Source: Myxococcaceae bacterium JPH2 (GTDB taxonomy: Bacteria > Myxococcota > Myxococcia > Myxococcales > Myxococcaceae). Taken from it: a stretch of DNA of 64,000 nucleotides. This document shows, in pieces, positions 1-64,000 of the stretch. Under the pieces are notes generated by a model. The model saw only the letters and a list, made by a program, of their open reading frames with translations. It ran no database searches and had not been told where the DNA came from. Position 1 is the stretch's first letter. Each line of letters starts with the position of its first letter. The stretch covers positions 372,001 to 436,000 of the forward strand of contig JAEMGR010000009.1 in assembly GCA_016458225.1 (NCBI GenBank). The letters are read 5' to 3'. The position numbers and the translations under genes were made by a program.

Positions 1-899
1 ATCCAGATGGCGAGCCCGTCCGAGTCGTGCACCTCGGGGCGGAAGTCATCGAACGTGCCCCGGTCGTTCTCGCCGAACTGGTACATGCTGGTGAGAGGCG
101 CCATGCCGAGCTGCCGCACGCCCTTGCGCGCGAAGAGCGACACCTCCACCTCCATGACCGTCCGCTCGCCCGGATGGATGACGAAGCGGTACGCGCCGGC
201 CACGCTCGGACTGTCCAGGAGCGCATGGACGACCACGCGCGACTCGCCCGGCACCGGCGTCTCCAGCCAGAACTCACGGAACGACGGGAACTCCTCACCG
301 CCCGGCAGCCCGGTGTCGATGGAAAGGCCACGCGCGGACAGCCCGTAGCGGTTGCCCTGCCCCAGCCCGCGGAAGTAGCTGGCCCCCAGGAACGCCACCA
401 GCTCGTCCATGACGTCGGGCCGGTTGAGCGGATACGCCAGCCGGAAGCCCGCGAACCCCTCGGACTTCGCGAGCGGCGGCACCTTCACGAGCGGCCCGTA
501 GGTGAAGAGCGAAGGCGAGAAGGGAACGGGCCGCGAGCGGCCGCCGTCCACCACGTTCATCGCCACCGGGCGCGGAAAGAAGAGACCCGGGTGGAAGAAC
601 TGTGCCTGGAAGGGCAGCCCCGCGGAGCGCCACAGCGCCTGGTCCGCGCGATAGCGGATGTCGCGATAGGCGTCGTAGGACAGGTTCGCGTACTCGGGGG
701 GAACCCCCACGGGCGGCTCGCGGTAGGGCCGCGCGGCCAGGGCCCGGGCACGCTCACGGACCACCTCGGCGGAGAACGCCACCGTCCCGCTCGCTCGCGC
801 CCCCGGAGTCGCGGCCTCCCCGCCAAAGCAGGCAAGCAGCACCACGAGGCATCCCCCGAGCACCCACGAGCGACGCGACGATGGCTGCCACTGCTTCAA
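1..899 (-). CDS. opgG: Periplasmic glucan biosynthesis protein OpgG/MdoG (3'-truncated by window edge)
   Basis: OpgG/OpgD-family proteins act in the periplasm in making osmoregulated glucans. The 299 visible residues match the N-terminal beta-sandwich domain: YDAYRDIRYR near residue 60, a GNRYGLSARGL stretch, and the family block APLTSMYQFGEN followed by FRPEVHDSDGL at the window edge. Family members run about 500 residues, so roughly 200 are outside. The start is a TTG preceded by GGAGG at good spacing; no better in-frame start is seen. The N-terminus carries a twin-arginine-like SRRSW (about 8-12), a hydrophobic core and LLAC (21-24), so export could be by Tat, as for OpgD, or as a lipoprotein; the sequence does not decide. 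The partner glucosyltransferase opgH would be expected downstream, outside the window. Confidence 0.85.
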   Translation of the reverse strand, partial: MKQWQPSSRRSWVLGGCLVVLLACFGGEAATPGARASGTVAFSAEVVRERARALAARPYREPPVGVPPEYANLSYDAYRDIRYRADQALWRSAGLPFQAQFFHPGLFFPRPVAMNVVDGGRSRPVPFSPSLFTYGPLVKVPPLAKSEGFAGFRLAYPLNRPDVMDELVAFLGASYFRGLGQGNRYGLSARGLSIDTGLPGGEEFPSFREFWLETPVPGESRVVVHALLDSPSVAGAYRFVIHPGERTVMEVEVSLFARKGVRQLGMAPLTSMYQFGENDRGTFDDFRPEVHDSDGLAIW

Positions 900-1478
900 G
901 AAGGCACTCCTCCAGGCGGCCGCGGGAACGCGGCGCAATGCGGCAGGCCCCTCGCAACACACGTGCCATGCGTCAGGACCGCCCCATGCCCCGGCGAGTC
1001 CCGGGGGAAGACCTCGCCACCTCCTTGCGCCCCCAAGCGCTTTCGCCCCAGACACGCACTCAAAGCGAACAACGCCAGCTCGCGAAGTGAACGAGCTGTG
1101 GAGGAGAGGGGCAACACCTCCAGGCTTGCTGTCCGATTCCTCCACAGCAGGACAGGGCGTAGCTGCTGCATCCCATTAGGCGGCACGCCATTCCACGCGT
1201 GTCAGCCCCCCTGACGCGGGGAGCGAGGGAGCGAGCCGCAGGGCGCCCGGCCGAAAGGATTTCCCGCGACAAGGCAGCGCGAAGCGGGCAGTGTGCGCCG
1301 CCGTCAGCGCCCCGGAATGCTCCGGGGCGGGCTGCTTGTTCCACCAGTTCTCAGGCGCTTCGGGCCATCGGGTCCGACCGCGCACCGCCCAGGCGCCCTC
1401 GATTTCCGAGCGAGCGCGCTGCGCGGGCGGCCCTCCACCCGGGAGGGACCGCGCCACCCTCACTCGCTTCAGGACCTC
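900..1478. other. Divergent intergenic region with inverted repeats
   Basis: This gap separates leftward opgG from the rightward helicase and must hold both promoters. Perfect 11-bp arms GCTGTGGAGGA (1095-1105) and TCCTCCACAGC (1138-1148) flank 32 nt. A compact hairpin at 1308-1329 has a 9-bp stem (CGCCCCGGA/TCCGGGGCG) and a 4-nt loop. It lies 150 nt before the helicase start and lacks a T-run, so it is more likely a 5'-UTR structure than a terminator. No convincing coding sequence was seen. Confidence 0.4.
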
Positions 1479-2942
<1,464 letters not shown>

Positions 2943-2958
2943 GCCACACGGCATCCAG

Positions 2959-3000
2959 ACTCGGTCCCGAAGCCAGCTGACGCCCGCTTCGGGACTGAGT
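2959..3000 (+). terminator. Intrinsic terminator after the helicase gene
   Basis: Arms at 2959-2973 and 2986-3000 form a 15-bp stem with one G-U pair, closed by a 12-nt loop and ending in three Ts. It begins 16 nt after the helicase stop codon. Confidence 0.8.
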
Positions 3001-3002
3001 TT

Positions 3003-3347
3003 CAGCGCGCGCGCCCACGAACGAGACGCGCGCGAGCATCGCCATCCGTGATGTCCCGAGTCGGGCCTTGCCTCTATTGCGTGGCGAGGCCCGTACCCAC
3101 GGGACGCACGGCCTCTCACCGAGAGCCGAGCGAATCGACGCGAGCCCGAACCCTGGGGCTCCGCGCATCCAGCAGTGCGCGCGTGAAGGGCTGTCCGTGA
3201 GGAGGCGCGGCGCATCGCACGGGACGCTCGCCTGCTCGACCGCACGCGCCTCGCGAAGCGCCTGGCCGACCTTGTGAGGTCCGCCCGACCCCGACTACGG
3301 TCCGCCACGGATGCTCACTTTCCACGCTCCAGGATTGCCCTCGGCCC
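3003..3347. other. Intergenic region, no feature recognised
   Basis: No credible gene, repeat or promoter consensus was seen. The stretch has the same high GC as its neighbours; the kinase promoter should lie in its 3' part. Confidence 0.3.
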
Positions 3348-5201
3348 ATGACGCGCACGACTGACGGCGACCTCCAGATCGACTCGGTCCTCCGGAACAC
3401 CTACAAAGTCATCTCCGTGCTGGGGCGCGGGGGCATGGGCTCGGTGTTCCTGGCGCAGCACCTGCGGCTCCCTGGCAAACAGGTGGCCGTCAAGGTCCTG
3501 CGGACCCACGAGAACTTGAGCCCGGAGATCCACGCCCGCTTCCGCCGCGAAGCGGAGATCGCCTCGCGACTCGGGCACCCCAACATCGTCGAGGTGCTCG
3601 ACTTCGACGCCCTCGAGGACGGCAGCCCGTTCCTGGTGCTCGAGTTCCTGCGCGGCGAGAGCCTCGCGGATCGACTGCGCCGAGGCCGCTTGTCGCTCGA
3701 CGAGACCTTCTCCTTCGTCCGGCAGATGGGCTCGGCGCTGCAGACCGCGCATCGCGCGGGCGTCGTCCACCGCGACCTCAAGCCCGCCAACGTGTTCCTC
3801 GTCCCCACGGACTCCGGTGGCGTGGTGGGCGAGCGCGTGAAGCTGCTCGACTTCGGCATCTCGAAGGTCATGTCCTCGGACACCCTCCAGACCCAGGAGG
3901 CGGTGCTCATCGGGACACCGCAGTACATGTCTCCGGAGCAGGCCCAGGGGCGCAATCGGCAGATCGACGCGCGCACCGACCTGTTCGCGCTCGGCGGCAT
4001 CGTCTTCGAGATGCTCGCGGGCATGACGCCCTTCGGCGGTGGCTCGCTCGCGGAGATCATCTACCGCATCGTCCATGAGCCGCCGCTCTCGCTGGCCACG
4101 CTCGTCCCTGGCACGCCGCCCAGCGTCGTCGCCGCGGTGGAGCGCGCGCTGGCCAAGAATCCGGACGAGCGATTCCAGGACATCGGCGCGTTCGTGTCCG
4201 CCCTCACCGGCACCGCGCTCCAGTCCCTGCCGCCGTCCGCCGCGGCCCTGGAGGCGATGAGCGCGGCGCGCGCCAGCCCCTCGGGCATCGCCCTCCCTTC
4301 GGATGATCCGCCCTCCCTGTCGGGGACGATCGCCCCCGGGAGCCAGCCCTCCGCTCGCCCGCCGCCCAATACGGCGCGGTTCGGCCCTCAGCCCTCCGCG
4401 CCCGTCAGCTCCGGAACGATGGGCTTTGGCGCGGCGCCAGCCGCCCAGGCCGCGCCCTCCCCGAATGACACCTTCGGGCTGGGGGCCACCATGGCCTCCG
4501 CGCAGGCCCCGGTGCCGGTCCCCGTCGCGCCGGCCGCCCACCCCGCCTCACTCGCGGCCAGCCCCGTCCCACTCGCGACAGGCCCGGCCTCCGTGCACGC
4601 GCAGCCCGCGCTGGCTGTGCCCGGAGTGAGCGCGCCGCCTCCGGCGAAGTCGAAGCTCCCGGTCGTGGCCGCCGCGGCCGCCCTCCTCGTGGGCGCAGCG
4701 GGGATCGGCTGGTGGCTTCGCCCCCCCCCGCCGTCCCAGGTCGCGCCGCCCGAGCAGCCGCCCACCGTGGCGGAGCGCCCATCCGCCGCGCAGGCGCCCC
4801 CCCACGTCGAGCCTCCGCCCTCGCATGTCGAGCCCGCGCCGACCGCGAACCCGACGCCCGCCCCGCCTCCGGAGGTCATCCCGAGCGACGTGAAGCCCCC
4901 ACCGTCGCAGGTAAAGCCTGTCATCACCCGCCCCGTCGTCGCCGAGAAGATTCCAGACGAGGTCCGAACCATTCTCCAAGAAGGTGAGCAGGCGCTGGAA
5001 AAGGGAGACGCGCGCGAAGCCATACGACAGGCGCAATTGAGCCAGCGCACGAAAATCACCGCCGCATCGTATTCGTTGCTCACGCGTGCATACTGCAAGG
5101 GAATGGATCTCGCGGGAGCCAAGCCCAATCGAAAGAAGGTCGCGCCGGCCGAGGCGGACCGAGTAGATCGCTACTGCAAGCAGCATGGGATTGAGTTCTG
5201 A
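3348..5201 (+). CDS. Membrane-anchored Ser/Thr protein kinase (Hanks type)
   Basis: A 617-residue receptor-like kinase. The glycine-rich loop LGRGGMGSV is at about 25-33, the invariant Lys in VAVKVL near 49, catalytic HRDLKPANV near 141 and DFGISK near 168, so all catalytic residues are present. After the kinase domain (about 1-285) comes a Pro/Ala-rich linker, one transmembrane helix near 434-455, and a periplasmic part with a second Pro-rich tract. The last ~90 residues are charged and probably helical, with two Cys (in AYCKG and RYCKQ) that could pair in the periplasm. Two secreted proteins follow closely on the same strand. The physiological substrate cannot be inferred. Confidence 0.92.
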   Translation: MTRTTDGDLQIDSVLRNTYKVISVLGRGGMGSVFLAQHLRLPGKQVAVKVLRTHENLSPEIHARFRREAEIASRLGHPNIVEVLDFDALEDGSPFLVLEFLRGESLADRLRRGRLSLDETFSFVRQMGSALQTAHRAGVVHRDLKPANVFLVPTDSGGVVGERVKLLDFGISKVMSSDTLQTQEAVLIGTPQYMSPEQAQGRNRQIDARTDLFALGGIVFEMLAGMTPFGGGSLAEIIYRIVHEPPLSLATLVPGTPPSVVAAVERALAKNPDERFQDIGAFVSALTGTALQSLPPSAAALEAMSAARASPSGIALPSDDPPSLSGTIAPGSQPSARPPPNTARFGPQPSAPVSSGTMGFGAAPAAQAAPSPNDTFGLGATMASAQAPVPVPVAPAAHPASLAASPVPLATGPASVHAQPALAVPGVSAPPPAKSKLPVVAAAAALLVGAAGIGWWLRPPPPSQVAPPEQPPTVAERPSAAQAPPHVEPPPSHVEPAPTANPTPAPPPEVIPSDVKPPPSQVKPVITRPVVAEKIPDEVRTILQEGEQALEKGDAREAIRQAQLSQRTKITAASYSLLTRAYCKGMDLAGAKPNRKKVAPAEADRVDRYCKQHGIEF

Positions 5202-5271
5202 CATGCCGGGTCGTCAGTCCGAGAGGAGAGACTCTCCGCGCGAGACAACGACCCATGGGAAGGAGACGCGC

Positions 5272-6087
5272 TTGAGAAACATCCTGGCAATCATTGTCAC
5301 CCTGGCCACGCTGGGTGCGGTGCCCGCGCTCGCGGGTGCGCCTGTTGAAGCGGGCAAGGTGTATGTCGGTTCGGAGGGCGCCGCCGTCACGGTGGTTCCG
5401 CTCACCCCGCGCGAGGGCAAGAAGTACCTCGTGCGCGTGGAGGGCACGGGCTCGGAGTTCGATGGGCTGGTGCTGCCCGCCACCGTCAACGACTGGAGCA
5501 GCAGTTCCTCGGTGCGGATGAACTACGTCACGCAGTACCACGGCCGTGACTACGCGGTCGTCGTCGTGTCCGGCTCCAGCACCGAGCTGTACGTGCCGGG
5601 CCGCCGCAGCAACGGCATCGGCGTCCGGTACGACGCCAAGCGCACCGAGTCGCTCAAGTCCGACGACGTCTACTCGCAGTTCCAGAAGCTGGAGAAGGCC
5701 GGCACGCTCGCCAAGCTGATGGCGTTCGATCGCAAGGCGGAGATGACGCGCCACGATGGCGAGTACGCCGAGAAGCTCAAGGCGATGAACGCGTCGTGCG
5801 GCACGCAGGTGGCGGGCACGCTCGACTGGAGCTCGGTGTCCGACGACCTCATCAAGGAGTACAGCATCTCCGGCTTCTGCGAGGCGCCGCTGGCCTCGCT
5901 GCGCGCCCTCTGCGACATCTCCGAGGAGGCGCGGCGCACGGTGAAGGCGAAGGTGAAGCAGGTCGACTGCCGGTTCGGCGCCAGCGTGGATCCGAAGCTT
6001 GAGGCGGATCGCCTCATCTGGACGACGGCCAAGGACGCCTCGAACCAGGAAGAGTTCGCCACCCGCTACTTCAAGCAGAACCTGTGA
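5272..6087 (+). CDS. Secreted protein of unknown function
   Basis: A 271-residue protein with no recognised family. The start is a TTG with AAGGAG seven bases upstream; translation from there begins with a basic residue and a hydrophobic signal peptide ending near PALAG. The open frame extends further upstream but has no ribosome site there and would bury the signal peptide. The mature protein has a beta-rich first half and a helical, charged second half with at least four Cys, suggesting disulfides. It lies 70 nt after the membrane kinase and 14 nt before another secreted gene, so the three may be co-transcribed. Confidence 0.7.
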   Translation: MRNILAIIVTLATLGAVPALAGAPVEAGKVYVGSEGAAVTVVPLTPREGKKYLVRVEGTGSEFDGLVLPATVNDWSSSSSVRMNYVTQYHGRDYAVVVVSGSSTELYVPGRRSNGIGVRYDAKRTESLKSDDVYSQFQKLEKAGTLAKLMAFDRKAEMTRHDGEYAEKLKAMNASCGTQVAGTLDWSSVSDDLIKEYSISGFCEAPLASLRALCDISEEARRTVKAKVKQVDCRFGASVDPKLEADRLIWTTAKDASNQEEFATRYFKQNL

Positions 6088-6101
6088 GCCGGAGCCACCC
6101 C

Positions 6102-6923
6102 ATGACCTTCAAGCGATTCCTCACCGCGGCGGCCCTCGTCGTCACCGGCACCTCCCAGGCCGTGGAGCCCCCTTGGGGCAAGGAAGAGAACCTGGGGCAG
6201 CGCATGGCCCTCGAGGCCACGTCCGTCTGCACCGATGGCAAGGGCCACTACGTCGCCATCGCGCCCATGCCCGAGGAGGGCAAGTACGACTTCCAGATGT
6301 ACTACGGCGACGGCAAGCAGTTCGTCGAGGTGGCCCCGCCCGAGGGCTACACCTCCGCCACGAGCTTCCTGGAGCCGCGCTTCTTCAACAAGGGCGCCAA
6401 CCCGAACTTCCGCGGCATGGACATGCGCGTGTACTCGTCCGTGGAGCTGAAGGCGAAGGAGCAGAAGTGCTCCCTGCGCTGCGGCGACCACGAGGTGCCC
6501 CTGAAGTGGGTGGCCGGAGAGCAGGCGCGTGAGCTGCTGCGCAAGGCGGCCTTCGCGCCGAACCCGCAGAAGTACGTGCCCTACGCGCTGCTGCGCGACA
6601 CGCAGGGCAACTACTACTTCGTGGACCGCGGCTTCCTGCCCTCCGAGGCCAAGAGCTTCCGCGTCTTCATCGGCCCCCGAGGCGACCTCAAGCAGCAGAA
6701 GATGACCAACGTGGTGTCCGACTCCGAGGGAGAGATCTTCTCCACGAAGAAGGGCGAGCTGCGGCTCGTGCTGGACAAGCAGAAGTCGCCCGTGTGGATC
6801 GCCAGCTCGAAGAAGACGCTCGAGCTGCGCGTGGTCCCCGTCGAGGAGAACCTCCCGCTCGTCTACAACGAGCTGGGTGTCTACACGGGGGCGCGCTTGG
6901 GCACGCCCTGCGACGACCAGTAG
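6102..6923 (+). CDS. Secreted protein of unknown function
   Basis: A 273-residue protein starting MTFKRFLTAA, with a signal peptide cleaved near TSQA. GGAG precedes the ATG by 8 nt; an alternative GTG at 6084 overlaps the stop of the upstream gene but would lengthen the signal peptide. The mature part is mostly beta-strand-like with two close Cys (KCSLRCGD) and a C-terminal Cys. No homologous family was recognised. It ends 13 nt from a convergent gene with no obvious terminator between. Confidence 0.7.
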   Translation: MTFKRFLTAAALVVTGTSQAVEPPWGKEENLGQRMALEATSVCTDGKGHYVAIAPMPEEGKYDFQMYYGDGKQFVEVAPPEGYTSATSFLEPRFFNKGANPNFRGMDMRVYSSVELKAKEQKCSLRCGDHEVPLKWVAGEQARELLRKAAFAPNPQKYVPYALLRDTQGNYYFVDRGFLPSEAKSFRVFIGPRGDLKQQKMTNVVSDSEGEIFSTKKGELRLVLDKQKSPVWIASSKKTLELRVVPVEENLPLVYNELGVYTGARLGTPCDDQ

Positions 6924-6936
6924 TGCCGGCCTTCGC

Positions 6937-7899
6937 TCAGACGCGCACCAGCAACGCGAGCTGGTGCGCGCCGATGCCCAGCCCCACCATCACCAGCCAG
7001 CGCGTGCGCAGCGCCTTCTGGAAGCGCGCCAGCGTCACGGGGATGGAGGCAATCACCATGTTGCCGTAGTCCTCGTAGGTATCCAGGTACTCGCGCGGGC
7101 GGAGCTCCTGGGCCCAGTGGTCCATCAGCTTGCGCGTGGCCTGGTGCGCGATGAGCGTCACGTCCTCGCCCCGCAGGCCGTGTTTGGCCAGCAGTCGCGC
7201 CACCAGCCGCGGAGGACCGTCCATGCCCGACTTCAAGAAGGCCTGGATGCCCGCCACCGGGTCGATGCCGTAGGTGGGCTGCTCCAGCCCATTTTCGGCG
7301 CGGCGGCGCATCGTCATGGCGCCGTACTCGTTGCTGAAGGTGTCCGCGGCGTAGTCCACCAGCACGAGTCGCTCGCCTGGACCGACCACGGCCGCGCCCG
7401 CCGCATCCCCGATGCCGATGGCGTGGCCCTGGCTGTAGTCCACGTTGCGCGTCCACCCTGCCCCGGCCACCACCAGCGCGCGCTGCAGCGCCCCCGCGCG
7501 AATGCCTTCCCAGGCCAGCACCACGCCCATGAGGAAGTTGCCGAAGTCCGCCTGCACCGGGACGACCATCACGTCCTGGCCGAGCCCCAGGTCGCGATGC
7601 ACCTCGTACAGCGCGTTGGGCGTGATGAAGTCGGAGACGGACACGTAGCCATACAGCCGCTCCACGTCCTGCGTGCCCAGCCCCGCGTCCTGGAGCGCCG
7701 CGCGCCCCGCCTCCGCGGTGAGCGCGCTCAGCGACTCGCCGGGCGCGAGCACCCGCCGCTCACGGTTGCCGTAGAAGAGGGCCTGCTCGCCCGCGCCCGC
7801 GGCCTTGCGAAGGGGCTCGAAGACAGGGTCGTCGTTGAGGCGAACGTGCGCCGGCAGCGCGGCGCCCGTTCCGATCAGCGCGATGGAGGGCGCGTCCAT
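6937..7899 (-). CDS. 3-oxoacyl-ACP synthase III-like protein lacking the catalytic Cys
   Basis: A 320-residue thiolase-fold protein resembling FabH. The FabH His (AHQAT, H252) and Asn (YGNM, N280) are in their usual places, as is the glycine-rich GIGDAAGA at 162-169. The nucleophile motif AACAGF is replaced by QADFGNF (116-122), which places Phe119 where Cys belongs. It therefore cannot form the normal acyl-enzyme and should not be a housekeeping FabH. It could be a binding or acyl-transfer variant, or use another residue. It starts 13 nt after the stop of a ThDP-dependent enzyme on the same strand, a two-gene unit that suggests joint action in a specialised condensation. Confidence 0.8.
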   Translation of the reverse strand: MDAPSIALIGTGAALPAHVRLNDDPVFEPLRKAAGAGEQALFYGNRERRVLAPGESLSALTAEAGRAALQDAGLGTQDVERLYGYVSVSDFITPNALYEVHRDLGLGQDVMVVPVQADFGNFLMGVVLAWEGIRAGALQRALVVAGAGWTRNVDYSQGHAIGIGDAAGAAVVGPGERLVLVDYAADTFSNEYGAMTMRRRAENGLEQPTYGIDPVAGIQAFLKSGMDGPPRLVARLLAKHGLRGEDVTLIAHQATRKLMDHWAQELRPREYLDTYEDYGNMVIASIPVTLARFQKALRTRWLVMVGLGIGAHQLALLVRV

Positions 7900-7912
7900 G
7901 GGCGCGCCTTGC

Positions 7913-9832
7913 CTAGCGTCCGTCGGCGGCGACGGCGGCGAAGCGCTCTCCGAACGGAGGAACCTCGCGGTAGTCGACGTGGGCGATGATGACCTGCGGC
8001 TGGCGGTCCGCGTCCGCGCGACGCAGGACCTCGGGCATCAGCGCGCTGAGCTGGCCGGGGCCCTTCACCGTGTGCGCACGGGCGCCGAGCGACATGGAGA
8101 AGGCCTCCAGGTCCGGATTGCCCAGACCGTAGAACTCATCCTCCAGCGGGTAGCTGCTGTCCTGGGCGCGCTCGCCATGGTTCACCATGCCGAGGAAGTT
8201 GTCGTTGAGCACCAGCGTCACGGTGCCCACCCGGTGGCGGGCCGCGGTCAACAGCTCGGTGCCGTTCATCAGGAACGCGCCGTCGCCGGTGAACGCCACC
8301 GCCGCGCGCTCCGGCCGCCCCACCTTGCCGCCGATGACGGCGCCGCAGGACCAGCCCATGGACGACAGGCCACACGGGAAGAAGATGCGCGTGGGCGCGG
8401 ACACGTGCAGGCAGTGCGCCGCCCAGCCCGTGCAGTTGCCCATGTCGATGTACAGGTCCATGTCCGGGCGCAGCTGCGCGTCCAGCTCGGCCATGAGGTG
8501 CTGCGGCTTCACCATGCCCTCGGACTGGGGCGCGCGCGGCACCAAGGGCTGATCCATCAGCGACATCACCTGCGCCCACCGCTCGCGAACCCGCGCGCCG
8601 CTGGACGGACCGATCATCTGCCCCAGCTCGCTGAGGCCCGCCATCACCGAGCCCACGTCCGCGACGATGGGCAGGCGCACCGGGAGGAACTGGCCGATGT
8701 TCGCCGCGTTCACGTCCACCTGGATGACGTTGCGCACGGCCTGGAAGTGCTTGTGGAAGCTGCGCGTGGCCCACTCGCCCAAGCGGCTGCCCAGCACCAC
8801 CAGCACATCCACGCCCTCGCGCAGGTAGGCCTCGGCGCGCTTGCTGCCGCACAGCCCCAGCACGCCCAACGACAGCGGATCCCGCTCGGAGAACAGGCCC
8901 TTGCCGCGCAGGCTCGTGGCCACCGGGATGCCGTGCTGGGTGACGAAGGCGCAGAAGGCCTCGCCCTGGGTGGCCATGGCCTCACGCGCGCCCGAGCCCA
9001 GGAAGATGAGGGGGCGGCGCGCGGTGCGCAGCATGGAGAAGGCGGCGCGCAGGTCCTCGAAGGGCGCCGCGGGCGGCCGAGCGCGGAAGGTGCCTCGGGT
9101 GGTGGGCAGCGTCACGCGCTCGATGCGCTGACGCGCGATGTTCGACGGGATGCTCAGGTGCGCGGCGCCGCCCGGAAGTCCCTGCGCGGTGCGCAGCGCG
9201 CGCGCCAGCAGCCGAGGGAAGCTCTGCGCATCCACGATGCCCGTGGACGCGGCGCACGAGTTGCGGAACACCTCCACCGTGTTCACGCCGTGCGTGCCGT
9301 TGCTCTCCTGGATGGCGGACATGCCGAAGCGATCCGTCGCCACCTGACCGGAGATGGCCAGCAGGGGAACCTGATCCAGGTTCGCGGACGCCACGCCGGT
9401 CAGCGCGTTGGTCGCCCCCGGCCCCGCCGTCACCATGCACACGCCCAGCTTGCCCGTGGCGCGCGCGTAGCCATCCGCCATGAACGCCGCGCCACCCTCG
9501 TGCGACGCGATGATGAAACGGATGGACGGGTGCTTGCGCATCCCCTGCTGGAACGGCGCGATGTTGCCGCCCGGAATGCCGAACACCGCGTCCACTTCCT
9601 CGCTCTCGAGGTGGGCCAGCACGCAGTCCGCGACGGTGAGGTCCTCCACCGTCTGATAGCCGCGCGCGTGCTGCTCGCCGTACATCGGCAGCGGCTCGGG
9701 CGGCTGCACAGGACGCGCTTCGCTCACCACCGGAACCCCCACCTCGCCTCGCAGGACCTCCATCGCTCCATCGTGAGTGAGGCTCGATGCGGAGGTCGGG
9801 GCGTGGAATTCAACGAGCGAGCGAGTGGACAT
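7913..9832 (-). CDS. Thiamine-diphosphate-dependent enzyme, acetolactate synthase-like
   Basis: A 639-residue member of the acetohydroxyacid synthase/pyruvate oxidase family with three domains in order. The N-terminal PYR domain holds the cofactor-activating Glu112 in SHEGGAAFMADGYARATG. A central Rossmann-like domain follows, and then a C-terminal PP domain with the ThDP/Mg motif GDGAF...LVLNDN near 515-543. A 60-residue extension precedes the PYR domain. The key residues are intact, so decarboxylation/carboligation of a 2-oxo acid is expected. It is not obviously the branched-chain amino acid enzyme: no small regulatory subunit gene is adjacent and its partner is the KAS III-like gene. The product is unknown. 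Confidence 0.85.
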   Translation of the reverse strand: MSTRSLVEFHAPTSASSLTHDGAMEVLRGEVGVPVVSEARPVQPPEPLPMYGEQHARGYQTVEDLTVADCVLAHLESEEVDAVFGIPGGNIAPFQQGMRKHPSIRFIIASHEGGAAFMADGYARATGKLGVCMVTAGPGATNALTGVASANLDQVPLLAISGQVATDRFGMSAIQESNGTHGVNTVEVFRNSCAASTGIVDAQSFPRLLARALRTAQGLPGGAAHLSIPSNIARQRIERVTLPTTRGTFRARPPAAPFEDLRAAFSMLRTARRPLIFLGSGAREAMATQGEAFCAFVTQHGIPVATSLRGKGLFSERDPLSLGVLGLCGSKRAEAYLREGVDVLVVLGSRLGEWATRSFHKHFQAVRNVIQVDVNAANIGQFLPVRLPIVADVGSVMAGLSELGQMIGPSSGARVRERWAQVMSLMDQPLVPRAPQSEGMVKPQHLMAELDAQLRPDMDLYIDMGNCTGWAAHCLHVSAPTRIFFPCGLSSMGWSCGAVIGGKVGRPERAAVAFTGDGAFLMNGTELLTAARHRVGTVTLVLNDNFLGMVNHGERAQDSSYPLEDEFYGLGNPDLEAFSMSLGARAHTVKGPGQLSALMPEVLRRADADRQPQVIIAHVDYREVPPFGERFAAVAADGR

Positions 9833-10146
9833 CGGCCTGCGTCTCCGTTCATCCAGCTTGGGCGATTCACTCCCTGTGGATTCTGGGGTCGGGAGTGCGT
9901 CACCCGGGTCGGGAAAACCCGGTTGTTTGAATCGGCGTTGCGTGGATACTGGAAAGTTTCAGTCGCTTAGTAGCCGAACAGCCCCGGATTGGGAAGTAAA
10001 AAACTTGGAAATCCGATTGGAGCCGCAGAGCAGGGCTGTACCGGCGTTGATCCCATCCCATCCTGCTGGGTTAGCATTCGAGACACTCGTACGCCCTCGA
10101 GTACGAGACATGAGGCGTCGAGGGTCACATCACGTGGGGGTTGGAG
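9833..10146. other. Divergent promoter region with inverted repeat
   Basis: This region separates the leftward ThDP gene from the rightward STAS-like gene. Perfect 7-bp arms CTCGTAC (10086-10092) and GTACGAG (10101-10107) are spaced by 8 nt and lie 40 nt before the ATG at 10147, a plausible operator position. An A-rich patch near 10000-10010 stands out in the otherwise GC-rich sequence. Confidence 0.35.
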
Positions 10147-10560
10147 ATGGCTGAAAATCTGCGAACGGAGTACGGGTTTCGAGCAAACGCGTCGGGCTAC
10201 ATCACCCCGGCCGAAGCGAACGCCTGGTTCGATGATCTTCGCGCCAAGGTGGCGATCAAGAAGGGGCGTCCGTTCGGGCTGATGGTGGATATCCGCGGGC
10301 AGAAGGCGAATCCGCCGGAGACCCAGGAGATCATCAAGCAGGCCATGGGTTGGCTGCGGCAGAACGGCATGGTCCGCTCGACGGTCGTGCTCGACAGCGC
10401 CGTGGCTCGCCTGATGATGGTGCGGATGGCGAAGCAAACCGGCGTCTACCAGTGGGAGCGCTACCTCGACGCGTCCAAGGACACGGAGTGGGAGGCCAAG
10501 GCGATTGATTGGATCGTCCACGGCCACGAGCCCAGCAAGGAAGAGGACGCCGCGGCGTAG
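10147..10560 (+). CDS. Small cytoplasmic protein, possibly STAS/SpoIIAA-like
   Basis: A 137-residue acidic protein without signal peptide or membrane segment. The alternating pattern (a GLMVDIRG-like strand at about 46-53, helices around EIIKQAMGWL and a short strand STVVLDS) resembles STAS/SpoIIAA-like domains, but no diagnostic residue confirms this. The ATG is preceded by GGGGG and GGAG; a TTG two codons upstream is less likely. It stands alone and ends in a hairpin terminator. STAS-like modules often act in partner-switching or protein-protein regulation; here that is inference only. Confidence 0.6.
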   Translation: MAENLRTEYGFRANASGYITPAEANAWFDDLRAKVAIKKGRPFGLMVDIRGQKANPPETQEIIKQAMGWLRQNGMVRSTVVLDSAVARLMMVRMAKQTGVYQWERYLDASKDTEWEAKAIDWIVHGHEPSKEEDAAA

Positions 10561-10576
10561 GCGCACTCCTCCAACA

Positions 10577-10600
10577 CTGCCCCGCTCACGCGCGGGGCAG
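10577..10600. terminator. Bidirectional hairpin between convergent genes
   Basis: Perfect 9-bp stem CTGCCCCGC/GCGGGGCAG with a 6-nt loop, 16 nt past the stop of the rightward gene and 26 nt before the end of the convergent acetyltransferase gene. No T-run is present. Confidence 0.6.
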
Positions 10601-10625
10601 CGGACGCGAGGTGGAGGGCCGAGCA

Positions 10626-11204
10626 TCACGTGAGGGAGTGGCCCCGTCGCCACTCCCCCTCGAGTAGCGCGAGCAAGGTGGTGTCCCCGAACCCTTCGGG
10701 TTCCGCCACGTGATGCTCCCTGAGAACTCCCTCCACCTGAAAGCCAGCTCGCAGCAGCACCCTCAGCGAGGCGCCATTGCGTGAGTCGACGCGCGCCTCC
10801 AGGCGGTGCAGCCCCATCCGTCCAAATCCAAAGTGCAGCAGCGCGGGGAACAGCTCCTTCATCACGCCCTGCCCCCACAGTTGCCGGGCCACGACGTAGC
10901 CCACCTCGGCGCGCCGGTCTCGCTGGCTCCACGAGAAGATGCCGACATAGCCGGCTGGAGCCGCATCGGCGTGCTCGCACAAGACCCAGCGCATCCCCTC
11001 CCCTCTGCGCACCGCTTCCAGGTCGCGCGCGAGCTTCTCGCGCATCTGCTCAATCCGGTGGATGAGGCGAAAGCCCAGGTAGCGCCCCACCTCGGGGTCG
11101 CCGTAGATGGCCGCGAGGGCCTCGGCGTCCGCCAGCTCTGGCGCGCGCAGGCGCAGGCGCTCGGTTCGAAGCTCGGGAATGGGCTCCAGGGGACGCGGCG
11201 GCAT
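10626..11204 (-). CDS. GNAT-family N-acetyltransferase (RimJ/RimL-like)
   Basis: A 192-residue acetyl-CoA-dependent acyltransferase. The opening LRTERLRLRAPELADAEAL is typical of the RimJ/RimL branch, which modifies N-terminal or side-chain amines. The acetyl-CoA loop appears as VARQLWGQGVMKEL (about 105-118), followed by HRLEARVDSRNGASLRVLLRAGF, the family's beta5/alpha4 signature. Length is normal. It lies downstream of the efflux operon on the same strand but is separated from it by a stable hairpin, so it probably has its own promoter. The acceptor is unknown. Confidence 0.85.
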   Translation of the reverse strand: MPPRPLEPIPELRTERLRLRAPELADAEALAAIYGDPEVGRYLGFRLIHRIEQMREKLARDLEAVRRGEGMRWVLCEHADAAPAGYVGIFSWSQRDRRAEVGYVVARQLWGQGVMKELFPALLHFGFGRMGLHRLEARVDSRNGASLRVLLRAGFQVEGVLREHHVAEPEGFGDTTLLALLEGEWRRGHSLT

Positions 11205-11262
11205 GGGGGCCTCGGCGGCACGGAAGACGACCCGCCAATGTAGCCCCCGCGCACGCGCAGGA

Positions 11263-11325
11263 AGGTGTCCCTGGAAACCGGGCGCCCAGTGCTCAACGCC
11301 CGGGCACGTCGACCCCAGGACACCT
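11263..11325 (-). terminator. Nested hairpin ending the efflux operon
   Basis: Outer arms AGGTGTCC (11263-11270) and GGACACCT (11318-11325) enclose inner arms CCGGGCG (11278-11284) and CGCCCGG (11297-11303), giving a long two-part stem. It touches the stop codon of the last permease gene on the minus strand. Confidence 0.6.
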
Positions 11326-12554
11326 CACTCCGAGCGCATCGCCTCGACGGGATCGAGCTTCGCGGCCCGGGCCGCCGGATAGATGCCGAACACCAGCCCC
11401 ACGCCGCAGCTCATGACCAGCGAGAGGACCACGGCCCAGACCGGCACCTGCATGGGGAACAGCAGCACCCACTGCCCCAGGAACGTCAGCCCGAAGCCGA
11501 GCGCCACCCCCAGCGTGCCGCCAATCAGGGACAGCAGGATGGCCTCGGTGGCGAACTGCCCGAGGATGCGGCGGCGCTTGGCGCCCAGGGCCTTGCGGAT
11601 GCCAATCTCCCGCGTCCGCTCGGTCACCGACACCAGCATGATGTTGAGGATGCCGATGCCGCCCACCACCAGCGACAACAGGCACACGCCCACGCCCGCC
11701 AGCGCGATGACCTTCGAGAGCTGGTTGAAGGACGCGGTCATCGACTCGTTGGTGTGAATCTCGAAGTCGTTCGCGTCGCGCGGCGTCAGGTCGCGGCGAC
11801 GGCGCAGCAGGTGCGTCACCTCGTCCTGCGCCTTCTGGAACACCTGGCCATCCCGAGCCTGGATGTCGATGTCGAGCGAGCGGTTCTTCCCGTAGAGCTG
11901 CTGGAAGACCTTCATCGGGACCGTCACCTGGTTGTCCAGGCTCATCATCCCCATGAAGCTGCCGCGCTTCTGCAGGATGCCAATGACGAGGAAGGGCCGC
12001 CCCTGGATGCGCACCTCGTAGCCCACCGGGTCCACCCCCGGGAACAGCGCGTCCGCGACATCGAGCCCCAGCACCACGACCGGGCGCCCGTCCAACGACT
12101 CCGTCTCGTTGAAGAAGCGACCCTCCGCGACGGACACCCCGCTCGTCAGCGGATACGAGGGCTCCGTCCCCACCACGCGCACGGACGGCCGCGTCTCGCG
12201 CGCCGAGGTGGCGACCTTCTGCCCGCCCTGATCATCCATGGGCGTGGCCGCGAGCACGGACGGGCAGCCCTCCTGGATGGCGCGCACCTCCTCCATCCGC
12301 AGGTCCTTGCGCTTGGCGTACTTGGCCCAGTTGAAGCGCCCGAACCCGGAGGGCCACTTCGTCACCTCGAAGGTGTGGGCCCCCAGCCCGCCGAGGTCCC
12401 GGTTCACCTTGACGCTGAGCCCCTCGATGAGGGCCATCATCGTGATGACCGTGGCCACCCCGATGACGATGCCCACCAGCGTCAGCAGGGAGCGCAGCGG
12501 GTTCCCCAGGAACGTGCCGAGCGCCAGCCGAAGGTTGTCCCAGAACGCGCGCAT
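11325..12554 (-). CDS. MacB-like ABC transporter permease (second permease)
   Basis: A 409-residue MacB/FtsX-family permease. An N-terminal helix after RLALGTFLGNPLRS leads into a large periplasmic core (about 50-270) and three C-terminal helices. The family signature SVTERTREIGIRKALGAKRR is near 313-332 and the usual ending YPAARAAKLDPVEAMRSE is present. Unlike E. coli MacB there is no fused ATPase domain; the ATPase is encoded two genes upstream. It follows the first permease by 5 nt. With two non-identical permeases the transporter is probably a heterodimer, as in LolCE, but the attached MFP and TolC-like genes point to export. Confidence 0.9.
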   Translation of the reverse strand: MRAFWDNLRLALGTFLGNPLRSLLTLVGIVIGVATVITMMALIEGLSVKVNRDLGGLGAHTFEVTKWPSGFGRFNWAKYAKRKDLRMEEVRAIQEGCPSVLAATPMDDQGGQKVATSARETRPSVRVVGTEPSYPLTSGVSVAEGRFFNETESLDGRPVVVLGLDVADALFPGVDPVGYEVRIQGRPFLVIGILQKRGSFMGMMSLDNQVTVPMKVFQQLYGKNRSLDIDIQARDGQVFQKAQDEVTHLLRRRRDLTPRDANDFEIHTNESMTASFNQLSKVIALAGVGVCLLSLVVGGIGILNIMLVSVTERTREIGIRKALGAKRRRILGQFATEAILLSLIGGTLGVALGFGLTFLGQWVLLFPMQVPVWAVVLSLVMSCGVGLVFGIYPAARAAKLDPVEAMRSE

Positions 12555-12559
12555 GAGGC

Positions 12560-13798
12560 CTACTCGTAGCGGAGCGCTTCCACCGGGTCCAGGTTCGCCG
12601 CGCGGGCCGCCGGCCAGATGCCGAACAAGAGCCCCACCACCGCCGCGAACGCCACCCCGCTGAAGACCGTCTCCGGGCGCACGTCCGCCGCCAGGGGGGT
12701 GATGAGCGAGATGATCTTCGCCGTGCCCAGCCCCACCACCGTCCCGAGCAGTCCGCCCACCGCGGACACGCTCGCGGCCTCCATGAGGAACTGGAGCACG
12801 ATGGTGCGCCGCCGAGCCCCCAGCGCGCGCCGCACGCCTATCTCGCGGGTCCGCTCCCGCACGGACACCAGCATGATGTTCATGATGCCGATGCCGCCCA
12901 CCAAGAGCGTGATGAGGCCCACGCCCACCGCCACGCCGTAGAGCGCGCGCGTGAGCTGCTCATACGTCTGCGCGAGCGTGTCCGGCTTGTTGATGGAGAA
13001 GTCGTCGGGCTGATCCGCGGGCGTGCCCCGCACGCGACGCACGATCCCCACCAGCTGATCCTCGTACTGCTTCACCTTGCCCGCGTCCTCCACCGCGATG
13101 GCGATCTGCATGGGCCGGCCCTTGCCGAAGCTCGCGTAGAAGGTCCGGAAGGGCACCAGGACGACCAGGTCCAGGTTCTCCTCCACCACCTTCCCCTTCT
13201 TGGCCAGCGTCCCCACCACCTGGAACGGCCGGCCGTCCACGCGCACGGTCTGCCCCAGGGGGCTGATGCCCGGGAAGAGCGAACTGGCGACCTCCGCGCC
13301 CAGCACCGCCACCGGCCGCGTCACCTCGTCGTCCGAACTCGTGAGGAAGCGGCCCGTGGCCACCTCGTAGCCCGACACCGAGAGGTACTCCTCCATCACG
13401 CCAGTGATGCGCACGCTGGACACCTGCGCATCGCCGCGCGCGACGTCCGACACCCGCTGCACCGCGGGCGAGATGGCGCTGATGAACGGTGCCTGCGCGC
13501 GAATTCGCGCCACCTGCTCCAGCGTGAAGTTCTTCCGGTTGCGGAAGAGCCACCAGTCCCCTCGGAAGACCCAGGGGAACTTGGACACGTAGAGGGTGTT
13601 GGCCCCCAGCGTGGCCAGCTGGTTGTGGAACGACGTGTTGAGCCCCTGGATGATCCCGACGATGGCCAACAGCGTGGCCACCCCGATGCCAATGCCCAGG
13701 GTGGTCAGCACCGTGCGCATGCGGTTCGCGCGCAGCGAGAACAGCGCGATGCGCCCGCCTTCCAGCACGTCCACCCGGAAGCCTTGGCGAAAGCTCAT
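12560..13798 (-). CDS. MacB-like ABC transporter permease (first permease)
   Basis: A 412-residue MacB/FtsX-type permease, paralogous to the next gene. It has an N-terminal helix around [18 protein letters not shown], a periplasmic core, and a C-terminal three-helix bundle with the signature [18 protein letters not shown]. It ends [18 protein letters not shown]. The start overlaps the stop of the ATPase gene by 4 nt (ATGA), implying translational coupling. The two permeases share architecture throughout but differ enough to suggest old duplication and separate roles. Confidence 0.9.
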
Positions 13799-14556
13799 GC
13801 GCCTCCCGTCACCGCCGCCACCGCCGCCCCCGTGCCCAGCGCCACCTCGCGGCCCGGACCGTCCGCGACCACCTCGCCGTCACTCAGGCGAATGGCGCGT
13901 GGACACCGCGCCGCCAGCTTGGGCTCGTGCGTGACGAGCACCAGCGTGTGGCCCGCCTTGTGGAGCTGCTCGAAGAGACGAACGATCTCCTCGCCCGTGG
14001 CCGAGTCCAGGTTGCCCGTGGGCTCGTCCGCCAGGAGCATGGACGGCTCGGACACCAGCGCGCGGGCGATGGCCACGCGCTGGCGCTGACCGCCGGACAG
14101 CTCGTTGGGCCTGTGGTGCATGCGGTGCGTGAGCTGCACCTTGTCCAGCGCCGCCTTGGCTCGCTCGCGCCGCTCCCGGGCCGGCACGCCCCGGTACACC
14201 AGCGGCAGCTCCACGTTGGCGAGCGCCGTCTCGCGGGGCAGCAGCTGGAACGTCTGGAAGATGAAGCCGATCTCGACGTTGCGGATGACGGCGAGGTCGT
14301 CGTCATCCATGCGCGACACGTCCTTGCCGTTGAGCAGGTAGCGGCCACTGGTGGGAGTGTCCAGGCAGCCCAGCACGTTCATGAGCGTGCTCTTGCCAGA
14401 ACCTGACTGGCCGATGATGGCCACCCACTCCCCTCGCGCCACGCCGAACGAGATGCCGCGCAGGGCGCGGACCTCCTCGCCACCCACGAAGAAGACGCGG
14501 GTGAGCTGCTCCACCTGGATGAGCGCGGACTGACGGGTGCCGCTGGCTTCGCTCAC
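13795..14556 (-). CDS. ABC transporter ATP-binding protein (MacB/LolD type)
   Basis: A 253-residue nucleotide-binding subunit. Walker A is GQSGSGKST at 49-57, the signature [15 protein letters not shown] near 155, Walker [13 protein letters not shown] near 175, and the switch His follows in VLVTHE. The GGEEVRAL and [18 protein letters not shown] forms are typical of the MacB/LolD/FtsE branch. It powers the two permeases encoded downstream. It overlaps both neighbours by 4 nt. Confidence 0.93.
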
Positions 14557-15821
14557 GACTTGCTACCGCCCTTCATGCCGCCACCGGCGCCCAGCTCAGG
14601 CTCGCGCACCGAGTCCCCCGGGTTCAGCTCCTTGGACAGCGTGCGGTAGGGGCCCTCCACCACGCGGTCGCCGTCGTGAAGTCCCTCCACGACCTCCAGC
14701 TCCGTGTCGGACGCGATGCCCGTGCGCACGCGCCGCACCTGCGCCTTGTTGTCCCCGTCCACCACGAAGACGACCTTGGCGAGCGCCTCCGTGCGGCGCT
14801 TGGCCGTGAGGGTGTCTCCCTCCACGGGCGGCTTGTAGTCCGGCAGGCTGCGCTCGGCGCGCACCGTGACGGCCTGGATGGGCACCAGGAGGGTGTCCGC
14901 ATGCGTCTCGGCGCTGATGCGCGCCTCGGCGCTCATGCCCGGGAGCACGCTCGGCGGCCGCGAGTCCAGCGCCACCGTGACGGGGAAGCTCGTCACCTCC
15001 GCCTCCGTGCCCGCGTTCTTGATGAGCGCCTTCTGGGCAATCTCCACCACCGAGCCCTGGAAGGTCTGCCCCTCCAGCGCGTCCATGGTCACCTCGGCGG
15101 GCTGGCCCGTCTTGAGGTGCACCACCTCGTGCTCGCCCACCTCGAACTTGACCTCCATCACGTTGAGCGCGGCGATGGTCATCACCACGTCCTCGGAGAA
15201 GTCCGAGCCACGCACGCGCTCACCCACCTCGCGCGACATCTCGATGACCGTGCCGTCGATGGGGGACTCCAGCGTCGTCTTGGCGAGGTCCGTGGCGGAC
15301 TGCTCCAGGAACGCCGCGTTCTGCGCGAGCCGCTGCTTGGCCGCGGCCACCTTCGCCTCGGCCGTGTCCAGCGTGGCGCGCGCCGTCTCCAGCTCCGCCC
15401 CGGACGCCAGGCCCTTGTCGGTCAGGCCCTGCACGCGCCCGAGTTCGGCGCGCGTGCGAGCCGCGTCCACCTCGGACACCTGGACCTCCGCCTTCGAGGC
15501 GTTCACCGACGCCTGGGCCTGCTTCACCGAGGCCTCGTAGCGACGCTTGTCGATGCGGCCCAGCACCTGGCCCTTCTTGACGATGTCCCCTGCCTTCACC
15601 GCCAGCTCGACCAGGTCGCCGGACAGGTTGGAGGAGATCTTCACCGTCGTGGCCGCCTGCACCTTGCCCGCGCCTGTGATGGTCCGGGTGATGGAGCCCT
15701 TGCGGACTCGCGACAACTGGACCTCCTGGGTCGGAGGAGGCCGCTCACGCAAGCCCCCCGCCGTGATGGCCGCCGCCCCGAGCGCGAGCCCGCCGGCGAT
15801 TACTGCCTTCCACCACTTCAT
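14553..15821 (-). CDS. Membrane-fusion (HlyD/MacA-type) periplasmic adaptor
   Basis: A 422-residue adaptor with an N-terminal membrane anchor (about 7-22). The first biotinyl-lipoyl half ([26 protein letters not shown] as a family pattern) is near 60-90. A long alpha-helical hairpin spans about 95-180, rich in Ala, Glu and Lys, and the second lipoyl half follows with [18 protein letters not shown]. The last third is beta-barrel and membrane-proximal domains. It would bridge the inner-membrane permeases and the TolC-like channel encoded just upstream. Overlaps of 4 nt with both neighbours indicate one operon. Confidence 0.9.
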
Positions 15822-17152
15822 CGTGCGTCTCCCGAGTTCAACAGGCCCGTCGCCCGAAGCAGGGCATAGCGAGCGATTTCCACATCGATGCGACTCTGCA
15901 ACATGGACAGCTCGGCCTGCGTGAGCTTGAGCTGAGCGTCCCGAACATCCAAGGTCGAACCCGCGCCCGCGCGGAACCGCTCGTTCGCCAGGGACAGGCC
16001 CTGGGAAGCGGCCTCACGGTTCTCCGCGGCCAGCTTCGACGAGGCGATCTGCCCATCGAGCGCCTGATGGGCGCGGCGGACCTCGGCCTCCAGCTCGCGG
16101 ATGGTCTGCGCCTGCCCCAGCTCCACCCGGCGCAGCTGCGCGTCAGCCCGCTTGGACTGGGCATCCGTGGCGAAGCCGTTGAACAGGTCCCACGAGAGGA
16201 TGACGCTGCCCGTGAATGTGTTGCCCAGGCCCGGGTCGCTCACGAACGGACCCGGATCCGGGTTGCCGTGATTGAACCGCCCGTCCAGGGACAGCCGGGG
16301 CAGATACCCCGAACTCGCGATGGAGCGCTGGAGCTCCGCCGAGCGGACCTGCTGCTGGAGCACCCGAAGGAGCGCGCGGTGCTGACGCGCCGCCTCGATC
16401 GAGGACTCGAGCGGGGGCGCGGGGGTGGGCTCCTGCGTGAGCACGCCCGGGGCCACCGCCTGCAAGTCCGTGGTGCCCGGCTGGGCCAGCCACACGGAGA
16501 GCTGCGCCTGGTCCGACACGAGCTGCGTCTGGCGCTGGACGACGCTGATGCGGTCGTTGCCCAGGTTCACCCGCGCGGCGATCTCCTCGCTCTTGCCCAC
16601 GCGGCCCGCCTGGAACAGGGCGCGGGCGCGCTCGAGCTGCTCCTCGCTGCGCTGCACGTTCGCCTGGAGCACGTCGAGGGTGGCCTGGGACAGGTACAGG
16701 GTGAAGAAGCGCCGGATGGCCTCCATCTCCGAGGTGTCCGCCTGCTCCTCCGCCTGGCCCCGCGCGGCCTCGCGGTTGGCGCCCGACTGCTCCACCTGCT
16801 TCCAGCGGGCCCGGTCATAGATGAGCTGCGTGAGGCCAAACCCCAGGCTGTAGCTGTCGCTGGTGTTGGACGGCGTCTCGATCTCCCGGACCGAGAAGGT
16901 CAGCGAGCCGTCCGGCCCGATGGTCGGCGCGGTCTGCACCACCTTGCGGCGGCCGACGTAGTCCAACGACGCCGACGCGTTGAGCCCCACCTGGGGGAGC
17001 AGCGCCGAGCGCGAGAAGCGCACGTCCTGCTCGGCGGAGGTGAGATCCAGGAGCGTCTGGAGCGCCTGCGTGTTCTGCCGGCCCTGGGTGCGGGCTTCCT
17101 CGAGGGTAATCGGGGTGGCGGCGAGGAGGGCCGCGACGAGGAGCGCGCTCAC
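15818..17152 (-). CDS. TolC-like outer-membrane efflux protein
   Basis: A 444-residue outer-membrane factor with a signal peptide (MSALLVAALLAATP). It has the duplicated TolC fold: long helices with many Ala, Gln and Glu, and two short strand regions (about 50-105 and 265-310). Features such as LGFGLTQLIYD in the first repeat and SWDLFNGFATDAQS in the second mark the two halves. It forms the outer-membrane tunnel for the adjacent MacA/MacB-like pump. It overlaps its neighbours by 4 nt on each side. Confidence 0.9.
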   Translation of the reverse strand: MSALLVAALLAATPITLEEARTQGRQNTQALQTLLDLTSAEQDVRFSRSALLPQVGLNASASLDYVGRRKVVQTAPTIGPDGSLTFSVREIETPSNTSDSYSLGFGLTQLIYDRARWKQVEQSGANREAARGQAEEQADTSEMEAIRRFFTLYLSQATLDVLQANVQRSEEQLERARALFQAGRVGKSEEIAARVNLGNDRISVVQRQTQLVSDQAQLSVWLAQPGTTDLQAVAPGVLTQEPTPAPPLESSIEAARQHRALLRVLQQQVRSAELQRSIASSGYLPRLSLDGRFNHGNPDPGPFVSDPGLGNTFTGSVILSWDLFNGFATDAQSKRADAQLRRVELGQAQTIRELEAEVRRAHQALDGQIASSKLAAENREAASQGLSLANERFRAGAGSTLDVRDAQLKLTQAELSMLQSRIDVEIARYALLRATGLLNSGDAR

Positions 17153-17853
17153 TTGGCACCTCCGCCCATCGCCGGGAGGCCGACGAAGAAGACGCCCACG
17201 TACATCGCGTAGAGCACGCCGGAGAGCAGCACCGCGCGGCTCTTGGTCATGCCCGTGGCCGCGGAGAAGCCCAGTCCCAACAAGGCGGCGCTCCAGAGGT
17301 TGAAGAAGTCAGCGCCCTTGAGGAGGCCCTGCACGCGGGGCGAGAGGCCCTGGAGGAACGCGAGGCTCGAGGGCACGAGCCGCTCGGCGCGCGCCTCGGT
17401 CAATCCGAACTGGAAGAAGGCGCAGACGGCGAAGATGAGGTGGTAGAGGGCGATGGGCAGCAGCGCGAGCGCCGCCGCGGACACGAGTTGCTCGAACGGG
17501 GCCGGCTTCTCGAAGAGCCAGGTGCACAGCCACAGCACCGCGGCCAGCAGCACCACCGACAGCGGCATCACGAAGACGCCCTTGGCGATGCCACCCACCA
17601 GCGCCTTGCGGGAAGCCGTCTGGACCTTGTCCGCCAGCTCCGACTCGGACAGACCCGAGAGGTCCCCCGACGAAGCGGCCTCCGCCAGCACGGAGGGGGT
17701 GGCGTCCCACCGCAGGGAAAACGCCGTCCCGGAGACGGACACGCAAAGGGCGAGGATCAGGAGGGGCCACACCCAGCGGCGGGCCTCGACGGCGACGCGC
17801 GTTCCCTCGAAGGGGTCGACAAAAACGCGCGCCGGTTGTGCAAGAGAGGTCAT
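17149..17853 (-). CDS. Yip1-like multispanning membrane protein, first gene of efflux operon
   Basis: A 234-residue inner-membrane protein with about five hydrophobic helices (around 28-45, 92-110, 120-145, 178-198 and 208-228), in the pattern of bacterial Yip1-domain proteins. A soluble loop between the first two helices contains DLSGLSESELADKVQ. The start at 17853 was preferred because longer in-frame options run through unrelated sequence and across the palindromic operator. Its role in an export operon is unknown; the 4-nt overlap with the TolC-like gene argues that it is made with the pump. Confidence 0.75.
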   Translation of the reverse strand: MTSLAQPARVFVDPFEGTRVAVEARRWVWPLLILALCVSVSGTAFSLRWDATPSVLAEAASSGDLSGLSESELADKVQTASRKALVGGIAKGVFVMPLSVVLLAAVLWLCTWLFEKPAPFEQLVSAAALALLPIALYHLIFAVCAFFQFGLTEARAERLVPSSLAFLQGLSPRVQGLLKGADFFNLWSAALLGLGFSAATGMTKSRAVLLSGVLYAMYVGVFFVGLPAMGGGAK

Positions 17854-17889
17854 GGTAGGGGTCTCGGAGCGATATACGACGTCCGCCCT

Positions 17890-17903
17890 TAGGCAATTGC
17901 CTA
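17890..17903. promoter_or_regulatory. Perfect 14-bp palindrome, candidate operator of the efflux operon
   Basis: TAGGCAATTGCCTA is a perfect palindrome 37 bp before the start of the first efflux gene and about 165 bp before the divergent clpA-like gene. Size and symmetry suit a MarR or TetR-type dimer, but no such regulator gene is in the window. A tandem 10-bp repeat CCTGTAGCGR lies about 90 bp further toward the clpA-like gene. Confidence 0.55.
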
Positions 17904-18067
17904 GCCAGCCGAGTTGACGCGCGAAACAGGCAGCCAGCCAACCGAATTCCGCGCATTTGGAGACGTTCCAGGTCGTTTCAGCCGGCCTGTAGCGACCTGT
18001 AGCGGAAATTTTGCCGCGGCGATCCGAAGGGTGTATTCCGCTCGGCTGCACGCTTGCCGGAGCTCGA

Positions 18068-20611
18068 ATGGTCGACAGCACGGATCTCGCCCAAGTACTC
18101 CACGAAGCGAATGACATCGCCCAGAGCGTGGCCCAGCGGCTCACGTCGGCGCACGTCATGCTCGCGCTCTACACGGTGGAGAACCGGGCGCAGTTGCTGC
18201 TGAAGGACTGGGGGGTGGACGAAGACTCCCTCCTCCAACTGCTCACGGAGGCCCCGAGCGAGTCGGACGGCCTGGTGCGCGAGCTGTGCGCCAAGGCGCG
18301 GGAGCTGGCCACCAGCTCGCGCTCGTCCGAGGCGGACTGCCTGCACCTGCTCATCGCCGTCACCCGCGTGCGCTGCGTGGCCAATGACCTGCTCGTGCGA
18401 GCGGGCATCGACCTGCGGAACCTGGGCAACACGGCCCTCTCCTACTTCGTCAGCGGGCGCATGCCCCGGCGGCTCCAGCCCGGCCGGGTCCAGACAGTGG
18501 CCACGCGCGCCCCTCCCGCGCGCCCCCTCGGAGCGCCTCCGTCTCCCCTCCCCGCCTCCGCCGTCGCGGTGAGCCTGCCCCGCGCCATGCCGGTCGCTCC
18601 GCCGCCGGCCCCGGTCGCCACGCCTTCGCGCTCCACGCCGGCCCTGTCGCCGCGTGACCTCATCGACACGGACGAGGACGTCCATCCTCCCGCCCCCGAG
18701 CCGGTCAAACCCGCCGCGCCCGTCGCCCGGGTCCAGCCCGTCGCGCCCCCGGCTCCGGCCGCGCGTCCCACGCCGCCGCCGGCTCCCGCGCTGGCCCCCA
18801 CGCCGGCGCGCGGGTTGGCCTCCGGACTGGCGCTCGACCCCAAGACGTTCCCCATGCTCACGTCGCTGGGGCGCAACCTGAGCCAGGCCGCCCGCGAGGG
18901 AAAGCTCGACCCCGTGGTGGGCCGCGCACGGGAGGTCGAGGAGGTCATCGACGTCCTCGGCAAGCGGCGCACCAACAACCCGTGCCTGCTGGGCGAGCCC
19001 GGCGTGGGCAAGACGGCGGTGGTGGAGGGCGTGGCGCAGCGGCTCTTGGAGCTGCGCGGCACGCTCGCGGAGAAGATCCTCGTGGAGCTGGACATGGCCA
19101 CGCTGGTGGCGGGCACGCAGCTGCGCGGCTCGTTCTCCGAGAAGCTCAACGCGCTGAAGGACGAGGTCCGCAAGGCCGAGGGCCGCGTGGTCGTCTTCAT
19201 CGACGAGATCCACACCCTGGTGGGCGCCGGCTCCACGGGCGATGGCCCCCAGGACGCGGCCAACGAGCTCAAGACCGCCATGGCGCGCGGTGAGTTCCCG
19301 TGCATCGGGGCCACCACCCACGACGAGTACCGCAAGTTCATCTCCGCCGACCCGGCCCTGGAGCGCCGCTTCACCGCCGTGGTGGTGAACGAGCCCTCCG
19401 TCCCGGAGACGGTGCAGATCCTCCAGGGCATCATCAGCCGCTACGAGGAGCACCACGCGCTGCGCTACCTGCCCGAGTCGCTGGAGGCAGCCGCGTCCCT
19501 GGCGAGCCGGTACGTGACGGACCGCTTCATGCCGGACAAGGCCATCAGCGTGGTGGACCTGGCCGGCAGCCGGGCGCACCGCGAGGGCAAGACGCGCGTG
19601 GAGCCATCCGACGTGGCGCGCGTGGTGGCGAAGCTCGCGGGGGTTCCCGAGGAGCGGCTCCTGATGAACGACTCGGCGCGGCTGCTCCTCCTGGAGCATG
19701 ATCTCGCCGAGCGCGTCATCGGGCACGAGGACGCCATCGGGCGCATCTCCCGGGTCATCCGGCGCAACTACGCGGGCTTCGCCTCGCGCCGCCCCATGGG
19801 CAGCTTCCTGTTCCTGGGCCCCACGGGTGTGGGCAAGACGGAGATGGCCCGCGCGCTGGCCGAGGTGCTCTTCGGCAGCCGTGACTCGCTCGTCCGCGTG
19901 GACATGAGCGAGCTGGCCGAGGCGCACGGCGTCTCTCGCCTCATCGGCGCGCCCGCGGGCTACGTGGGCTTTGGCGAGGGTGGCCAGCTCACCGAGCCCG
20001 TGCGTCGCCGTCCCTCGTCCGTGGTGGTGCTGGATGAGATTGAGAAGGCGCACCGCGAGGTGCAGCTGCTCCTCCTCCAGGTCCTGGAGGAAGGTCGCCT
20101 CACGGACGGCAAGGGCCGCCACATCGACTTCTCGAACACCGTCATCGTGATGACGACGAACCTGGGCGCCGAGGCGTTCTCGCGCACCAGCCGGCCCGTG
20201 GGCTTCGGCGCGGACGCGGCGCAGGGCTCGACGGATGCGCTGGAGGCGGCGGCCTCGGCGGCGCGCAAGGCCCTGCCCCCGGAGCTGTGGAATCGCATCG
20301 ATGAGCGGCTGCCGTTCCGTCCCCTCGCGGAGGTGGAAGTGGCGCGCATCGCCACGCTGCTGCTGGCAGAGAGCAGCAAGCGCCTGTCCACCGAGCGCGG
20401 CATCGAGTACGTCGCGGGCGACGACGTGGTGGGCCACCTCTTGAAGTCGGGCGGGTTCGATCCGCAGCTCGGCGCGCGGCCCATGCGGCAGATGGTGCAG
20501 CGGTTGGTGGAGGGCCCCCTCGCCGAGCGCATCCTCGCGGGTGAGTTCGGCGCGGGCGACCGCGTGCACGTGCAGGTGCGCTCCGGTCAGCTCCAGTTCC
20601 TACGCGCCTGA
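18068..20611 (+). CDS. ClpA/ClpC-type AAA+ unfoldase with long Pro/Ala linker
   Basis: An 847-residue HSP100 ATPase. An N-terminal Clp repeat domain (about 1-145) is followed by an unusual ~110-residue Pro/Ala/Val-rich linker (about 150-258). AAA module 1 has Walker A GEPGVGKT near 309 and the DEIHTLVGAG block. AAA module 2 has GPTGVGKT near 584 and ends with the D2-small domain. No ClpB-type coiled-coil M domain separates the modules, and a VGF tripeptide near 711 sits where ClpP-binding IGF/IGL loops occur, so a ClpP partner is likely. The ATG has GGAG 8 nt upstream. The linker makes it ~90 residues longer than E. coli ClpA. The gene is divergent from the efflux operon. Confidence 0.88.
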   Translation: MVDSTDLAQVLHEANDIAQSVAQRLTSAHVMLALYTVENRAQLLLKDWGVDEDSLLQLLTEAPSESDGLVRELCAKARELATSSRSSEADCLHLLIAVTRVRCVANDLLVRAGIDLRNLGNTALSYFVSGRMPRRLQPGRVQTVATRAPPARPLGAPPSPLPASAVAVSLPRAMPVAPPPAPVATPSRSTPALSPRDLIDTDEDVHPPAPEPVKPAAPVARVQPVAPPAPAARPTPPPAPALAPTPARGLASGLALDPKTFPMLTSLGRNLSQAAREGKLDPVVGRAREVEEVIDVLGKRRTNNPCLLGEPGVGKTAVVEGVAQRLLELRGTLAEKILVELDMATLVAGTQLRGSFSEKLNALKDEVRKAEGRVVVFIDEIHTLVGAGSTGDGPQDAANELKTAMARGEFPCIGATTHDEYRKFISADPALERRFTAVVVNEPSVPETVQILQGIISRYEEHHALRYLPESLEAAASLASRYVTDRFMPDKAISVVDLAGSRAHREGKTRVEPSDVARVVAKLAGVPEERLLMNDSARLLLLEHDLAERVIGHEDAIGRISRVIRRNYAGFASRRPMGSFLFLGPTGVGKTEMARALAEVLFGSRDSLVRVDMSELAEAHGVSRLIGAPAGYVGFGEGGQLTEPVRRRPSSVVVLDEIEKAHREVQLLLLQVLEEGRLTDGKGRHIDFSNTVIVMTTNLGAEAFSRTSRPVGFGADAAQGSTDALEAAASAARKALPPELWNRIDERLPFRPLAEVEVARIATLLLAESSKRLSTERGIEYVAGDDVVGHLLKSGGFDPQLGARPMRQMVQRLVEGPLAERILAGEFGAGDRVHVQVRSGQLQFLRA

Positions 20612-20618
20612 AACACGA

Positions 20619-20654
20619 AGGCCGGACGCCGCGGGTTCACGCGGCATCCGGCCT
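20619..20654. terminator. Hairpin terminator between clpA-like and convergent gene
   Basis: AGGCCGGA (20619-20626) pairs with TCCGGCCT (20647-20654) and GCCGCG with CGCGGC inside, separated by one C/A mismatch and closed by a 6-nt loop. It serves both convergent genes; no T-run follows on the plus strand. Confidence 0.7.
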
Positions 20655-20686
20655 CGAGAGTCCTATGGACTCAACTGCTCAGCGAA

Positions 20687-21475
20687 TCAGGGGCAGGGGT
20701 TGTTCGGGCGGTTGACGACCTGCGTGAAGTGGGTCGCGAGCCCGCTGGACACCGCGGCCGCGGCCGCGAGGCTCGCCTTGCCGGCCGGCGCGCCCGTGTC
20801 GTAGACGACCACGAGGGCCTGGCCCTCATTCACGGTCGCCGGCACATCCACGGAGATGGACTTGCCCGGATCCAGCGTGAAGCGGCCCTGGCCCAGTGGG
20901 CGCAGCTGCGCCATCAGCTCCTGGTTGGCGCTCGTCAGGCCCTCCAGCGACAGGCCCTGGTTCACCACCGCGAAGCGCACGTTGGTCAGCTCCATGCGCA
21001 CCGCGACCTCGGTGGAGAAGAGGTGATCGAAGCGGATCACGGGCTTCGTGGGCGACGGATACGAAACACCCGTGGACACGTTCAGGATGACGCTGCCGCG
21101 GATGCGCCCACCGGACTTGTTCGTCCAGTACATGTCCTTGATGGTGCTGTGGCAATCCGACGTGCTCCAGCCGACGTGGATCTGATCTCCCGGCGGGATG
21201 GGCGAGTTGTTGCCCCACATGTTCTGCCAGTGGATGACGGTGTTGCCGTCCGCCGTCGGCTGATTGCTCACTTCGTAGAAGTAGCCGTCCCAAGCTCCGG
21301 AGCCGTAGCCATCGAACGTGCTGGTGACGCCCTCATTGCCATCCAGAACCACCGCCACGTCATACGCCGTGGTCGTTCCGGTGTTGCGGAGGTCTACGTT
21401 GTAGTCGTACGCAGCCGCGCCCTGTGCGGCCAGGAGGAATGCCAGACCGGACAGCTTCATGCCCAAGCTCTTCAT
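20687..21475 (-). CDS. Secreted protein of unknown function
   Basis: A 262-residue protein with a clear signal peptide cleaved after about residue 22 (GAAA|YDYN). The ATG has AGGA upstream; a further in-frame start would add 17 residues before the signal peptide and is rejected. The mature protein is beta-rich, begins with DYNVDLRNTGTTTAYDVAVVLDG, and contains a Trp-rich patch (HWQNMWGNN). This resembles immunoglobulin-like or carbohydrate-interacting secreted proteins, but no family is certain. It is transcribed away from the Rossmann gene. Confidence 0.7.
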   Translation of the reverse strand: MKSLGMKLSGLAFLLAAQGAAAYDYNVDLRNTGTTTAYDVAVVLDGNEGVTSTFDGYGSGAWDGYFYEVSNQPTADGNTVIHWQNMWGNNSPIPPGDQIHVGWSTSDCHSTIKDMYWTNKSGGRIRGSVILNVSTGVSYPSPTKPVIRFDHLFSTEVAVRMELTNVRFAVVNQGLSLEGLTSANQELMAQLRPLGQGRFTLDPGKSISVDVPATVNEGQALVVVYDTGAPAGKASLAAAAAVSSGLATHFTQVVNRPNNPCP

Positions 21476-21697
21476 GACACTGTGTCCTTCCCACGCCACG
21501 CGAGAGGGACGCGGGGGTGCGTCCATCGGGGAGTGCGGGTAGCTGTCACCAGTGCAGTCGCAATGCCATCCGTGCGCCTTCGAGTGCCGGAGAGAGTTCG
21601 CGCGCCCGCACGCGTGACATGTCGGGCCACAACAGGAGCCTCGCGTGTGGCGTCGGATGCCACAGCCGCGCGCATGACGCGCTGCTACCGTGCGGAC

Positions 21698-22573
21698 ATG
21701 CGTTCCCGTTCACCTCGCGCGCGGCGCCGCGCCCCTTCGGATCCGCCGCGTCCTCCCGTCGTCATCGTGGGTTCCGGCCGACTCGGCGGTGCCCTGGGCC
21801 TCGCGCTCCAGGCCCGTGGCTGGCCCGTGCGCGTGGCCTCGCGTGACGCGGAAGGACAGCGCCGCACGCGCGCGCTGGGACTCGTCTCCGCGACGGAAGA
21901 TGACGTGAAGAAAGCGCGCGTGTGTCTGCTGTGCGTCCCCGACGCGGCGGTGCCCTCGGTATCGCGCGAGCTGGCGACGCGCCTGCCACGCAGCGTGGCG
22001 TTGGTGCACACCGCGGGCGCCCTGCCCCTCACCGCTGTCGATGCGTCACGAGGCCGCGCGGTCGGCTCGTTCCATCCGCTGTGCGCGGTGTCCTCGCCTC
22101 GAGATTCGCTCGCGGGCCACGCGGTGGCCCTCAGCACGCGCTCTCCCGCGCTGCGCTCCGTGCTGCGGCGGATGGCCGAGGACGTGGAGCTTCACGCGCT
22201 CGACGTGCCCGAGTCGCGGCGCGCCGCCTATCACGCGGGCGCGGTGCTGAGCGCGGGCGGACTCGTGGCGCTGGCGGATGCGGCGGTCGCGGCCCTGGGC
22301 GCGGCGGGAATCGAACACGAGGAGGCGCTCGCGGCGCTGCTTCCCCTGATGCGCTCGGCGCTGCGTGGCGTGGAGGCGCGTGGGCTCTCGGGCGGACTCA
22401 CGGGCCCCGTCGTCCGAGGCGACACGGCCGTGGTGGCCGCGCACCTCGCGGCACTGCCACCGGACGTGGCGCAGCTGCATCGACTGCTGTCGCGGCGCGC
22501 GCTGGGGCTGGCCTCCGAGAGACTCAGCCCCGAGTCGCGCGCCGCGCTGGCACGACTGCTCGGCGACGACTGA
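21698..22573 (+). CDS. Rossmann-fold/DUF2520 protein, ProC-like
   Basis: A 291-residue cytoplasmic protein. The N-terminus is Arg-rich and then enters a dinucleotide-binding fold with GSGRLGGAL at 25-33. The central block GSFHPLCAVSSP and the helical C-terminal domain match the DUF2520 group related to pyrroline-5-carboxylate reductase and prephenate dehydrogenase. An NAD(P)-linked reaction is likely but the substrate is unknown. The ATG was chosen because the one eight codons earlier has no ribosome site either and adds only basic residues. Its stop codon abuts that of the convergent gene with no gap. Confidence 0.75.
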   Translation: MRSRSPRARRRAPSDPPRPPVVIVGSGRLGGALGLALQARGWPVRVASRDAEGQRRTRALGLVSATEDDVKKARVCLLCVPDAAVPSVSRELATRLPRSVALVHTAGALPLTAVDASRGRAVGSFHPLCAVSSPRDSLAGHAVALSTRSPALRSVLRRMAEDVELHALDVPESRRAAYHAGAVLSAGGLVALADAAVAALGAAGIEHEEALAALLPLMRSALRGVEARGLSGGLTGPVVRGDTAVVAAHLAALPPDVAQLHRLLSRRALGLASERLSPESRAALARLLGDD

Positions 22574-23878
22574 CTAGGTCAGGATGATGCGCGGGCCCTG
22601 CAGGGCCTTGCGCACGATGGCCAGGGCCTGCTCGGAGGCGGCCTCGGCCTCGGTGAGCCGGCGCAGGCACAGCTCGCCCTGCGCCTGCGTCACGGAGCGC
22701 TTCAGGTCCATGAGCAGGGTCATCGCGGCCTGGAGCATCTCCTGGCTCTGTGGCGACTGGGTGGCAGGCTTGCCGGCCGCCTGCGAGACGTGCGCCGTGA
22801 AGCGGTTGAGCACGTCCACCGTCGCGTTCGCGTCGAACTTCTCCAGCAGCGGCTTGATGCGCGCGGCGTTGATGCGGATGAGGCGAAGCGCACCCACCTT
22901 CTGGAACGCCGGGTGGATGAGGCCGATCTCCGACATGTCGAACGCGCCCAGCAGGCCCTCGTCCGGCGCCGGGTGCGCGTGCGGCACCACGTCCACGAAG
23001 AGCGCCAGCGGATCCGCGCCCTGGCGGAAGGCCTCCAGCTCGTCCTCATCCAGCGGCGGGAAGCTCGCCGGCGCGCCGATGAAGAGCAGCGGGAGGACGA
23101 TGTCGTGCCAGAACTCCTCGGGCGCCGAGCCCGTCCCGCCCACGGTGGCGAACAGGTGCGTCATCAGCTCCGCGAGCCGAGGCGCGCGATCCGCCTGGTC
23201 CGCCAGCGTCTTGGTCGCATCCAGGCGCTGCAGGGACTGGACGATCTGCCCCTCGAACTGCTGCCGCGCCTCGGGAGGAAGCGGCGGCTGGGTCCGACCG
23301 AGCGCGTCACGAACATCGCGCGCCAGCGCATCCGGGCGGGTCTCCACGGCGGTCTTCGCCTTGGCCGGATCCACCACGATGAACTGGAGGAAGCCCGGGT
23401 CGAACAGGCGCTGGTAGTCCGCCGGCCCCAGGCGCGGGGCCTGTGAGGGATTGACGCTCAGCCGCACCTGCCCGAGCGAGCGGCGGATGTCCTGCGACAG
23501 GTCATCCAGCCGCGACAACTTGCCCTGCACCAGCGAGTCCATCACCGCCCCGAACGGGGACAGCATGATGATGGCGTCGGGGAAGCCCAGCGTGGCGCCC
23601 TCGGGAGAGTCGCGGTTGGGGAACCAGAAGCCCTGGTGCTCGGTGATGAGCCGCATGGCGAACGCGCCCGCCAGCCCCAGCGCCAGACCCTGGTGATCCG
23701 GGCTGTTCGGCTGGAACGGACCCACCAGCTTCGTGACAGCCGTCTCCACCTCGGCCCAGGGCGCCTTGAGCAGATCCACGGGCTTGCCCTCGGACTTCTC
23801 GAGGGCGGCGGAGACCTGGAGTTGTGCGTTGTGGACGTGCTGGGGAACGGGGTGCGCCTGGGCGGCGGGTTCGGACAT
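22574..23878 (-). CDS. Conserved-looking protein of unknown function
   Basis: A 434-residue protein without signal peptide or membrane helices. It is rich in Ala, Leu and Gln and predominantly helical by inspection, with several Pro-rich turns. No domain was recognised. The C-terminal ~60 residues form an amphipathic, possibly coiled-coil helix (LTEAEAASEQALAIVRK). It is divergent from the large lipoprotein gene across 90 nt and abuts the convergent Rossmann gene tail to tail. Confidence 0.7.
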   Translation of the reverse strand: MSEPAAQAHPVPQHVHNAQLQVSAALEKSEGKPVDLLKAPWAEVETAVTKLVGPFQPNSPDHQGLALGLAGAFAMRLITEHQGFWFPNRDSPEGATLGFPDAIIMLSPFGAVMDSLVQGKLSRLDDLSQDIRRSLGQVRLSVNPSQAPRLGPADYQRLFDPGFLQFIVVDPAKAKTAVETRPDALARDVRDALGRTQPPLPPEARQQFEGQIVQSLQRLDATKTLADQADRAPRLAELMTHLFATVGGTGSAPEEFWHDIVLPLLFIGAPASFPPLDEDELEAFRQGADPLALFVDVVPHAHPAPDEGLLGAFDMSEIGLIHPAFQKVGALRLIRINAARIKPLLEKFDANATVDVLNRFTAHVSQAAGKPATQSPQSQEMLQAAMTLLMDLKRSVTQAQGELCLRRLTEAEAASEQALAIVRKALQGPRIILT

Positions 23879-23968
23879 GGGCGGTTCCTGAGAGAAGAGA
23901 AGCGGCGGCCACCCTTACCGTGAAAAACGCGGTCGTGGCCACGATTTGTGCCCGCTAGGATGATCCGC

Positions 23969-26900
23969 ATGCCAGCTTCTTGCCGGCGGTTTCGCGGGTC
24001 TGTTCTCCTCGCTTGCCTCCTGATGTTCGCCACCGGGTGTGCGTACGTCACACCCCGTTTCCCGCAAAACATCCAGGCCTCGTTCGCGCGCGAGGAGATG
24101 CGGAAGCTCACCACGCGCTCGCTCGAGCTCTATTACCCAGAGCCGCTGCGGGCCTCCGCGCTGCGAGTGGCCGCGCGCCTGGAAGGCTGTGTCGAGCGGC
24201 TGCGGGGAGACGCCTGGAGCCAGACGCCTCGGCAGCGCGCGCTCATCTACCTGACCAGCGCCGACTTCAATAACGCCTACGTCGTCCCGAACCTGCCCAG
24301 CATTCCCCAGCAGATGGTGCTGCCCCAGCACATGTCGCTGGAGCTGTTCAACCTGTTCGGGCTGGGTGAGACGGACATCGGCGACGTCGCGTGTCACGAG
24401 GCCGTCCACTACGTCCAGATGCAGCAGGTGGACGGCGTGTGGGGCTTCATCAACCGCGTGACGGGCGGCGTGCTCCAGCCCAACATCTTCACCGAGTCCT
24501 GGTTCCTGGAGGGGCTCGCGACCTACTTCGAGGGTCGGCTGGGCAAGGACACGGGCCGCCCCTCCAGCCCCATCTGGCGCGGCTGGTTCGAGTCCATGGT
24601 CCAGGAGACAGGGGGCCATCTCAACCCCGGCTACCTGTCCGTCGAGCATCGGGCGATGGAGCCGTTCGGCGGCAACTACCTCACGGGCATGCACTTCGTG
24701 GAGTACCTGGCCCGCACCTACGGCGAGCGCAAGCTGTGGGAGCTGGTCGACGAGCAAGGCAGCTCGGTGGTGCCGCCGCTGGCGGTGACGCTGCGGTTCA
24801 AGAAGGTCTTCGGCAAGGACATCGGCTCACTGTTCTCGGACTACGCGCGGAGCCTGCGTGAGTCCCTCCATGTCCGCGAGCGCCCCGACTCGCAGCAGGT
24901 CCTCGTGCCGGGCGTGGGCTACTTCGCGCGGCTCGCCACCCACGCGGGTGACGGAGCCACGGCCGTGGTGAGCGAGGGTCGCGAGTCCATCCCCCATCTG
25001 TCTGTCTATGAGCGCGACGGACGGGTGCGCTTCGAGCGTGCGTTGGTGCAGCTCCTCCCGGGGCGCCGCTGGGTGCAGGCCAGCGCCACCTTGGTGAGCG
25101 GCATGTCGTTCAGCGCGGACGGAGCCTGGCTGTTCATGGTCGGCTCGGACCTGGACAACGAGGGCAGCTCCGTCTCGAAGCTCTGGAAGGTGGATGCCCG
25201 CACGGGTGACGTCGTTCGCCTGTGGGGTGGGCTGGAGGGAATGGGTGGCGCCGTCACTCCGGATGGCCTCGGCTATGTGTTCGTCCGAGTGCACGGCGAC
25301 ATCGCGAACCTCGTGCGGCTGGACCTGGAGACGGGGCGGCAGGACGCGCTCACGGACTTCACGTCACACGTGGCCATGGGCCCACCGGCCCTCTCCCCCG
25401 ATGGCCAGCGGATGGTCTTCCCGATGGGCGGCGAGGCCGGATGGGACCTGGTGTTGAGGGAGGCGGATGGCGCGCTGCACTGGCTCACGCGGGATGGTCA
25501 GTTCAACTATTCGCCGAAGTGGTTGGACGCGGAGCGCGTGGTCTTCCTGCGCGAGCACGAGCAGCGCCTCCAGGCGCACGTCATGACGGTGGCCACGCGG
25601 GCGGTCTCGCGCATCACCGATGCGCCGTTCCTGGTGATGGACGTCGCGCCGATGGGACAGGACACCGTGGTCTTCCTCAACCGCGACGGCACCCACTTCA
25701 CCGTGGACCACGCGCCGGTGACGGCCATCGCGGAGCCACTCGCGGCGACACCTCCGAGCCCCAGCGCGACTCCGCCCCAGTCCGCGACACCCATCCTTCC
25801 TGAGCGCACCGAGCCACCTGCGGTGACGGTGCTGACGCCGCCACCGCTTCCCGGTGAGTCCACGGCACCGCGGGGAGATGCACCTGCCACGACGGATGGC
25901 GTCGCCAGTGGCCCGACGGAAAACACCGCGCCGCCCGCGCTCCCAACAGACGCACCTCAACAGACTCCCGCGCCTGAGCCGCTCGCTCCGGCCACATCGG
26001 CGGTCTCGGTGTCCGTGCTCGACGAACCCGTGCAGCCACCGCCCGAGGCCGGCCACATCCTGGAGGTCGTCTCCGATCAGCCGTACTCGCTCCTGGAGGA
26101 CTTCTTCATCCCCGACTATCGGCTGCCGTACCTCTACACGCAGCCGAGCGAGGGAAAGACAGACCAATCCCGTCTGTTGGGAGGGCTGGCGCTCGCGGGG
26201 CAGGACCGCCTGGGGTTCCATGCCTATGCCCTCCAGCTCACGTTCGACACGGAGCAGAACGAGCCGGGCATCTCGCTCGCGTATGGCAACGCGCAGCTGG
26301 CTCCGCTCTACATCCAGCTGTCGGCCTCGCGGATCCGCACCAACGCACACATCGATACGCAGGCCACGGCCTTCGCCACGCGCACGTTCTGGACGACCCC
26401 CGTGACGTTCGGCCTGCTCGCCCTGCGTCGGCAGTTCGACGCGACGGACAGCGAGCCCGCCCTCGACACCAAGCTCATCGGCCCCGAGGTCGCCGTCGCC
26501 TACTTCGCGGGCTCGGGCACGGCCTACGGCGGCACGCAGCGAGGCCTGGGCATGTCACTGTCCGGTGGCCTCTACCCGAACGCGTTCTTCCACACCCAGA
26601 CGATGGGCGACGTGCGCGTCGGCCTGGATGGCTTCCTCGGCGGACTGCCCTTCACGGGCAAGGACAACCTCCAGCTCTCCGCCGTGGGCCGAGCCCTGCC
26701 CGGCGCACCCGAGGGCCTGCTCGAAGTGGGCGGCATCCTCCCGGGACAGGTCTTCTACAAGAACCGCCGCTCCACGGATGAAAGCCCGCTGCCGCTCGAC
26801 CTGCAGCCCGGCATCGAGTTTGGCGAATACCTGCGCGGCTTCGAGGACCGCACGTTCCGCGCCCGCAACGTGGCCATCGGCTCGGCGGTGTACCGCTACC

Positions 26901-27151
26901 GCTTCATCCTCGACCATGGCTGGGCGTCCACGCTCTTCGTCTTGCCCTCGTTCTTCCTCCGCCAGTTCGAGCTGGAGGGCTTCGGCACCGCGGCGCGCTT
27001 GGACAATCGCCGGAACCTGAGCGCGGTGGGCGGCGCGGCGACGCTGCGCTTCACCATCGGCCAGTTCGTGCCCTTCGCCATCTATTACCAATACGCGTAC
27101 CGCTTCCAGGACAAGCTGGGCAACGCGCACCTCATCGGCCTGACCTTCTAG
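23969..27151 (+). CDS. Lipoprotein with gluzincin-like peptidase, beta-propeller and outer-membrane barrel
   Basis: A 1060-residue composite protein. The ATG at 23969 has AGGA 8 nt upstream; translation gives a lipoprotein signal ending in the lipobox ATGC (Cys24). A peptidase-like domain follows with HEAVHY (143-148) and ESWFLEGLATYFEG (about 176-189), the pattern of a gluzincin zinc site. Residues ~330-560 hold repeats of the TolB/WD40-like type (LSPDGQRMVF). A Pro/Thr-rich linker (~590-690) leads to a C-terminal ~340 residues of alternating strands ending in Phe, as in outer-membrane barrels. It is probably on the cell surface or outer membrane. Substrate and true orientation are unknown. 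Confidence 0.8.
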   Translation: MPASCRRFRGSVLLACLLMFATGCAYVTPRFPQNIQASFAREEMRKLTTRSLELYYPEPLRASALRVAARLEGCVERLRGDAWSQTPRQRALIYLTSADFNNAYVVPNLPSIPQQMVLPQHMSLELFNLFGLGETDIGDVACHEAVHYVQMQQVDGVWGFINRVTGGVLQPNIFTESWFLEGLATYFEGRLGKDTGRPSSPIWRGWFESMVQETGGHLNPGYLSVEHRAMEPFGGNYLTGMHFVEYLARTYGERKLWELVDEQGSSVVPPLAVTLRFKKVFGKDIGSLFSDYARSLRESLHVRERPDSQQVLVPGVGYFARLATHAGDGATAVVSEGRESIPHLSVYERDGRVRFERALVQLLPGRRWVQASATLVSGMSFSADGAWLFMVGSDLDNEGSSVSKLWKVDARTGDVVRLWGGLEGMGGAVTPDGLGYVFVRVHGDIANLVRLDLETGRQDALTDFTSHVAMGPPALSPDGQRMVFPMGGEAGWDLVLREADGALHWLTRDGQFNYSPKWLDAERVVFLREHEQRLQAHVMTVATRAVSRITDAPFLVMDVAPMGQDTVVFLNRDGTHFTVDHAPVTAIAEPLAATPPSPSATPPQSATPILPERTEPPAVTVLTPPPLPGESTAPRGDAPATTDGVASGPTENTAPPALPTDAPQQTPAPEPLAPATSAVSVSVLDEPVQPPPEAGHILEVVSDQPYSLLEDFFIPDYRLPYLYTQPSEGKTDQSRLLGGLALAGQDRLGFHAYALQLTFDTEQNEPGISLAYGNAQLAPLYIQLSASRIRTNAHIDTQATAFATRTFWTTPVTFGLLALRRQFDATDSEPALDTKLIGPEVAVAYFAGSGTAYGGTQRGLGMSLSGGLYPNAFFHTQTMGDVRVGLDGFLGGLPFTGKDNLQLSAVGRALPGAPEGLLEVGGILPGQVFYKNRRSTDESPLPLDLQPGIEFGEYLRGFEDRTFRARNVAIGSAVYRYRFILDHGWASTLFVLPSFFLRQFELEGFGTAARLDNRRNLSAVGGAATLRFTIGQFVPFAIYYQYAYRFQDKLGNAHLIGLTF

Positions 27152-27160
27152 CCCCGGCGC

Positions 27161-27724
27161 TCAGGCGCGTCGGGCGGCCAGTCCATACAGCCCCTCGTGT
27201 CGCGCATAGGTCAGCACGCGCGAGGGCACCAGCTCGTCGGGCTCGACGCCGCGCGAGAGCATGTCGCGAATCTGCGTGGAGGAGACCTCCGCGAGCGGCG
27301 GCCCCACTGTCTCCGGAGCCGGGTACCCCGCGCGATACAGCACCACCACGCGAGACATCTGCTGGATGCGGTGGAAGTCCTTCCAGTTCGGCAGGTCGCG
27401 CAGGATGTCGCTGCCGATGATGAGCGACCAGCGAATGTGCGGGTACCGCTCGACGAGGAACGACAGCGTGTCCACCGTCCGTCCGCTGCCGCCCACCTCG
27501 CGCTCCACGAGGCTCGTCTTCAGCCAGCCCGAGGCGTCCTCACAGAGCGCCTCGCACATGCGCACGCGGTGCTCGTAGCTCTCCAGCTGCTTGCCGAACG
27601 GGTGATGGAAGGCGGGCATGAACCACACCTCGTCCACGCCCTGCGTGGCGTGCACATAGTGCGCGGCCATCAGGTGCCCCACGTGCGGCGGATTGAACGA
27701 GCCTCCGAGCAACGCGACCTTCAC
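27161..27724 (-). CDS. nadD: Nicotinate-nucleotide adenylyltransferase
   Basis: Joins ATP and nicotinate mononucleotide to make deamido-NAD. The 187 residues show the nucleotidyltransferase motif GGSFNPPHVGH (7-17), the FMPAFHHPF substrate loop near 35-43 and the second ATP motif SSTQIRDMLSRG near 148-159. Length is normal for NadD. It is the last gene of a leftward run and begins 7 nt after the phosphoesterase-like gene. It is not next to rsfS or obg here, unlike in many bacteria. Confidence 0.93.
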   Translation of the reverse strand: MKVALLGGSFNPPHVGHLMAAHYVHATQGVDEVWFMPAFHHPFGKQLESYEHRVRMCEALCEDASGWLKTSLVEREVGGSGRTVDTLSFLVERYPHIRWSLIIGSDILRDLPNWKDFHRIQQMSRVVVLYRAGYPAPETVGPPLAEVSSTQIRDMLSRGVEPDELVPSRVLTYARHEGLYGLAARRA

Positions 27725-27731
27725 GGATGCC

Positions 27732-28406
27732 TCACTTGACGGTCAGCTTCGTGCCGCGCTTGTCCAGCTGCAGCACCTGCGGCTCCAGCACCGGGTGCCC
27801 ATCCAACCGGAAGGCCGAGAACTGGAGGTTGCGGTCCACCTTCTCCAGCAAGCCACAGGTCTGCTCGGCCACGCCGACGAGACGACCGGGGGTGACGAAG
27901 TAGCGCGGGCCAATCTGCACCACGCGAGGCTCCGGCTCCTTGCCGTGGATGAAGACCATCGCGTTGAGGAGATCATCCCGGCTCAGGTCGTTCTTGTCAT
28001 GGACGACACAGCAGAGCGTGTCCCCCATCAACTCGAGCATCTTGTTGGGCGTGGACGGATCCCGGTAGTGCAGCGACTCGCGCTCGGGCACGCGCACGAA
28101 GCGCTCCATCACCAGACGCCGATCGTCCTCCGAGGCAACGTCCGCGGGCGCCGCGCCGAACGCAGGCGTCCGAGGCCGAGCCTCCTGCGTGTTCGTCAGC
28201 CAGTTCGTGACGTCCGCCAGGAAGTCCGCGTCCGAGTACTCGCGCCCGCCTCGGCTCTTCTGGCGGCGCCACAGCACCCACTCGTCCAGGTCCGTGAAGC
28301 GCGCACCTGTGAAGATGAAGCGTCGCGCCCCGCGCGCACGCAACAGTTCGTACGCGGCATCAAAGGCCGCGAGATCGCCATGGCTGTCGGAAAAGACGCC
28401 GATCAC
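27732..28406 (-). CDS. Metallophosphoesterase-like protein with weakened motifs
   Basis: A 224-residue protein that opens MIGVFSDSHGD, the first metal motif (DSHGD) of calcineurin-like phosphoesterases of the YfcE/MJ0936 type. The second motif, usually GDxxD, reads FTGARFTDLDEW and the GNHD-type motif reads VVHDKNDL. Only a late His (FIHGKEP) and YFVTPGRL resemble the C-terminal metal-binding part. The site is therefore partly degenerate and activity is uncertain. It sits between namZ and nadD with gaps of 16 and 7 nt and so is co-transcribed. Confidence 0.7.
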   Translation of the reverse strand: MIGVFSDSHGDLAAFDAAYELLRARGARRFIFTGARFTDLDEWVLWRRQKSRGGREYSDADFLADVTNWLTNTQEARPRTPAFGAAPADVASEDDRRLVMERFVRVPERESLHYRDPSTPNKMLELMGDTLCCVVHDKNDLSRDDLLNAMVFIHGKEPEPRVVQIGPRYFVTPGRLVGVAEQTCGLLEKVDRNLQFSAFRLDGHPVLEPQVLQLDKRGTKLTVK

Positions 28407-28422
28407 GTGGAAGTCCCCACGC

Positions 28423-29604
<1,182 letters not shown>

Positions 29605-29644
29605 GGTCACCCCTTCGCGCCTCGGTTGGCGACGCCGCCGGCGA

Positions 29645-30949
29645 TCAATCCTCGCCCATGCGCCGCAGCGCGTTCTGCGCCGCCTTCTTCGAGTCGCACG
29701 TGCCCAGTCCAAACAGGCCGCCCGTCTGACCGTCGTCAGAGCCGCCGTCGTCGGCCAGGTCCTCGAGCGCGCCACGCGCTCGCTTGAGCTTCAGATCCGC
29801 CACGGCGCTGGCCGCTGCCGCGCGCACGCCGCACTGCGCATGGTCCAGCAAGGCGATGATGCGGGACTCGGACGTCCGGTCTCCCGCTCGCGCCGCCCGC
29901 TCGTAGCTGTCCAGGGAACTCTTCACGTTGCCCTGGGCCTCCTCCAGCTGGCCGAACAAGTAGTGCCGCCGGCCCACGTCGCGCTCGTCACCGATGAGCC
30001 GCCGGGCCTCGCGAACGCGGGTCTCCTTCTCCGCGCCCGACGTGCCCTCCACGGAGTGGATGGCCCGCATCGTGGCGCCTCCGCCCCAGGCCACCACCGC
30101 CAGCCCCAACGCCAACGCCACGCCACCCGCGCCCAGCGCCACCTTGCGGCCGTTCCCCTGCAACTGGAGTCGCGCGACGAGCGTCGGAGGCAGCACCTGC
30201 GACAGACGGGACATCAACACGCCGCTGGCCGTCCGAGCCTGTCGCCCCAGCACGACCGCGCCATCAGCTGCGCGCTGCCCCAACACGGCCGCGCGCTGGC
30301 CCAGCGCCCCCAGGTCCACCGCGCCGCTCAGCGCGCTCTCCGACACGCGCGACAGGGCGAGGTTTCCATAGGGCGGCATCGAGGCCTCGGCATCCGCTGG
30401 CACCACCGCGCCCGGGGACGGCGCCTCGACCCGATAGGGCGCGCGCGGCACGCGGAAGACGCGAATCTTTCCGGGGATGCCCTTCAGCTCGAAGGCGCCC
30501 ACTTCCTGCGAGGGCACCTCGGCCTTGTTCATCGCGAGGTACACAGCCTCGGTGAAGAAGACCTCGCCCGCCTCGGTGATGCCCTCCACGCGGGCGGCGA
30601 TGTTGACGGGCTCGCCGAAGACGTCGTTCGCCTCCAGGCGGACCTCGCCCACGTTGACGGCCACGCGCACGTGGAGCTGCTCGGAGTCGCTGAGTCCCCG
30701 GTTGTGCTGCCAGAGGCGATCCTGGATGGCGATGCCGCTGAGCACCGCCTGCGTGGGCGACTCGAAGGTGACGAGGAAGGCATCGCCGATGGACTTGACG
30801 ATGCGCCCACCGAAGGCCTTGAACAGCGGCGCCAGGAGCGCCTGGTGCACCTGCAGGAGGCGCTGATTCTCCTCCAGGGTCTGCCGGCTGGTGCGCTCGG
30901 TGAACCCCTTGATGTCGGTGAACACGATGGCGAGGTTGGCGGTCTTCAA
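29645..30949 (-). CDS. Class III nucleotide cyclase with C-terminal membrane helix
   Basis: A 434-residue protein whose cyclase domain starts at residue 1. Metal-binding Asp12 (FTDIKGFT) and Asp56 (SIGDAF), Lys52 and Asp109 (DVFG) for adenine recognition, and the N/R pair in VNIAAR (115-120) are all present, so adenylate cyclase activity is likely. A Gly/Ala-rich region leads to one transmembrane helix (~270-290). The last ~140 residues resemble TPR/HEAT-like helices and would be periplasmic. This is the reverse of the common receptor layout: catalytic part first, anchor after. It heads the namZ/phosphoesterase-like/nadD run and lies 66 nt after a TPR gene. Confidence 0.88.
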   Translation of the reverse strand: MKTANLAIVFTDIKGFTERTSRQTLEENQRLLQVHQALLAPLFKAFGGRIVKSIGDAFLVTFESPTQAVLSGIAIQDRLWQHNRGLSDSEQLHVRVAVNVGEVRLEANDVFGEPVNIAARVEGITEAGEVFFTEAVYLAMNKAEVPSQEVGAFELKGIPGKIRVFRVPRAPYRVEAPSPGAVVPADAEASMPPYGNLALSRVSESALSGAVDLGALGQRAAVLGQRAADGAVVLGRQARTASGVLMSRLSQVLPPTLVARLQLQGNGRKVALGAGGVALALGLAVVAWGGGATMRAIHSVEGTSGAEKETRVREARRLIGDERDVGRRHYLFGQLEEAQGNVKSSLDSYERAARAGDRTSESRIIALLDHAQCGVRAAAASAVADLKLKRARGALEDLADDGGSDDGQTGGLFGLGTCDSKKAAQNALRRMGED

Positions 30950-31015
30950 GGCGCGCGCAGTGTATGCAGCAGCCGGCGCGAAGCAATTGCCACCGGAGAA
31001 GCCTCGCGGTCGCTG

Positions 31016-31753
31016 TCAGCGCTTGGAAGGTTTCAGGGCGCGCATGCGCCGGGGCTCGGGCGCGGAGAGCTGGGCACGCACCTTCGCGGCGAGTTGGGGC
31101 CTGTTCGTCCGCTCGTAGAACTCGGCCAGCTTGCGCAGCACCATCCCCCCGCCGGGTTGGGCTTCTCGCGCGGCGAGAAGTTCCCGCTCCGCGTCCGCGA
31201 TGCGCTCCTGCCGCTCCAGGACCAGGGCGAGCTGCAGGCGCACCTGGACCCACTCCGGTCGGGCATGGGCCAGGTAACGGTAGTGCAACTCGGCCTTGAG
31301 CCAGTCCCCCAGCCCCACCCACACGCTGGCGAGCCGGAAGCGGGCCTCCTCATACGAGGCGCGGTACGACAAGGCCGTCTCATAGGCGCGGGCCGCCTTG
31401 AACGGCAGGCCCTGCTCCTCGAGCAGCAGACCGCGCAGGTAGTGCCCTCGGGGGTTCTCCGGAGCAACCGAGGCCACGGCATCCAGGTGGGCCTGCGCCC
31501 GCTCGAGCGAGGCCGGCCCCCCCGCCTTCAGGAGCAGCCGGGCCGCCTCCAGGTGAGGCAGCTCCCAGGAGGGCTGGGTCCGAGCCAGCGACTCCACGCC
31601 CGCGAGCGCCGCCGCATCATCCCCTTCCGCCTCATGGGCGAGCGCCGCCGCCAGGGAGGGGGCGGGGGCCACCGTCGGGGGCGCTGTCAGGGCGGAAGAG
31701 GCTGGCGCGTCGGCGGCGGCCGCCAGCAGCGCCGCCAGGATGACCCACGTCAT
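31016..31753 (-). CDS. Secreted or periplasmic TPR protein
   Basis: A 245-residue protein with a short signal peptide (MTWVILAALLAAAADA) and then Ala/Pro-rich sequence. Four or more tetratricopeptide-like repeats follow from about 75 to 230, with W/L/G/Y/A/F/A/P spacing visible in NPRGHYLRGLLLEEQGLPFKA and later blocks. It ends in a basic tail. The start chosen places the signal peptide first; no strong ribosome site is visible. It is divergent from mutS2 (66 nt) and may be the first gene of the leftward run. It likely scaffolds protein contacts in the periplasm. Confidence 0.75.
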   Translation of the reverse strand: MTWVILAALLAAAADAPASSALTAPPTVAPAPSLAAALAHEAEGDDAAALAGVESLARTQPSWELPHLEAARLLLKAGGPASLERAQAHLDAVASVAPENPRGHYLRGLLLEEQGLPFKAARAYETALSYRASYEEARFRLASVWVGLGDWLKAELHYRYLAHARPEWVQVRLQLALVLERQERIADAERELLAAREAQPGGGMVLRKLAEFYERTNRPQLAAKVRAQLSAPEPRRMRALKPSKR

Positions 31754-31819
31754 CCACGGCAGATAGCAGAGCCGGGCTGAACTCCTCAACAGTTCCTCTT
31801 GACGGCCAATCGGCCGCGC

Positions 31820-34234
31820 ATGAAACCCATGACCGTGCAGATTTCCCAAAGGACACTGGAAGACCTCGGCTTCGCGGACGTGCTGCGTGCGCTGGCCCAA
31901 CGCTGTCGGACGGAGCCGGGCAGGGAGCGTGCCCTCGCCCGCCCCTTCCTCGATTCAGCCGAGGAGGTCACCGAGGCGCTCGCCCTGGTCGCGGAGGCCC
32001 GGACGCTCTCGCAGGAGCAGTTCTCCCTGCCGCTGGGTGGCGTGACGGACCTGCGCCTCGCCTTGGGGCACACGACCAAGGGCGGCGTGCTCGAACCCCG
32101 GCAGCTCATCGACTCGGCGCAGCTCCTGCTCGCCTTCATCAACAGCCGCGAGGCCCTGGAGGAACGCCGCGAGCGCGTCCCTCGGATGATGGAGATCGGG
32201 CGCCAGATGCCCCTGCTCGAGTCGCTCGCGCGCCGAATCGATCAGTGCTTCGAGCCAGACGGTGAGATTTCCGACCGGGCCAGCCCCGCCCTCCGCGAGG
32301 CCCGGGACCGGACCCGCGGCTTGCACCGGCGCATCAAGTCCCGTCTGGACGAGATGCTCCACGACGAGGGCTTCGTCTCCAAGCTCCGCGAGAACTACTA
32401 CTCCGTGCGCAACGGCCGGTATGTGGTCCCCGTGGTGTCCAACTACCGCTCGGAAGTGGACGGCATCGTCCACAACGCCAGCCAGACGGGCCAGACGCTC
32501 TTCATGGAGCCGCAGGCCATGGTCAGCCTGGGCAACGACCTGGCCATCGCGCAGTCCGAGGTGGCCGAGGAGGAGCTCAAGGTCCTCCAGGAGTTGAGCG
32601 GGCACCTCGGGCGCGAGGCGGACCGCATCCTCGAGGGGCTCTCGGCGGTGGCGGAGCTGGATGAGTTGGAGGCCGTGGCGCTGCTCGCCGCCGACCTCGA
32701 CGCCAGCATCCCGACGTTCGATGGCGTGCGCGAGTTGGAGCTGCGCCTCTTGCGCCACCCCCGCCTGGTCCTCAAGGACATGAACGTGGTGGCCAACGAC
32801 GTGGCGCTCACCGGCGAGGCGCGGTCCCTGGTGGTGTCGGGCCCCAACGCCGGCGGCAAGACGGTGACGCTCACGGGCGTGGGACTCTGCGCGCTCATGC
32901 TGCGCTCCGCGCTGCCCATCCCCGTGGCCGAGGGCTCGCGGATGCCGCTGTACCGCTCCGTGCACTCCACCGTCGGCGACGCGCAGGACCTCACGCAGGG
33001 CCTGTCCACGTTCAGCGCCCACGTGGTGATGCTGCGGGACATCATCGCCGTCGCGGGCGAGGGCTCACTCGTCCTCATCGACGAGATCGCCGCGGACACC
33101 GACCCTCGCGAGGGCGCGGCCATCGCCGTGGCGGTGCTGGAGGAGCTGCTCCAGAAGGACGCGGTGGTGCTCGTCACCACGCACCTGGAGGAACTCAAGG
33201 CCCTGGCCCACATGGACCGGCGCTTCCTCAACGCGCGCGTGGGCTTCGACGCGAAGAAGATGGCGCCCACCTACCGCCTGCAGATCGGCGCGGCGGGCCA
33301 GTCCTCCGCCATCGAGGTGGCTGCCCGCGTGGGCCTGCCCGCGCGCGTGTGCGATCGCGCTCGCGAGCTGTCGCTCAACTCCGGAGGACCGCTCACCAAG
33401 GCGCTGGCCGCGGCCGAGGACGAGCGACGCAAGCTCAACGAGGAGCTGGAGAAGGCCCGCGTGGCCGCGCGCGAGGCCGAGGCACTGCGCGCCGAGCTGG
33501 AGAAGCAGAAGGTCGCGTTCGAGCGCGAGCGCAAGGGCCGGATGATGCAGTTCAACGACGACGTGCACGCCGCCACCGAGCTCGCCACCACCGAGGTGCG
33601 GGAGCTGCTCGCGAAGCTGCGCGCGTCGCAGAACGAGAAGGCGCTCTCCGAGGCACGCGCCCAGCTCCAGCAGCGCGCGGAGGAGGCCCAGAAGCGCTCC
33701 CAGGCCGCCAAGGCCGAGCTGTTCCAGGTGGAGGCCCCAGGCCCGGCGACGCTCAAGGTCGGCGCGTGGGTGCACCACTCGGGACTTGGCCGCGACGTGG
33801 AGATCCTCGAGCTGTCCGAGGGCAGCGCGGTGGTGTCCGCGGGCGGCGCGATGAAGATGCGCGTGTCCACGACCGAGCTGTCCGGCTCGCGCACCCGCAA
33901 GCCGCAGCAGGCCCGGTTCCCCGAGCGAGCCAAGCAGGAGGCCGTGCTGAAGCGCGCGGCCTCGGCGGCGCCCGCGGAGGTGGAGGCCACGAACTTCCGC
34001 TGCGACGTGCGCGGTCACCGCGCGGATGAGGCGCTCACGGAGGTCGAGGCCTTCCTCGACGCAGGGATGCGCCAAGGTGAAGAGGCCGCGGTCATCATCC
34101 ACGGCCACGGCACCGGCGCGCTCAAGCAGGCCATCCGCGACTACCTGGCCGCGTCGCCGTACATCCGCATGTTCCGCCCGGGCGAGAGCCACGAGGGCGG
34201 TGACGGCGTCACCATCGTGGCCCTGCGCTCGTAG
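31820..34234 (+). CDS. mutS2: MutS2-type ATPase/endonuclease with Smr domain
   Basis: An 804-residue MutS2. It has the clamp/lever helices of the family, an ATPase with Walker A GPNAGGKT near 341-348, and Walker B VLIDEIAADTDP with the THLEELK block. A long charged coiled coil (~540-650) follows. The C-terminal Smr domain (about 720-804) has the CDVRG and IHGHGTGAL motifs that cut or bind nucleic acid. The mismatch-binding domain of MutS is absent, as expected. MutS2 acts in recombination suppression and, in Bacillus, on collided ribosomes. The ATG at 31820 is one of two close options; neither has a strong ribosome site. Confidence 0.92.
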   Translation: MKPMTVQISQRTLEDLGFADVLRALAQRCRTEPGRERALARPFLDSAEEVTEALALVAEARTLSQEQFSLPLGGVTDLRLALGHTTKGGVLEPRQLIDSAQLLLAFINSREALEERRERVPRMMEIGRQMPLLESLARRIDQCFEPDGEISDRASPALREARDRTRGLHRRIKSRLDEMLHDEGFVSKLRENYYSVRNGRYVVPVVSNYRSEVDGIVHNASQTGQTLFMEPQAMVSLGNDLAIAQSEVAEEELKVLQELSGHLGREADRILEGLSAVAELDELEAVALLAADLDASIPTFDGVRELELRLLRHPRLVLKDMNVVANDVALTGEARSLVVSGPNAGGKTVTLTGVGLCALMLRSALPIPVAEGSRMPLYRSVHSTVGDAQDLTQGLSTFSAHVVMLRDIIAVAGEGSLVLIDEIAADTDPREGAAIAVAVLEELLQKDAVVLVTTHLEELKALAHMDRRFLNARVGFDAKKMAPTYRLQIGAAGQSSAIEVAARVGLPARVCDRARELSLNSGGPLTKALAAAEDERRKLNEELEKARVAAREAEALRAELEKQKVAFERERKGRMMQFNDDVHAATELATTEVRELLAKLRASQNEKALSEARAQLQQRAEEAQKRSQAAKAELFQVEAPGPATLKVGAWVHHSGLGRDVEILELSEGSAVVSAGGAMKMRVSTTELSGSRTRKPQQARFPERAKQEAVLKRAASAAPAEVEATNFRCDVRGHRADEALTEVEAFLDAGMRQGEEAAVIIHGHGTGALKQAIRDYLAASPYIRMFRPGESHEGGDGVTIVALRS

Positions 34235-34246
34235 CGTCGTGCGCTG

Positions 34247-36280
34247 CTACCCCTCGAAAGAGGGGTCGTAGAGGTACGTGAGGCGCACGAGGAACTCGCG
34301 GGAGAAGACGGGCAGCGGGGCGTGGCCGCCGTTGTACGGCTGCGCCACGCGGAAGTCGGTGCCGAGCAGGTTGTAGACGCCCGCGCCCAGCTCCAGCCCC
34401 TGTGTGCCCACGTTCTCGGCGCGCAGGAAGGTGTTCAACAGGAGCTGGGTGGGCAGCCGCTGCACCGCCGAGACGCCTCGATCATCCGGGGCCTCCACGG
34501 CGTAGCGCTGCCCCACCAGCACCGCGGTCGGATTGAACGAGAGCCACGGCAGCAGCTTCACGCTGGCCGCGAGCGTCGCCTTGTGCGTGGGCATGCCAGT
34601 GAAGGTGTTGGCGTTGCCGGGCACCAGGTAGTCCTGCACGTCGTTCTTCCCAGACGGCGTGTAGTACGAGTAGCCGAGCACCGCGCGGCCCCACGCGGCC
34701 TTCATCCGGTACTCCAACTCCACGCCCCGACTGCCCAGGCGACCCAGGTTCCGGTAGGCCTCCGTGCCGGACTCGGCGTCGTACGAGTAGATGATGGGGT
34801 CTCTCACGCCCACGTCGAAGACGTTCGCGCTCACCTGCTGGCCATCACCGAGCCGCAGGGTTCCTTCCAACTCGAACACGGTGGTCCGCTCCGGCGTCAC
34901 GTGATCGCCCAGGCTGATGTTCTCGATGCCCGGGGCGCGGAACGCGCGGCTGAACAGGGCCTTGCCGCTGAACGCGCCAAAGGAGCGCAGGAGCACGAGG
35001 CGCGGCACGAAGGAATCGCCGAAGGCGCTGTGGTGCTCGTAGCGTGCACCGGCGACCACCGTGGCGATGGGGTTGTCCGCGTACACCTCCACGAAGCCCG
35101 CCGCGTTGAGGTAGGACACCTCGTCCGCCCCGTCACCGAACGCCGTCTGGAGACCCACGCCGGCGGGGCCGCGCAGCAAGCCCTCGTCATAGGTGACGTC
35201 CACGCCGCTGGTGAGCTGGAGCATGTCGATGGGCGCCCAGCGCGCCACCGTCCGCCCGCGGAAGCGCCGCACCTGCTTGTCGTAGAAGAAGTCCGACGCC
35301 TCGTTCGAGTCCCGGTACGGCTCGCCCAGGGTGAGGTTCAGCCGAGGGATGATCTCCAGCCGGTCCGTCGGGCGGAAGCGATCGGTCAGCTCCATGTGCA
35401 GCGAGTCGAAGTTCGTGGTCGCCGGCGTGGGCAGCACTTCCTCGAACGCGGCCACGGCCGTGGTGTTGTAACGCTGATACAGCACGCTCAACTGGAGATC
35501 GCGAAAGCCGACGCCCGCCTGCACCGTCGTCGGATCCAGCCGCGAGTGCCCGCCCATGGTGGCGGAGTTGCCGTAGAAGTCATCGAACACCGCGTCGCTG
35601 CGCTGCCCCTGCCCCACCGAGGCGGAGACGAACGCGCTCAGGCCCGGCGCGCTCTCGAACACCTTGCGTCCGGAGAGCGTCACGCTGCGGCGCCCGTTCG
35701 ACGACTTCAGCTCGCCGTACGTTCCCGCGAGCATGACGTCCGAGCTGCCCTGGATGCCTCGGGTGATGACGTTGATGACGGCCAGCTCGGCGTTGCCGCC
35801 GTAGATGACCGAGCCCGGGCCGCGCACGACCTCGACGCGCTCAATCAGCTCGATGGGGAACTCGTGGCCAAGCTGCATCGTCGAGTAGAGCTGCTCGTTC
35901 ATCTCCTTGCCGTCGATGAGCAGGAGCACCTTGCCCTCGTGGCCCCACAGTCCTCGGAAGCCCGGGCCCACCGCGCCCTGCACGTCCACGCCGAAGAAGA
36001 AGCCCGGCACCTGGAGCAGGACGTCCATCAGGTCCCGCGCGCCCGAGGCTCGGATCTCCTCGCCCGTCACCGCGGTGACAACAGCGGGCGAGTCATGGAG
36101 CTTGGTCACCGCGAACGAGGCCACCTGACTGTGGACCTCCGGCTCCTCGGCCTCGCGCTCCACCGTCGGCTCAGTGGAAGCGGGCGCGGTGGGCTCCTGC
36201 GCCGCCGCCTCCAGGGACGCCGACAGCACCAGACTGATCACACCCATAGAACCGCGAAGCCACCCAGGGCTGCTGCGCAT
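34247..36280 (-). CDS. TonB-dependent outer-membrane receptor
   Basis: A 677-residue receptor with a signal peptide. An N-terminal plug domain includes SPAVVTAVTGEEIRASGARD and the RVEVVRGPGSVIYGGNAELAVINVITR block near 150-178. A 22-strand-type barrel ends in a strand of alternating aromatic and small residues. It would import a TonB-energised ligand. There is no siderophore gene nearby to identify it; it follows a PEGA protein and a kinase on the same strand. GAGG lies 5 nt before the ATG. Myxobacteria use many such receptors for nutrient uptake. Confidence 0.9.
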   Translation of the reverse strand: MRSSPGWLRGSMGVISLVLSASLEAAAQEPTAPASTEPTVEREAEEPEVHSQVASFAVTKLHDSPAVVTAVTGEEIRASGARDLMDVLLQVPGFFFGVDVQGAVGPGFRGLWGHEGKVLLLIDGKEMNEQLYSTMQLGHEFPIELIERVEVVRGPGSVIYGGNAELAVINVITRGIQGSSDVMLAGTYGELKSSNGRRSVTLSGRKVFESAPGLSAFVSASVGQGQRSDAVFDDFYGNSATMGGHSRLDPTTVQAGVGFRDLQLSVLYQRYNTTAVAAFEEVLPTPATTNFDSLHMELTDRFRPTDRLEIIPRLNLTLGEPYRDSNEASDFFYDKQVRRFRGRTVARWAPIDMLQLTSGVDVTYDEGLLRGPAGVGLQTAFGDGADEVSYLNAAGFVEVYADNPIATVVAGARYEHHSAFGDSFVPRLVLLRSFGAFSGKALFSRAFRAPGIENISLGDHVTPERTTVFELEGTLRLGDGQQVSANVFDVGVRDPIIYSYDAESGTEAYRNLGRLGSRGVELEYRMKAAWGRAVLGYSYYTPSGKNDVQDYLVPGNANTFTGMPTHKATLAASVKLLPWLSFNPTAVLVGQRYAVEAPDDRGVSAVQRLPTQLLLNTFLRAENVGTQGLELGAGVYNLLGTDFRVAQPYNGGHAPLPVFSREFLVRLTYLYDPSFEG

Positions 36281-36355
36281 GCGAACCTCGGCACTTTGTG
36301 TCGGGAAGATGGGACGGACGAGGCCGGCGACCTAGAGGCGCGCCGGCACGAAACG

Positions 36356-37432
36356 TCAGCGGACGCGAACGGCGGTGCGGCGACCCGGCTCGACCTCGAC
36401 GGTCATCCGGCGCTTCACTTCGCCATTCACGCGAACTTCGATGCGGGCCGGACCTGCGGGCAGGCCATCCGCCGTCACGGGCGGGAAGCCATAGGGGCGG
36501 CTGTTGATCCAGATCTCCCCGTAGATGGACGGCGACGTGACGTCCAGATCACCCTTCCCCGCCACGGCCGCGCGAGCCACGGCCGGCGCGGTCTCCGCCG
36601 CGGCCGGAGCCGGAGTCGCCACCGCCACGGGAGGACTCGCCGCGGGAGCCGCGGCGGGCACTGGCGCGGGAGGCGGCGTCACGGGAGCCCGAGCGGCCAC
36701 CACCGCAGGAGGACTCGCGGGCGTCAGCTCCGACGAGAGGTCTCGGTTGATGGAGCGAACCGAGTCATCGGGCACCTCGACCGTCTCCTCGAACAGCTTC
36801 CGCTCGCCCTGCGCGAGCGCCACGCGGTGCGAGCCCGCGGAGACGGTCACCCGCGCGGGCGTCAGGTCCGTGGCCTTGCCGTCCACCATCACCACCAACC
36901 CAGGGGGCGTCGACGTCACCAGCAAGAGGCCGTTGTGCGAAGCCTCCGCCGCGGCAGGGGCAGGAGCCTCCTCGCGCTGCGCGGCACGGGACGCCAACCG
37001 GACCGCTCGCGTCCGAGCCCCCCCACGGCTCGGAGGCACCGAGGGCTCATGGGGCGCGCGCGCGGGCTCGGCCGTCTTGCGCGACTGCTCGCGGGTGCGC
37101 AGATCCGCCGCGATGCGCAGCAACTCCACGAGGTCACCCTTGTCCTTGCGCAGGCTGAGCGCCTCGGTGAACTCAGACACCGCCTTGTCGTAGTCGCGAT
37201 CCTCCAGCGCCGCGAGCCCCGCGGCCCGGCGCGCGCGAGCGAGCCCCGCGTTCGCGTCCTCGACGGCCGGCGCGGCCACGGGCGCGGTGGGGGCCACCTC
37301 GGCAGCCACGGGAGCGGACGGAGCCGGCACCGGCGCCGCGGCGCGCCGACCGCGCACCATCACATACGCGAGCGCATTGAACGCCAAGGCGCCCAGGAGA
37401 ATGACAACAATCCACGTCTTCTGTTTCATCAA
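36356..37432 (-). CDS. Membrane-anchored PEGA-domain protein
   Basis: A 358-residue protein with one N-terminal membrane anchor (about 7-25), a Pro/Ala linker and a short TPR-like helical pair (about 70-110). Two PEGA-like beta modules follow: LLVTSTPPGLVVMVDGKATDLTPARV near 173-198 and a C-terminal one containing IWINSRPYGFPPVTADGLPAGPARIEV. PEGA modules commonly occur in bacterial surface or envelope proteins and next to Ser/Thr kinases, as here. It lies between the kinase and the TonB receptor with gaps of 54 and 75 nt. Confidence 0.8.
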   Translation of the reverse strand: MMKQKTWIVVILLGALAFNALAYVMVRGRRAAAPVPAPSAPVAAEVAPTAPVAAPAVEDANAGLARARRAAGLAALEDRDYDKAVSEFTEALSLRKDKGDLVELLRIAADLRTREQSRKTAEPARAPHEPSVPPSRGGARTRAVRLASRAAQREEAPAPAAAEASHNGLLLVTSTPPGLVVMVDGKATDLTPARVTVSAGSHRVALAQGERKLFEETVEVPDDSVRSINRDLSSELTPASPPAVVAARAPVTPPPAPVPAAAPAASPPVAVATPAPAAAETAPAVARAAVAGKGDLDVTSPSIYGEIWINSRPYGFPPVTADGLPAGPARIEVRVNGEVKRRMTVEVEPGRRTAVRVR

Positions 37433-37486
37433 TGTCTCACTCCCGCGCCGCGATGCCTCACCGTCGGAGGCAGCGGCCCAGGTCGA

Positions 37487-38755
37487 TCAGCCGGCGAAGT
37501 ACCAGAACAAGGCAGAGCCAATGAGCGCGACGCCCGCGGCCGCCGCGATGCCCCACGGAAATCCCTCGGCCACGTCCATCGTCCCGCCGCCCGCCATCCC
37601 CAGCCCCACCGTCGCGACCGTGGGCATGCGACTCCCCGAGCCGGCCGAGCCAGGGACCGATGCGGGCTCGAGATCAGGCTCGGGCTCGATCACCGAGCGC
37701 GGTGCCGACCCGCCGCTCGGCGTGCGCGCGGAACCCGAGCCACTTCCGCCCGTGCCTCCCGGCTGCGAGCCGAGCGCGGGCATGGCCGGCGCGTGACGCC
37801 CCGCCTTGTCCGGAGGGAACAGCGTCGCCATCAGCGAGGCCAGCTCCCGTCCGCCCGAGGTCCAGTTCTGCGCCGACCGATAGCGCTCCAGGTCCTCGTG
37901 CAGCTCGCGCGCGGTCTGATAGCGGGCGTTCGGATCCTTCTGGAGCAGCTTGAGGATGATGCGCTCCAGCGCCGGATCAAACCCAGGCACCATGTCCGAG
38001 GGGCGAGGCACCTCCGCGTGCGACGCGGCGAGGATGGTCGCCTCCATCGACTCGCGCTTGTACAGCCGGCGCCCCGTGGACGCCTCGTACAGCACGATTC
38101 CCAGGGAGAAGAGATCCGAGCGGTGATCCAACTCGCGGTTGGTGATCTGCTCCGGGGACATGTACGCGTACTTCCCCTTCACCACGCCCGCGACGGTGCG
38201 CTCGGCATTGACGCTCGTCTTGACGATGCCAAAGTCCGCCAGCTTGATGATGCCGTCGCGCGACACGAGCACGTTGCCCGGAGTGATGTCCCGGTGCACC
38301 AGCCCCAGCGGCGTTCCATCCGGCAGCGTCTTCGTGTGCGCGTACGCCAGCGCGTCCGACAACGCCATGCCCACGTCCACCGCGAGCCGAGGCCCCACCG
38401 GCAGTCCCGCCGCGCCCGCGTGCCGCAGCAGGCGATCGAACGACTGCCCTTGGATGTACTCCATCGCGATGTAGTACTGGCCGTCGATCTTCCCGAAGTC
38501 GAAGACCTGCACGATGTTCGGATGCGTCAGGAGCGCAGCCACCTTCGCCTCGTCCACGAACATCCGGCTGAACGCCTCCAGGTTCGCGTACTCCGGCAAC
38601 ACCCGCTTGATGACGCAGGCCTTGGAGAACCCGTCAGGTCCGTCCAGCGTCGCCACGAAGAGGTGAGCCATCCCTCCCGCGGCAAGCTGCTGGACTATCC
38701 TGTATTTCCCGAAATGAGTTTCGGGCGCTGGAGATGCCGTCGCGTTCCTATCCAA
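37487..38755 (-). CDS. Ser/Thr protein kinase with C-terminal membrane anchor
   Basis: A 422-residue Hanks-type kinase. LAAGGMAHLF is the glycine loop near 24-33, the invariant Lys is in CVIKRVL, the catalytic loop is HRDITPGNV near 155 and the metal motif DFGIVK near 174. The kinase domain (~15-285) is followed by a Ser/Gly/Pro-rich linker and a single transmembrane helix at the extreme C-terminus (about 400-420). Almost nothing therefore extends outside the cytoplasm, so it is unlikely to be a ligand sensor. It heads the PEGA/TonB-receptor unit. Confidence 0.9.
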   Translation of the reverse strand: MDRNATASPAPETHFGKYRIVQQLAAGGMAHLFVATLDGPDGFSKACVIKRVLPEYANLEAFSRMFVDEAKVAALLTHPNIVQVFDFGKIDGQYYIAMEYIQGQSFDRLLRHAGAAGLPVGPRLAVDVGMALSDALAYAHTKTLPDGTPLGLVHRDITPGNVLVSRDGIIKLADFGIVKTSVNAERTVAGVVKGKYAYMSPEQITNRELDHRSDLFSLGIVLYEASTGRRLYKRESMEATILAASHAEVPRPSDMVPGFDPALERIILKLLQKDPNARYQTARELHEDLERYRSAQNWTSGGRELASLMATLFPPDKAGRHAPAMPALGSQPGGTGGSGSGSARTPSGGSAPRSVIEPEPDLEPASVPGSAGSGSRMPTVATVGLGMAGGGTMDVAEGFPWGIAAAAGVALIGSALFWYFAG

Positions 38756-39181
38756 CTTTTACCCCGAGACCAGAACTGGAAATTCAAGGAAGATACCGGC
38801 GCACTTCAGGGTTCACAAGTTTACGCCCGCACTTCAAAGAGGATTTCAGCTTATCCGGATTTATGCGCGCCTGATACCTGTTGGGTCTGTCAGATTTGTC
38901 TGGTTCTGGACCGGAAGCGGTTGAATCACGGCGCGGCTGTCTCACGCCCAGGACTGTCCGGGAATCCAATGACAGTCATCGCCCGAGCCATCGCCACGTG
39001 GCGGTGATACGGCGTGAGCCTGTCTCACCGCAGCACTCACAGGTCGAGTTGGACCCGCATTGTCCGAGCAGGCGAACAGGCTACCGTTCGCCTGTTCCGC
39101 GCCCGCGCACGGTCTCCGGCAGTCCGAGTCTCCCGTGCAACCTCACCCTCCTGCGCGTGGCCGGGACCAGAGGATGCACAC
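38756..39181. promoter_or_regulatory. Divergent promoter region with palindrome and inverted repeats
   Basis: This 426-nt gap separates the leftward kinase from the rightward fadL-like gene and is locally AT-richer. A perfect 12-bp palindrome CGCCACGTGGCG lies at 38992-39003. Further on, CAGGCGAAC (39069-39077) pairs with GTTCGCCTG (39086-39094), and the overlapping GAACAGGC (39074-39081) with GCCTGTTC (39090-39097). These two hairpins are mutually exclusive and lie about 90-110 nt before the fadL-like start, in its probable leader or operator. No coding sequence was seen. Confidence 0.5.
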
Positions 39182-40378
39182 ATGAAGAAGTACGTCTCCC
39201 TCGCGACCCTGCTCCTCGCCGGCGGCAGTCAGGCAGCCGGCTTCGCCAACACCACCCACACCGCCCGAGCCACGGGCATGGCCAGCGCCATGACGGCGCA
39301 TGTCCAGGATGCCTCGTCCGTAGCGTTCAACCCCGCGGGTCTCTCCGCGCTGACGACGTATGACCTGGAAGTGGGCGGCAGCGCCGTCATCCCCGTGGCG
39401 AACCTCACGCCGCGGGACTCCAACACGGCGGAGGCCACGAAGTTCGCCGTCTCCCCGCCGCCGCACCTGTTCGCCGCGTTCCCGCTGACGCAGGGGCTGG
39501 TGGCGGGCGTGGGCGTGTACACCCCGTACGGCGCCGCGCTGGAGTGGAAGGACGGCTTCTCTGGCCGCTTCGTGGCCACGTACTCGCAGATGGCCACGTT
39601 CAACCTCAACCCCACGCTGTCGTACGCGGCCACGGACTGGCTGCGCGTGGGCGTGGGCGCGGACATCCTCTACGGCATGCTGAAGATTCGTCAGCGCGTC
39701 CCCTTGCCGACGAACACCGAGGCGGGCGCCAGCATCTCGGGTGACGACGTCGCGTTCGGCTTCAACGCGGGCGTGCAGGCGGACCTCGTGAAGAACAAGC
39801 TGTCGGCGGGCATCACCTACCGCAGCGCCACCACGCTCGACTTCAAGGGCGACGCGGAGTTCACCGACGTCCCCGAGCCCCTCCAGGCCGCCTTCGCCAA
39901 GCAGGGCGTGCGGGTGAGCATGCCCATGCCCCAGTCGATGGGCCTGGGACTGGCCTACCACCCGGTCGAGCGCATGACGGTCGCCGCCGACGCCACCTGG
40001 TGGAACTGGTCACGGCTGCAGAGCCTGAACCTCGAGTTCGACAACGCGGCGTTCAGCACGAGCCAGCCCAAGAACTGGCACAACCGCTGGTCCTTCGACC
40101 TGGGCGCCGAGTACGCGGTGACGCCCGCGGTCACCGTGCGAGCGGGCGTGGGCTATGACCCGACGCCCATCCCGGACGCGACGCTCACGCCGGAGCTGCC
40201 GGACTCGGACCGCTACCAGGGCGCGCTCGGCGTGACCTATGGCATCGGCAAGCTGTCGCTGACGGCCGGCTACCAACTGCTCCTGTTCGCGAAGAAGGAG
40301 AGCACCACGCCCGCGCTGCCCGGCACGTACCGGGGCTCGCTGCACGTGCTGACCTTCACGCTGGGCTACCACGGCTAA
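39182..40378 (+). CDS. FadL/OmpP1-family outer-membrane transporter
   Basis: A 398-residue barrel protein. The signal peptide is cleaved before AGFANTTHTARATGMA, the N-terminal hatch region of FadL/OmpP1/TodX proteins. An NPAGLSAL motif near 53-60 is diagnostic of the family. The rest is regular amphipathic strands ending in FTLGYHG. These proteins pass hydrophobic molecules such as long-chain fatty acids across the outer membrane. GAGG lies 9 nt before the ATG; a longer in-frame extension without signal peptide is rejected. It is probably monocistronic. Confidence 0.88.
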   Translation: MKKYVSLATLLLAGGSQAAGFANTTHTARATGMASAMTAHVQDASSVAFNPAGLSALTTYDLEVGGSAVIPVANLTPRDSNTAEATKFAVSPPPHLFAAFPLTQGLVAGVGVYTPYGAALEWKDGFSGRFVATYSQMATFNLNPTLSYAATDWLRVGVGADILYGMLKIRQRVPLPTNTEAGASISGDDVAFGFNAGVQADLVKNKLSAGITYRSATTLDFKGDAEFTDVPEPLQAAFAKQGVRVSMPMPQSMGLGLAYHPVERMTVAADATWWNWSRLQSLNLEFDNAAFSTSQPKNWHNRWSFDLGAEYAVTPAVTVRAGVGYDPTPIPDATLTPELPDSDRYQGALGVTYGIGKLSLTAGYQLLLFAKKESTTPALPGTYRGSLHVLTFTLGYHG

Positions 40379-40408
40379 TCCCTCTCGCTGACGCGGTGAG
40401 CTGAACCC

Positions 40409-40445
40409 GGGGCCGCCCGGGGCCTGTTGGCCCTGGCGCGGCCCT
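40409..40445 (+). terminator. Hairpin terminator after the fadL-like gene
   Basis: GGGCCGC (40410-40416) pairs with GCGGCCC (40438-40444) around an inner GGCC/GGCC hairpin with a TGTT loop, 30 nt after the stop. It separates the gene from the promoter that follows. Confidence 0.6.
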
Positions 40446-40449
40446 TGTC

Positions 40450-40479
40450 TTGACAAGTGATGCCCTTCAAGGGCTATAT
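40450..40479 (+). promoter_or_regulatory. Sigma-70-type promoter of the methionine operon
   Basis: TTGACA at 40450-40455 and CTATAT at 40474-40479 are separated by 18 nt, an unusually good consensus for this GC-rich sequence. Transcription would begin near 40486, exactly where the riboswitch-like structure starts. Confidence 0.7.
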
Positions 40480-40485
40480 GCGCGC

Positions 40486-40585
40486 AACATCAAGAGCGGC
40501 CTCGCTTGCGCGGGTGCCCGACAACCTGGAGACGGACCTCCAAGGTGTCCAAATGATGCGGCCCGGGAGAAGTGATTCCGCGGGC
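40486..40585 (+). ncRNA. Candidate SAM-clan riboswitch (SAM-I/IV-like)
   Basis: The RNA begins CATCAAGAG, like the SAM-I/SAM-IV core. P2 is a hairpin GGC-CTCGC/GCGGG-GCC (40498-40518). The conserved ACAACC (40521-40526) and GGTG (40544-40547) flank P3, formed by CCT-GGAG and CTCC-AGG. CATC at 40488 can close on GATG at 40555. A further hairpin, GCCCG/CGGGC (40561-40585), carries GGAGAAGTGAT in its loop. S-adenosylmethionine sensing fits the operon downstream, which makes homoserine and cystathionine for methionine. The assignment is by eye; the exact class (SAM-I, SAM-IV or the I/IV variant) is not settled. Confidence 0.68.
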
Positions 40586-40884
40586 AATCCAAGTGTCCGA
40601 AGCCAGGGCCCTCGCCCCATGCTTCGGTGAGAGAGTCTCGCCGTGGTTCACTCGCCTCGACAGACGACGGTCCCCTCCCCCGCTCTGGGTCGTTGCTCGC
40701 GCTGTCGCGCGGGGTCGGCGCGAATGCGTCAGCCCTGGCTCATGCGCTAGGGCTTCGCATCTATCCCTCTCACGTCTGTCGTTGGCTCAGAGCCCGCTCG
40801 CGCGTTCGCGCGCGGTGACGGCGAGCCATTCCCTCTCAATTCCTATCAGCGCTCGCGGGGCGGGCGTCTGTCTTGGGTTCAGTC
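40586..40884 (+). other. Long leader between riboswitch candidate and first methionine gene
   Basis: About 300 nt with no convincing gene. A 63-codon frame at 40627-40818 is Arg/Ser-rich and lacks a ribosome site. No clear intrinsic terminator was found, so if the riboswitch works by transcription control its expression platform is not obvious; Rho-dependent or translational control is possible. Confidence 0.35.
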
Positions 40885-43380
40885 ATGAACAGTCCTCGAT
40901 TCAGGGTCATGAAGTTCGGCGGCTCGTCGGTGGGTTCTCCCCCTCGGCTGCGGCAGGTGGTGCAGCTCATCGCCCAGCATTCGCGCAGCGGCCCGCTCGC
41001 GGTGGTGGTCTCCGCCATGGGCGACACCACGGACTGGCTGCTGGAGGCGGCGAGCCTCGCGGCGGCCGGCAACCTGGAAGGTGCGCGCGCGGTGCTCTGG
41101 CGCATCACCGAGCTGGCGAAGAGCACCGTCGCCGCGCTCCACCCCTCCCCCAGCGCGGGACTCGCGGCGCGCATCGATCTGTTGCTCGCGCCGCTCCAGC
41201 TCCTGCTGCAAGGCATCGCGCTCACCCGCGAGTGTTCCCCGGCGTCGAAGGATCGCGTCCTCTCCTATGGAGAGCTCATCACCTCCACGGTGTTGCCCGA
41301 GCTGCTCCAGGCCGCTGGCGTGGAGTCGCGATTCTGTGACTCGCGCGCGCTCATCGTGACGGATGACCGGTTCGGCGCGGCGCGGGTGGACGTGGAGCGG
41401 ACGCGAACGCTCATCCAGGAGGCCGCGCGCACGTGGGGCAACGCGGTGCCCGTCCTCCCTGGCTTCATCGCGGCGACGCCGGATGGGCGCACCACCACGC
41501 TCGGGCGCAATGGCTCGGACTACACCGCCGCGCTCGTCGCCCAGGGACTGGCCGCCTCCGAGGTCACCGTGTGGACGGACGTGCTCGGGCTGCACACCGC
41601 GGATCCCGACCTCGTGGCGGATGCGTACCCGGTCGCGCATCTCACGCACGGCGAGGGGCTGGAGCTGGCCGCGGTGGGCGTGCGCATGCTGCACGCGCGC
41701 ACCATGATTCCGCTCATCGAGTCCGGCATCCCGCTGCGGATCCGCAACACGATGTCGCCCGAGCACCCCGGCACGCTCATCGACGCCGTGGGTTCGCTGG
41801 ATGGGCAGCGGCCCACCTGTATCGCCACGCGCGAGGACCTCGCGCTGTTGGACATCGAGGTGCGCAAGCTCTCCGACCAGTTCCAGCTCGGTGAGCGCGC
41901 GCTGTCCGCGCTGCGGCAGGCGGACGTCACCGTGTGGATGACGGCGCAGTCGTCCAACGGGCAGTCCATCGCCGTCGTGGTTCCTCGCCCGGATGCGGAG
42001 CGAGCCCGGACGGCGCTGGAGTCCGAGCTGGCGCAAGAGCTCGCGCGCCGCGAGGTGGAGCCGCTGAAGATTCGCCAGCCCGTCACGCTGCTGACGCTCG
42101 TGGCCGAGGCGATGGGTCACGGCGTCAACGTGGCGGGACGCTTCTTCCGCGCGCTGGGAGGGGTGGGCGTCAACGTCAAGGCCATCGCGCAGGGCGCCAG
42201 CTCGCGCTCCATCTCGTGCGTCGTCGATGCCTCGGACACGGCCATCGCCGTGCGCACCACGCACGCGGCCTTCAACCTCGCGCACCAGCAGGTCAGCGTC
42301 TTCTTGCTCGGCAAGGGGACGGTGGGCGGGCAGCTCCTCGCGCAGCTTCGCGCCCAGGAGGCACAGCTCCGCGAGCGCCATGGCATCGCGCTTCGCGTGG
42401 TGGGCATCGCGGACAGCCGTCGCGCGGTGTTCGACGCGCGCGGCCTCCCGCTCGACGGCCTCGAGGAGCGCCTCTCCACCGGAGACGCGCGCGAGGCCGG
42501 GCTCTCGCGGCTCGTCCCGCTGCTGGAGGAGCTGCGCCGACAGCCCGTGCCCATCCTCGTGGACTGCACGGCCGCCGCGGGAATGGAGGCCGTCTACACG
42601 CAGGCCTTCCAGCGCGGCATCCACGTGGTGGCGGCCAACAAGAAGCCGCTCGCCCTGCCCTGGGCCGATCACGAGCAGCTCCTGGCCGAGGCGCGGCGAC
42701 ACCATGTGGCCTACCACTACGAGACGACGGTGGGCGCCAGCCTCCCTGTCATCGAGACGCTGTCGAACCTCGTGCGCACCGGCGACACGGTGCGGCTCAT
42801 CACCGCGTCGCTGTCCGGAACGCTCGGCTACCTCTGCAACGAGCTGATGGCGGGGGTCCCCCTCTCCGTCGCGGTGCGCACGGCGCGCGAGCGCGGCTTC
42901 ACCGAGCCGGATCCACGCGACGACCTCAGCGGCATCGACGTCGCGCGCAAGGCGCTCATCCTCGCGCGTGAGCTGGGGCTGCCGCTCTCGTTCTCGGACG
43001 TGGCGCTGGAGCCGTTCGTCCCGGCCGACCTGTGCACCGCCTCCGTGGACGTGCTCCCCAAGGGGCTGGAGGCGCTGGATGGAACGTATGCGGAGAAGGT
43101 GGCCCGCTGCCGTCAGTCCGGCACGGTGCTGCGCTATCTGGCCCGCATCGCGCCGGGCCGCTCCGGAGACGGCCCCATCATCCGCGTGGGCCCCACCGTG
43201 GTGGAGGCCGGTCAGCCCGCGGCGGATCTGCGCGGCGCCGAGTCCCTCATCTCCTTCACCACCACGCGCCACAGCGACTACCCGCTCACGGTGCGCGGCG
43301 CGGGCGCGGGCGGCGCGGTCACCGCCTCCGGCGTCCTCGCAGACATCCTCCGCATCTCCCAGACCCTCCGGGGTCGCTGA
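40885..43380 (+). CDS. Bifunctional aspartokinase/homoserine dehydrogenase
   Basis: An 831-residue fusion catalysing the first and third steps from aspartate to homoserine. The kinase part (about 1-285) opens with MKFGGSSVGS and has the TLGRNGSDYTAA block. Paired ACT-type regulatory modules follow (about 300-455). The dehydrogenase part has the nucleotide motif GKGTVGGQL near 476, NKKPLALP near 590 and the TASLSGTLGYLCNEL block. The layout is that of E. coli ThrA/MetL. The SAM-riboswitch candidate and downstream metI/metC-like genes favour a MetL-like role. The ATG at 40885 is preferred over an internal one at 40909, though no ribosome site is clear. The gap to the next gene is 10 nt. Confidence 0.9.
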   Translation: MNSPRFRVMKFGGSSVGSPPRLRQVVQLIAQHSRSGPLAVVVSAMGDTTDWLLEAASLAAAGNLEGARAVLWRITELAKSTVAALHPSPSAGLAARIDLLLAPLQLLLQGIALTRECSPASKDRVLSYGELITSTVLPELLQAAGVESRFCDSRALIVTDDRFGAARVDVERTRTLIQEAARTWGNAVPVLPGFIAATPDGRTTTLGRNGSDYTAALVAQGLAASEVTVWTDVLGLHTADPDLVADAYPVAHLTHGEGLELAAVGVRMLHARTMIPLIESGIPLRIRNTMSPEHPGTLIDAVGSLDGQRPTCIATREDLALLDIEVRKLSDQFQLGERALSALRQADVTVWMTAQSSNGQSIAVVVPRPDAERARTALESELAQELARREVEPLKIRQPVTLLTLVAEAMGHGVNVAGRFFRALGGVGVNVKAIAQGASSRSISCVVDASDTAIAVRTTHAAFNLAHQQVSVFLLGKGTVGGQLLAQLRAQEAQLRERHGIALRVVGIADSRRAVFDARGLPLDGLEERLSTGDAREAGLSRLVPLLEELRRQPVPILVDCTAAAGMEAVYTQAFQRGIHVVAANKKPLALPWADHEQLLAEARRHHVAYHYETTVGASLPVIETLSNLVRTGDTVRLITASLSGTLGYLCNELMAGVPLSVAVRTARERGFTEPDPRDDLSGIDVARKALILARELGLPLSFSDVALEPFVPADLCTASVDVLPKGLEALDGTYAEKVARCRQSGTVLRYLARIAPGRSGDGPIIRVGPTVVEAGQPAADLRGAESLISFTTTRHSDYPLTVRGAGAGGAVTASGVLADILRISQTLRGR

Positions 43381-43390
43381 AGGAGCCCTC

Positions 43391-44518
43391 ATGAAGCTCG
43401 CCACGGCAGTCGTCCACGCAGGCGTCCGGCGCGATCCCTCCACCGGCGCGGTCGCCGTCCCCATCTACCAATCCGCCACCTTCCAGCACCCGGCGCTCGG
43501 CCAGTCCACCGGCTACGACTACTCTCGCACGCGCAACCCCACGCGCTCCGCGCTGGAGGAGGCCATCGCTCGACTGGAGGGTGGCAGCCGCGGCCTGGCC
43601 TTCTCCTCGGGCATGGCGGCCATCCACTGTGCGCTACAGCTGCTCGGCCCCGAGGACCATCTCGTGCTGACCGAGGACCTCTACGGCGGGACGTATCGGC
43701 TCGTGGAGAACATCCTCCATCGGCGATGTACGTACGTCGACACCAGCCGCCCCGAGGCGGTGCGCGCGGCCCTGCGCCCCAACACGCGGGCCGTGCTGGT
43801 GGAGTCCCCCACCAACCCGGTGATGCGGACGGCGGACATCCCGGTCCTCGCGAACCTCGCGCACGAGACAGGCGCGCTGCTCATCGTGGACAACACGTTC
43901 CTCACCCCCTGTCTCCAGCGTCCGTTGGAGCTGGGCGCGGACCTGGTGGTCCACAGCGCGACCAAGTACCTGTCCGGCCACAACGACGTCGTCGCCGGCG
44001 CGCTCGTCGCGAAGGACGCGGCGCTCGGTGAGCGACTCGCGTACTTCCAGAACGGCATCGGCGCCATCCTCGGGCCGCAGGACTCCTATCTCGTCATTCG
44101 CGGCCTGAAGACGCTCGCGCTGCGCATGGAGCGACATCAGGCCAACGCGCGCGAGGTGGCCGGTTGGCTCGCCTCCCATCCGCTCGTGGAGCGCGTCTTC
44201 TATCCGGGCGTGGGCGGCATGTTGTCCTTCACCGTCACCGACACGGCGCTCGTGCCGCAGGTGCTCTCTTCCGTGCGCCTGTGTCTCTTCGCCGAGTCGC
44301 TCGGTGGCGTCGAGACGCTCATCACCTATCCAGCCACCCAGACGCATGCCGACATCCCCGCGGCGCGCCGCGAGGAGCTGGGAATCACTGACCGACTGCT
44401 GCGCCTCTCCGTGGGAATCGAGGACGTCCATGACATCATTGCCGACCTTTCCGAAGCGCTCGCCGGAGCCCACACGTTGCGAGAGCTTCGCCACGCGCCT
44501 CTTGCACACGGGTCATGA
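43391..44518 (+). CDS. metI: Cystathionine gamma-synthase/O-acylhomoserine lyase (MetI-like)
   Basis: A 375-residue PLP enzyme of the Cys/Met metabolism family. It would condense an acylated homoserine with cysteine or sulfide. SSGMAAIHCALQ near 78 binds the cofactor phosphate, the aspartate strand is LIVDNTFLTP, and the PLP Lys is in HSATKYLSGHNDV near 191. The C-terminal FAESLGGVETLITYPATQTH is close to Bacillus MetI, as is the shortened loop before GGMLSF that longer cystathionine synthases have. AAGGAG precedes the ATG by 6 nt. It overlaps the following paralogue by 89 nt. Confidence 0.88.
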   Translation: MKLATAVVHAGVRRDPSTGAVAVPIYQSATFQHPALGQSTGYDYSRTRNPTRSALEEAIARLEGGSRGLAFSSGMAAIHCALQLLGPEDHLVLTEDLYGGTYRLVENILHRRCTYVDTSRPEAVRAALRPNTRAVLVESPTNPVMRTADIPVLANLAHETGALLIVDNTFLTPCLQRPLELGADLVVHSATKYLSGHNDVVAGALVAKDAALGERLAYFQNGIGAILGPQDSYLVIRGLKTLALRMERHQANAREVAGWLASHPLVERVFYPGVGGMLSFTVTDTALVPQVLSSVRLCLFAESLGGVETLITYPATQTHADIPAARREELGITDRLLRLSVGIEDVHDIIADLSEALAGAHTLRELRHAPLAHGS

Positions 44519-45584
44519 GCTAGACCCGACGACGGGCGCGGCGGCCGTGCCCATCTACCAGGTGTCGATGTTCGATCAGCCGAGCCTGGAGCAGCCCGGC
44601 GAGTTCGACTACGCGCGCTCGGGGAACCCCACACGCCGGGCCCTCGAGGGCGTGCTCGCGAGCCTCGACGAGGCCGCGGGAGCGTTCGCGTTCGGCTCGG
44701 GCATGGCGGCCGTCTCCACCGTGCTGATGCTCTTCAGCGCGGGCGATCACCTCGTCGTCACCGATGACTGTTACGGCGGCACCTATCGCGTGCTCACACG
44801 GGTGTTCCGGCGCTTCGGGCTGGACGCCACCTTCGTGGACACGAGCAACCCGGCGGCGGTGCGCGCCGCGATCCGCCCCAACACGCGCGCGCTGCTCGTG
44901 GAAACGGTCAGCAACCCGTTCCTCAAGCGCACGGACGTCCCCGCCATGGCGGAGATCGCCCACCAGCACAAGGCGCTACTCATCGTCGACAACACGTTCT
45001 TGTCGCCCTACCTGTCGCGCCCGCTCACCGAGGGAGCGGACATCGTCGTGCACTCCGCGACGAAGTACCTGGGTGGGCACAGCGATGTCGTCGCGGGCTC
45101 GGTGGCGGTGAGGACCCCGGCGCTCGCCCAGGAGGTCTACTTCCTCCAGAACGCAGTGGGCGCGGTGCTTGGGCCCCAGGACTGCTTCCTCCTTCAGCGC
45201 GGCATCAAGACGCTGCAGGTGCGGATGGAGCGGCAGGTGCGCACGGCCTCGGCGTTGGCGCAGTGGCTCGCCGAGCGGCCCGAGGTGCGCGAGGTCTTCT
45301 ATCCCGACACGGGCGCGGTGGTGACGTTCCGGCTCGCGCGCGACGCCATGGCCGCGCCGTTCGTGCAGAACCTGCGGCTGCCGCTGCTCGGCGTCTCGCT
45401 GGGCGCGGTGGAGAGCATCGTCACGGTGCCTGCTCGCCACTCGCATGCCTCCGTGCCAGCGGCCGAGCGAGAGCGCCGCGGAATCACCGAGGGCCTCATC
45501 CGCTTCTCCGTGGGGCTGGAGGACCTGGGTGACCTGAGCGAAGACCTGGCCCTCGCCTTCGAGGCCGCGCGTCATGTCGTGTGA
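44430..45584 (+). CDS. metC: Cystathionine beta-lyase-like PLP enzyme (MetC-like)
   Basis: A 384-residue paralogue of the preceding gene, with GSGMAAVSTVLM, LIVDNTFLSPYLSRPL and the PLP Lys in HSATKYLGGHSDV near 211. It has the same shortened C-terminal loop (FYPDTGAVVTF). In Bacillus the MetI-MetC pair performs cystathionine synthesis and cleavage, and this arrangement suggests the same. The start is an ATG with GAGGAC 5 nt upstream, lying inside the upstream gene, so the two genes overlap by 89 nt in different frames. The encoded N-terminal ~17 residues are unrelated to the family and may be dispensable. Confidence 0.85.
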   Translation: MTSLPTFPKRSPEPTRCESFATRLLHTGHELDPTTGAAAVPIYQVSMFDQPSLEQPGEFDYARSGNPTRRALEGVLASLDEAAGAFAFGSGMAAVSTVLMLFSAGDHLVVTDDCYGGTYRVLTRVFRRFGLDATFVDTSNPAAVRAAIRPNTRALLVETVSNPFLKRTDVPAMAEIAHQHKALLIVDNTFLSPYLSRPLTEGADIVVHSATKYLGGHSDVVAGSVAVRTPALAQEVYFLQNAVGAVLGPQDCFLLQRGIKTLQVRMERQVRTASALAQWLAERPEVREVFYPDTGAVVTFRLARDAMAAPFVQNLRLPLLGVSLGAVESIVTVPARHSHASVPAAERERRGITEGLIRFSVGLEDLGDLSEDLALAFEAARHVV

Positions 45585-45600
45585 TGAACAGGGCGGGGCA

Positions 45601-45629
45601 TTGACAGCCGCGAACTCCACAGGCAACGT
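45601..45629 (+). promoter_or_regulatory. Candidate promoter of the sulfate-uptake leader
   Basis: A perfect TTGACA (45601-45606) is followed after 17 nt by CAACGT (45624-45629), a weak -10. Initiation would fall near 45636, only a few nt before the leader ATG at 45640, which would make that reading frame nearly leaderless. Confidence 0.5.
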
Positions 45630-45639
45630 GATGACGCTC

Positions 45640-45717
45640 ATGCGAATCCCCACCACCACCCTCGCCTCGTGTTGCTGTCAGGCACCTTGGGTGGGCGTGT
45701 GTCCGCCGGTGGCCTGA
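45640..45717 (+). CDS. Cysteine-rich leader peptide of the sulfate-uptake operon
   Basis: A 25-residue frame: MRIPTTTLASCCC, then QAPWVGVCPPVA. Three adjacent Cys codons (TGT TGC TGT at 45670-45678) and a fourth at 45700 are far above chance in such a short frame. In-frame ATG 45631 and GTG 45628 are alternative starts. CCCACC (45649-45654), just before the Cys codons, can pair with GGTGGG within GGTGGGC (45690-45696), just after them. GGTGGGC also pairs perfectly with the 5' arm of the terminator downstream. This is the layout of a ribosome-stalling attenuator that senses charged Cys-tRNA. The peptide itself probably has no function. Confidence 0.82.
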   Translation: MRIPTTTLASCCCQAPWVGVCPPVA

Positions 45718-45740
45718 GCGCTATCGGCTGAGCTGACACG

Positions 45741-45773
45741 AAAGCCCACCCCCGGAAGGGAGGTGGGCTTTTG
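45741..45773 (+). terminator. Attenuator terminator before the sulfate-uptake genes
   Basis: AAAGCCCACC (45741-45750) pairs perfectly with GGTGGGCTTT (45762-45771), with an inner CCC/GGG and a GGAA loop, followed by TTTT. Its 5' arm contains GCCCACC (45744-45750), the perfect complement of GGTGGGC at 45690-45696 in the leader, so antiterminator and terminator exclude each other. It lies 65 nt before the porin start. Confidence 0.88.
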
Positions 45774-45837
45774 AGTTTCCAGGACCGGATCTCACCCACC
45801 GCCCCTTCGCTGCCCCGTCTCGTCACGAGGTCAACGA

Positions 45838-47118
45838 ATGGCATCCACGACGCGCTACGCAATCCCTCTCGTCCTGGGAGGACTCCTCTCCCCGCTCAGT
45901 TCCCACGCCGAAGGCGACACGCCCGAGGCCCCACCCGCGGTCACCGTCCAAGCAGGCGCGGACGGCTTCACCCTCACCTCCGCCGACAAAGCCTTTCAGC
46001 TCAAGCTGCGCGGCTATCTCCAGACAGACGGCCGCTTCTTCGCGAGCAAAGCGGACAAGCCCGGCTCCACCACGTTCCTAATCCGACGCGCGCGGCCCAT
46101 CGTGGAGGGCACCCTCTTCGGCGCGTTCGACTTCCGCCTGATGCCGGACTTCGGCGCCGGGACGGTGCAGCTCTTCGACGCCTACCTGGACTTCCACCCC
46201 GCCAAGGAGGCGCGGCTGCGCGCGGGCAAGTTCAAGCCGCCCATCGGACTGGAGCGGCTCCAGAGCGCGACGAACACGGTCTTCATCGAGCGTGCGCTCC
46301 CCACGGACCTGGTGCCCAATCGGGACGTGGGTCTGCAAGTCCACGGTGAGCTGCACGGTGGCGTGCTCGCCTACGCGCTGGGCGCGTTCAATGGCACGCC
46401 AGACGGAGCCAGCGTCGATGCCAACCTGGATGACAGCTTCGACGTGGCCGCGCGCGTGTTCGCCCAGCCCTTCCGCGCGGGCGGCCCGAGCGTCCTGAAG
46501 GGACTCGGGGTCGGCTTCGCCGCATCACAGGGACAACAGTTCGGTGCCACGGCGAGCACGGGTGTCGCGCCGCTGCGCACGCCAGGACAGCAGACCTTCT
46601 TCAGCTACCGCACGGGCGCGCTGGCCGATGACACCGTCATCGCCCACGGAGACCACTTCCGCCTCTCGCCACAGGGTTACTTCTACGCGGGCCCGGTGGG
46701 TCTGCTGGCCGAGTACGTTTCATCCACGCAGGCAGTCAGTCGAGGTCCGGCACGCGCGAGGCTCCGCAACCAGGCCTGGCAGGTCACCGCGAGCGCGGTG
46801 TTCCTAGGCGGCGCGCCGTCCTTCGAGGGCGTGCGCCCCACGCATCCCCTGCATCCCTCGGAAGGAGCCTGGGGCGCGGTCGAGCTGGCGGGCCGCTATC
46901 ACACGCTGAACGTCGACGCCGACGCGTTCCCGCTCTACGCGGATCCGAACAAGGCCGCTCGCGCCGCGCGGAGCTGGGGCCTCGCGGCCAACTGGTACCT
47001 CAACGCCAACGCGCGCCTCGCCGCCGACTTCGACCGCACCACCTTCGACGGTGGCGCTCCAGACGCGGACCGGACACCGGAGTCCGTCTTCCTCTCTCGC
47101 TTCCAGCTCAGCTGGTGA
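45838..47118 (+). CDS. Outer-membrane porin of the OprO/OprP (phosphate-selective) family
   Basis: A 426-residue porin with a signal peptide cleaved near SSHA|EGDT. The family features are a FQLKLRGYLQTDGRFF opening, FLIRRARPIVEGTLFGAFDFRLMPDF near 80-105, a LRAGKFKPPIGLERLQS block, and a terminal strand SVFLSRFQLSW ending in Trp. OprO/OprP porins pass anions; position directly before sulfate ABC genes and behind a Cys attenuator suggests sulfate rather than phosphate here. GAGG lies 8 nt before the ATG. It is the first gene of the uptake operon. Confidence 0.85.
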   Translation: MASTTRYAIPLVLGGLLSPLSSHAEGDTPEAPPAVTVQAGADGFTLTSADKAFQLKLRGYLQTDGRFFASKADKPGSTTFLIRRARPIVEGTLFGAFDFRLMPDFGAGTVQLFDAYLDFHPAKEARLRAGKFKPPIGLERLQSATNTVFIERALPTDLVPNRDVGLQVHGELHGGVLAYALGAFNGTPDGASVDANLDDSFDVAARVFAQPFRAGGPSVLKGLGVGFAASQGQQFGATASTGVAPLRTPGQQTFFSYRTGALADDTVIAHGDHFRLSPQGYFYAGPVGLLAEYVSSTQAVSRGPARARLRNQAWQVTASAVFLGGAPSFEGVRPTHPLHPSEGAWGAVELAGRYHTLNVDADAFPLYADPNKAARAARSWGLAANWYLNANARLAADFDRTTFDGGAPDADRTPESVFLSRFQLSW

Positions 47119-47133
47119 AAGGCCGTGCCCCCC

Positions 47134-48162
47134 ATGCATCCACGCCACGTCTTGCCGCTCCTCTTGCTGCTCTCGCTCGGCGGCTGCTCCAAGGCCGGGG
47201 GCGACGGCTCCAGCGCGGAGACGGTCACGCTGCTCAACGTGTCCTATGACCCGACCCGCGAACTCTACGAAGACTTCAACACCGCGTTCGCGAAGCACTG
47301 GGAAGCAAGCCAGGGGCGGAAGCTCACGGTGCAACAGTCGCACGGCGGATCCGGCAAGCAAGCGCGGGCCGTCATCGATGGACTGGAGGCCGACGTCGTG
47401 ACGCTCGCCCTCGCGTACGACGTGGACATGCTCCACGACAAGGCGAACCTCCTCCCGACGGACTGGCAGACCCGCTTGCCGAACAACAGCGCGCCCTACA
47501 CCTCCACCGTCGTGTTCGTGGTCCGCAAGGGCAACCCCAAGAACATCCGCGACTGGGACGACCTCACGCGCGACGGCATCTCCGTCATCACGCCCAACCC
47601 CAAGACGTCAGGGGGCGCGCGATGGAACTACCTCGCGGCGTGGGGCTATGCGCTGCGCAAGCCGGGCGGCACCGAGGACTCGGCTCGGGCCTTCGTGTCG
47701 CGCCTCTTCAAGAACGTCCCCGTGCTCGACTCGGGCGCGCGGGGCTCCACCACCACGTTCGCGGAGCGCGGCCTGGGCGACGTGCTCATCGCCTGGGAGA
47801 ACGAAGCCCTCCTCCTCACCCGTGAGGTGGGAAAGGAGCGGTTCGACATCATCGCGCCCTCGGTGAGCATCCTGGCCGAGCCGCCCGTCGCGCTGGTCGA
47901 CCGCAACGTGGACAAGCGCGGGACGCGCGCGGTGGCCGAGGCCTATCTGCGCTACCTCTACTCGGACGAAGGACAGGAGATCGCCGCGCGACATCACTAC
48001 CGGCCGCGCTCGCAGACGGTGGCGGCGAAGCACGCCCAGGACTTCCCCGCCGTCACCCTCTTCACCATCGACGAGGCGTTCGGCGGCTGGCGCAAGGCGC
48101 AGAAGGCCCACTTCGACGACGGCGGGGAGTTCGACCGTCTCGCCGCGGCCCAGGCCCGGTGA
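47134..48162 (+). CDS. sbp: Sulfate-binding lipoprotein of ABC importer
   Basis: A 342-residue solute-binding protein. [18 protein letters not shown] is a lipoprotein signal with lipobox LGGC. The Sbp/CysP family pattern follows: [17 protein letters not shown] at 34-50, [17 protein letters not shown], a [10 protein letters not shown] block, [20 protein letters not shown] and [17 protein letters not shown]. It captures sulfate or thiosulfate for the permease encoded next. The ATG is preferred over a GTG three codons upstream because it gives a compact signal peptide. Most bacterial Sbp proteins are soluble in the periplasm; here it is lipid-anchored. Confidence 0.92.
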
Positions 48163-48172
48163 GCCCCACGCC

Positions 48173-49012
48173 ATGAGCACGTCCGCGCGCAGACGCATCC
48201 TCCCCGGCTTCGGATTGTCGCTGGGAATGACCTGGGCCTGGCTCGGCCTGCTGGTCATCGTTCCCCTCTCCGGCCTCGTCCTCCAGAGCCTCAACCTGTC
48301 GTGGGAGCGGTTCTGGGAGACCGTGGCGTCGCCTCGCGCGTTCGCGGCCTATCGCTTGAGCTTCGGCGCATCCCTCGCGGCGGCGCTCATCAACGCGATC
48401 TTCGGACTGCTCGTGGCCTGGGTGCTCGTGCGCTACCGCTTCCCGGGCCGAGCGTGGGTGGACGCGTTGGTGGACCTGCCCTTCGCGCTCCCCACGGCGG
48501 TGGCCGGGCTGACGCTGACCACGCTCTACGCCTCACATGGCGCCTATGGGCGGTACCTGGAGGCGCTGGGCCTGAAGGTGGCTTTCACCCCGCTGGGCGT
48601 GGCCATCGCGCTGACCTTCATCGGCCTGCCCTTCGTCGTGCGCACGGTGCAGCCCGTGCTGGAGGACCTGGATCCCGAAGTGGAGGAAGCCGCGACGACG
48701 CTCGGCGCGACGCCCTGGCAGACGTTCTCGCGCGTCGTCTTTCCCCACGTGCTCCCGGCCCTCCTCAGCGGTTTCACCCTCGCGTTCGCGCGAGCGCTGG
48801 GTGAGTACGGCTCCATCGTCTTCATCTCCGGCAACATGCCGCTGCGCACGGAGATCGTCCCGCTGCTCATCGTCACGCGGCTGGAGCAGTACGACTACGC
48901 GGGCGCCACCGCGCTCGCGCTCGTGATGCTCGTCACGTCGTTCACGCTCCTGCTGACCGTCAACCTCCTCCAGCGCTGGAGCCAACGTCGGCTCGAGTCG
49001 CGCCCCGGGTAG
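48173..49012 (+). CDS. cysT: Sulfate ABC transporter permease CysT
   Basis: A 279-residue inner-membrane permease with six predicted helices and the BPD signature EEAATTLGATPWQTFSRVVFP near 168-188, which contacts the ATPase. The PTAVAGLTLTTLY block near 105-117 is typical of CysT (CysU). It pairs with the CysW encoded next. It starts 10 nt after sbp. Confidence 0.93.
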   Translation: MSTSARRRILPGFGLSLGMTWAWLGLLVIVPLSGLVLQSLNLSWERFWETVASPRAFAAYRLSFGASLAAALINAIFGLLVAWVLVRYRFPGRAWVDALVDLPFALPTAVAGLTLTTLYASHGAYGRYLEALGLKVAFTPLGVAIALTFIGLPFVVRTVQPVLEDLDPEVEEAATTLGATPWQTFSRVVFPHVLPALLSGFTLAFARALGEYGSIVFISGNMPLRTEIVPLLIVTRLEQYDYAGATALALVMLVTSFTLLLTVNLLQRWSQRRLESRPG

Positions 49013-49015
49013 CCC

Positions 49016-49864
49016 ATGCACGTCGCCCCCTTCACGCCACGCCATGCGACCCGCATGCTCGCGAGCCCGGCCCTCTTGAAGTGGGGGCTCATCGCGACGG
49101 CGCTCGCCTTCCTGGGTGTGTTCCTCTTCGTCCCGCTGATCGCCGTCTTCTCGTATGCCTTTCAGAAGGGCCTGGCCGCCTGGTTCGCGGCCATCCGCAC
49201 GCCCGAGTCACTCGCGGCCATCCGACTGACCCTCACCGCCGCGCTCATCGCGGTCCCCGTCAACCTCGTCTTCGGGCTGGCCGCCGCCTGGCTCATCGCG
49301 CGCTTCCAGTTCCCCGGGCGCGCGCTGCTCCTCACGCTGATCGACTTGCCGTTCAGCATCTCGCCGGTCATCGCGGGCCTCCTCTTCGTCCTCCTGTTCG
49401 GTCGGCATGGAGGACTGGGCCCGTGGCTCATCGAGCACGGCCATCCCGTCCTCTTCGCGGTGCCCGGCATCGTGCTGGCCACGGTCTTCATCACCTTCCC
49501 CTTCGTGGCCCGCGAGGTGTTGCCCGTCCTGCAAGCGCAAGGCTGCGACGAAGAGGAAGCCGCGCTGACCCTGGGCGCGAGCGGCTGGCGCACGTTCCTG
49601 CGAGTCACCATTCCCAAGGTGAAGTGGGGCGTGCTCTACGGCGTCATCCTCTGCAACGCGCGCGCGATGGGCGAGTTCGGCGCGGTGTCCGTCGTCTCCG
49701 GCCACGTGCGCGGCGTGACGACCACGCTGCCGCTGCACGCGGAGATTCTCTACAACGAATACGACTTCGTCGGCGCGTTCGCCGTGGCCTCGCTGCTGAC
49801 CCTGCTCGCGCTCGTCACGCTCGTCATCAAGAAGTACGTGGAATGGAGGGCTGACGCCCCATGA
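49016..49864 (+). CDS. cysW: Sulfate ABC transporter permease CysW
   Basis: A 282-residue second permease. Six helices, the DLPFSISPVIAGLLFVLLFGR block and the ATPase contact loop EEEAALTLGASGWRTFLRVTIP near 181-202 are characteristic. The ending VIKKYVEWR is common in CysW. It begins 3 nt after the cysT stop and overlaps cysA by 4 nt. Confidence 0.93.
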   Translation: MHVAPFTPRHATRMLASPALLKWGLIATALAFLGVFLFVPLIAVFSYAFQKGLAAWFAAIRTPESLAAIRLTLTAALIAVPVNLVFGLAAAWLIARFQFPGRALLLTLIDLPFSISPVIAGLLFVLLFGRHGGLGPWLIEHGHPVLFAVPGIVLATVFITFPFVAREVLPVLQAQGCDEEEAALTLGASGWRTFLRVTIPKVKWGVLYGVILCNARAMGEFGAVSVVSGHVRGVTTTLPLHAEILYNEYDFVGAFAVASLLTLLALVTLVIKKYVEWRADAP

Positions 49865-50925
49865 GTGTCATCGTCGAACACCTGACCAAGCACTTCACGC
49901 GGAGCCACCTCCCCGCCGTCGCGGACGTGTCGTTTCGCGCGCCCACGGGAGCCATCACCTCGCTCCTGGGCCCGTCCGGCGCGGGAAAGTCCACCCTGCT
50001 CCGCCTGATCGCGGGCTTGGAGATCGCGGACGCGGGAGCCATCCACATCGACGGCGTGGACTGTACGGGGCTCCCCGCGCAGCAGCGCGGCGTGGGCGTC
50101 GTGTTCCAGAGCTACGCGCTGTTCCGTCACATGACGGTGCGCCAGAACATCGCGTTCGGCTTGGAGCTGCGGCGCCTCCCCCGGGCACAGGTGACCGCTC
50201 GCGTGGAGGAGATGCTCGCGCTCGTGCAGTTGGATGACCTGGGAGAGCGCCTCCCGGGCCAGCTCTCCGGCGGACAACGCCAGCGCGTCGCGTTCGCCCG
50301 AGCACTCGCCATCCAACCGCGCTTGCTCCTGCTCGACGAACCCTTCGGCGCGCTCGACACCCGCGTCCGCGTGGAGCTGCGCGAGTGGCTGCATGCCCTG
50401 CATGTCCGCACCGGCATCACCACGCTCCTCGTCACGCATGACCAAGAAGAAGCCCTGGAGATCTCCCAGCACGTGGTCGTGATGTCGGGAGGACAGGTCG
50501 CGCAGGCCGGTCCACCCGAGGACATCTATGACCGGCCGACCACCCCGTTCGTCGCCTCCTTCGTCGGAGGCACCAGCATCCTGCGAGGTCGGGTGCGCGA
50601 GGGCCGCGCCGAGATGGGCTCGCTCGTGGTGAGCGCCCCCGAGGCAGCCCGCGAGGGCGAGCCCGTGCACGCCTTCGTGCGCCCCCATGACATCAAGCTC
50701 GCGAGGACGCCGAATGGAATCAGACATCCCGAAGGAGCCAGCCGCGTGCAACGCCTGAAGCCCGTGGGGGGCTACGTGAAGGTGCTCCTGCGACTGCCCA
50801 CCGGCGACGAGCTGGCCGTCGAGGTCCCTCGCTCGGAGTTCGAGGCGCTGGGCGTGGTCGAAGGAGACTCGGTGCTCGCGGATGTCCGAACCGCGCGTGT
50901 CTTTGTTGGCGACTACGCCATCTGA
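49861..50925 (+). CDS. cysA: Sulfate ABC transporter ATPase CysA
   Basis: A 354-residue ATPase with Walker A GPSGAGKST near 37-45, Q-loop VVFQSYALFRHMTV, signature [15 protein letters not shown] near 136-150, Walker B LLLLDEPFGALD and the switch His in VTHDQEEALE. A C-terminal TOBE domain with HAFVRPHDIKL follows, typical of CysA. It completes the importer and is the last gene of this unit; no terminator is apparent before the cysH leader promoter. Confidence 0.94.
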   Translation: MSVIVEHLTKHFTRSHLPAVADVSFRAPTGAITSLLGPSGAGKSTLLRLIAGLEIADAGAIHIDGVDCTGLPAQQRGVGVVFQSYALFRHMTVRQNIAFGLELRRLPRAQVTARVEEMLALVQLDDLGERLPGQLSGGQRQRVAFARALAIQPRLLLLDEPFGALDTRVRVELREWLHALHVRTGITTLLVTHDQEEALEISQHVVVMSGGQVAQAGPPEDIYDRPTTPFVASFVGGTSILRGRVREGRAEMGSLVVSAPEAAREGEPVHAFVRPHDIKLARTPNGIRHPEGASRVQRLKPVGGYVKVLLRLPTGDELAVEVPRSEFEALGVVEGDSVLADVRTARVFVGDYAI

Positions 50926-50952
50926 GCGGCCATGCACCGCACCGTCCCCACA

Positions 50953-50982
50953 TTGACGAAGCGCAAGTGATGAACGTACTTT
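50953..50982 (+). promoter_or_regulatory. Candidate promoter of the cysH leader
   Basis: TTGACG (50953-50958) and TACTTT (50977-50982) are 18 nt apart, 28 nt after the cysA stop. Initiation would fall near 50989-50991, at the ATG of the first Cys-rich frame, which would then be leaderless. Confidence 0.5.
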
Positions 50983-50990
50983 GCTTGCCG

Positions 50991-51077
50991 ATGCCTTCCT
51001 CCACTCCGACCGCCGCGCCGTGCTGCCGCCGCTGCTGTCGGATGTGTCGCTGTGCCCTTCCGGGCGCGTGGCACTGA
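50991..51077 (+). CDS. Cysteine-rich leader peptide 1 of the cysH operon
   Basis: A 28-residue frame starting MPSSTPTAAPCCRR and continuing CCRMCRCALPGAWH; six Cys codons lie between 51021 and 51053. An in-frame ATG at 50970 would add seven residues including one more Cys. Its core CCRMC recurs in the next leader frame and is encoded by an identical 13-nt stretch TGTCGGATGTGTC (51036-51048). A hairpin at 51063-51107 overlaps its stop, but no T-run follows, so any control here may be through Rho or coupling to the second leader. Function as a Cys sensor is inferred. Confidence 0.72.
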   Translation: MPSSTPTAAPCCRRCCRMCRCALPGAWH

Positions 51078-51214
51078 GCAAGCATCCTCTGCGCCACACC
51101 TCGCGCCTGACTCCCTGGCCCGCCTCGCACCGAGGTGAGGTCCGTCTTCAGTCCTCGCCTCCGCTGTCCTCGCCATTCATGTCCTCCACGCCGTCACACG
51201 CCTCTCGCACCGCC

Positions 51215-51319
51215 ATGACAGACCTCTCGGTCGTCGTGGGCCGTGGGGCGGGCGCGTGTTGGGCCTGTTGTCGGATGTGTCCGCCTCCTGGCGGGCGCCG
51301 AGCAGCGGGGAGTGCGTAA
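51215..51319 (+). CDS. Cysteine-rich leader peptide 2 of the cysH operon (attenuator leader)
   Basis: A 34-residue frame, MTDLSVVVGRGAGA, then CWACCRMCPPP and an Arg/Gly-rich end. Cys codons are at 51257, 51266, 51269 and 51278. CCGCC (51281-51285), touching the last Cys codon, pairs with GGCGG (51290-51294). The overlapping GGCGGGC (51290-51296) is the perfect complement of GCCCGCC (51353-51359) in the terminator's 5' arm. A ribosome stalled on the Cys codons would cover the first segment and free the second to block the terminator. In-frame starts exist further upstream; none has a clear ribosome site. Confidence 0.78.
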   Translation: MTDLSVVVGRGAGACWACCRMCPPPGGRRAAGSA

Positions 51320-51350
51320 CCACCTCTTCCCGACCCCTGTCCTGCTTGCG

Positions 51351-51390
51351 CGGCCCGCCCTCGGAAACCTCCGAGGCGCGGGCCGTTTCG
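51351..51390 (+). terminator. Attenuator terminator before cysH
   Basis: CCTCGGA (51359-51365) pairs with TCCGAGG (51370-51376) over an AACC loop. Below one bulged C, CGGCCCGC (51351-51358) continues with GCGGGCCG (51378-51385). TTTCGTTCT follows. It ends about 20 nt before the cysH start, leaving room for the AAGGAG ribosome site. Confidence 0.85.
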
Positions 51391-51411
51391 TTCTGTCCAA
51401 AGGAGTCCCCG

Positions 51412-52158
51412 ATGTCCGCGGTTCGTCCTGTCCCCGTCGAAACCACAGTCTCCGAAGAGGAGCTGCTCGCCACGGGCACCTCGCTCGCGAGCGCTCCCGC
51501 CGAGGAGGTCCTCTCGTGGGCCGAGCACCGCTTCGGCGCGCGGGCGGTCATCGCCACCAGCTTCGGCCCCGAGGACATGGTCCTGGTGGACATGTCGCGC
51601 CGGCATGCACGGAGCCTGAAGCTGCTCACGCTCGACACCGGCCGCCTCCCACCGGAGACCTATGAGCTGATGGAGGTGGTGCGCAATCGCTACGGCGTCA
51701 CGGTGGAGACGTTCTTCCCCGACCACGCGCGCTTGGAGGCCCTCCAGTCCGAGCATGGCCACTTCTCCTTTCGCAAGAGCGTCGAGGCGCGGAAGGAATG
51801 CTGTGCGATTCGCAAGGTCGAGCCATTGCGGCGCGCGCTCGCGGGGCGGCTCGCCTGGGTGACGGGACTGAGGCGCGATCAGTCCTCCAACCGCGCCGAT
51901 GTCTCCGTGCTGTCTGTCGACAGAGAGCACGGCGGGCTCCTCAAGCTGAGCCCCTTGGCCAGTTGGACCGCGCGCGACGTGTGGACCTACCTGCGCGAGC
52001 ACGGCGTCCCCTACAACCCGCTCCACGATCGCGGCTACCTGTCCATCGGCTGCGCGCCCTGCACGCGCGCGGTGAAGCCCTTCGAGGATGAGCGCGCGGG
52101 CCGGTGGTGGTGGGAGTCCGCCGAGCACAACGAGTGCGGCATCCATGCGCGGCGCTGA
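51412..52158 (+). CDS. cysH: Assimilatory adenylyl-sulfate (APS) reductase, [4Fe-4S] type
   Basis: A 248-residue CysH-family reductase that releases sulfite from activated sulfate. The P-loop-like substrate site is TSFGPEDMVLVD near 43-54 and the catalytic Cys is in ECGIH near 243. The two Cys pairs that mark iron-sulfur APS reductases are present: CC at 130-131 followed by RKVEPL, and CAPC at 214-217. Classical PAPS reductases lack them, so APS is the likely substrate. AAGGAG lies 6 nt before the ATG. It is the first gene of the reduction operon and sits just after the attenuator. Confidence 0.92.
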   Translation: MSAVRPVPVETTVSEEELLATGTSLASAPAEEVLSWAEHRFGARAVIATSFGPEDMVLVDMSRRHARSLKLLTLDTGRLPPETYELMEVVRNRYGVTVETFFPDHARLEALQSEHGHFSFRKSVEARKECCAIRKVEPLRRALAGRLAWVTGLRRDQSSNRADVSVLSVDREHGGLLKLSPLASWTARDVWTYLREHGVPYNPLHDRGYLSIGCAPCTRAVKPFEDERAGRWWWESAEHNECGIHARR

Positions 52159-52162
52159 AGCC

Positions 52163-52801
52163 ATGGACTATCCCGTGTGCTTGAGACTGGAGGGCCGGCC
52201 CGTCCTCGTGGTGGGCGGCGGGCCCATTGCCGAGGGGCGGATCCTCGCGCTGCTCGAGGCGGGAGCGCGCGTGAGGCTCGTGTCGCCCGAGGCCACCGGC
52301 GCGTTGCAGCAGCTCGCGAAGGCCGAGCGACTGGAGTGGGTGCGGCGAAGGTGGAACCCCGGCGACACGCGCGGCCACGCGCTGGTGCTCACCGCGGTTG
52401 ATGACACGCGCGTGAGCCAGGCGGTGGCGGACGAAGCGCGCTCGCTCGGCATCTGGCTGAACACGGCGGATGAACCCGCGGCGTGTGACTTCACGCTGCC
52501 GTCGGTGGGGCGACGCGGTGCCATCACCGTGGCGGTCTCCAGCACAGGACAAGCCCCCGCGCTCGCCGCCGCGCTTCGGCGCGAGCTGATGACGCAGGTG
52601 ACGGTCCACCACGTGCGACTCGCTCGGCTGAGCGGGTGGCTGCGGCGACGACTGCCGCGAGGACCCACCCGGCAGCGCCTGCTGCGGCTGTTGGTGGACG
52701 GAGACATTGGCGCGCTCCTGGCCCAAGGCCAGCGCCGGGCCGCATGGGCCCGCGTGCGCGAGGAACTGAACGACCGAGAAGCACGGAGACAGACGACATG
52801 A
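52163..52801 (+). CDS. Precorrin-2 dehydrogenase/sirohydrochlorin ferrochelatase-like
   Basis: A 212-residue protein matching the N-terminal part of CysG (Met8p family), which oxidises precorrin-2 and may insert iron to make siroheme. MDYPVCLRLEGRPVLVVGGG shows the NAD-binding site; ADEPAACDFTLPSVGRRGAITVAVSSTGQAPALA near 95-130 is the family block (written here as a pattern). GAAG precedes the ATG; another ATG six codons earlier lies within cysH. It overlaps the methyltransferase gene by 4 nt. Siroheme is the cofactor of CysI encoded downstream. Confidence 0.88.
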   Translation: MDYPVCLRLEGRPVLVVGGGPIAEGRILALLEAGARVRLVSPEATGALQQLAKAERLEWVRRRWNPGDTRGHALVLTAVDDTRVSQAVADEARSLGIWLNTADEPAACDFTLPSVGRRGAITVAVSSTGQAPALAAALRRELMTQVTVHHVRLARLSGWLRRRLPRGPTRQRLLRLLVDGDIGALLAQGQRRAAWARVREELNDREARRQTT

Positions 52802-53592
52802 GAGGCACGACAGAGGGACAGGTGTATCTGGTGGGAGCGGGTCCAGGAGACCCGGGACTGCTCACCCTTCGAGCGGCCCAGGTGCTCGCGGCCGCGGACA
52901 CCGTGGTGCATGACCGGTTGATCCACCCGGGGGTGCTCGCCCATGCGCGGGCGCGGGCGCGGCTCATCTACGTGGGCAAGGAGGGCCATGGTCCTTCCGT
53001 GCGGCAGGAGGACATCCACTCGGTGCTCATCGCGCAGGCACGGCTGGGCCGCGCGGTGGTGCGTCTGAAGGGAGGCGATCCGTTCGTCTTCGGGCGCGGC
53101 GCGGAGGAGGCACTCGCGCTGGAGGCCGCGGGCATCGCCTACGAGGTCGTTCCCGGCGTCTCCAGCGGCATCGCGGCGGCCTCGGCGGCGGCCATCCCCG
53201 TCACGCATCGGGGGCTGTCCGGTGCCGTGACCTTCGCCACCGCGCACCGCGCCGAGCGCACCACGGACTGGGCGCACCTCGCGGGCGCGGAGACGCTGGT
53301 CCTCTTCATGTCGGGGCGCAGGTTGGAGGAGGCCTCGCGCGAGCTGATCCGCGCGGGCAAACCGGCCTCGACGCCGGCCGCGGTCGTGGAGGCGGGCACC
53401 TGGGAGCACCAGCGCGTGGTCGAGGCTCCGCTCGCCATCGTGGCGACCGAAGCGCGTCAGGCAGGCCTCGGCTCGCCCTCCTTGCTCGTCGTGGGAGAGG
53501 TGGTGTCCCTCCGCTCGCGACTGCCGTCCCTGGCAGCGCGCCGCACATCGACGCGCGAGCCCCGCATCGCGAACGCGGGAGGCCGGTCATGA
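52798..53592 (+). CDS. cobA: Uroporphyrinogen-III C-methyltransferase (SUMT)
   Basis: A 264-residue SAM-dependent methylase making precorrin-2. [18 protein letters not shown] opens the domain, followed by [23 protein letters not shown] near 82-96 and [22 protein letters not shown] near 118-139. All are diagnostic of SUMT. With the preceding gene it forms a split CysG. The start overlaps that gene by 4 nt, and its stop overlaps cysD by 4 nt. Confidence 0.93.
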
Positions 53593-54506
53593 GCACGGCC
53601 ACCACCCCAAAAGCTTCGCACCTGGCGGACCTGGAAGCGGAGAGCATCCACATCCTTCGAGAAACGGCGGCGGAGTTCGCCAACCCGGTGATGCTCTACA
53701 GCATCGGGAAGGACTCCCAGGTGCTGCTGCATCTGGCGCGCAAGGCCTTTCATCCCGCGCCCCTGCCCTTCCCGCTCCTCCACGTGGACACGACGTGGAA
53801 GTTCCGCGAGATGTATGCGTTTCGAGATGCGTTCGTGGCGCAGCATGGCCTGCGCCTGCTCGTGCACCAGAACCGCCGCGCATTGGCCGAGGGCATCAAT
53901 CCCTTCGACCACGGCAGCCAGAAATACACCCACGCGATGAAGACGCAGGCGCTCCTGGAGGCGCTGGCGATGCACGGCTTCGACGCGGCCTTCGGCGGAG
54001 CGCGGCGGGACGAGGAGAAGTCGCGCGCGAAGGAGCGGGTCTTCTCCTTCCGCGATCGCCACGGGCAGTGGGACCCGCGGCGCCAGCGCCCGGAGCTGTG
54101 GAACCTCTACAACGGGCGCGTGGACGCGGGCGAGAGCATGCGCGTCTTCCCGCTGTCGAACTGGACGGAGCTGGATGTCTGGCTCTACGTCCTCCAGGAG
54201 CGCATCCCCGTGGTGCCGCTCTACTTCGCGGCCGAGCGACCCGTCATCGAGCGCGGCGGCGCGCTGCTCATGGTGGATGACGAGCGCATGCGGCTGAAGC
54301 CAGGCGAGCGCGTGCAATCCCGCCGCGTCCGCTTCCGCACGCTGGGCTGCTACCCGCTCAGCGGCGCCATCGAGTCCTCCGCCACCACGGTGGAGGCAGT
54401 CATCCACGAAATGCTCTCCGCGCGCCAATCCGAACGGCAGGGCCGACTCATCGATCACGACGAAGAGGGCTCCATGGAACTCAAGAAGCGCGAGGGCTAC
54501 TTCTAA
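53589..54506 (+). CDS. cysD: Sulfate adenylyltransferase small subunit CysD
   Basis: A 305-residue ATP sulfurylase subunit that forms APS from sulfate and ATP. The PP-loop motif [14 protein letters not shown] is near 37-50, with [12 protein letters not shown] and the R-rich block [17 protein letters not shown] near 135-150. The C-terminal SAT...KKREGYF ending is conserved. It is the catalytic half; GTP hydrolysis by CysN, encoded next, drives it. Its stop overlaps the cysN start by one base (TAATG). Confidence 0.95.
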
Positions 54507-56218
54507 TGGACACCGCACGACTGGCCAGTCCCGCCCCTACCCTGCAGCAACTCTTCGCCGAGCATGGACGCAAGGAGTTGCTCCGGCTCGCCGTGGTTGG
54601 CTCCGTCGATGACGGCAAGTCGACCCTCATCGGTCGTCTCCTCTACGAGTGCGACGGACTGTTCGAGGATCAAATCCTCGCGGTCCGCCGAGCGAGCGCG
54701 AAGCGCGCGGCCACCGCGCGGCAGACAGGCGCCGCCCACGAAGCAACGGCCGGCGAGGAGATCGACTTCTCACTCTTCACGGATGGCCTGCGCGCCGAGC
54801 GTGAGCAGGGCATCACCATCGACGTGGCCTACCGCTACCTGTCCACGGCGCGGCGGAAGATCATCGTCGCGGACACGCCGGGACACCTCCAGTACACGCG
54901 CAACATGGCCACGGGCGCCTCCACGGCGGACGCGGCCGTCATCCTGGTGGATGCGCGGCTCGGAGTGCTCGCGCAGACGCGGCGGCATGCGTACATCGCC
55001 TCCCTGCTGGGCATCCCCTACCTGGCCGTGGCCGTGAACAAGATGGACAAGGTGGACTTCGATCGCGCCACCTTCGAGCGCATCGGCTCCGAGCTGGAGC
55101 ACTTCGCGCGAACGCTGGGCTTCGAGCAGGTGCGCCTCTTCCCGGTGAGCGCGAGCCAGGGAGACAACATCACCCGCACCAGCGCGCGAACCCCCTGGCA
55201 TGAAGGCGGCACGCTCCTGTCCTGGCTCGAAGCCCTGCCACGCCAGTCTCCCCAAGCGCCGCAGACCCTCCGCTTCCCCGTGCAGTACGTGCTGCGTCCT
55301 CACCTGGACTATCGCGGCTTCGCGGGGCAGATCGCCTCCGGCACCATCCGGGTCGGAGACGAAGTTCGGGTCGCGCCCTCCGGACGCACGACGCACGTCG
55401 CGGGCATCGACACCTTCGACGGCTCCTTGAGCGAGGCCTCCGCGCCCGCCTCGGTCACGCTCCGGCTCGCGGACGAAGTGGATGTCAGCCGAGGTGACGT
55501 GCTCACCCACGTCGACCAACCCCCGCTCGCCCTGCATCAACTCGACGCGATGCTCGTCTGGTTTGGCGAACAGCCCCTGGACTGCTCCCGCAGATACCTG
55601 GTGAAACACACCAGCCGCACCGTGCCCGCGCACATCGAGCAGGTCGTGTGGCGCAAGGAATTGGAGGACCTGTCCGAGGTCCCCGCGGAGACCCTGGCGC
55701 TCAATGAGATGGGACGGGTCCGAGTGCTCTGCCGCCGTCCGTTGCTCGCGGATGCCTACCGCGGCAATCGCCGCACGGGCGCCTTCATCGTCATCGACCC
55801 GCTGACCCAGGACACGGTGGCGGCCGGAATGATTCTCGGGGCCTCCGAGACGACCTCGGGCAACGCGCACGCACACTCGCTCGTCACGTCCTCGGAGCGG
55901 CGGAATCGCCTCGCGCAGCGCGGTGGCGTCATCCTCCTGCCGAGCGGCCCCGACACGCGGGTGCACGCTTATCAGCTCGAGCGCGCCCTCTTCGATGCGG
56001 GGCGCCACGTGGCCGTGGCCGGTGAGGACTCCGAGGCGGCGCTCGCACTCGCCGGCGCCGGCCTCTACGCCATCGTGCATCCGTCCGCACCGCAGGCGCG
56101 ACGCGCGCTCCGGGGACTCGCCCGTGACGCGGAGGTCTCCTGGTTCGAGGCCGTCGCTGACGGAACTCCCGAGCAATGGATCCAAGCCATCGTCGGCACC
56201 GAGGAGCGTGCGTCGTGA
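54506..56218 (+). CDS. cysN: Sulfate adenylyltransferase large subunit CysN with degenerate APS-kinase tail
   Basis: A 570-residue protein. Residues 1-450 are a translation-factor-like GTPase with G1 GSVDDGKST (32-40), DTPGH near 123 and NKMD near 178, plus two beta-barrel domains. The last ~110 residues resemble the CysC APS kinase of fused CysNC proteins (SLVTSSERRNRLAQRGG near 458; LERALFDAGRHVAVAG). The kinase P-loop GLSGSGKST is replaced by PSGPDTRVH and the domain is about half the usual length. APS kinase activity is therefore very unlikely. This matches the APS-type CysH, which needs no PAPS. Confidence 0.9.
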   Translation: MDTARLASPAPTLQQLFAEHGRKELLRLAVVGSVDDGKSTLIGRLLYECDGLFEDQILAVRRASAKRAATARQTGAAHEATAGEEIDFSLFTDGLRAEREQGITIDVAYRYLSTARRKIIVADTPGHLQYTRNMATGASTADAAVILVDARLGVLAQTRRHAYIASLLGIPYLAVAVNKMDKVDFDRATFERIGSELEHFARTLGFEQVRLFPVSASQGDNITRTSARTPWHEGGTLLSWLEALPRQSPQAPQTLRFPVQYVLRPHLDYRGFAGQIASGTIRVGDEVRVAPSGRTTHVAGIDTFDGSLSEASAPASVTLRLADEVDVSRGDVLTHVDQPPLALHQLDAMLVWFGEQPLDCSRRYLVKHTSRTVPAHIEQVVWRKELEDLSEVPAETLALNEMGRVRVLCRRPLLADAYRGNRRTGAFIVIDPLTQDTVAAGMILGASETTSGNAHAHSLVTSSERRNRLAQRGGVILLPSGPDTRVHAYQLERALFDAGRHVAVAGEDSEAALALAGAGLYAIVHPSAPQARRALRGLARDAEVSWFEAVADGTPEQWIQAIVGTEERAS

Positions 56219-58044
56219 CGACGTCTTCACGCGCGGAGCTGTCACGCCTGGGGCCACCTCCCGTCATCACCAGCCGACTCGGCGCGGATCAAGGAGCACT
56301 GCTCCTCCAGTTGTTGGAGGGCATGGACGCCCCCGGACTCCAGTGGCTGAGCGGCTACGCGGCGGGGCTCGCCTCGGGCCGCACGGGGCTCGCGGCGGCC
56401 CCATTCCCCGCTCCCACTCCCACCGGGCACCTCGCGCTCGTCTATGGCACGCAGACGGGCAACAGCCGCCTCCTGGCCGAGCGACTCAAGTCACAAGCAG
56501 AGGCGCATGGCGTCGCGGTCCGCCTGTTTCGCGCAGGCGAATACCCACTTCGAGAGCTGAACAAGGAGCGGGTGCTGTGTGTGGTCATCAGCACGCAGGG
56601 CGATGGAGATCCGCCCGACGACGCACGAGGCTTCTACGACTTCATCCTGAGTCGCCGCGCGCCCCGGCTGGAGTCCCTGCGCTTCGCCGTGCTCGCGCTG
56701 GGCGACTCGTCGTATCCGAAGTACTGCGAGACCGGCCGGATCCTCGACGCTCGACTCGCGGAGCTGGGCGCCACCCGCCTGCTCGAACGCGCGGACTGCG
56801 ACGTGGACTTCGAGCCGACCGCCACCGGCTGGCTCGCGCGCACGCTCGAGCTGACGCGCGAGGCACTCGCTCCCGCCGAGCCCCGCGCGGAGGTCGTCCC
56901 CCTGCGCGGCGTCACCCTCGCGCCCGCGCATGGCCGCGAGGCGCCGTTCGCCGCCGAGGTCCTGGTCAACCAGCGCATCACCGGCCGTGGGGCACTCAAG
57001 GATGTGCGCCATCTGGAGTTGTCGCTCGCGGGCTCGGGCCTCACGTATGAGCCCGGGGACGCGCTCGGAGTCTGGCCCCGCAATCCTCCAGGACTGGTCA
57101 CGGACGTGTTGAGCGCGCTCCGCCTGGATGCCGAGGCGCCTGTCACGCGGGACGGACGGACGCTCCCGCTCACGCAATGGCTCACGGAGGAGCTGGAGAT
57201 CACCCGCCTCTCGCGCTCCTTCCTGGAGCGCCACGCAGCGCAGCCCGGCGGAGAGTCATTGCGGCCCTTGCTGACGCCCGAAGGCGCCAGCGGACTCCGC
57301 GCCTTGCTCACCAGTCATCAGGTCATCGACCTCGTGCGAGCCCACCCCGTGTCCTGGCGCGCGGAGGAGCTGGTGCAGGCCCTGCGGCGACAGACGCCGC
57401 GGCTCTATTCCCTGGCATCGAGTCAGCGCAGCGTCGGCGACGAGGCCCACCTCACGGTGGCGATCGTCGACTACCTGGCCTTCGGCACCGCGCACGTGGG
57501 GGCCGCATCGTCCCACCTCGCCACGCGGGTCCCGGGAGAGGACAAAGTGCGGCTCTTCATCGAGCCCAACCCACGCTTCCGCCTGCCCAGCGACCCCCAG
57601 CGTGACGTGATCATGGTTGGCCCCGGCACGGGCGTGGCCCCCTTCCGCGCCTTCGTCCAAGAGCGAGCGCAGCTTGGCGCGACGGGGCGCAACTGGCTCT
57701 TCTTCGGCGAGCAACACCGACGCAGCCAGTTCCTCTATCAGACGGAGTGGCAGGAGGCGCTCGACGCGGGCACGCTGCATCGGCTGTCCGTCGCCTTCTC
57801 CCGAGATCAGGAGCAGAAGGTCTACGTCCAGCATCGCCTGCGCGAGCAGGGCCGAGAGCTGTACGCCTGGCTGGAGGGAGGCGCGTCGCTCTACGTGTGC
57901 GGCGAGGCCCAGCGCATGGCCCCGGACGTCCACGCGGCCCTCCTCGACATCCTGATGACTCACGGAGGCAAGGGCCGCGACGACGCGGAGGCCTACCTCC
58001 AATCCTTGCGCGAACAGCAGCGCTACCAACGCGACGTCTACTGA
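56215..58044 (+). CDS. cysJ: Sulfite reductase flavoprotein alpha subunit
   Basis: A 609-residue diflavin reductase. The FMN flavodoxin domain carries YGTQTGNS near 77-84, FAD-binding RLYSLASS lies near 396-403, and the NADPH site [12 protein letters not shown] near 468-479. A C-terminal [16 protein letters not shown] ending matches CysJ. It passes NADPH electrons to CysI. The start is a GTG overlapping the cysN stop by 4 nt with GAGGAG 8 nt upstream. Length is close to the E. coli protein. Confidence 0.93.
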
Positions 58045-58058
58045 ATGCGAGCCACGAC

Positions 58059-59729
58059 ATGAGTTCCCCCTCTCAACCCCTCTCGGAGGTCGAGCACACC
58101 AAGGCTCGAAGCAACCTCCTGCGCGGAACCCTGACCGAGAGCCTCGCGAATCCACTCACGGGCAGCCTCGCCACCAGCGACACCCAGCTCCTCAAGTTCC
58201 ACGGCAGCTATCAGCAGGACGACCGGGAGCTTCGCGAGGAGCGCCGACAGCAGAAGCTGGAGCCCGACTACAGCTTCATGATTCGCACGCGCCTGCCCGG
58301 CGGAGTCTGCACTCCCGCCCAATGGCTCGCACTGGACGCACTGGCGCGCGAGCACGCCAACGGCACCTTGCGCCTCACCACCCGCCAGGCCTTCCAGCTC
58401 CACGGTGTCTTGAAAGAAGACCTCCAGCCCACCCTGGCGCGCATCCATCAGACCTTGCTGGACACCATCGCCGCGTGCGGCGACGTGAACCGCAACGTGA
58501 TGTGCAATCCCAACCCCGTGGACTCGCATCTCCACGCGGAGGTGCATCAATGGGCGGTGCGCTTGTCGGAGCACCTGCTCCCTCGGACGCGCGCATACCA
58601 TGAAATCTGGCTGGGCGAAGAGAAGGTCGCGGGCGGCGAGGAGGAGCCCATCTATGGCGCCACCTACCTGCCCCGGAAGTTCAAGACCGCCATCGCCGTG
58701 CCCCCGCTCAACGACGTGGATGTGTTTGCCCATGACCTGGGCTTCATCGCCATCCTCGAGGCGGGGCGGCTGGCGGGCTTCAACGTGACGGTGGGCGGCG
58801 GCATGGGCGCGACCCACGGCGACGCGGCCACCCATCCCCGACTGGCGGATGTCATCGGCTTCATCCCGCCCGAGCAACTCCTCGCGGTGGCGGAGCAGGT
58901 CGTCACCGTGCAGCGCGACTTCGGCGACCGGTCCAATCGCAAACATGCGCGCCTGAAGTACACGGTGGAGGACCGAGGCGTGCCCTGGTTCACCGCCGAG
59001 TTGGAGCGAAGGCTGGGCTTCCGCCTGGAGCCCGCACGCCCATTCCACTTCGAGCACAACGGAGACCGGTTCGGCTGGACCGAGGGCCACGACGGGACGT
59101 GGCACCTCACCCTTCAACTCGACAGCGGGCGCGTGGCGGATGTGCCGGGCGCCTCGCGGCTGACGGGCATGCGCGAGGTGGCGCGCATCCATCGGGGCGA
59201 CTTCCGCCTCACCGCCAACCAGAACGTCATCATCGCCCGTGTCGCGCCCGAGGACCGCCCCGCCATCGAGGCGCTCGTGACGGCCCACGGGCTCGATGAC
59301 TTCCGGAAGGCCAGCCCGCTGCGACGCGACGCGCTGGCCTGCGTGGCGCTGCCCACCTGCGGTCTCGCGATGGCCGAGGCCGAGCGCTACCTGCCGCGCA
59401 TCGTGCCGCTGCTGGAGGAGCGGCTGCGCGCCCATGGCCTGGAGGGAATCCCGCTCCACCTGCGCATCACCGGCTGCCCCAATGGCTGCGCCCGCCCCTA
59501 CGTCGCGGAGGTGGCGCTCGTGGGCAAGGCGCCCGGGCGCTACAACCTGCTCCTGGGTGGCGACCGCCGCGGGCAACGGCTCAATCGCCTGTACCGCGAG
59601 AACATCGACGAGCCGGCCATCCTCGCCGCGCTCGACCCGCTGTTCGCCGCCTATGCGCGCGACCGAGCGCCACAGGAGGGCTTCGGGGACTTCGTCGTCC
59701 GCGCGGGCCTGCTCAAGTCGGCCATCTGA
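58059..59729 (+). CDS. cysI: Sulfite reductase hemoprotein beta subunit
   Basis: A 556-residue siroheme/[4Fe-4S] enzyme reducing sulfite to sulfide. The four cluster Cys are at 428, 434, 473 and 477 (C-x5-C and TGCPNGC), spaced as in E. coli Cys[12 protein letters not shown] near 108 and [13 protein letters not shown] near 147 bind siroheme and substrate. It starts 14 nt after cysJ and is the last gene of the reduction operon. Confidence 0.94.
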
Positions 59730-59796
59730 GAGGCGGCCGGGCATGCGCGCACGAGGAACCGCGCCGACGGCCGGTTGGCCTGCTAGCATCCGCGAC

Positions 59797-61503
59797 ATGA
59801 CCCAACGCCTCTTCACGTTCCTCGCGGCGCTGCCCGTCACGGCAGCGCTCGTCGCTCCGGCCGCGGACGCATGCACCAGCATGCTCGTCACCAAGGGCGC
59901 TACGACGGACGGTGCCACCCTCATCACCTACGCCGCCGACTCACACGAGCTCTACGGCGAGCTGTACTACACGCCCGCGCGCCGCCACGCGGCTGGCGCG
60001 ATGCGCGACATCATCGAGTGGGACACGGGCAAGTTCCTGGGTCGCATTCCCGAGGCCCCCGTCACCTACTCGGTGGTGGGGAACATGAACGAGCACCAGC
60101 TCTCCATCAGCGAGTCCACCTTCACCGGGCGCAAGGAGCTGGAAGCGCCCACCGGCATCATCGACTACGGCTCGCTCATCTACATCGCGCTGGAGCGCTC
60201 CAAGACGGCCCGCGAGGCCATCCAGGTGATGACCACCCTGGTCGCCGAGCACGGCTATGCCTCCACCGGCGAAACGTTCTCCATCGCGGATCCGAAGGAG
60301 GCGTGGATCCTCGAGATGATTGGCAAGGGCGAGGGCAAGAAGGGCGCTGTCTGGGTTGCCCGCCGCCTGCCGGATGGCTTCATCTCTGCGCACGCCAACC
60401 AGTCGCGCATCCGCCAGTTCCCCCTGGCGGACTCCGAGAACGCTGTCTACGCGCCGGACGTCATCAGCTTCGCGCGCGAGAAGGGCTGGTACACCGGCGC
60501 GGACAAGGACTTCAGCTTCGCGGACACCTACCACCCGATCGACTTCGAGGGCGTGCGCTTCTCCGAGGCGCGCGTGTGGAGCATCTTCCGCCGGGCCGCG
60601 CCGTCGCTCGGCCTGGGCGCCGAGTACGCGGACGGCTCCAATCCCTCCAAGCGTCTGCCTTTGTGGGTCAAGCCGGACAAGAAGCTGTCCGTGCAAGACA
60701 CCATGGCGCTGATGCGCGACCACTTCGAGGGCACCACGCTCGACATGACGAAGGACGTGGGCGCGGGCCCGTACCAGGTCCCCTATCGCTGGCGCCCGAT
60801 GACGTGGGAAGTGGACGGAAAGAAGTACGTCCACGAGCGCGCCATCTCCACGCAACAGACGGGCTTCTCGTTCGTCGCGCAGATGCGCTCGTTCATGCCG
60901 GACCCCATCGGCGGCGTGCTGTGGTTCGGCGTGGATGACACGTTCACCACCGTCTACACGCCCATGTACGCCGGAATCCGGCAGGCGCCCCACAACCTCG
61001 CGCAGGGCGTGGCGAGCCGCGGGACGTTCTCCTGGGACTCGTCCTTCTGGGTGTTCAACTGGGTGTCCAACCAGGCCTACTCCCGCTGGAGCGACATGAT
61101 TGTCGATGTCCAGAAGGAGCAGGGCGCGCTGGAGGGGCAATTCCTGGCGGACCAGACCGACATCGAGAAGTCCGCGCTGGAGCAGTACAAGCGCGACCCC
61201 GAGTCGGCCCGCAAGTACCTCACGGACTACTCCTCGCAGCAGAGCGACGCGGTGCACGCGCGCTGGCGCAAGCTGGGGGAGACCCTGCTCGTGAAGTACA
61301 TCGACGGCAACGTCCGCGATGAGTCCGGGAAGGTGACTCACCCGAAATACCCGGAAGGCTGGTATCGCCACATTGCCCGCGATGCCGGTGAACGCATCGA
61401 AATCCGCGAGGCGCCGAAGGCCGAGACGAAGCCCGTCCAGAAGCCCGAGCCCAAGCCGCTCCCCAAGGCTGAACACAAGCCCACGGTGGCGCCCGCCCCG
61501 TAG
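59797..61503 (+). CDS. Secreted C69-family dipeptidase
   Basis: A 568-residue peptidase of the C69/U34 group of N-terminal-nucleophile hydrolases. The signal peptide ends AAADA and the next residue, Cys26 (CTSMLVTKGATTDGATL), is the expected nucleophile, so signal cleavage alone would create the active N-terminus. Family blocks SISESTFTGRKEL near 107, IADPKEAWILEMIGKG near 165, SAHANQSRIRQF and a WRPM near 330 are present. The C-terminus has a Lys/Pro/Glu-rich tail (~545-568) absent from typical members. It lies 67 nt after cysI and is probably a separate unit ended by a strong hairpin. Confidence 0.88.
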   Translation: MTQRLFTFLAALPVTAALVAPAADACTSMLVTKGATTDGATLITYAADSHELYGELYYTPARRHAAGAMRDIIEWDTGKFLGRIPEAPVTYSVVGNMNEHQLSISESTFTGRKELEAPTGIIDYGSLIYIALERSKTAREAIQVMTTLVAEHGYASTGETFSIADPKEAWILEMIGKGEGKKGAVWVARRLPDGFISAHANQSRIRQFPLADSENAVYAPDVISFAREKGWYTGADKDFSFADTYHPIDFEGVRFSEARVWSIFRRAAPSLGLGAEYADGSNPSKRLPLWVKPDKKLSVQDTMALMRDHFEGTTLDMTKDVGAGPYQVPYRWRPMTWEVDGKKYVHERAISTQQTGFSFVAQMRSFMPDPIGGVLWFGVDDTFTTVYTPMYAGIRQAPHNLAQGVASRGTFSWDSSFWVFNWVSNQAYSRWSDMIVDVQKEQGALEGQFLADQTDIEKSALEQYKRDPESARKYLTDYSSQQSDAVHARWRKLGETLLVKYIDGNVRDESGKVTHPKYPEGWYRHIARDAGERIEIREAPKAETKPVQKPEPKPLPKAEHKPTVAPAP

Positions 61504-61517
61504 TCCGTCGCTGTACC

Positions 61518-61558
61518 TGGCCGGATCCGCGCGGCGCCTCGCGCCCCGGATCCGGCCA
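61518..61558. terminator. Hairpin terminator after the dipeptidase gene
   Basis: Perfect 12-bp arms TGGCCGGATCCG (61518-61529) and CGGATCCGGCCA (61547-61558) enclose a GC-rich loop with a further CGCG/CGCG pairing. It lies 15 nt after the stop; no T-run. Confidence 0.7.
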
Positions 61559-61819
61559 CCCCCGCAAGGGATGCTGCGCGGAGCAATTCCGCGCTCCCCT
61601 CGCTGACTCAAAACACCTGAAAACTCGATGTGCCCCCGCAAACCTTGTGGGCCGGGTTGTCAGCTTTCGTTATTTGTGGATTAGTACGCATTGGTCACCC
61701 CGAATTCACTTGGGGTGGCCGCCGTACCCCTTGCAAGTCAACCCGGGTAGCCGAGGGCCGCAAAGGCCCGGGCAGCCCTTTGTCGTGCATTCCCCGTCAT
61801 CGTTGGTGGAGTTCTCCCT
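61559..61819 (+). promoter_or_regulatory. Structured leader before the M4 protease gene
   Basis: An AT-richer patch near 61665-61690 could hold the promoter. Behind it a 9-bp hairpin (61693-61701 with 61712-61720, one G-U pair) is followed by GGGCC (61755-61759) and GGCCC (61765-61769) flanking a GCAAA loop, with GGGTAGCC before and GGGCAGCCC after. The dense pairing suggests a cis-acting RNA element. It does not fit any riboswitch consensus known to me in order and spacing. Confidence 0.4.
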
Positions 61820-64000
61820 ATGTCCAAAGTGTTGGGCTCATGGCCCATCCCTCTCCTCTCCCTGTTGCTGTCGGCCGGGCCCGGCCAGGCCGCGACAGGG
61901 CTGAAGCCGGTGTCGCGCGAAGCCCTGACTCAGATTCGGGCAAAGCAAGACTCGCGCGTGGCACTCGCCACCCAGCGCATCCAGGCGGCTCGCTCGAGCC
62001 TGGGCCTGGGTGACCGGGACGGCTTCCAGCTTCGGACCGCCAACACGGACCGGTTTGGCCAGACACACGTACGCTTCCAGCAGACGTTCTCCGGCGTGCC
62101 GGTCTGGGGTGGCGACGCCATCGTCCACCTCGATGTCGACAATGGGGAGCAGCCCGCGACGACGCACCTGTATCCGGGAGTCCGCATGCCGGACGTGCGC
62201 CCCGCGCTGCAGGCCAGCGAGGCGCTCACGGTCGCGGAGCAGGACGAGGGAACGGCGGCCCATGGCGCGTACTCGGTCGCGCCGCAGTCCGAGCTCGTCA
62301 TCTACCCGGTGACGCAGGAGCAGATCCTCACGCCGGAGAAGTCCCGGGAGCAGCTCAACGCGGTGGACGTCACGCGCCAGGTGACGCGCTACGCGCTCGC
62401 GTGGCACATCCACACGGAGCTGTCGAACAAGCAGGACGGTGTCCGCCACACGGACTACATCGTCGACTCCCAGTCCGGTGAGGTGCTGCGCCGCTGGAAC
62501 GCGCTGCAGACGGCCGCCGCGGTGGGCACGGGCAACTCGCAGTACAGCGGCACGGTGGCCCTGCAGACGAACCAGCTTCCGGACGGGACGTTCGAGCTGC
62601 GCGACACCACGCGCGGCAGCACGGGCAACATCACGTACTCGGCCGAGCACGGCGATGCCGACCTCGGCCCCGTCACGCTCATTCCTTACACCGACGCGGA
62701 CAACACCTGGGGCAACGGGCAGCAGTACATCGAGGGCAACCCCACGATGGACATCACCGGCCAGACGGCCGCCGTCGATGCCCACTTCGGACTCCAGACG
62801 ACGTGGGACTTCTACAAGAACGTCATGAGCCGTCACGGCATCGATGACAGGGGCACGGCCACCTTCAACCGCGTCCACTACAAGACCGCCTACGACAACG
62901 CGTTCTGGAGCAATGGCTGCTTCTGCATGACCTACGGCGATGGCGCGGGCTTCACGACCCTGACTGCCATTGACGTGTCGGCGCACGAGATGAGCCACGG
63001 CGTCATGGCCAACACGGCGGCCCTCATCTACGCCGAGGAGTCCGGCGGTCTGAACGAGGCCAACTCCGACATCATGGGAACGATGGTGGAGTTCTACCTG
63101 CGCGGCAAGAACGCCACGGGCTCCGTCATCGGCGATACGGGCGGCAACTGGTCCATCGGCGAGCAGCTCGACTCCGAGCCCCTGCGGTACATGTTCAAGC
63201 CCAGCAAGGACGGGCTGAGCCCTGATGCGTGGACGCCGGACCTCTACAAGGTCGACGTGCACTACAGCAGCGGCCCGATGAACCGCGCGTTCTACTTCCT
63301 CTCCGTGGGCGCGACGACCACGGGCGAAACGTCCACGCCTTACCTGCCGCAGGGCATGGGCGGCATCGGCAACGACAAGGCCGCGGCCATCTGGTACCGC
63401 GCCATCACCACGTACCTCTTCCCCGCCTCCAACTACGTGGCGGCGCGCACCGCCTGCCTCCAGTCGGCTCGGGACCTGTTCGGCTCCGACTCCGCGGAGT
63501 TCCGCGCGGTGCAGAACGCCTTCGCGGGCATCAACGTGGGCTACACCGCTGGAACGTATGACGACCGCGTCCCGCCCCAGGTCGCGGCGTCGGTGGTCGG
63601 CAACGCGGGCACCCTCCGCCTGGAGGCCACCGCCTCCGACAACGTCGGCGTCACGCGCGTGCAGTTCGTCGTGGACGGCGTCATCGCGGGCGAGAGCGTG
63701 AGCCTGCCGTTCTTCACGATGTTCAACTCGCAGAGCCTGGCCAACGGCGTTCACCAGCTCCAGGCCATCGCGCAGGATGCCGCGGGCAACCGGACGACCT
63801 CCGCCTCGGTGGCGTTCATGGTCTCCAACCAGACGGAGCAACTCCTCATCAACCCGGGCTTCGAGCTGGGTGACTTCGGGTGGGATCACACCGACGCGGT
63901 CCTCAACTATCCCGTGAGCAGCGGCTCGCACCGAGGCTCGGGCTACATCTGGCTGGATGGCTACGGCACCGCGCACACGGACAACCTGTCGCAGCTCGTC
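61820..64000 (+). CDS. Secreted M4 (thermolysin-family) metalloprotease, 3'-truncated by window edge
   Basis: Complete at the 5' end; 727 codons are visible. A signal peptide (to about 24) and an inhibitory propeptide (~30-210, FTP/PepSY-like) precede the catalytic domain. Zinc motif HEMSH is at 389-393 and the third ligand Glu413 lies in GGLNEANSD, exactly 24 residues after the first His as in thermolysin. The catalytic domain ends near 585. An Ig-like domain (~590-670) follows, and the window stops within a module beginning LLINPGFELGDFGWDH, like the start of carbohydrate-binding-type modules. GGAG lies 8 nt before the ATG. This fits a predatory, exoenzyme-secreting bacterium. Confidence 0.92.
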   Translation, partial: MSKVLGSWPIPLLSLLLSAGPGQAATGLKPVSREALTQIRAKQDSRVALATQRIQAARSSLGLGDRDGFQLRTANTDRFGQTHVRFQQTFSGVPVWGGDAIVHLDVDNGEQPATTHLYPGVRMPDVRPALQASEALTVAEQDEGTAAHGAYSVAPQSELVIYPVTQEQILTPEKSREQLNAVDVTRQVTRYALAWHIHTELSNKQDGVRHTDYIVDSQSGEVLRRWNALQTAAAVGTGNSQYSGTVALQTNQLPDGTFELRDTTRGSTGNITYSAEHGDADLGPVTLIPYTDADNTWGNGQQYIEGNPTMDITGQTAAVDAHFGLQTTWDFYKNVMSRHGIDDRGTATFNRVHYKTAYDNAFWSNGCFCMTYGDGAGFTTLTAIDVSAHEMSHGVMANTAALIYAEESGGLNEANSDIMGTMVEFYLRGKNATGSVIGDTGGNWSIGEQLDSEPLRYMFKPSKDGLSPDAWTPDLYKVDVHYSSGPMNRAFYFLSVGATTTGETSTPYLPQGMGGIGNDKAAAIWYRAITTYLFPASNYVAARTACLQSARDLFGSDSAEFRAVQNAFAGINVGYTAGTYDDRVPPQVAASVVGNAGTLRLEATASDNVGVTRVQFVVDGVIAGESVSLPFFTMFNSQSLANGVHQLQAIAQDAAGNRTTSASVAFMVSNQTEQLLINPGFELGDFGWDHTDAVLNYPVSSGSHRGSGYIWLDGYGTAHTDNLSQLV

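Follow-up and report, generated by a model that had tools for sequence, protein, structure and literature searches.

In enteric bacteria, the trp and his operons are controlled by ribosome-mediated transcription attenuation. In mycobacteria, Cys-codon leaders are found before sulfur genes and come without terminators, according to the available text of Seliverstov 2005 (PMC1262725) and Shell 2015 (PMC4633059). The former places the Cys codons near the end of the ORF and, in the portion available, gives no conserved terminator. Polycysteine leaderless uORFs of mycobacteria are attributed to Canestrari 2020 in the accessible passages of PMC9031893, PMC9094748 and PMC13236596. The uORFC-8-2 motif of Rhodobacterales, located before cysS, combines two tandem Cys codons with an intrinsic terminator, and attenuation was predicted for it in the text available (PMC8632094). 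The mgtCBR operon of Salmonella is preceded by tandem leader attenuators responding to two signals, ATP and proline, and was called a singular example in the accessible part of the report (PMC3641672). The string Myxococc- does not occur in the available part of a survey of premature terminators (PMC2965389), and no cysteine attenuator in myxobacteria was found in the open-access papers searched. Ribosome-mediated attenuation and Cys leaders are, as kinds, already known.

The locus described here is a Cys-codon leader before a sulfate-uptake operon of a Myxococcaceae bacterium. It resembles the trp and his attenuators in the end-product codons of its leader ORF, in the mutually exclusive antiterminator and terminator, and in the predicted stall site just before segment 2, the 5' arm of the antiterminator. 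It differs from them in the amino acid, which is cysteine, in a probably leaderless start, in a covarying apical hairpin within the antiterminator and in the two serial leaders found before cysH. With the mycobacterial uORFs it shares a short ORF, here of probably leaderless type, a Cys run and the sulfur-assimilation genes behind, but here an intrinsic terminator (37/37 leaders) and a conserved antiterminator are present, in a Gram-negative phylum. The order of a Cys-codon uORF and an intrinsic terminator is also that of uORFC-8-2. That motif, however, belongs to the cysteinyl-tRNA synthetase of alphaproteobacteria, with two Cys codons and a single leader, whereas sulfate uptake and cysH are concerned here. 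The succession of two short leader ORFs ahead of a single operon, as seen in 30/51 cysH genomes, recalls mgtCBR, although both cysH leaders are Cys-rich, unlike the two different signals of the Salmonella operon. What looks new is the intrinsic-terminator Cys switch on sulfate assimilation, combined with a probably leaderless start and with tandem leaders for which one and the same signal is expected. Cysteine would thereby gain classical intrinsic-terminator attenuation on sulfate assimilation, of which no description for the phylum was found in the open-access papers searched.

The window, i.e. the whole stretch of 64,000 nucleotides that was analysed, comes from a genome of 8.99 Mb, and the promoters, leaders, hairpins and operons reported for it lie on the + strand. 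A putative promoter was located at 45601-45629, with TTGACA (45601-45606), a 17-nt spacer and a weak -10 hexamer (CAACGT, 45624-45629), and the ATG follows 10 nt on. The leader ORF (45640-45717, ATG at 45640 and TGA at 45715-45717) encodes MRIPTTTLASCCCQAPWVGVCPPVA in 25 codons. An earlier note on this DNA had proposed such a frame with three consecutive Cys codons, and reading of the sequence confirmed it (TGT TGC TGT, 45670-45678). The four pairing segments it named were also found in place: CCCACC at 45649-45654, GGTGGGC at 45690-45696 (segment 2), GCCCACC at 45744-45750 (segment 3) and GGTGGGC at 45762-45768 (segment 4). Segments 3 and 4, followed by TTTT at 45769-45772, make up an intrinsic terminator (45741-45772). 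The first gene of the operon, a porin O/P family gene (45838-47118, PF07396), starts 63 nt past the terminator hairpin and may encode a sulfate-related outer-membrane channel. Behind it lie the genes for the sulfate-binding protein (Sbp, 47125), CysT (48173), CysW (49016) and a CysA-like ATPase (49861), spanning 47125-50925, in agreement with the sulfate import that had been assigned to this operon. The CysA C-terminal domain is present in the ABC ATPase. No Rfam family reached its gathering score in 44500-47000 or 50900-51500; the top score was 24.4 bits for sbcD RNA, whose cut-off is 40, and a search at E <= 1 gave zero matches.

It is proposed, with a probability of roughly 0.86, that this leader is a ribosome-mediated transcription attenuator sensing charged Cys-tRNA, which probably turns the sulfate-uptake genes on at cysteine shortage. 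A run of end-product codons, an intrinsic terminator before the first gene and a conserved, exclusive antiterminator are all present. The terminator region (45738-45772) folded with -25.4 kcal/mol (z -5.3), and 0/200 shuffles were equally good. For the antiterminator region (45683-45751) the values were -37.4 kcal/mol and z -3.6, with 1/200 shuffles equally good. Covariation was evaluated on an alignment (A5) of 37 distinct leaders. The terminated form 3:4, as previously drawn, holds across this alignment: 98.6% of cells were paired, three pairs had changed on both sides, and the covariation score was reached by 0/500 shuffles, a control that ignores relatedness. Pair 121-133 of this helix, for example, is UA in 18, CG in 17 and UG in 2 of the leaders.

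The antiterminator 2:3, formerly seen as a 7-bp match, pairs in 100% of cells, most of its pairs being invariant, but it is longer than 7 bp and encloses an apical hairpin (45705-45728, with 45705-45711 paired to 45722-45728). The covariation of this hairpin was 0.403, versus 0.184 after shuffling that ignores relatedness (0/500 shuffles). Its pair 74-91 occurs as AU (18), CG (9) and GC (9), and one of its seven pairs, 76-89, is open in 32/37 leaders. Compensatory changes were thus found in the terminator and in the apical stem of the antiterminator. The pairing of CCCACC, taken as segment 1, with segment 2 did not survive comparison, as the best upstream partner of segment 2 varies by genome among the 37 leaders. 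The conserved partner is instead GTCCGCC (segment 2', 45701-45707), a putative anti-antiterminator which pairs with segment 2 in the window fold. The resulting GGTGGGC-N4-GTCCGCC (45690-45707), with its 4-nt loop, is present in 37/37 leaders. For this local hairpin, 96.5% of cells were paired, with zero double changes and one pair open in 9/37. RNAalifold on the alignment indicated that segment 2 is also pairable with the Cys codons. When the partners were slid by 1-3 columns, pairing dropped to 20-66% for helices 3:4, 2:3, 2:2' and the apical one. The leader carries mutually exclusive helices, and these are conserved.

The reading frame of segment 2 is GCG GTG GGC in genus g23 and CGG TGG GCG in g12. 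Given this difference between genera, it is the RNA, and not the peptide, that is conserved. The spacing from the Cys run to segment 2 was 10-14 nt in 37/37 leaders (11 nt after the last Cys codon in the window), approximately what a stalled ribosome would need, given the size of its footprint, to leave segment 2 free. A poor U run was observed behind the leader of G008.

A match to the sulfate-binding protein was obtained in 49/96 genomes of the family. A homologous, alignable Cys leader was found upstream of the operon in 37 of these 49, all distinct, and each was followed by the terminator hairpin. It was present in 27/27 genomes of g23 (a Myxococcus/Pyxidicoccus-type genus), 2/2 of g1, 5/5 of g8 with Sbp and 3/4 of g12. 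Alignment across relatives, which the earlier note had named as a check on the Cys codons and covarying stems, gave a positive outcome for these leaders. Outside g23 the leaders were collected by searching for Cys codons, so that their Cys content is not independent evidence. Within g23, TGT-TGC-TGC-TGT was kept in 27/27 genomes, synonymous sites included; the codons 2 to 7 places ahead of the run vary. The N-terminal half of the leader peptide, Cys apart, is not conserved. Regarding Cys codon use, TGC 32 vs TGT 8 was counted in 14 window genes, and TGT 91 vs TGC 68 in the 37 leaders.

A search with a promoter-ATG-four-Cys pattern matched 33/145 Myxococcales genomes, and the reversed pattern matched 4; this and the homologues in 37/49 genomes exceed what chance would give. 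A pattern with three Cys codons was rejected as too loose, since it matched in the majority of genomes, with many of the matches evidently falling within other genes. A contig scan for Sbp matches yielded at least 80 loci, at least 2 of them titled as myxobacterial. Among the matches listed, with the Pyxidicoccus locus excluded, an ORF containing CCC, CCxC or CxCC lay up to 1.9 kb upstream of Sbp in 9/79, which indicates that Cys-cluster ORFs alone do arise by chance.

Relatives that keep the operon and lose the Cys codons had been regarded in the earlier note as evidence against its proposal. Ten Sbp genomes are of this kind, with no recognisable Cys leader (G012, seven genomes of g15/g16, G019 and G006), against the 37/49 in which the leader is kept. 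In the seven g15/g16 genomes, Sbp is located far inside a long cysH-cysI-sbp operon, and the head of that operon shows no clear poly-Cys leader. Among the 49, G066 has a short candidate leader, MGSPRCRCRRRPA, outside the alignment, and the Sbp match of G065 is weak and partial. Upstream of sbp in G012 (L216) the promoter and a terminator-like hairpin are kept and the leader ORF with its Cys codons is lost, which looks like a deletion between the two GCCCACC-type repeats. In the 16 genomes of g26, neither an Sbp match (0/16) nor cysH at E <= 1e-60 (0/16) was obtained, so that this genus seems to be without this sulfate assimilation route.

The distance from TTGACA to the ATG was found to be 39, 40 or 41 nt in 10, 21 and 6 of the 37 leaders, respectively, and a Shine-Dalgarno-like string ahead of the ATG was present in 1/37. 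Ordinary promoter geometry would place the RNA start at the ATG or only a few bases away from it. Given this spacing, the mRNA of the uptake leader is probably leaderless or nearly so. The -10 hexamers of the leaders, including the weak CAACGT of the window, are poor matches to the sigma-70 consensus. A leaderless start, if probable as it seems, would explain how ribosomes are loaded in time for attenuation.

From these features we infer the start site, the stalling, the read-through and the signal as follows. Transcription would start just upstream of ATG45640, and the ribosome would load on a 5' end with little or no untranslated leader. With ample Cys-tRNA, it would pass the Cys codons, reach the stop at 45715 and cover the distal antiterminator. 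Segment 2 would then be held by 2', the 3:4 terminator would form and transcription would end near 45772. A shortage of Cys-tRNA would make the ribosome stall at 45670-45678, and the local hairpin could not hold segment 2. The latter would then pair with segment 3, enclosing the apical hairpin, so that the polymerase would read into porin-sbp-cysT-cysW-cysA. On the sequence evidence, the attenuator interpretation of the earlier note is supported. Since Myxococcus relatives are tractable, the prediction could be quickly tested.

A cysteine-responsive leader could also act through translation coupling or Rho instead of an intrinsic terminator. This has been proposed for mycobacteria, whose Cys leaders have no conserved terminator in the available text of PMC1262725 and are described as translation attenuation in that of PMC13236596. 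In the present leaders, however, the terminator hairpin occurs in 37/37 with compensatory change, and the first gene begins 63 nt beyond it, which makes such a mechanism distinctly unlikely. The position of the hairpin, between the Cys/Met-metabolism PLP gene that precedes the leader region (44304-45584) and the porin gene, would agree with an ordinary terminator of this upstream metabolic gene, the Cys run being a chance occurrence. This explanation is barely credible, since the PLP gene was upstream in 2/48 loci examined, leader and hairpin persist without it, and the invariance of the Cys codons in 27/27 genomes of g23 already contradicts chance.

Cys clusters bind metals, which would fit a trans-acting role of the 25-residue peptide, such as that of a small protein that binds metals or is redox-active. 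Leader peptides with functions in trans have a precedent in peTrpL (available text of PMC7298713), but the unconserved N-terminal half and a C-terminal half that lies in another frame in g12 leave very little room for such a role. Attenuation might also be real and respond to the state of translation more generally, as set by the stringent response, redox damage or overall elongation rate. The controlled genes, however, serve to take up and reduce sulfate and encode cysteine synthase, and a general signal of this type is considered very improbable.

Attenuation by charged Cys-tRNA, the preferred reading, could apply as well to sulfate reduction, as an equivalent layout made of different sequences (CCGCC / GGCGGG / GGCCCGCC) is present before cysH and, in some relatives, also before a second cysK. 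In the window, cysH starts about 0.5 kb beyond the uptake operon. The sulfate reduction operon (51412-59729) comprises cysH, identified by a family model, and what are presumably, from their translations, sirohaem/SUMT genes, cysD, cysN, cysJ and cysI. Its putative promoter is located at 50953-50982 (TTGACG 50953-50958, TACTTT 50977-50982). Two Cys-rich leader ORFs, starting at 50991 and 51179 and missed by the earlier note, lie before cysH. Leader A (50991-51077) encodes MPSSTPTAAPCCRRCCRMCRCALPGAWH with 7 Cys. Leader B (51179-51319), whose start codon is uncertain, begins with M and ends in ACWACCRMCPPPGGRRAAGSA. The layout of leader B is classical, with CCGCC (segment 1, 51281-51285) right after the Cys codons, GGCGGG (within segment 2, GGCGGGC, 51290-51296), GGCCCGCC and an intrinsic terminator at 51350-51388 (segment 3, CGGCCCGCC, 51351-51359; -34.4 kcal/mol, z -4.8). 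The region 51270-51396 folded with -71.9 kcal/mol (z -5.2). Leader B lacks both a promoter and a recognisable ribosome-binding site of its own.

At a threshold of E <= 1e-60, cysH was detected in 51/96 family genomes. Both leaders were present in 30/51 (27/27 of g23, both of g1, and G004) and a single leader in G008 and G028, giving a Cys leader in 32/51. By a strict hairpin-plus-U criterion, a terminator follows leader A in 14/30 genomes, the window not among them. The remaining 19 cysH genomes include G062, which is cut by a contig end. In G003 a leader, MSAFASSCCCCCACPVRALAGREPVTSA, heads an operon of a sulfite reductase-like gene, cysH, cysD and cysN. The cysH promoter region and a terminator-like hairpin were kept in G060, G061 and G063, with the Cys run lost, and no Cys leader was found in the stretches read from the other cysH genomes of the 19. 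Leader B of G004 (L368/L054) contains 12 consecutive Cys codons made of TGC repeats, possibly a grown trinucleotide repeat.

Because leaders A and B are both Cys-rich, the same signal is expected for the two. Same-signal tandem leader-peptide attenuators would, if true, be a new arrangement, and such a serial gate before cysH would sharpen the response. The tandem leaders offer a clean test of the effect of two same-signal attenuators on the response curve.

A second cysK (TIGR01139) was found in seven g23 genomes, and in 7/7 it is preceded by a leader of the MSLPLPTTGAQCCCC(C)RVACAC(C)CLAG type with the same kind of terminator. No Cys-rich leader was seen in the stretches fetched for the canonical cysE-cysK operons of G000, G103 and G023. 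A tentative extension, given slightly less than an even chance, is that cysteine assimilation in Myxococcaceae forms a regulon of leaderless or nearly leaderless Cys-tRNA attenuators, with one for uptake, two same-signal ones in series for sulfate reduction and one for the duplicated cysK.

In a scan of the phylum, the four-Cys pattern matched 39/195 genomes, six of them outside the family (G153, G158, G168, G181, G183 and G192), of which G158 was looked at further. This distant member of the Myxococcota shows TTGACA-17-TATAAA, the leader MIARLCCCCCRNNPDLC, an ORF that looks porin-like on visual comparison with the porin of the window, and an Sbp 70% identical to that of the window. As with the porin gene at 45838-47118 of the window, this ORF is flanked by the poly-Cys leader on one side and Sbp on the other. 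In G009, a genome without an Sbp match, a leader MPFTSATCCCCLCRAACRAVSEGASVHA and a GC-rich hairpin were observed before an ATP-grasp-like gene (L298, 5634-6915, minus strand; PF02786, weak).

In g8 and g12, the -35 element of the sbp operon is immediately preceded by a palindrome resembling an operator, TCCGYTATARCGGA or a close variant of it. In g15/g16 the palindrome lies near cysH, and it is absent from the window. The loci concerned are L029, L030 and L034, plus those of G060, G061, G062, G083, G084 and G012 (upstream of TTGACA). This suggests a second, transcription-factor layer of control in those genera.

Follow-up and report, generated by a model that had tools for sequence, protein, structure and literature searches.

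In the trp- and his-type attenuators of enteric bacteria, a leader peptide enriched in the amino acid that the pathway makes is combined with alternative hairpins and an intrinsic terminator placed before biosynthetic genes. The leader region upstream of cysH that we describe here resembles this type in its end-product-rich leader, its alternative hairpins and its intrinsic terminator. It differs in its proposed signal, cysteine, in the two full modules that stand in series in relatives, in a first leader that is near-leaderless, and in an antiterminator extended through a middle hairpin that contains the stop codon.

The uORFC-8-2 motif upstream of cysS in Rhodobacterales has been predicted to attenuate transcription by a ribosome-mediated mechanism, using Cys codons and an intrinsic terminator (PMC8632094). 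It shares these traits with the cysH leader, itself a predicted attenuator, but its target is a cysteinyl-tRNA synthetase, it has two Cys codons and a single module, and it belongs to alphaproteobacteria (PMC8632094). For Actinobacteria, Cys-rich leaders before cys operons have been predicted, without terminators (PMC1262725). Citing papers describe the leaderless polycysteine short ORFs of mycobacteria (Canestrari 2020) as attenuators of translation (PMC13236596; see also PMC9094748). As cited there, they are like the cysH leader in being near-leaderless Cys-rich frames before cysteine-supply operons, but they are presented as translational and as lacking conserved terminators, whereas each of the myxobacterial modules has, or had, a terminator. 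The tandem attenuators of Salmonella mgtCBR place two leader frames on one transcript, sensing ATP and proline (PMC3641672). The cysH leader likewise would have two leader frames per transcript, each a putative attenuation signal; the mgtCBR frames respond to two different signals, whereas both cysH modules are proposed to respond to the same one.

In the open-access full texts that we searched, no account emerged of myxobacteria attenuating transcription in response to cysteine. Neither Cys attenuators nor tandem attenuators are new in themselves; what looks new is a single transcript with two modules for the same signal, the first of them near-leaderless.

Here, we analyze a 64-kb stretch of DNA (the window) from a Citreicoccus-like soil myxobacterium and propose, with a probability of roughly 85% on the sequence evidence, that its cysA-cysH gap contains tandem ribosome-mediated transcription attenuators through which the supply of charged tRNA-Cys governs the cysH operon.

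Two cysteine-rich frames precede cysH

The cysA stop codon ends at position 50925 and the cysH ATG lies at 51412, leaving an intervening gap of 486 nt.

51412 to 52158, plus strand: cysH, an open reading frame and the first gene of the controlled operon, with more sulfate-reduction genes 3' of it.

The window cysH is 98% identical to that of Citreicoccus inhibens. As a sequence-only reading of this DNA had claimed, the gap holds two short frames with six and four Cys codons, and direct reading of the sequence confirmed both; the first has 28 codons and the second 46. Dinucleotide shuffles of the gap yielded a short frame with at least six Cys in 16 codons in 0 of 3000 cases, so the observed six-plus-four pair also arose in none. 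Across both strands of the 64-kb window, a single short frame reaches this threshold.

CysH was searched in 96 genomes of the family and is present in 51. Three genera concern us most: g1, the window's genus, which includes Citreicoccus inhibens; g19, Myxococcus/Pyxidicoccus; and g20, one further genus. Both Cys frames occur in the same order and place in all 30 cysH-bearing genomes of g1, g19 and g20, bearing out the expectation that the Cys clusters would be conserved in close relatives; the non-Cys residues drift and the number of Cys codons varies. Leader 2 of g20 (L073, G080) has twelve consecutive Cys codons, mostly TGC repeats, a run that could change length by slippage and so tune the sensor.

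R1, a covariance model of the second element, found it in all 30 of these genomes with E values no higher than 2e-22, which is a consistency check only, since the model was built from most of these 30 genomes' sequences. Element 1 of g20 and the cysK elements were left out of the model; R1 also matches g20 element 1 (E = 5e-21), which would fit an origin of the pair by duplication.

The DNA word TGYTGYCGNATGTGY (peptide CCRMC) is not a general marker of the leader family, because among 32 sites read in context leaders were found only before cysH in g1 and g3, the rest falling in other frames. Low-scoring model matches (L120-L122) proved to be ordinary terminators without Cys frames. Both Cys leaders are present in BNCN01000014.1 (L169), labelled Comamonas sp. 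KCTC 72670, a public record that appears to be mislabelled.

The first leader is predicted to be near-leaderless and its terminator varies among relatives

The first module comprises three features:

50953 to 50982, plus strand: promoter-like site, TTGACG (50953-50958), an 18-nt spacer and TACTTT (50977-50982), identified from the sequence.
50991 to 51077, plus strand: leader frame 1, ATG 50991 to TGA 51077, 28 aa with six Cys codons, MPSSTPTAAPCCRRCCRMCRCALPGAWH.
51117 to 51142, plus strand: hairpin after leader 1, at the terminator 1 position, folding at -16 to -18 kcal/mol, with a GTCTTC tail.

The ATG of leader 1 lies 8 nt past the -10 hexamer, making the predicted message near-leaderless, and TTGACG-N17/18-hexamer is found upstream of leader 1 in 28 of the 30 genomes. 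No promoter-like site before leader 2 was evident on reading the sequence; both modules presumably lie on one transcript.

Many relatives have a strong terminator 1 at the homologous place, for example of -25 kcal/mol with 5-7 U of 9. Several g19 subclades and g20 have such a terminator after frame 1, one instance of which reads CGGCCCGGTCTCCTGACCCAGGAACCGGGCCG then TTTTCGTTC (-25 kcal/mol, 6 U of 9); the post-frame-1 terminator of other subclades is weaker, at about -12 kcal/mol. Two complete modules, each a leader with its own terminator, are clear in several relatives and in g20, and terminator 1 is weak in the window. Sequence comparison indicates that terminator 1 of g1 retains its hairpin and has lost most of its U-tract. 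Because the hairpin at 51117-51142 is kept but its U-tract is poor, the window's first module is possibly weakened, and the window may thus have one fully competent module, the second, alongside one of reduced strength.

An alternative explanation is that the second module alone works in the window organism, leader 1 and its hairpin being a decaying relic of an ancestral tandem. We consider this a serious possibility, though short of even odds. It draws on the poor terminator 1 tail of both g1 genomes (3 and 1 U of 9, against 5-7 of 9 in several relatives) and on the antiterminator pairing of the window's leader 1, which is no better than in shuffled sequence. However, leader 1 has its six Cys codons and its promoter intact and conserved between the two g1 genomes, whereas in a relic the Cys codons would be expected to go first, as in genera g3, g6 and g7.

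The second leader is coupled to predicted alternative folds

The features of the second module, several of which overlap, are:

51179 to 51319, plus strand: leader frame 2, ATG 51179, 46 aa with four Cys, including ACWACCRMC, stop TAA 51317-51319.
51281 to 51294, plus strand: P1 hairpin, CCGCC (51281-51285) with GGCGG (51290-51294), from folding; the antiterminator's competitor.
51290 to 51359, plus strand: antiterminator, GGCGGG (51290-51295) with CCCGCC (51354-51359), continuing inward through CCG/CGG and P2.
51299 to 51348, plus strand: P2, the middle hairpin, 51299-51305 with 51342-51348 and 51306-51312 with 51326-51332, from folds.
51351 to 51394, plus strand: terminator 2, hairpin 51351-51385 and U-tract TTTCGTTCT (51386-51394), -31.8 kcal/mol, 6 U of 9.

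The start of frame 2 was assigned to ATG 51179 from the conserved start in relatives, and a Shine-Dalgarno motif is absent before it. The final Cys codon, TGT 51278-51280, directly abuts the CCGCC of P1, which begins at 51281. The 3' arm of P1 and the next G are complementary to the terminator 5' arm, with P2 between them. These segments had been recognized by the sequence-only reading, which placed GGCGGGC at 51290 opposite GCCCGCC at 51353, a CCGCC/GGCGG hairpin next to the last Cys codon, and an intrinsic terminator with its T-run about 20 nt before cysH; all are where it put them, and its list lacked the hairpin at 51117-51142, P2 and the near-leaderless start of frame 1. The U-tract of terminator 2 lies 18-26 nt upstream of cysH, and the terminator is conserved in 27 aligned sequences. 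A simple terminator scan did not pick up terminator 2, probably because of a bulge in its stem.

Among the same aligned sequences, the pairs of P1 are retained in 25-26 of 27 and those of the antiterminator in 25-27 of 27. If the P1 5' arm is masked before the 3' arm of the terminator exists, the minimum-energy fold is one long hairpin of antiterminator plus P2. P1 and the terminator are predicted to form instead when the whole RNA is present and unoccupied, or when a ribosome sits on the stop codon. The leader 2 stop codon is located in the P2 loop.

P2 shows compensatory variants between clades and elements (CGAGAAG/CTTCTCG, CGGGGAG/CTTCCCG and GGGAGAG/CTCTCCC), read from per-sequence stems rather than as a formal count, most single stems not being significant against shuffles. 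We give this covariation per sequence because a joint P2 alignment of different elements placed the arms out of register. P2 is not uniform, and its inner stem is absent or different in some clades. Formal covariation is limited, since most stem pairs of element 2 are invariant within the family. Duplex-energy swaps between elements were discarded as proof of arm co-evolution: they are too unspecific in GC-rich sequence, where the arms pair well with many partners.

Module 2 thus brings together the hallmarks of an attenuator, namely clustered Cys codons, an intrinsic terminator, predicted alternative pairing and cysteine-supply genes. From sequence, conservation, pairing potential and gene context we infer a mechanism of leader translation, ribosome stalling and cysteine-dependent termination. 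The transcript would begin just upstream of leader 1, whose near-leaderless ATG would be translated. When cysteine is plentiful, the ribosome would pass the Cys codons of leader 2 and reach the stop codon inside P2; with the ribosome there, P1 would form or the antiterminator arms would be held apart, allowing terminator 2 to form and transcription to end about 20 nt upstream of cysH. When charged tRNA-Cys is scarce, the ribosome would stall at the Cys codons and mask the P1 5' arm, and the freed GGCGGG would pair with the terminator's CCCGCC and extend into P2 as a long hairpin, so that transcription continues. The first module would follow the same logic in many relatives, with its own terminator, and perhaps less strongly in the window. 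A steeper response is a reasonable expectation for two sensors in series. The earlier proposal of attenuation by cysteine supply finds good support in the anatomy and in conservation across 30 genomes, but its view of a single leader and terminator gives way, because both frames of many relatives come with a terminator and an alternative pairing of their own.

Control might instead act on translation, as in the mycobacterial polycysteine type, with leader translation opening or closing the cysH ribosome-binding site. Near-leaderless polycysteine frames before cysteine genes in mycobacteria, as cited in PMC13236596 and PMC9094748, offer a precedent, but we judge this explanation improbable here. 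A strong conserved hairpin with a U-tract stands before cysH, whereas mycobacterial cys leaders are without terminators according to a 2005 survey (PMC1262725). Moreover, the last predicted leader helix, the terminator stem 51351-51385, ends upstream of the Shine-Dalgarno-like AAGGAG of cysH (about 51400-51405) and leaves it unsequestered in the predicted folds.

Similar leaders precede other cysteine-supply genes

Both genomes of g1 and 14 of g19 have a Cys leader of the same design ahead of the sulfate-uptake operon, and seven g19 genomes have one ahead of cysK. The uptake leader of the window comprises:

45601 to 45629, plus strand: promoter-like site for the uptake leader, TTGACA, 17 nt, CAACGT; kept at all 16 leader-bearing uptake loci.
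45640 to 45717, plus strand: Cys leader before the sulfate-uptake operon, MRIPTTTLASCCCQAPWVGVCPPVA, with conserved counterparts in the other g1 genome and in 14 genomes of g19.
45744 to 45772, plus strand: uptake-leader terminator, GCCCACC...GGTGGGC then TTTT; matched by R1 at E = 5e-5.

The 5' arm of the uptake terminator is complementary to GGTGGGC at 45690-45696, 3' of the Cys codons. Leader 1 and the uptake and cysK leaders have in common a promoter-like TTGACR-N17/18-hexamer, and mostly a start codon 7-14 nt past the sigma-70-like -10, so that the predicted message is near-leaderless. In the window itself, cysK lacks a Cys leader and directly follows another gene. The genes behind these leaders are always those of cysteine supply: the cysH operon, sulfate uptake and cysK.

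The sequence-only reading had taken the uptake and cysH controls to be independent. Against this, R1, built from the cysH element alone, matches the window's uptake leader (E = 5e-5) and, in other species, that of cysK (E about 1e-11 to 1e-13), although the match to the uptake leader may rest mostly, possibly only, on the terminator. By sequence similarity, common descent of some of the uptake, cysH and cysK elements appears at least as likely as independent origin. At another locus (L160, G055), a second cysteine synthase-like gene (a cysK paralogue of 52% identity) is preceded, at a distance of about 129 nt, by a short frame, MLCFVAPFGSCCRGMCCRVTTGPSVRAY, that is possibly another Cys leader.

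A different explanation is that the leader peptides are the active agents, perhaps Cys-rich microproteins that sense metal or redox state. Cys-rich short proteins exist and CCRRCCRMCRC could bind metal, but we find the idea very hard to sustain: Cys spacing and number vary widely (from 4 to about 15), the cysH, cysK and uptake leaders share no motif except Cys runs, the frames overlap RNA pairing arms, and searches of Pfam and NCBIfam gave zero matches for any leader peptide.

The window also contains a SAM-I/IV riboswitch (Rfam RF01725, 48.5 bits) at 40482-40601 on the plus strand, its sole Rfam match, upstream of methionine-type genes that precede the uptake operon; with the Cys leaders, two kinds of RNA control thus occur in one sulfur cluster. 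This strain evidently uses riboswitches for sulfur genes, but control of the cysH operon by a metabolite riboswitch or T-box, with incidental Cys codons, is the least credible explanation of all, given that an Rfam search of the cysA-cysH gap matched no family and that Cys runs, needless for a ligand-binding RNA, recur at several loci.

A palindromic operator-like site marks sister genera

The Cys frame is missing from most genomes of genera g3, g4, g6, g7 and g8, though two of g3 retain one. Many genomes of these genera have instead, upstream of cysH, a palindromic site close to TCCGYYATARYGGA. This site overlaps or precedes the cysH promoter at L037, L040, L044, L058, L059, L063, L067, L068, L071, L075, L076 and L080. 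The strict palindrome has a few occurrences per genome in those genera, against almost none for a reversed control pattern; it is missing from both g1 genomes and occurs at most a few times in g19. Operator and attenuator also occur together: at L118 (G063), about 266 nt upstream of cysK, the palindrome TCCGTTATAACGGA overlaps the -35 of the cysK Cys leader.

A fair reading of these sequences is that putative operator control was replaced by the attenuator, or the reverse, among genera. The fullest form of our proposal is that two complete attenuators of the same specificity stand in series on one transcript, the first leader near-leaderless, as part of a small regulon for cysteine (cysH, sulfate uptake, cysK) which, in the line leading to Myxococcus, replaced a DNA-binding regulator whose palindromic operator persists in sister genera; we regard this combination as an even bet.

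Farther afield, among 18 loci from other families of the order, a Cys leader precedes cysH only in two of genus g27 (soil MAGs), where it is single. In the Bacteroidota, the cysH of a Cytophagales MAG (L212) is preceded by a 43-codon frame with six Cys codons at its end, possibly an independent Cys leader.

Implications

The best-studied cysteine leaders, those of mycobacteria, are cited as acting at translation, whereas the myxobacterial case is proposed to act at transcription. Its tandem of same-signal modules would allow a direct test of why a cell stacks two sensors, be it to steepen the response, lower the basal level or widen the range. Because operator and attenuator are roughly complementary among close genera, the family offers a natural case of one control layer possibly replacing another.
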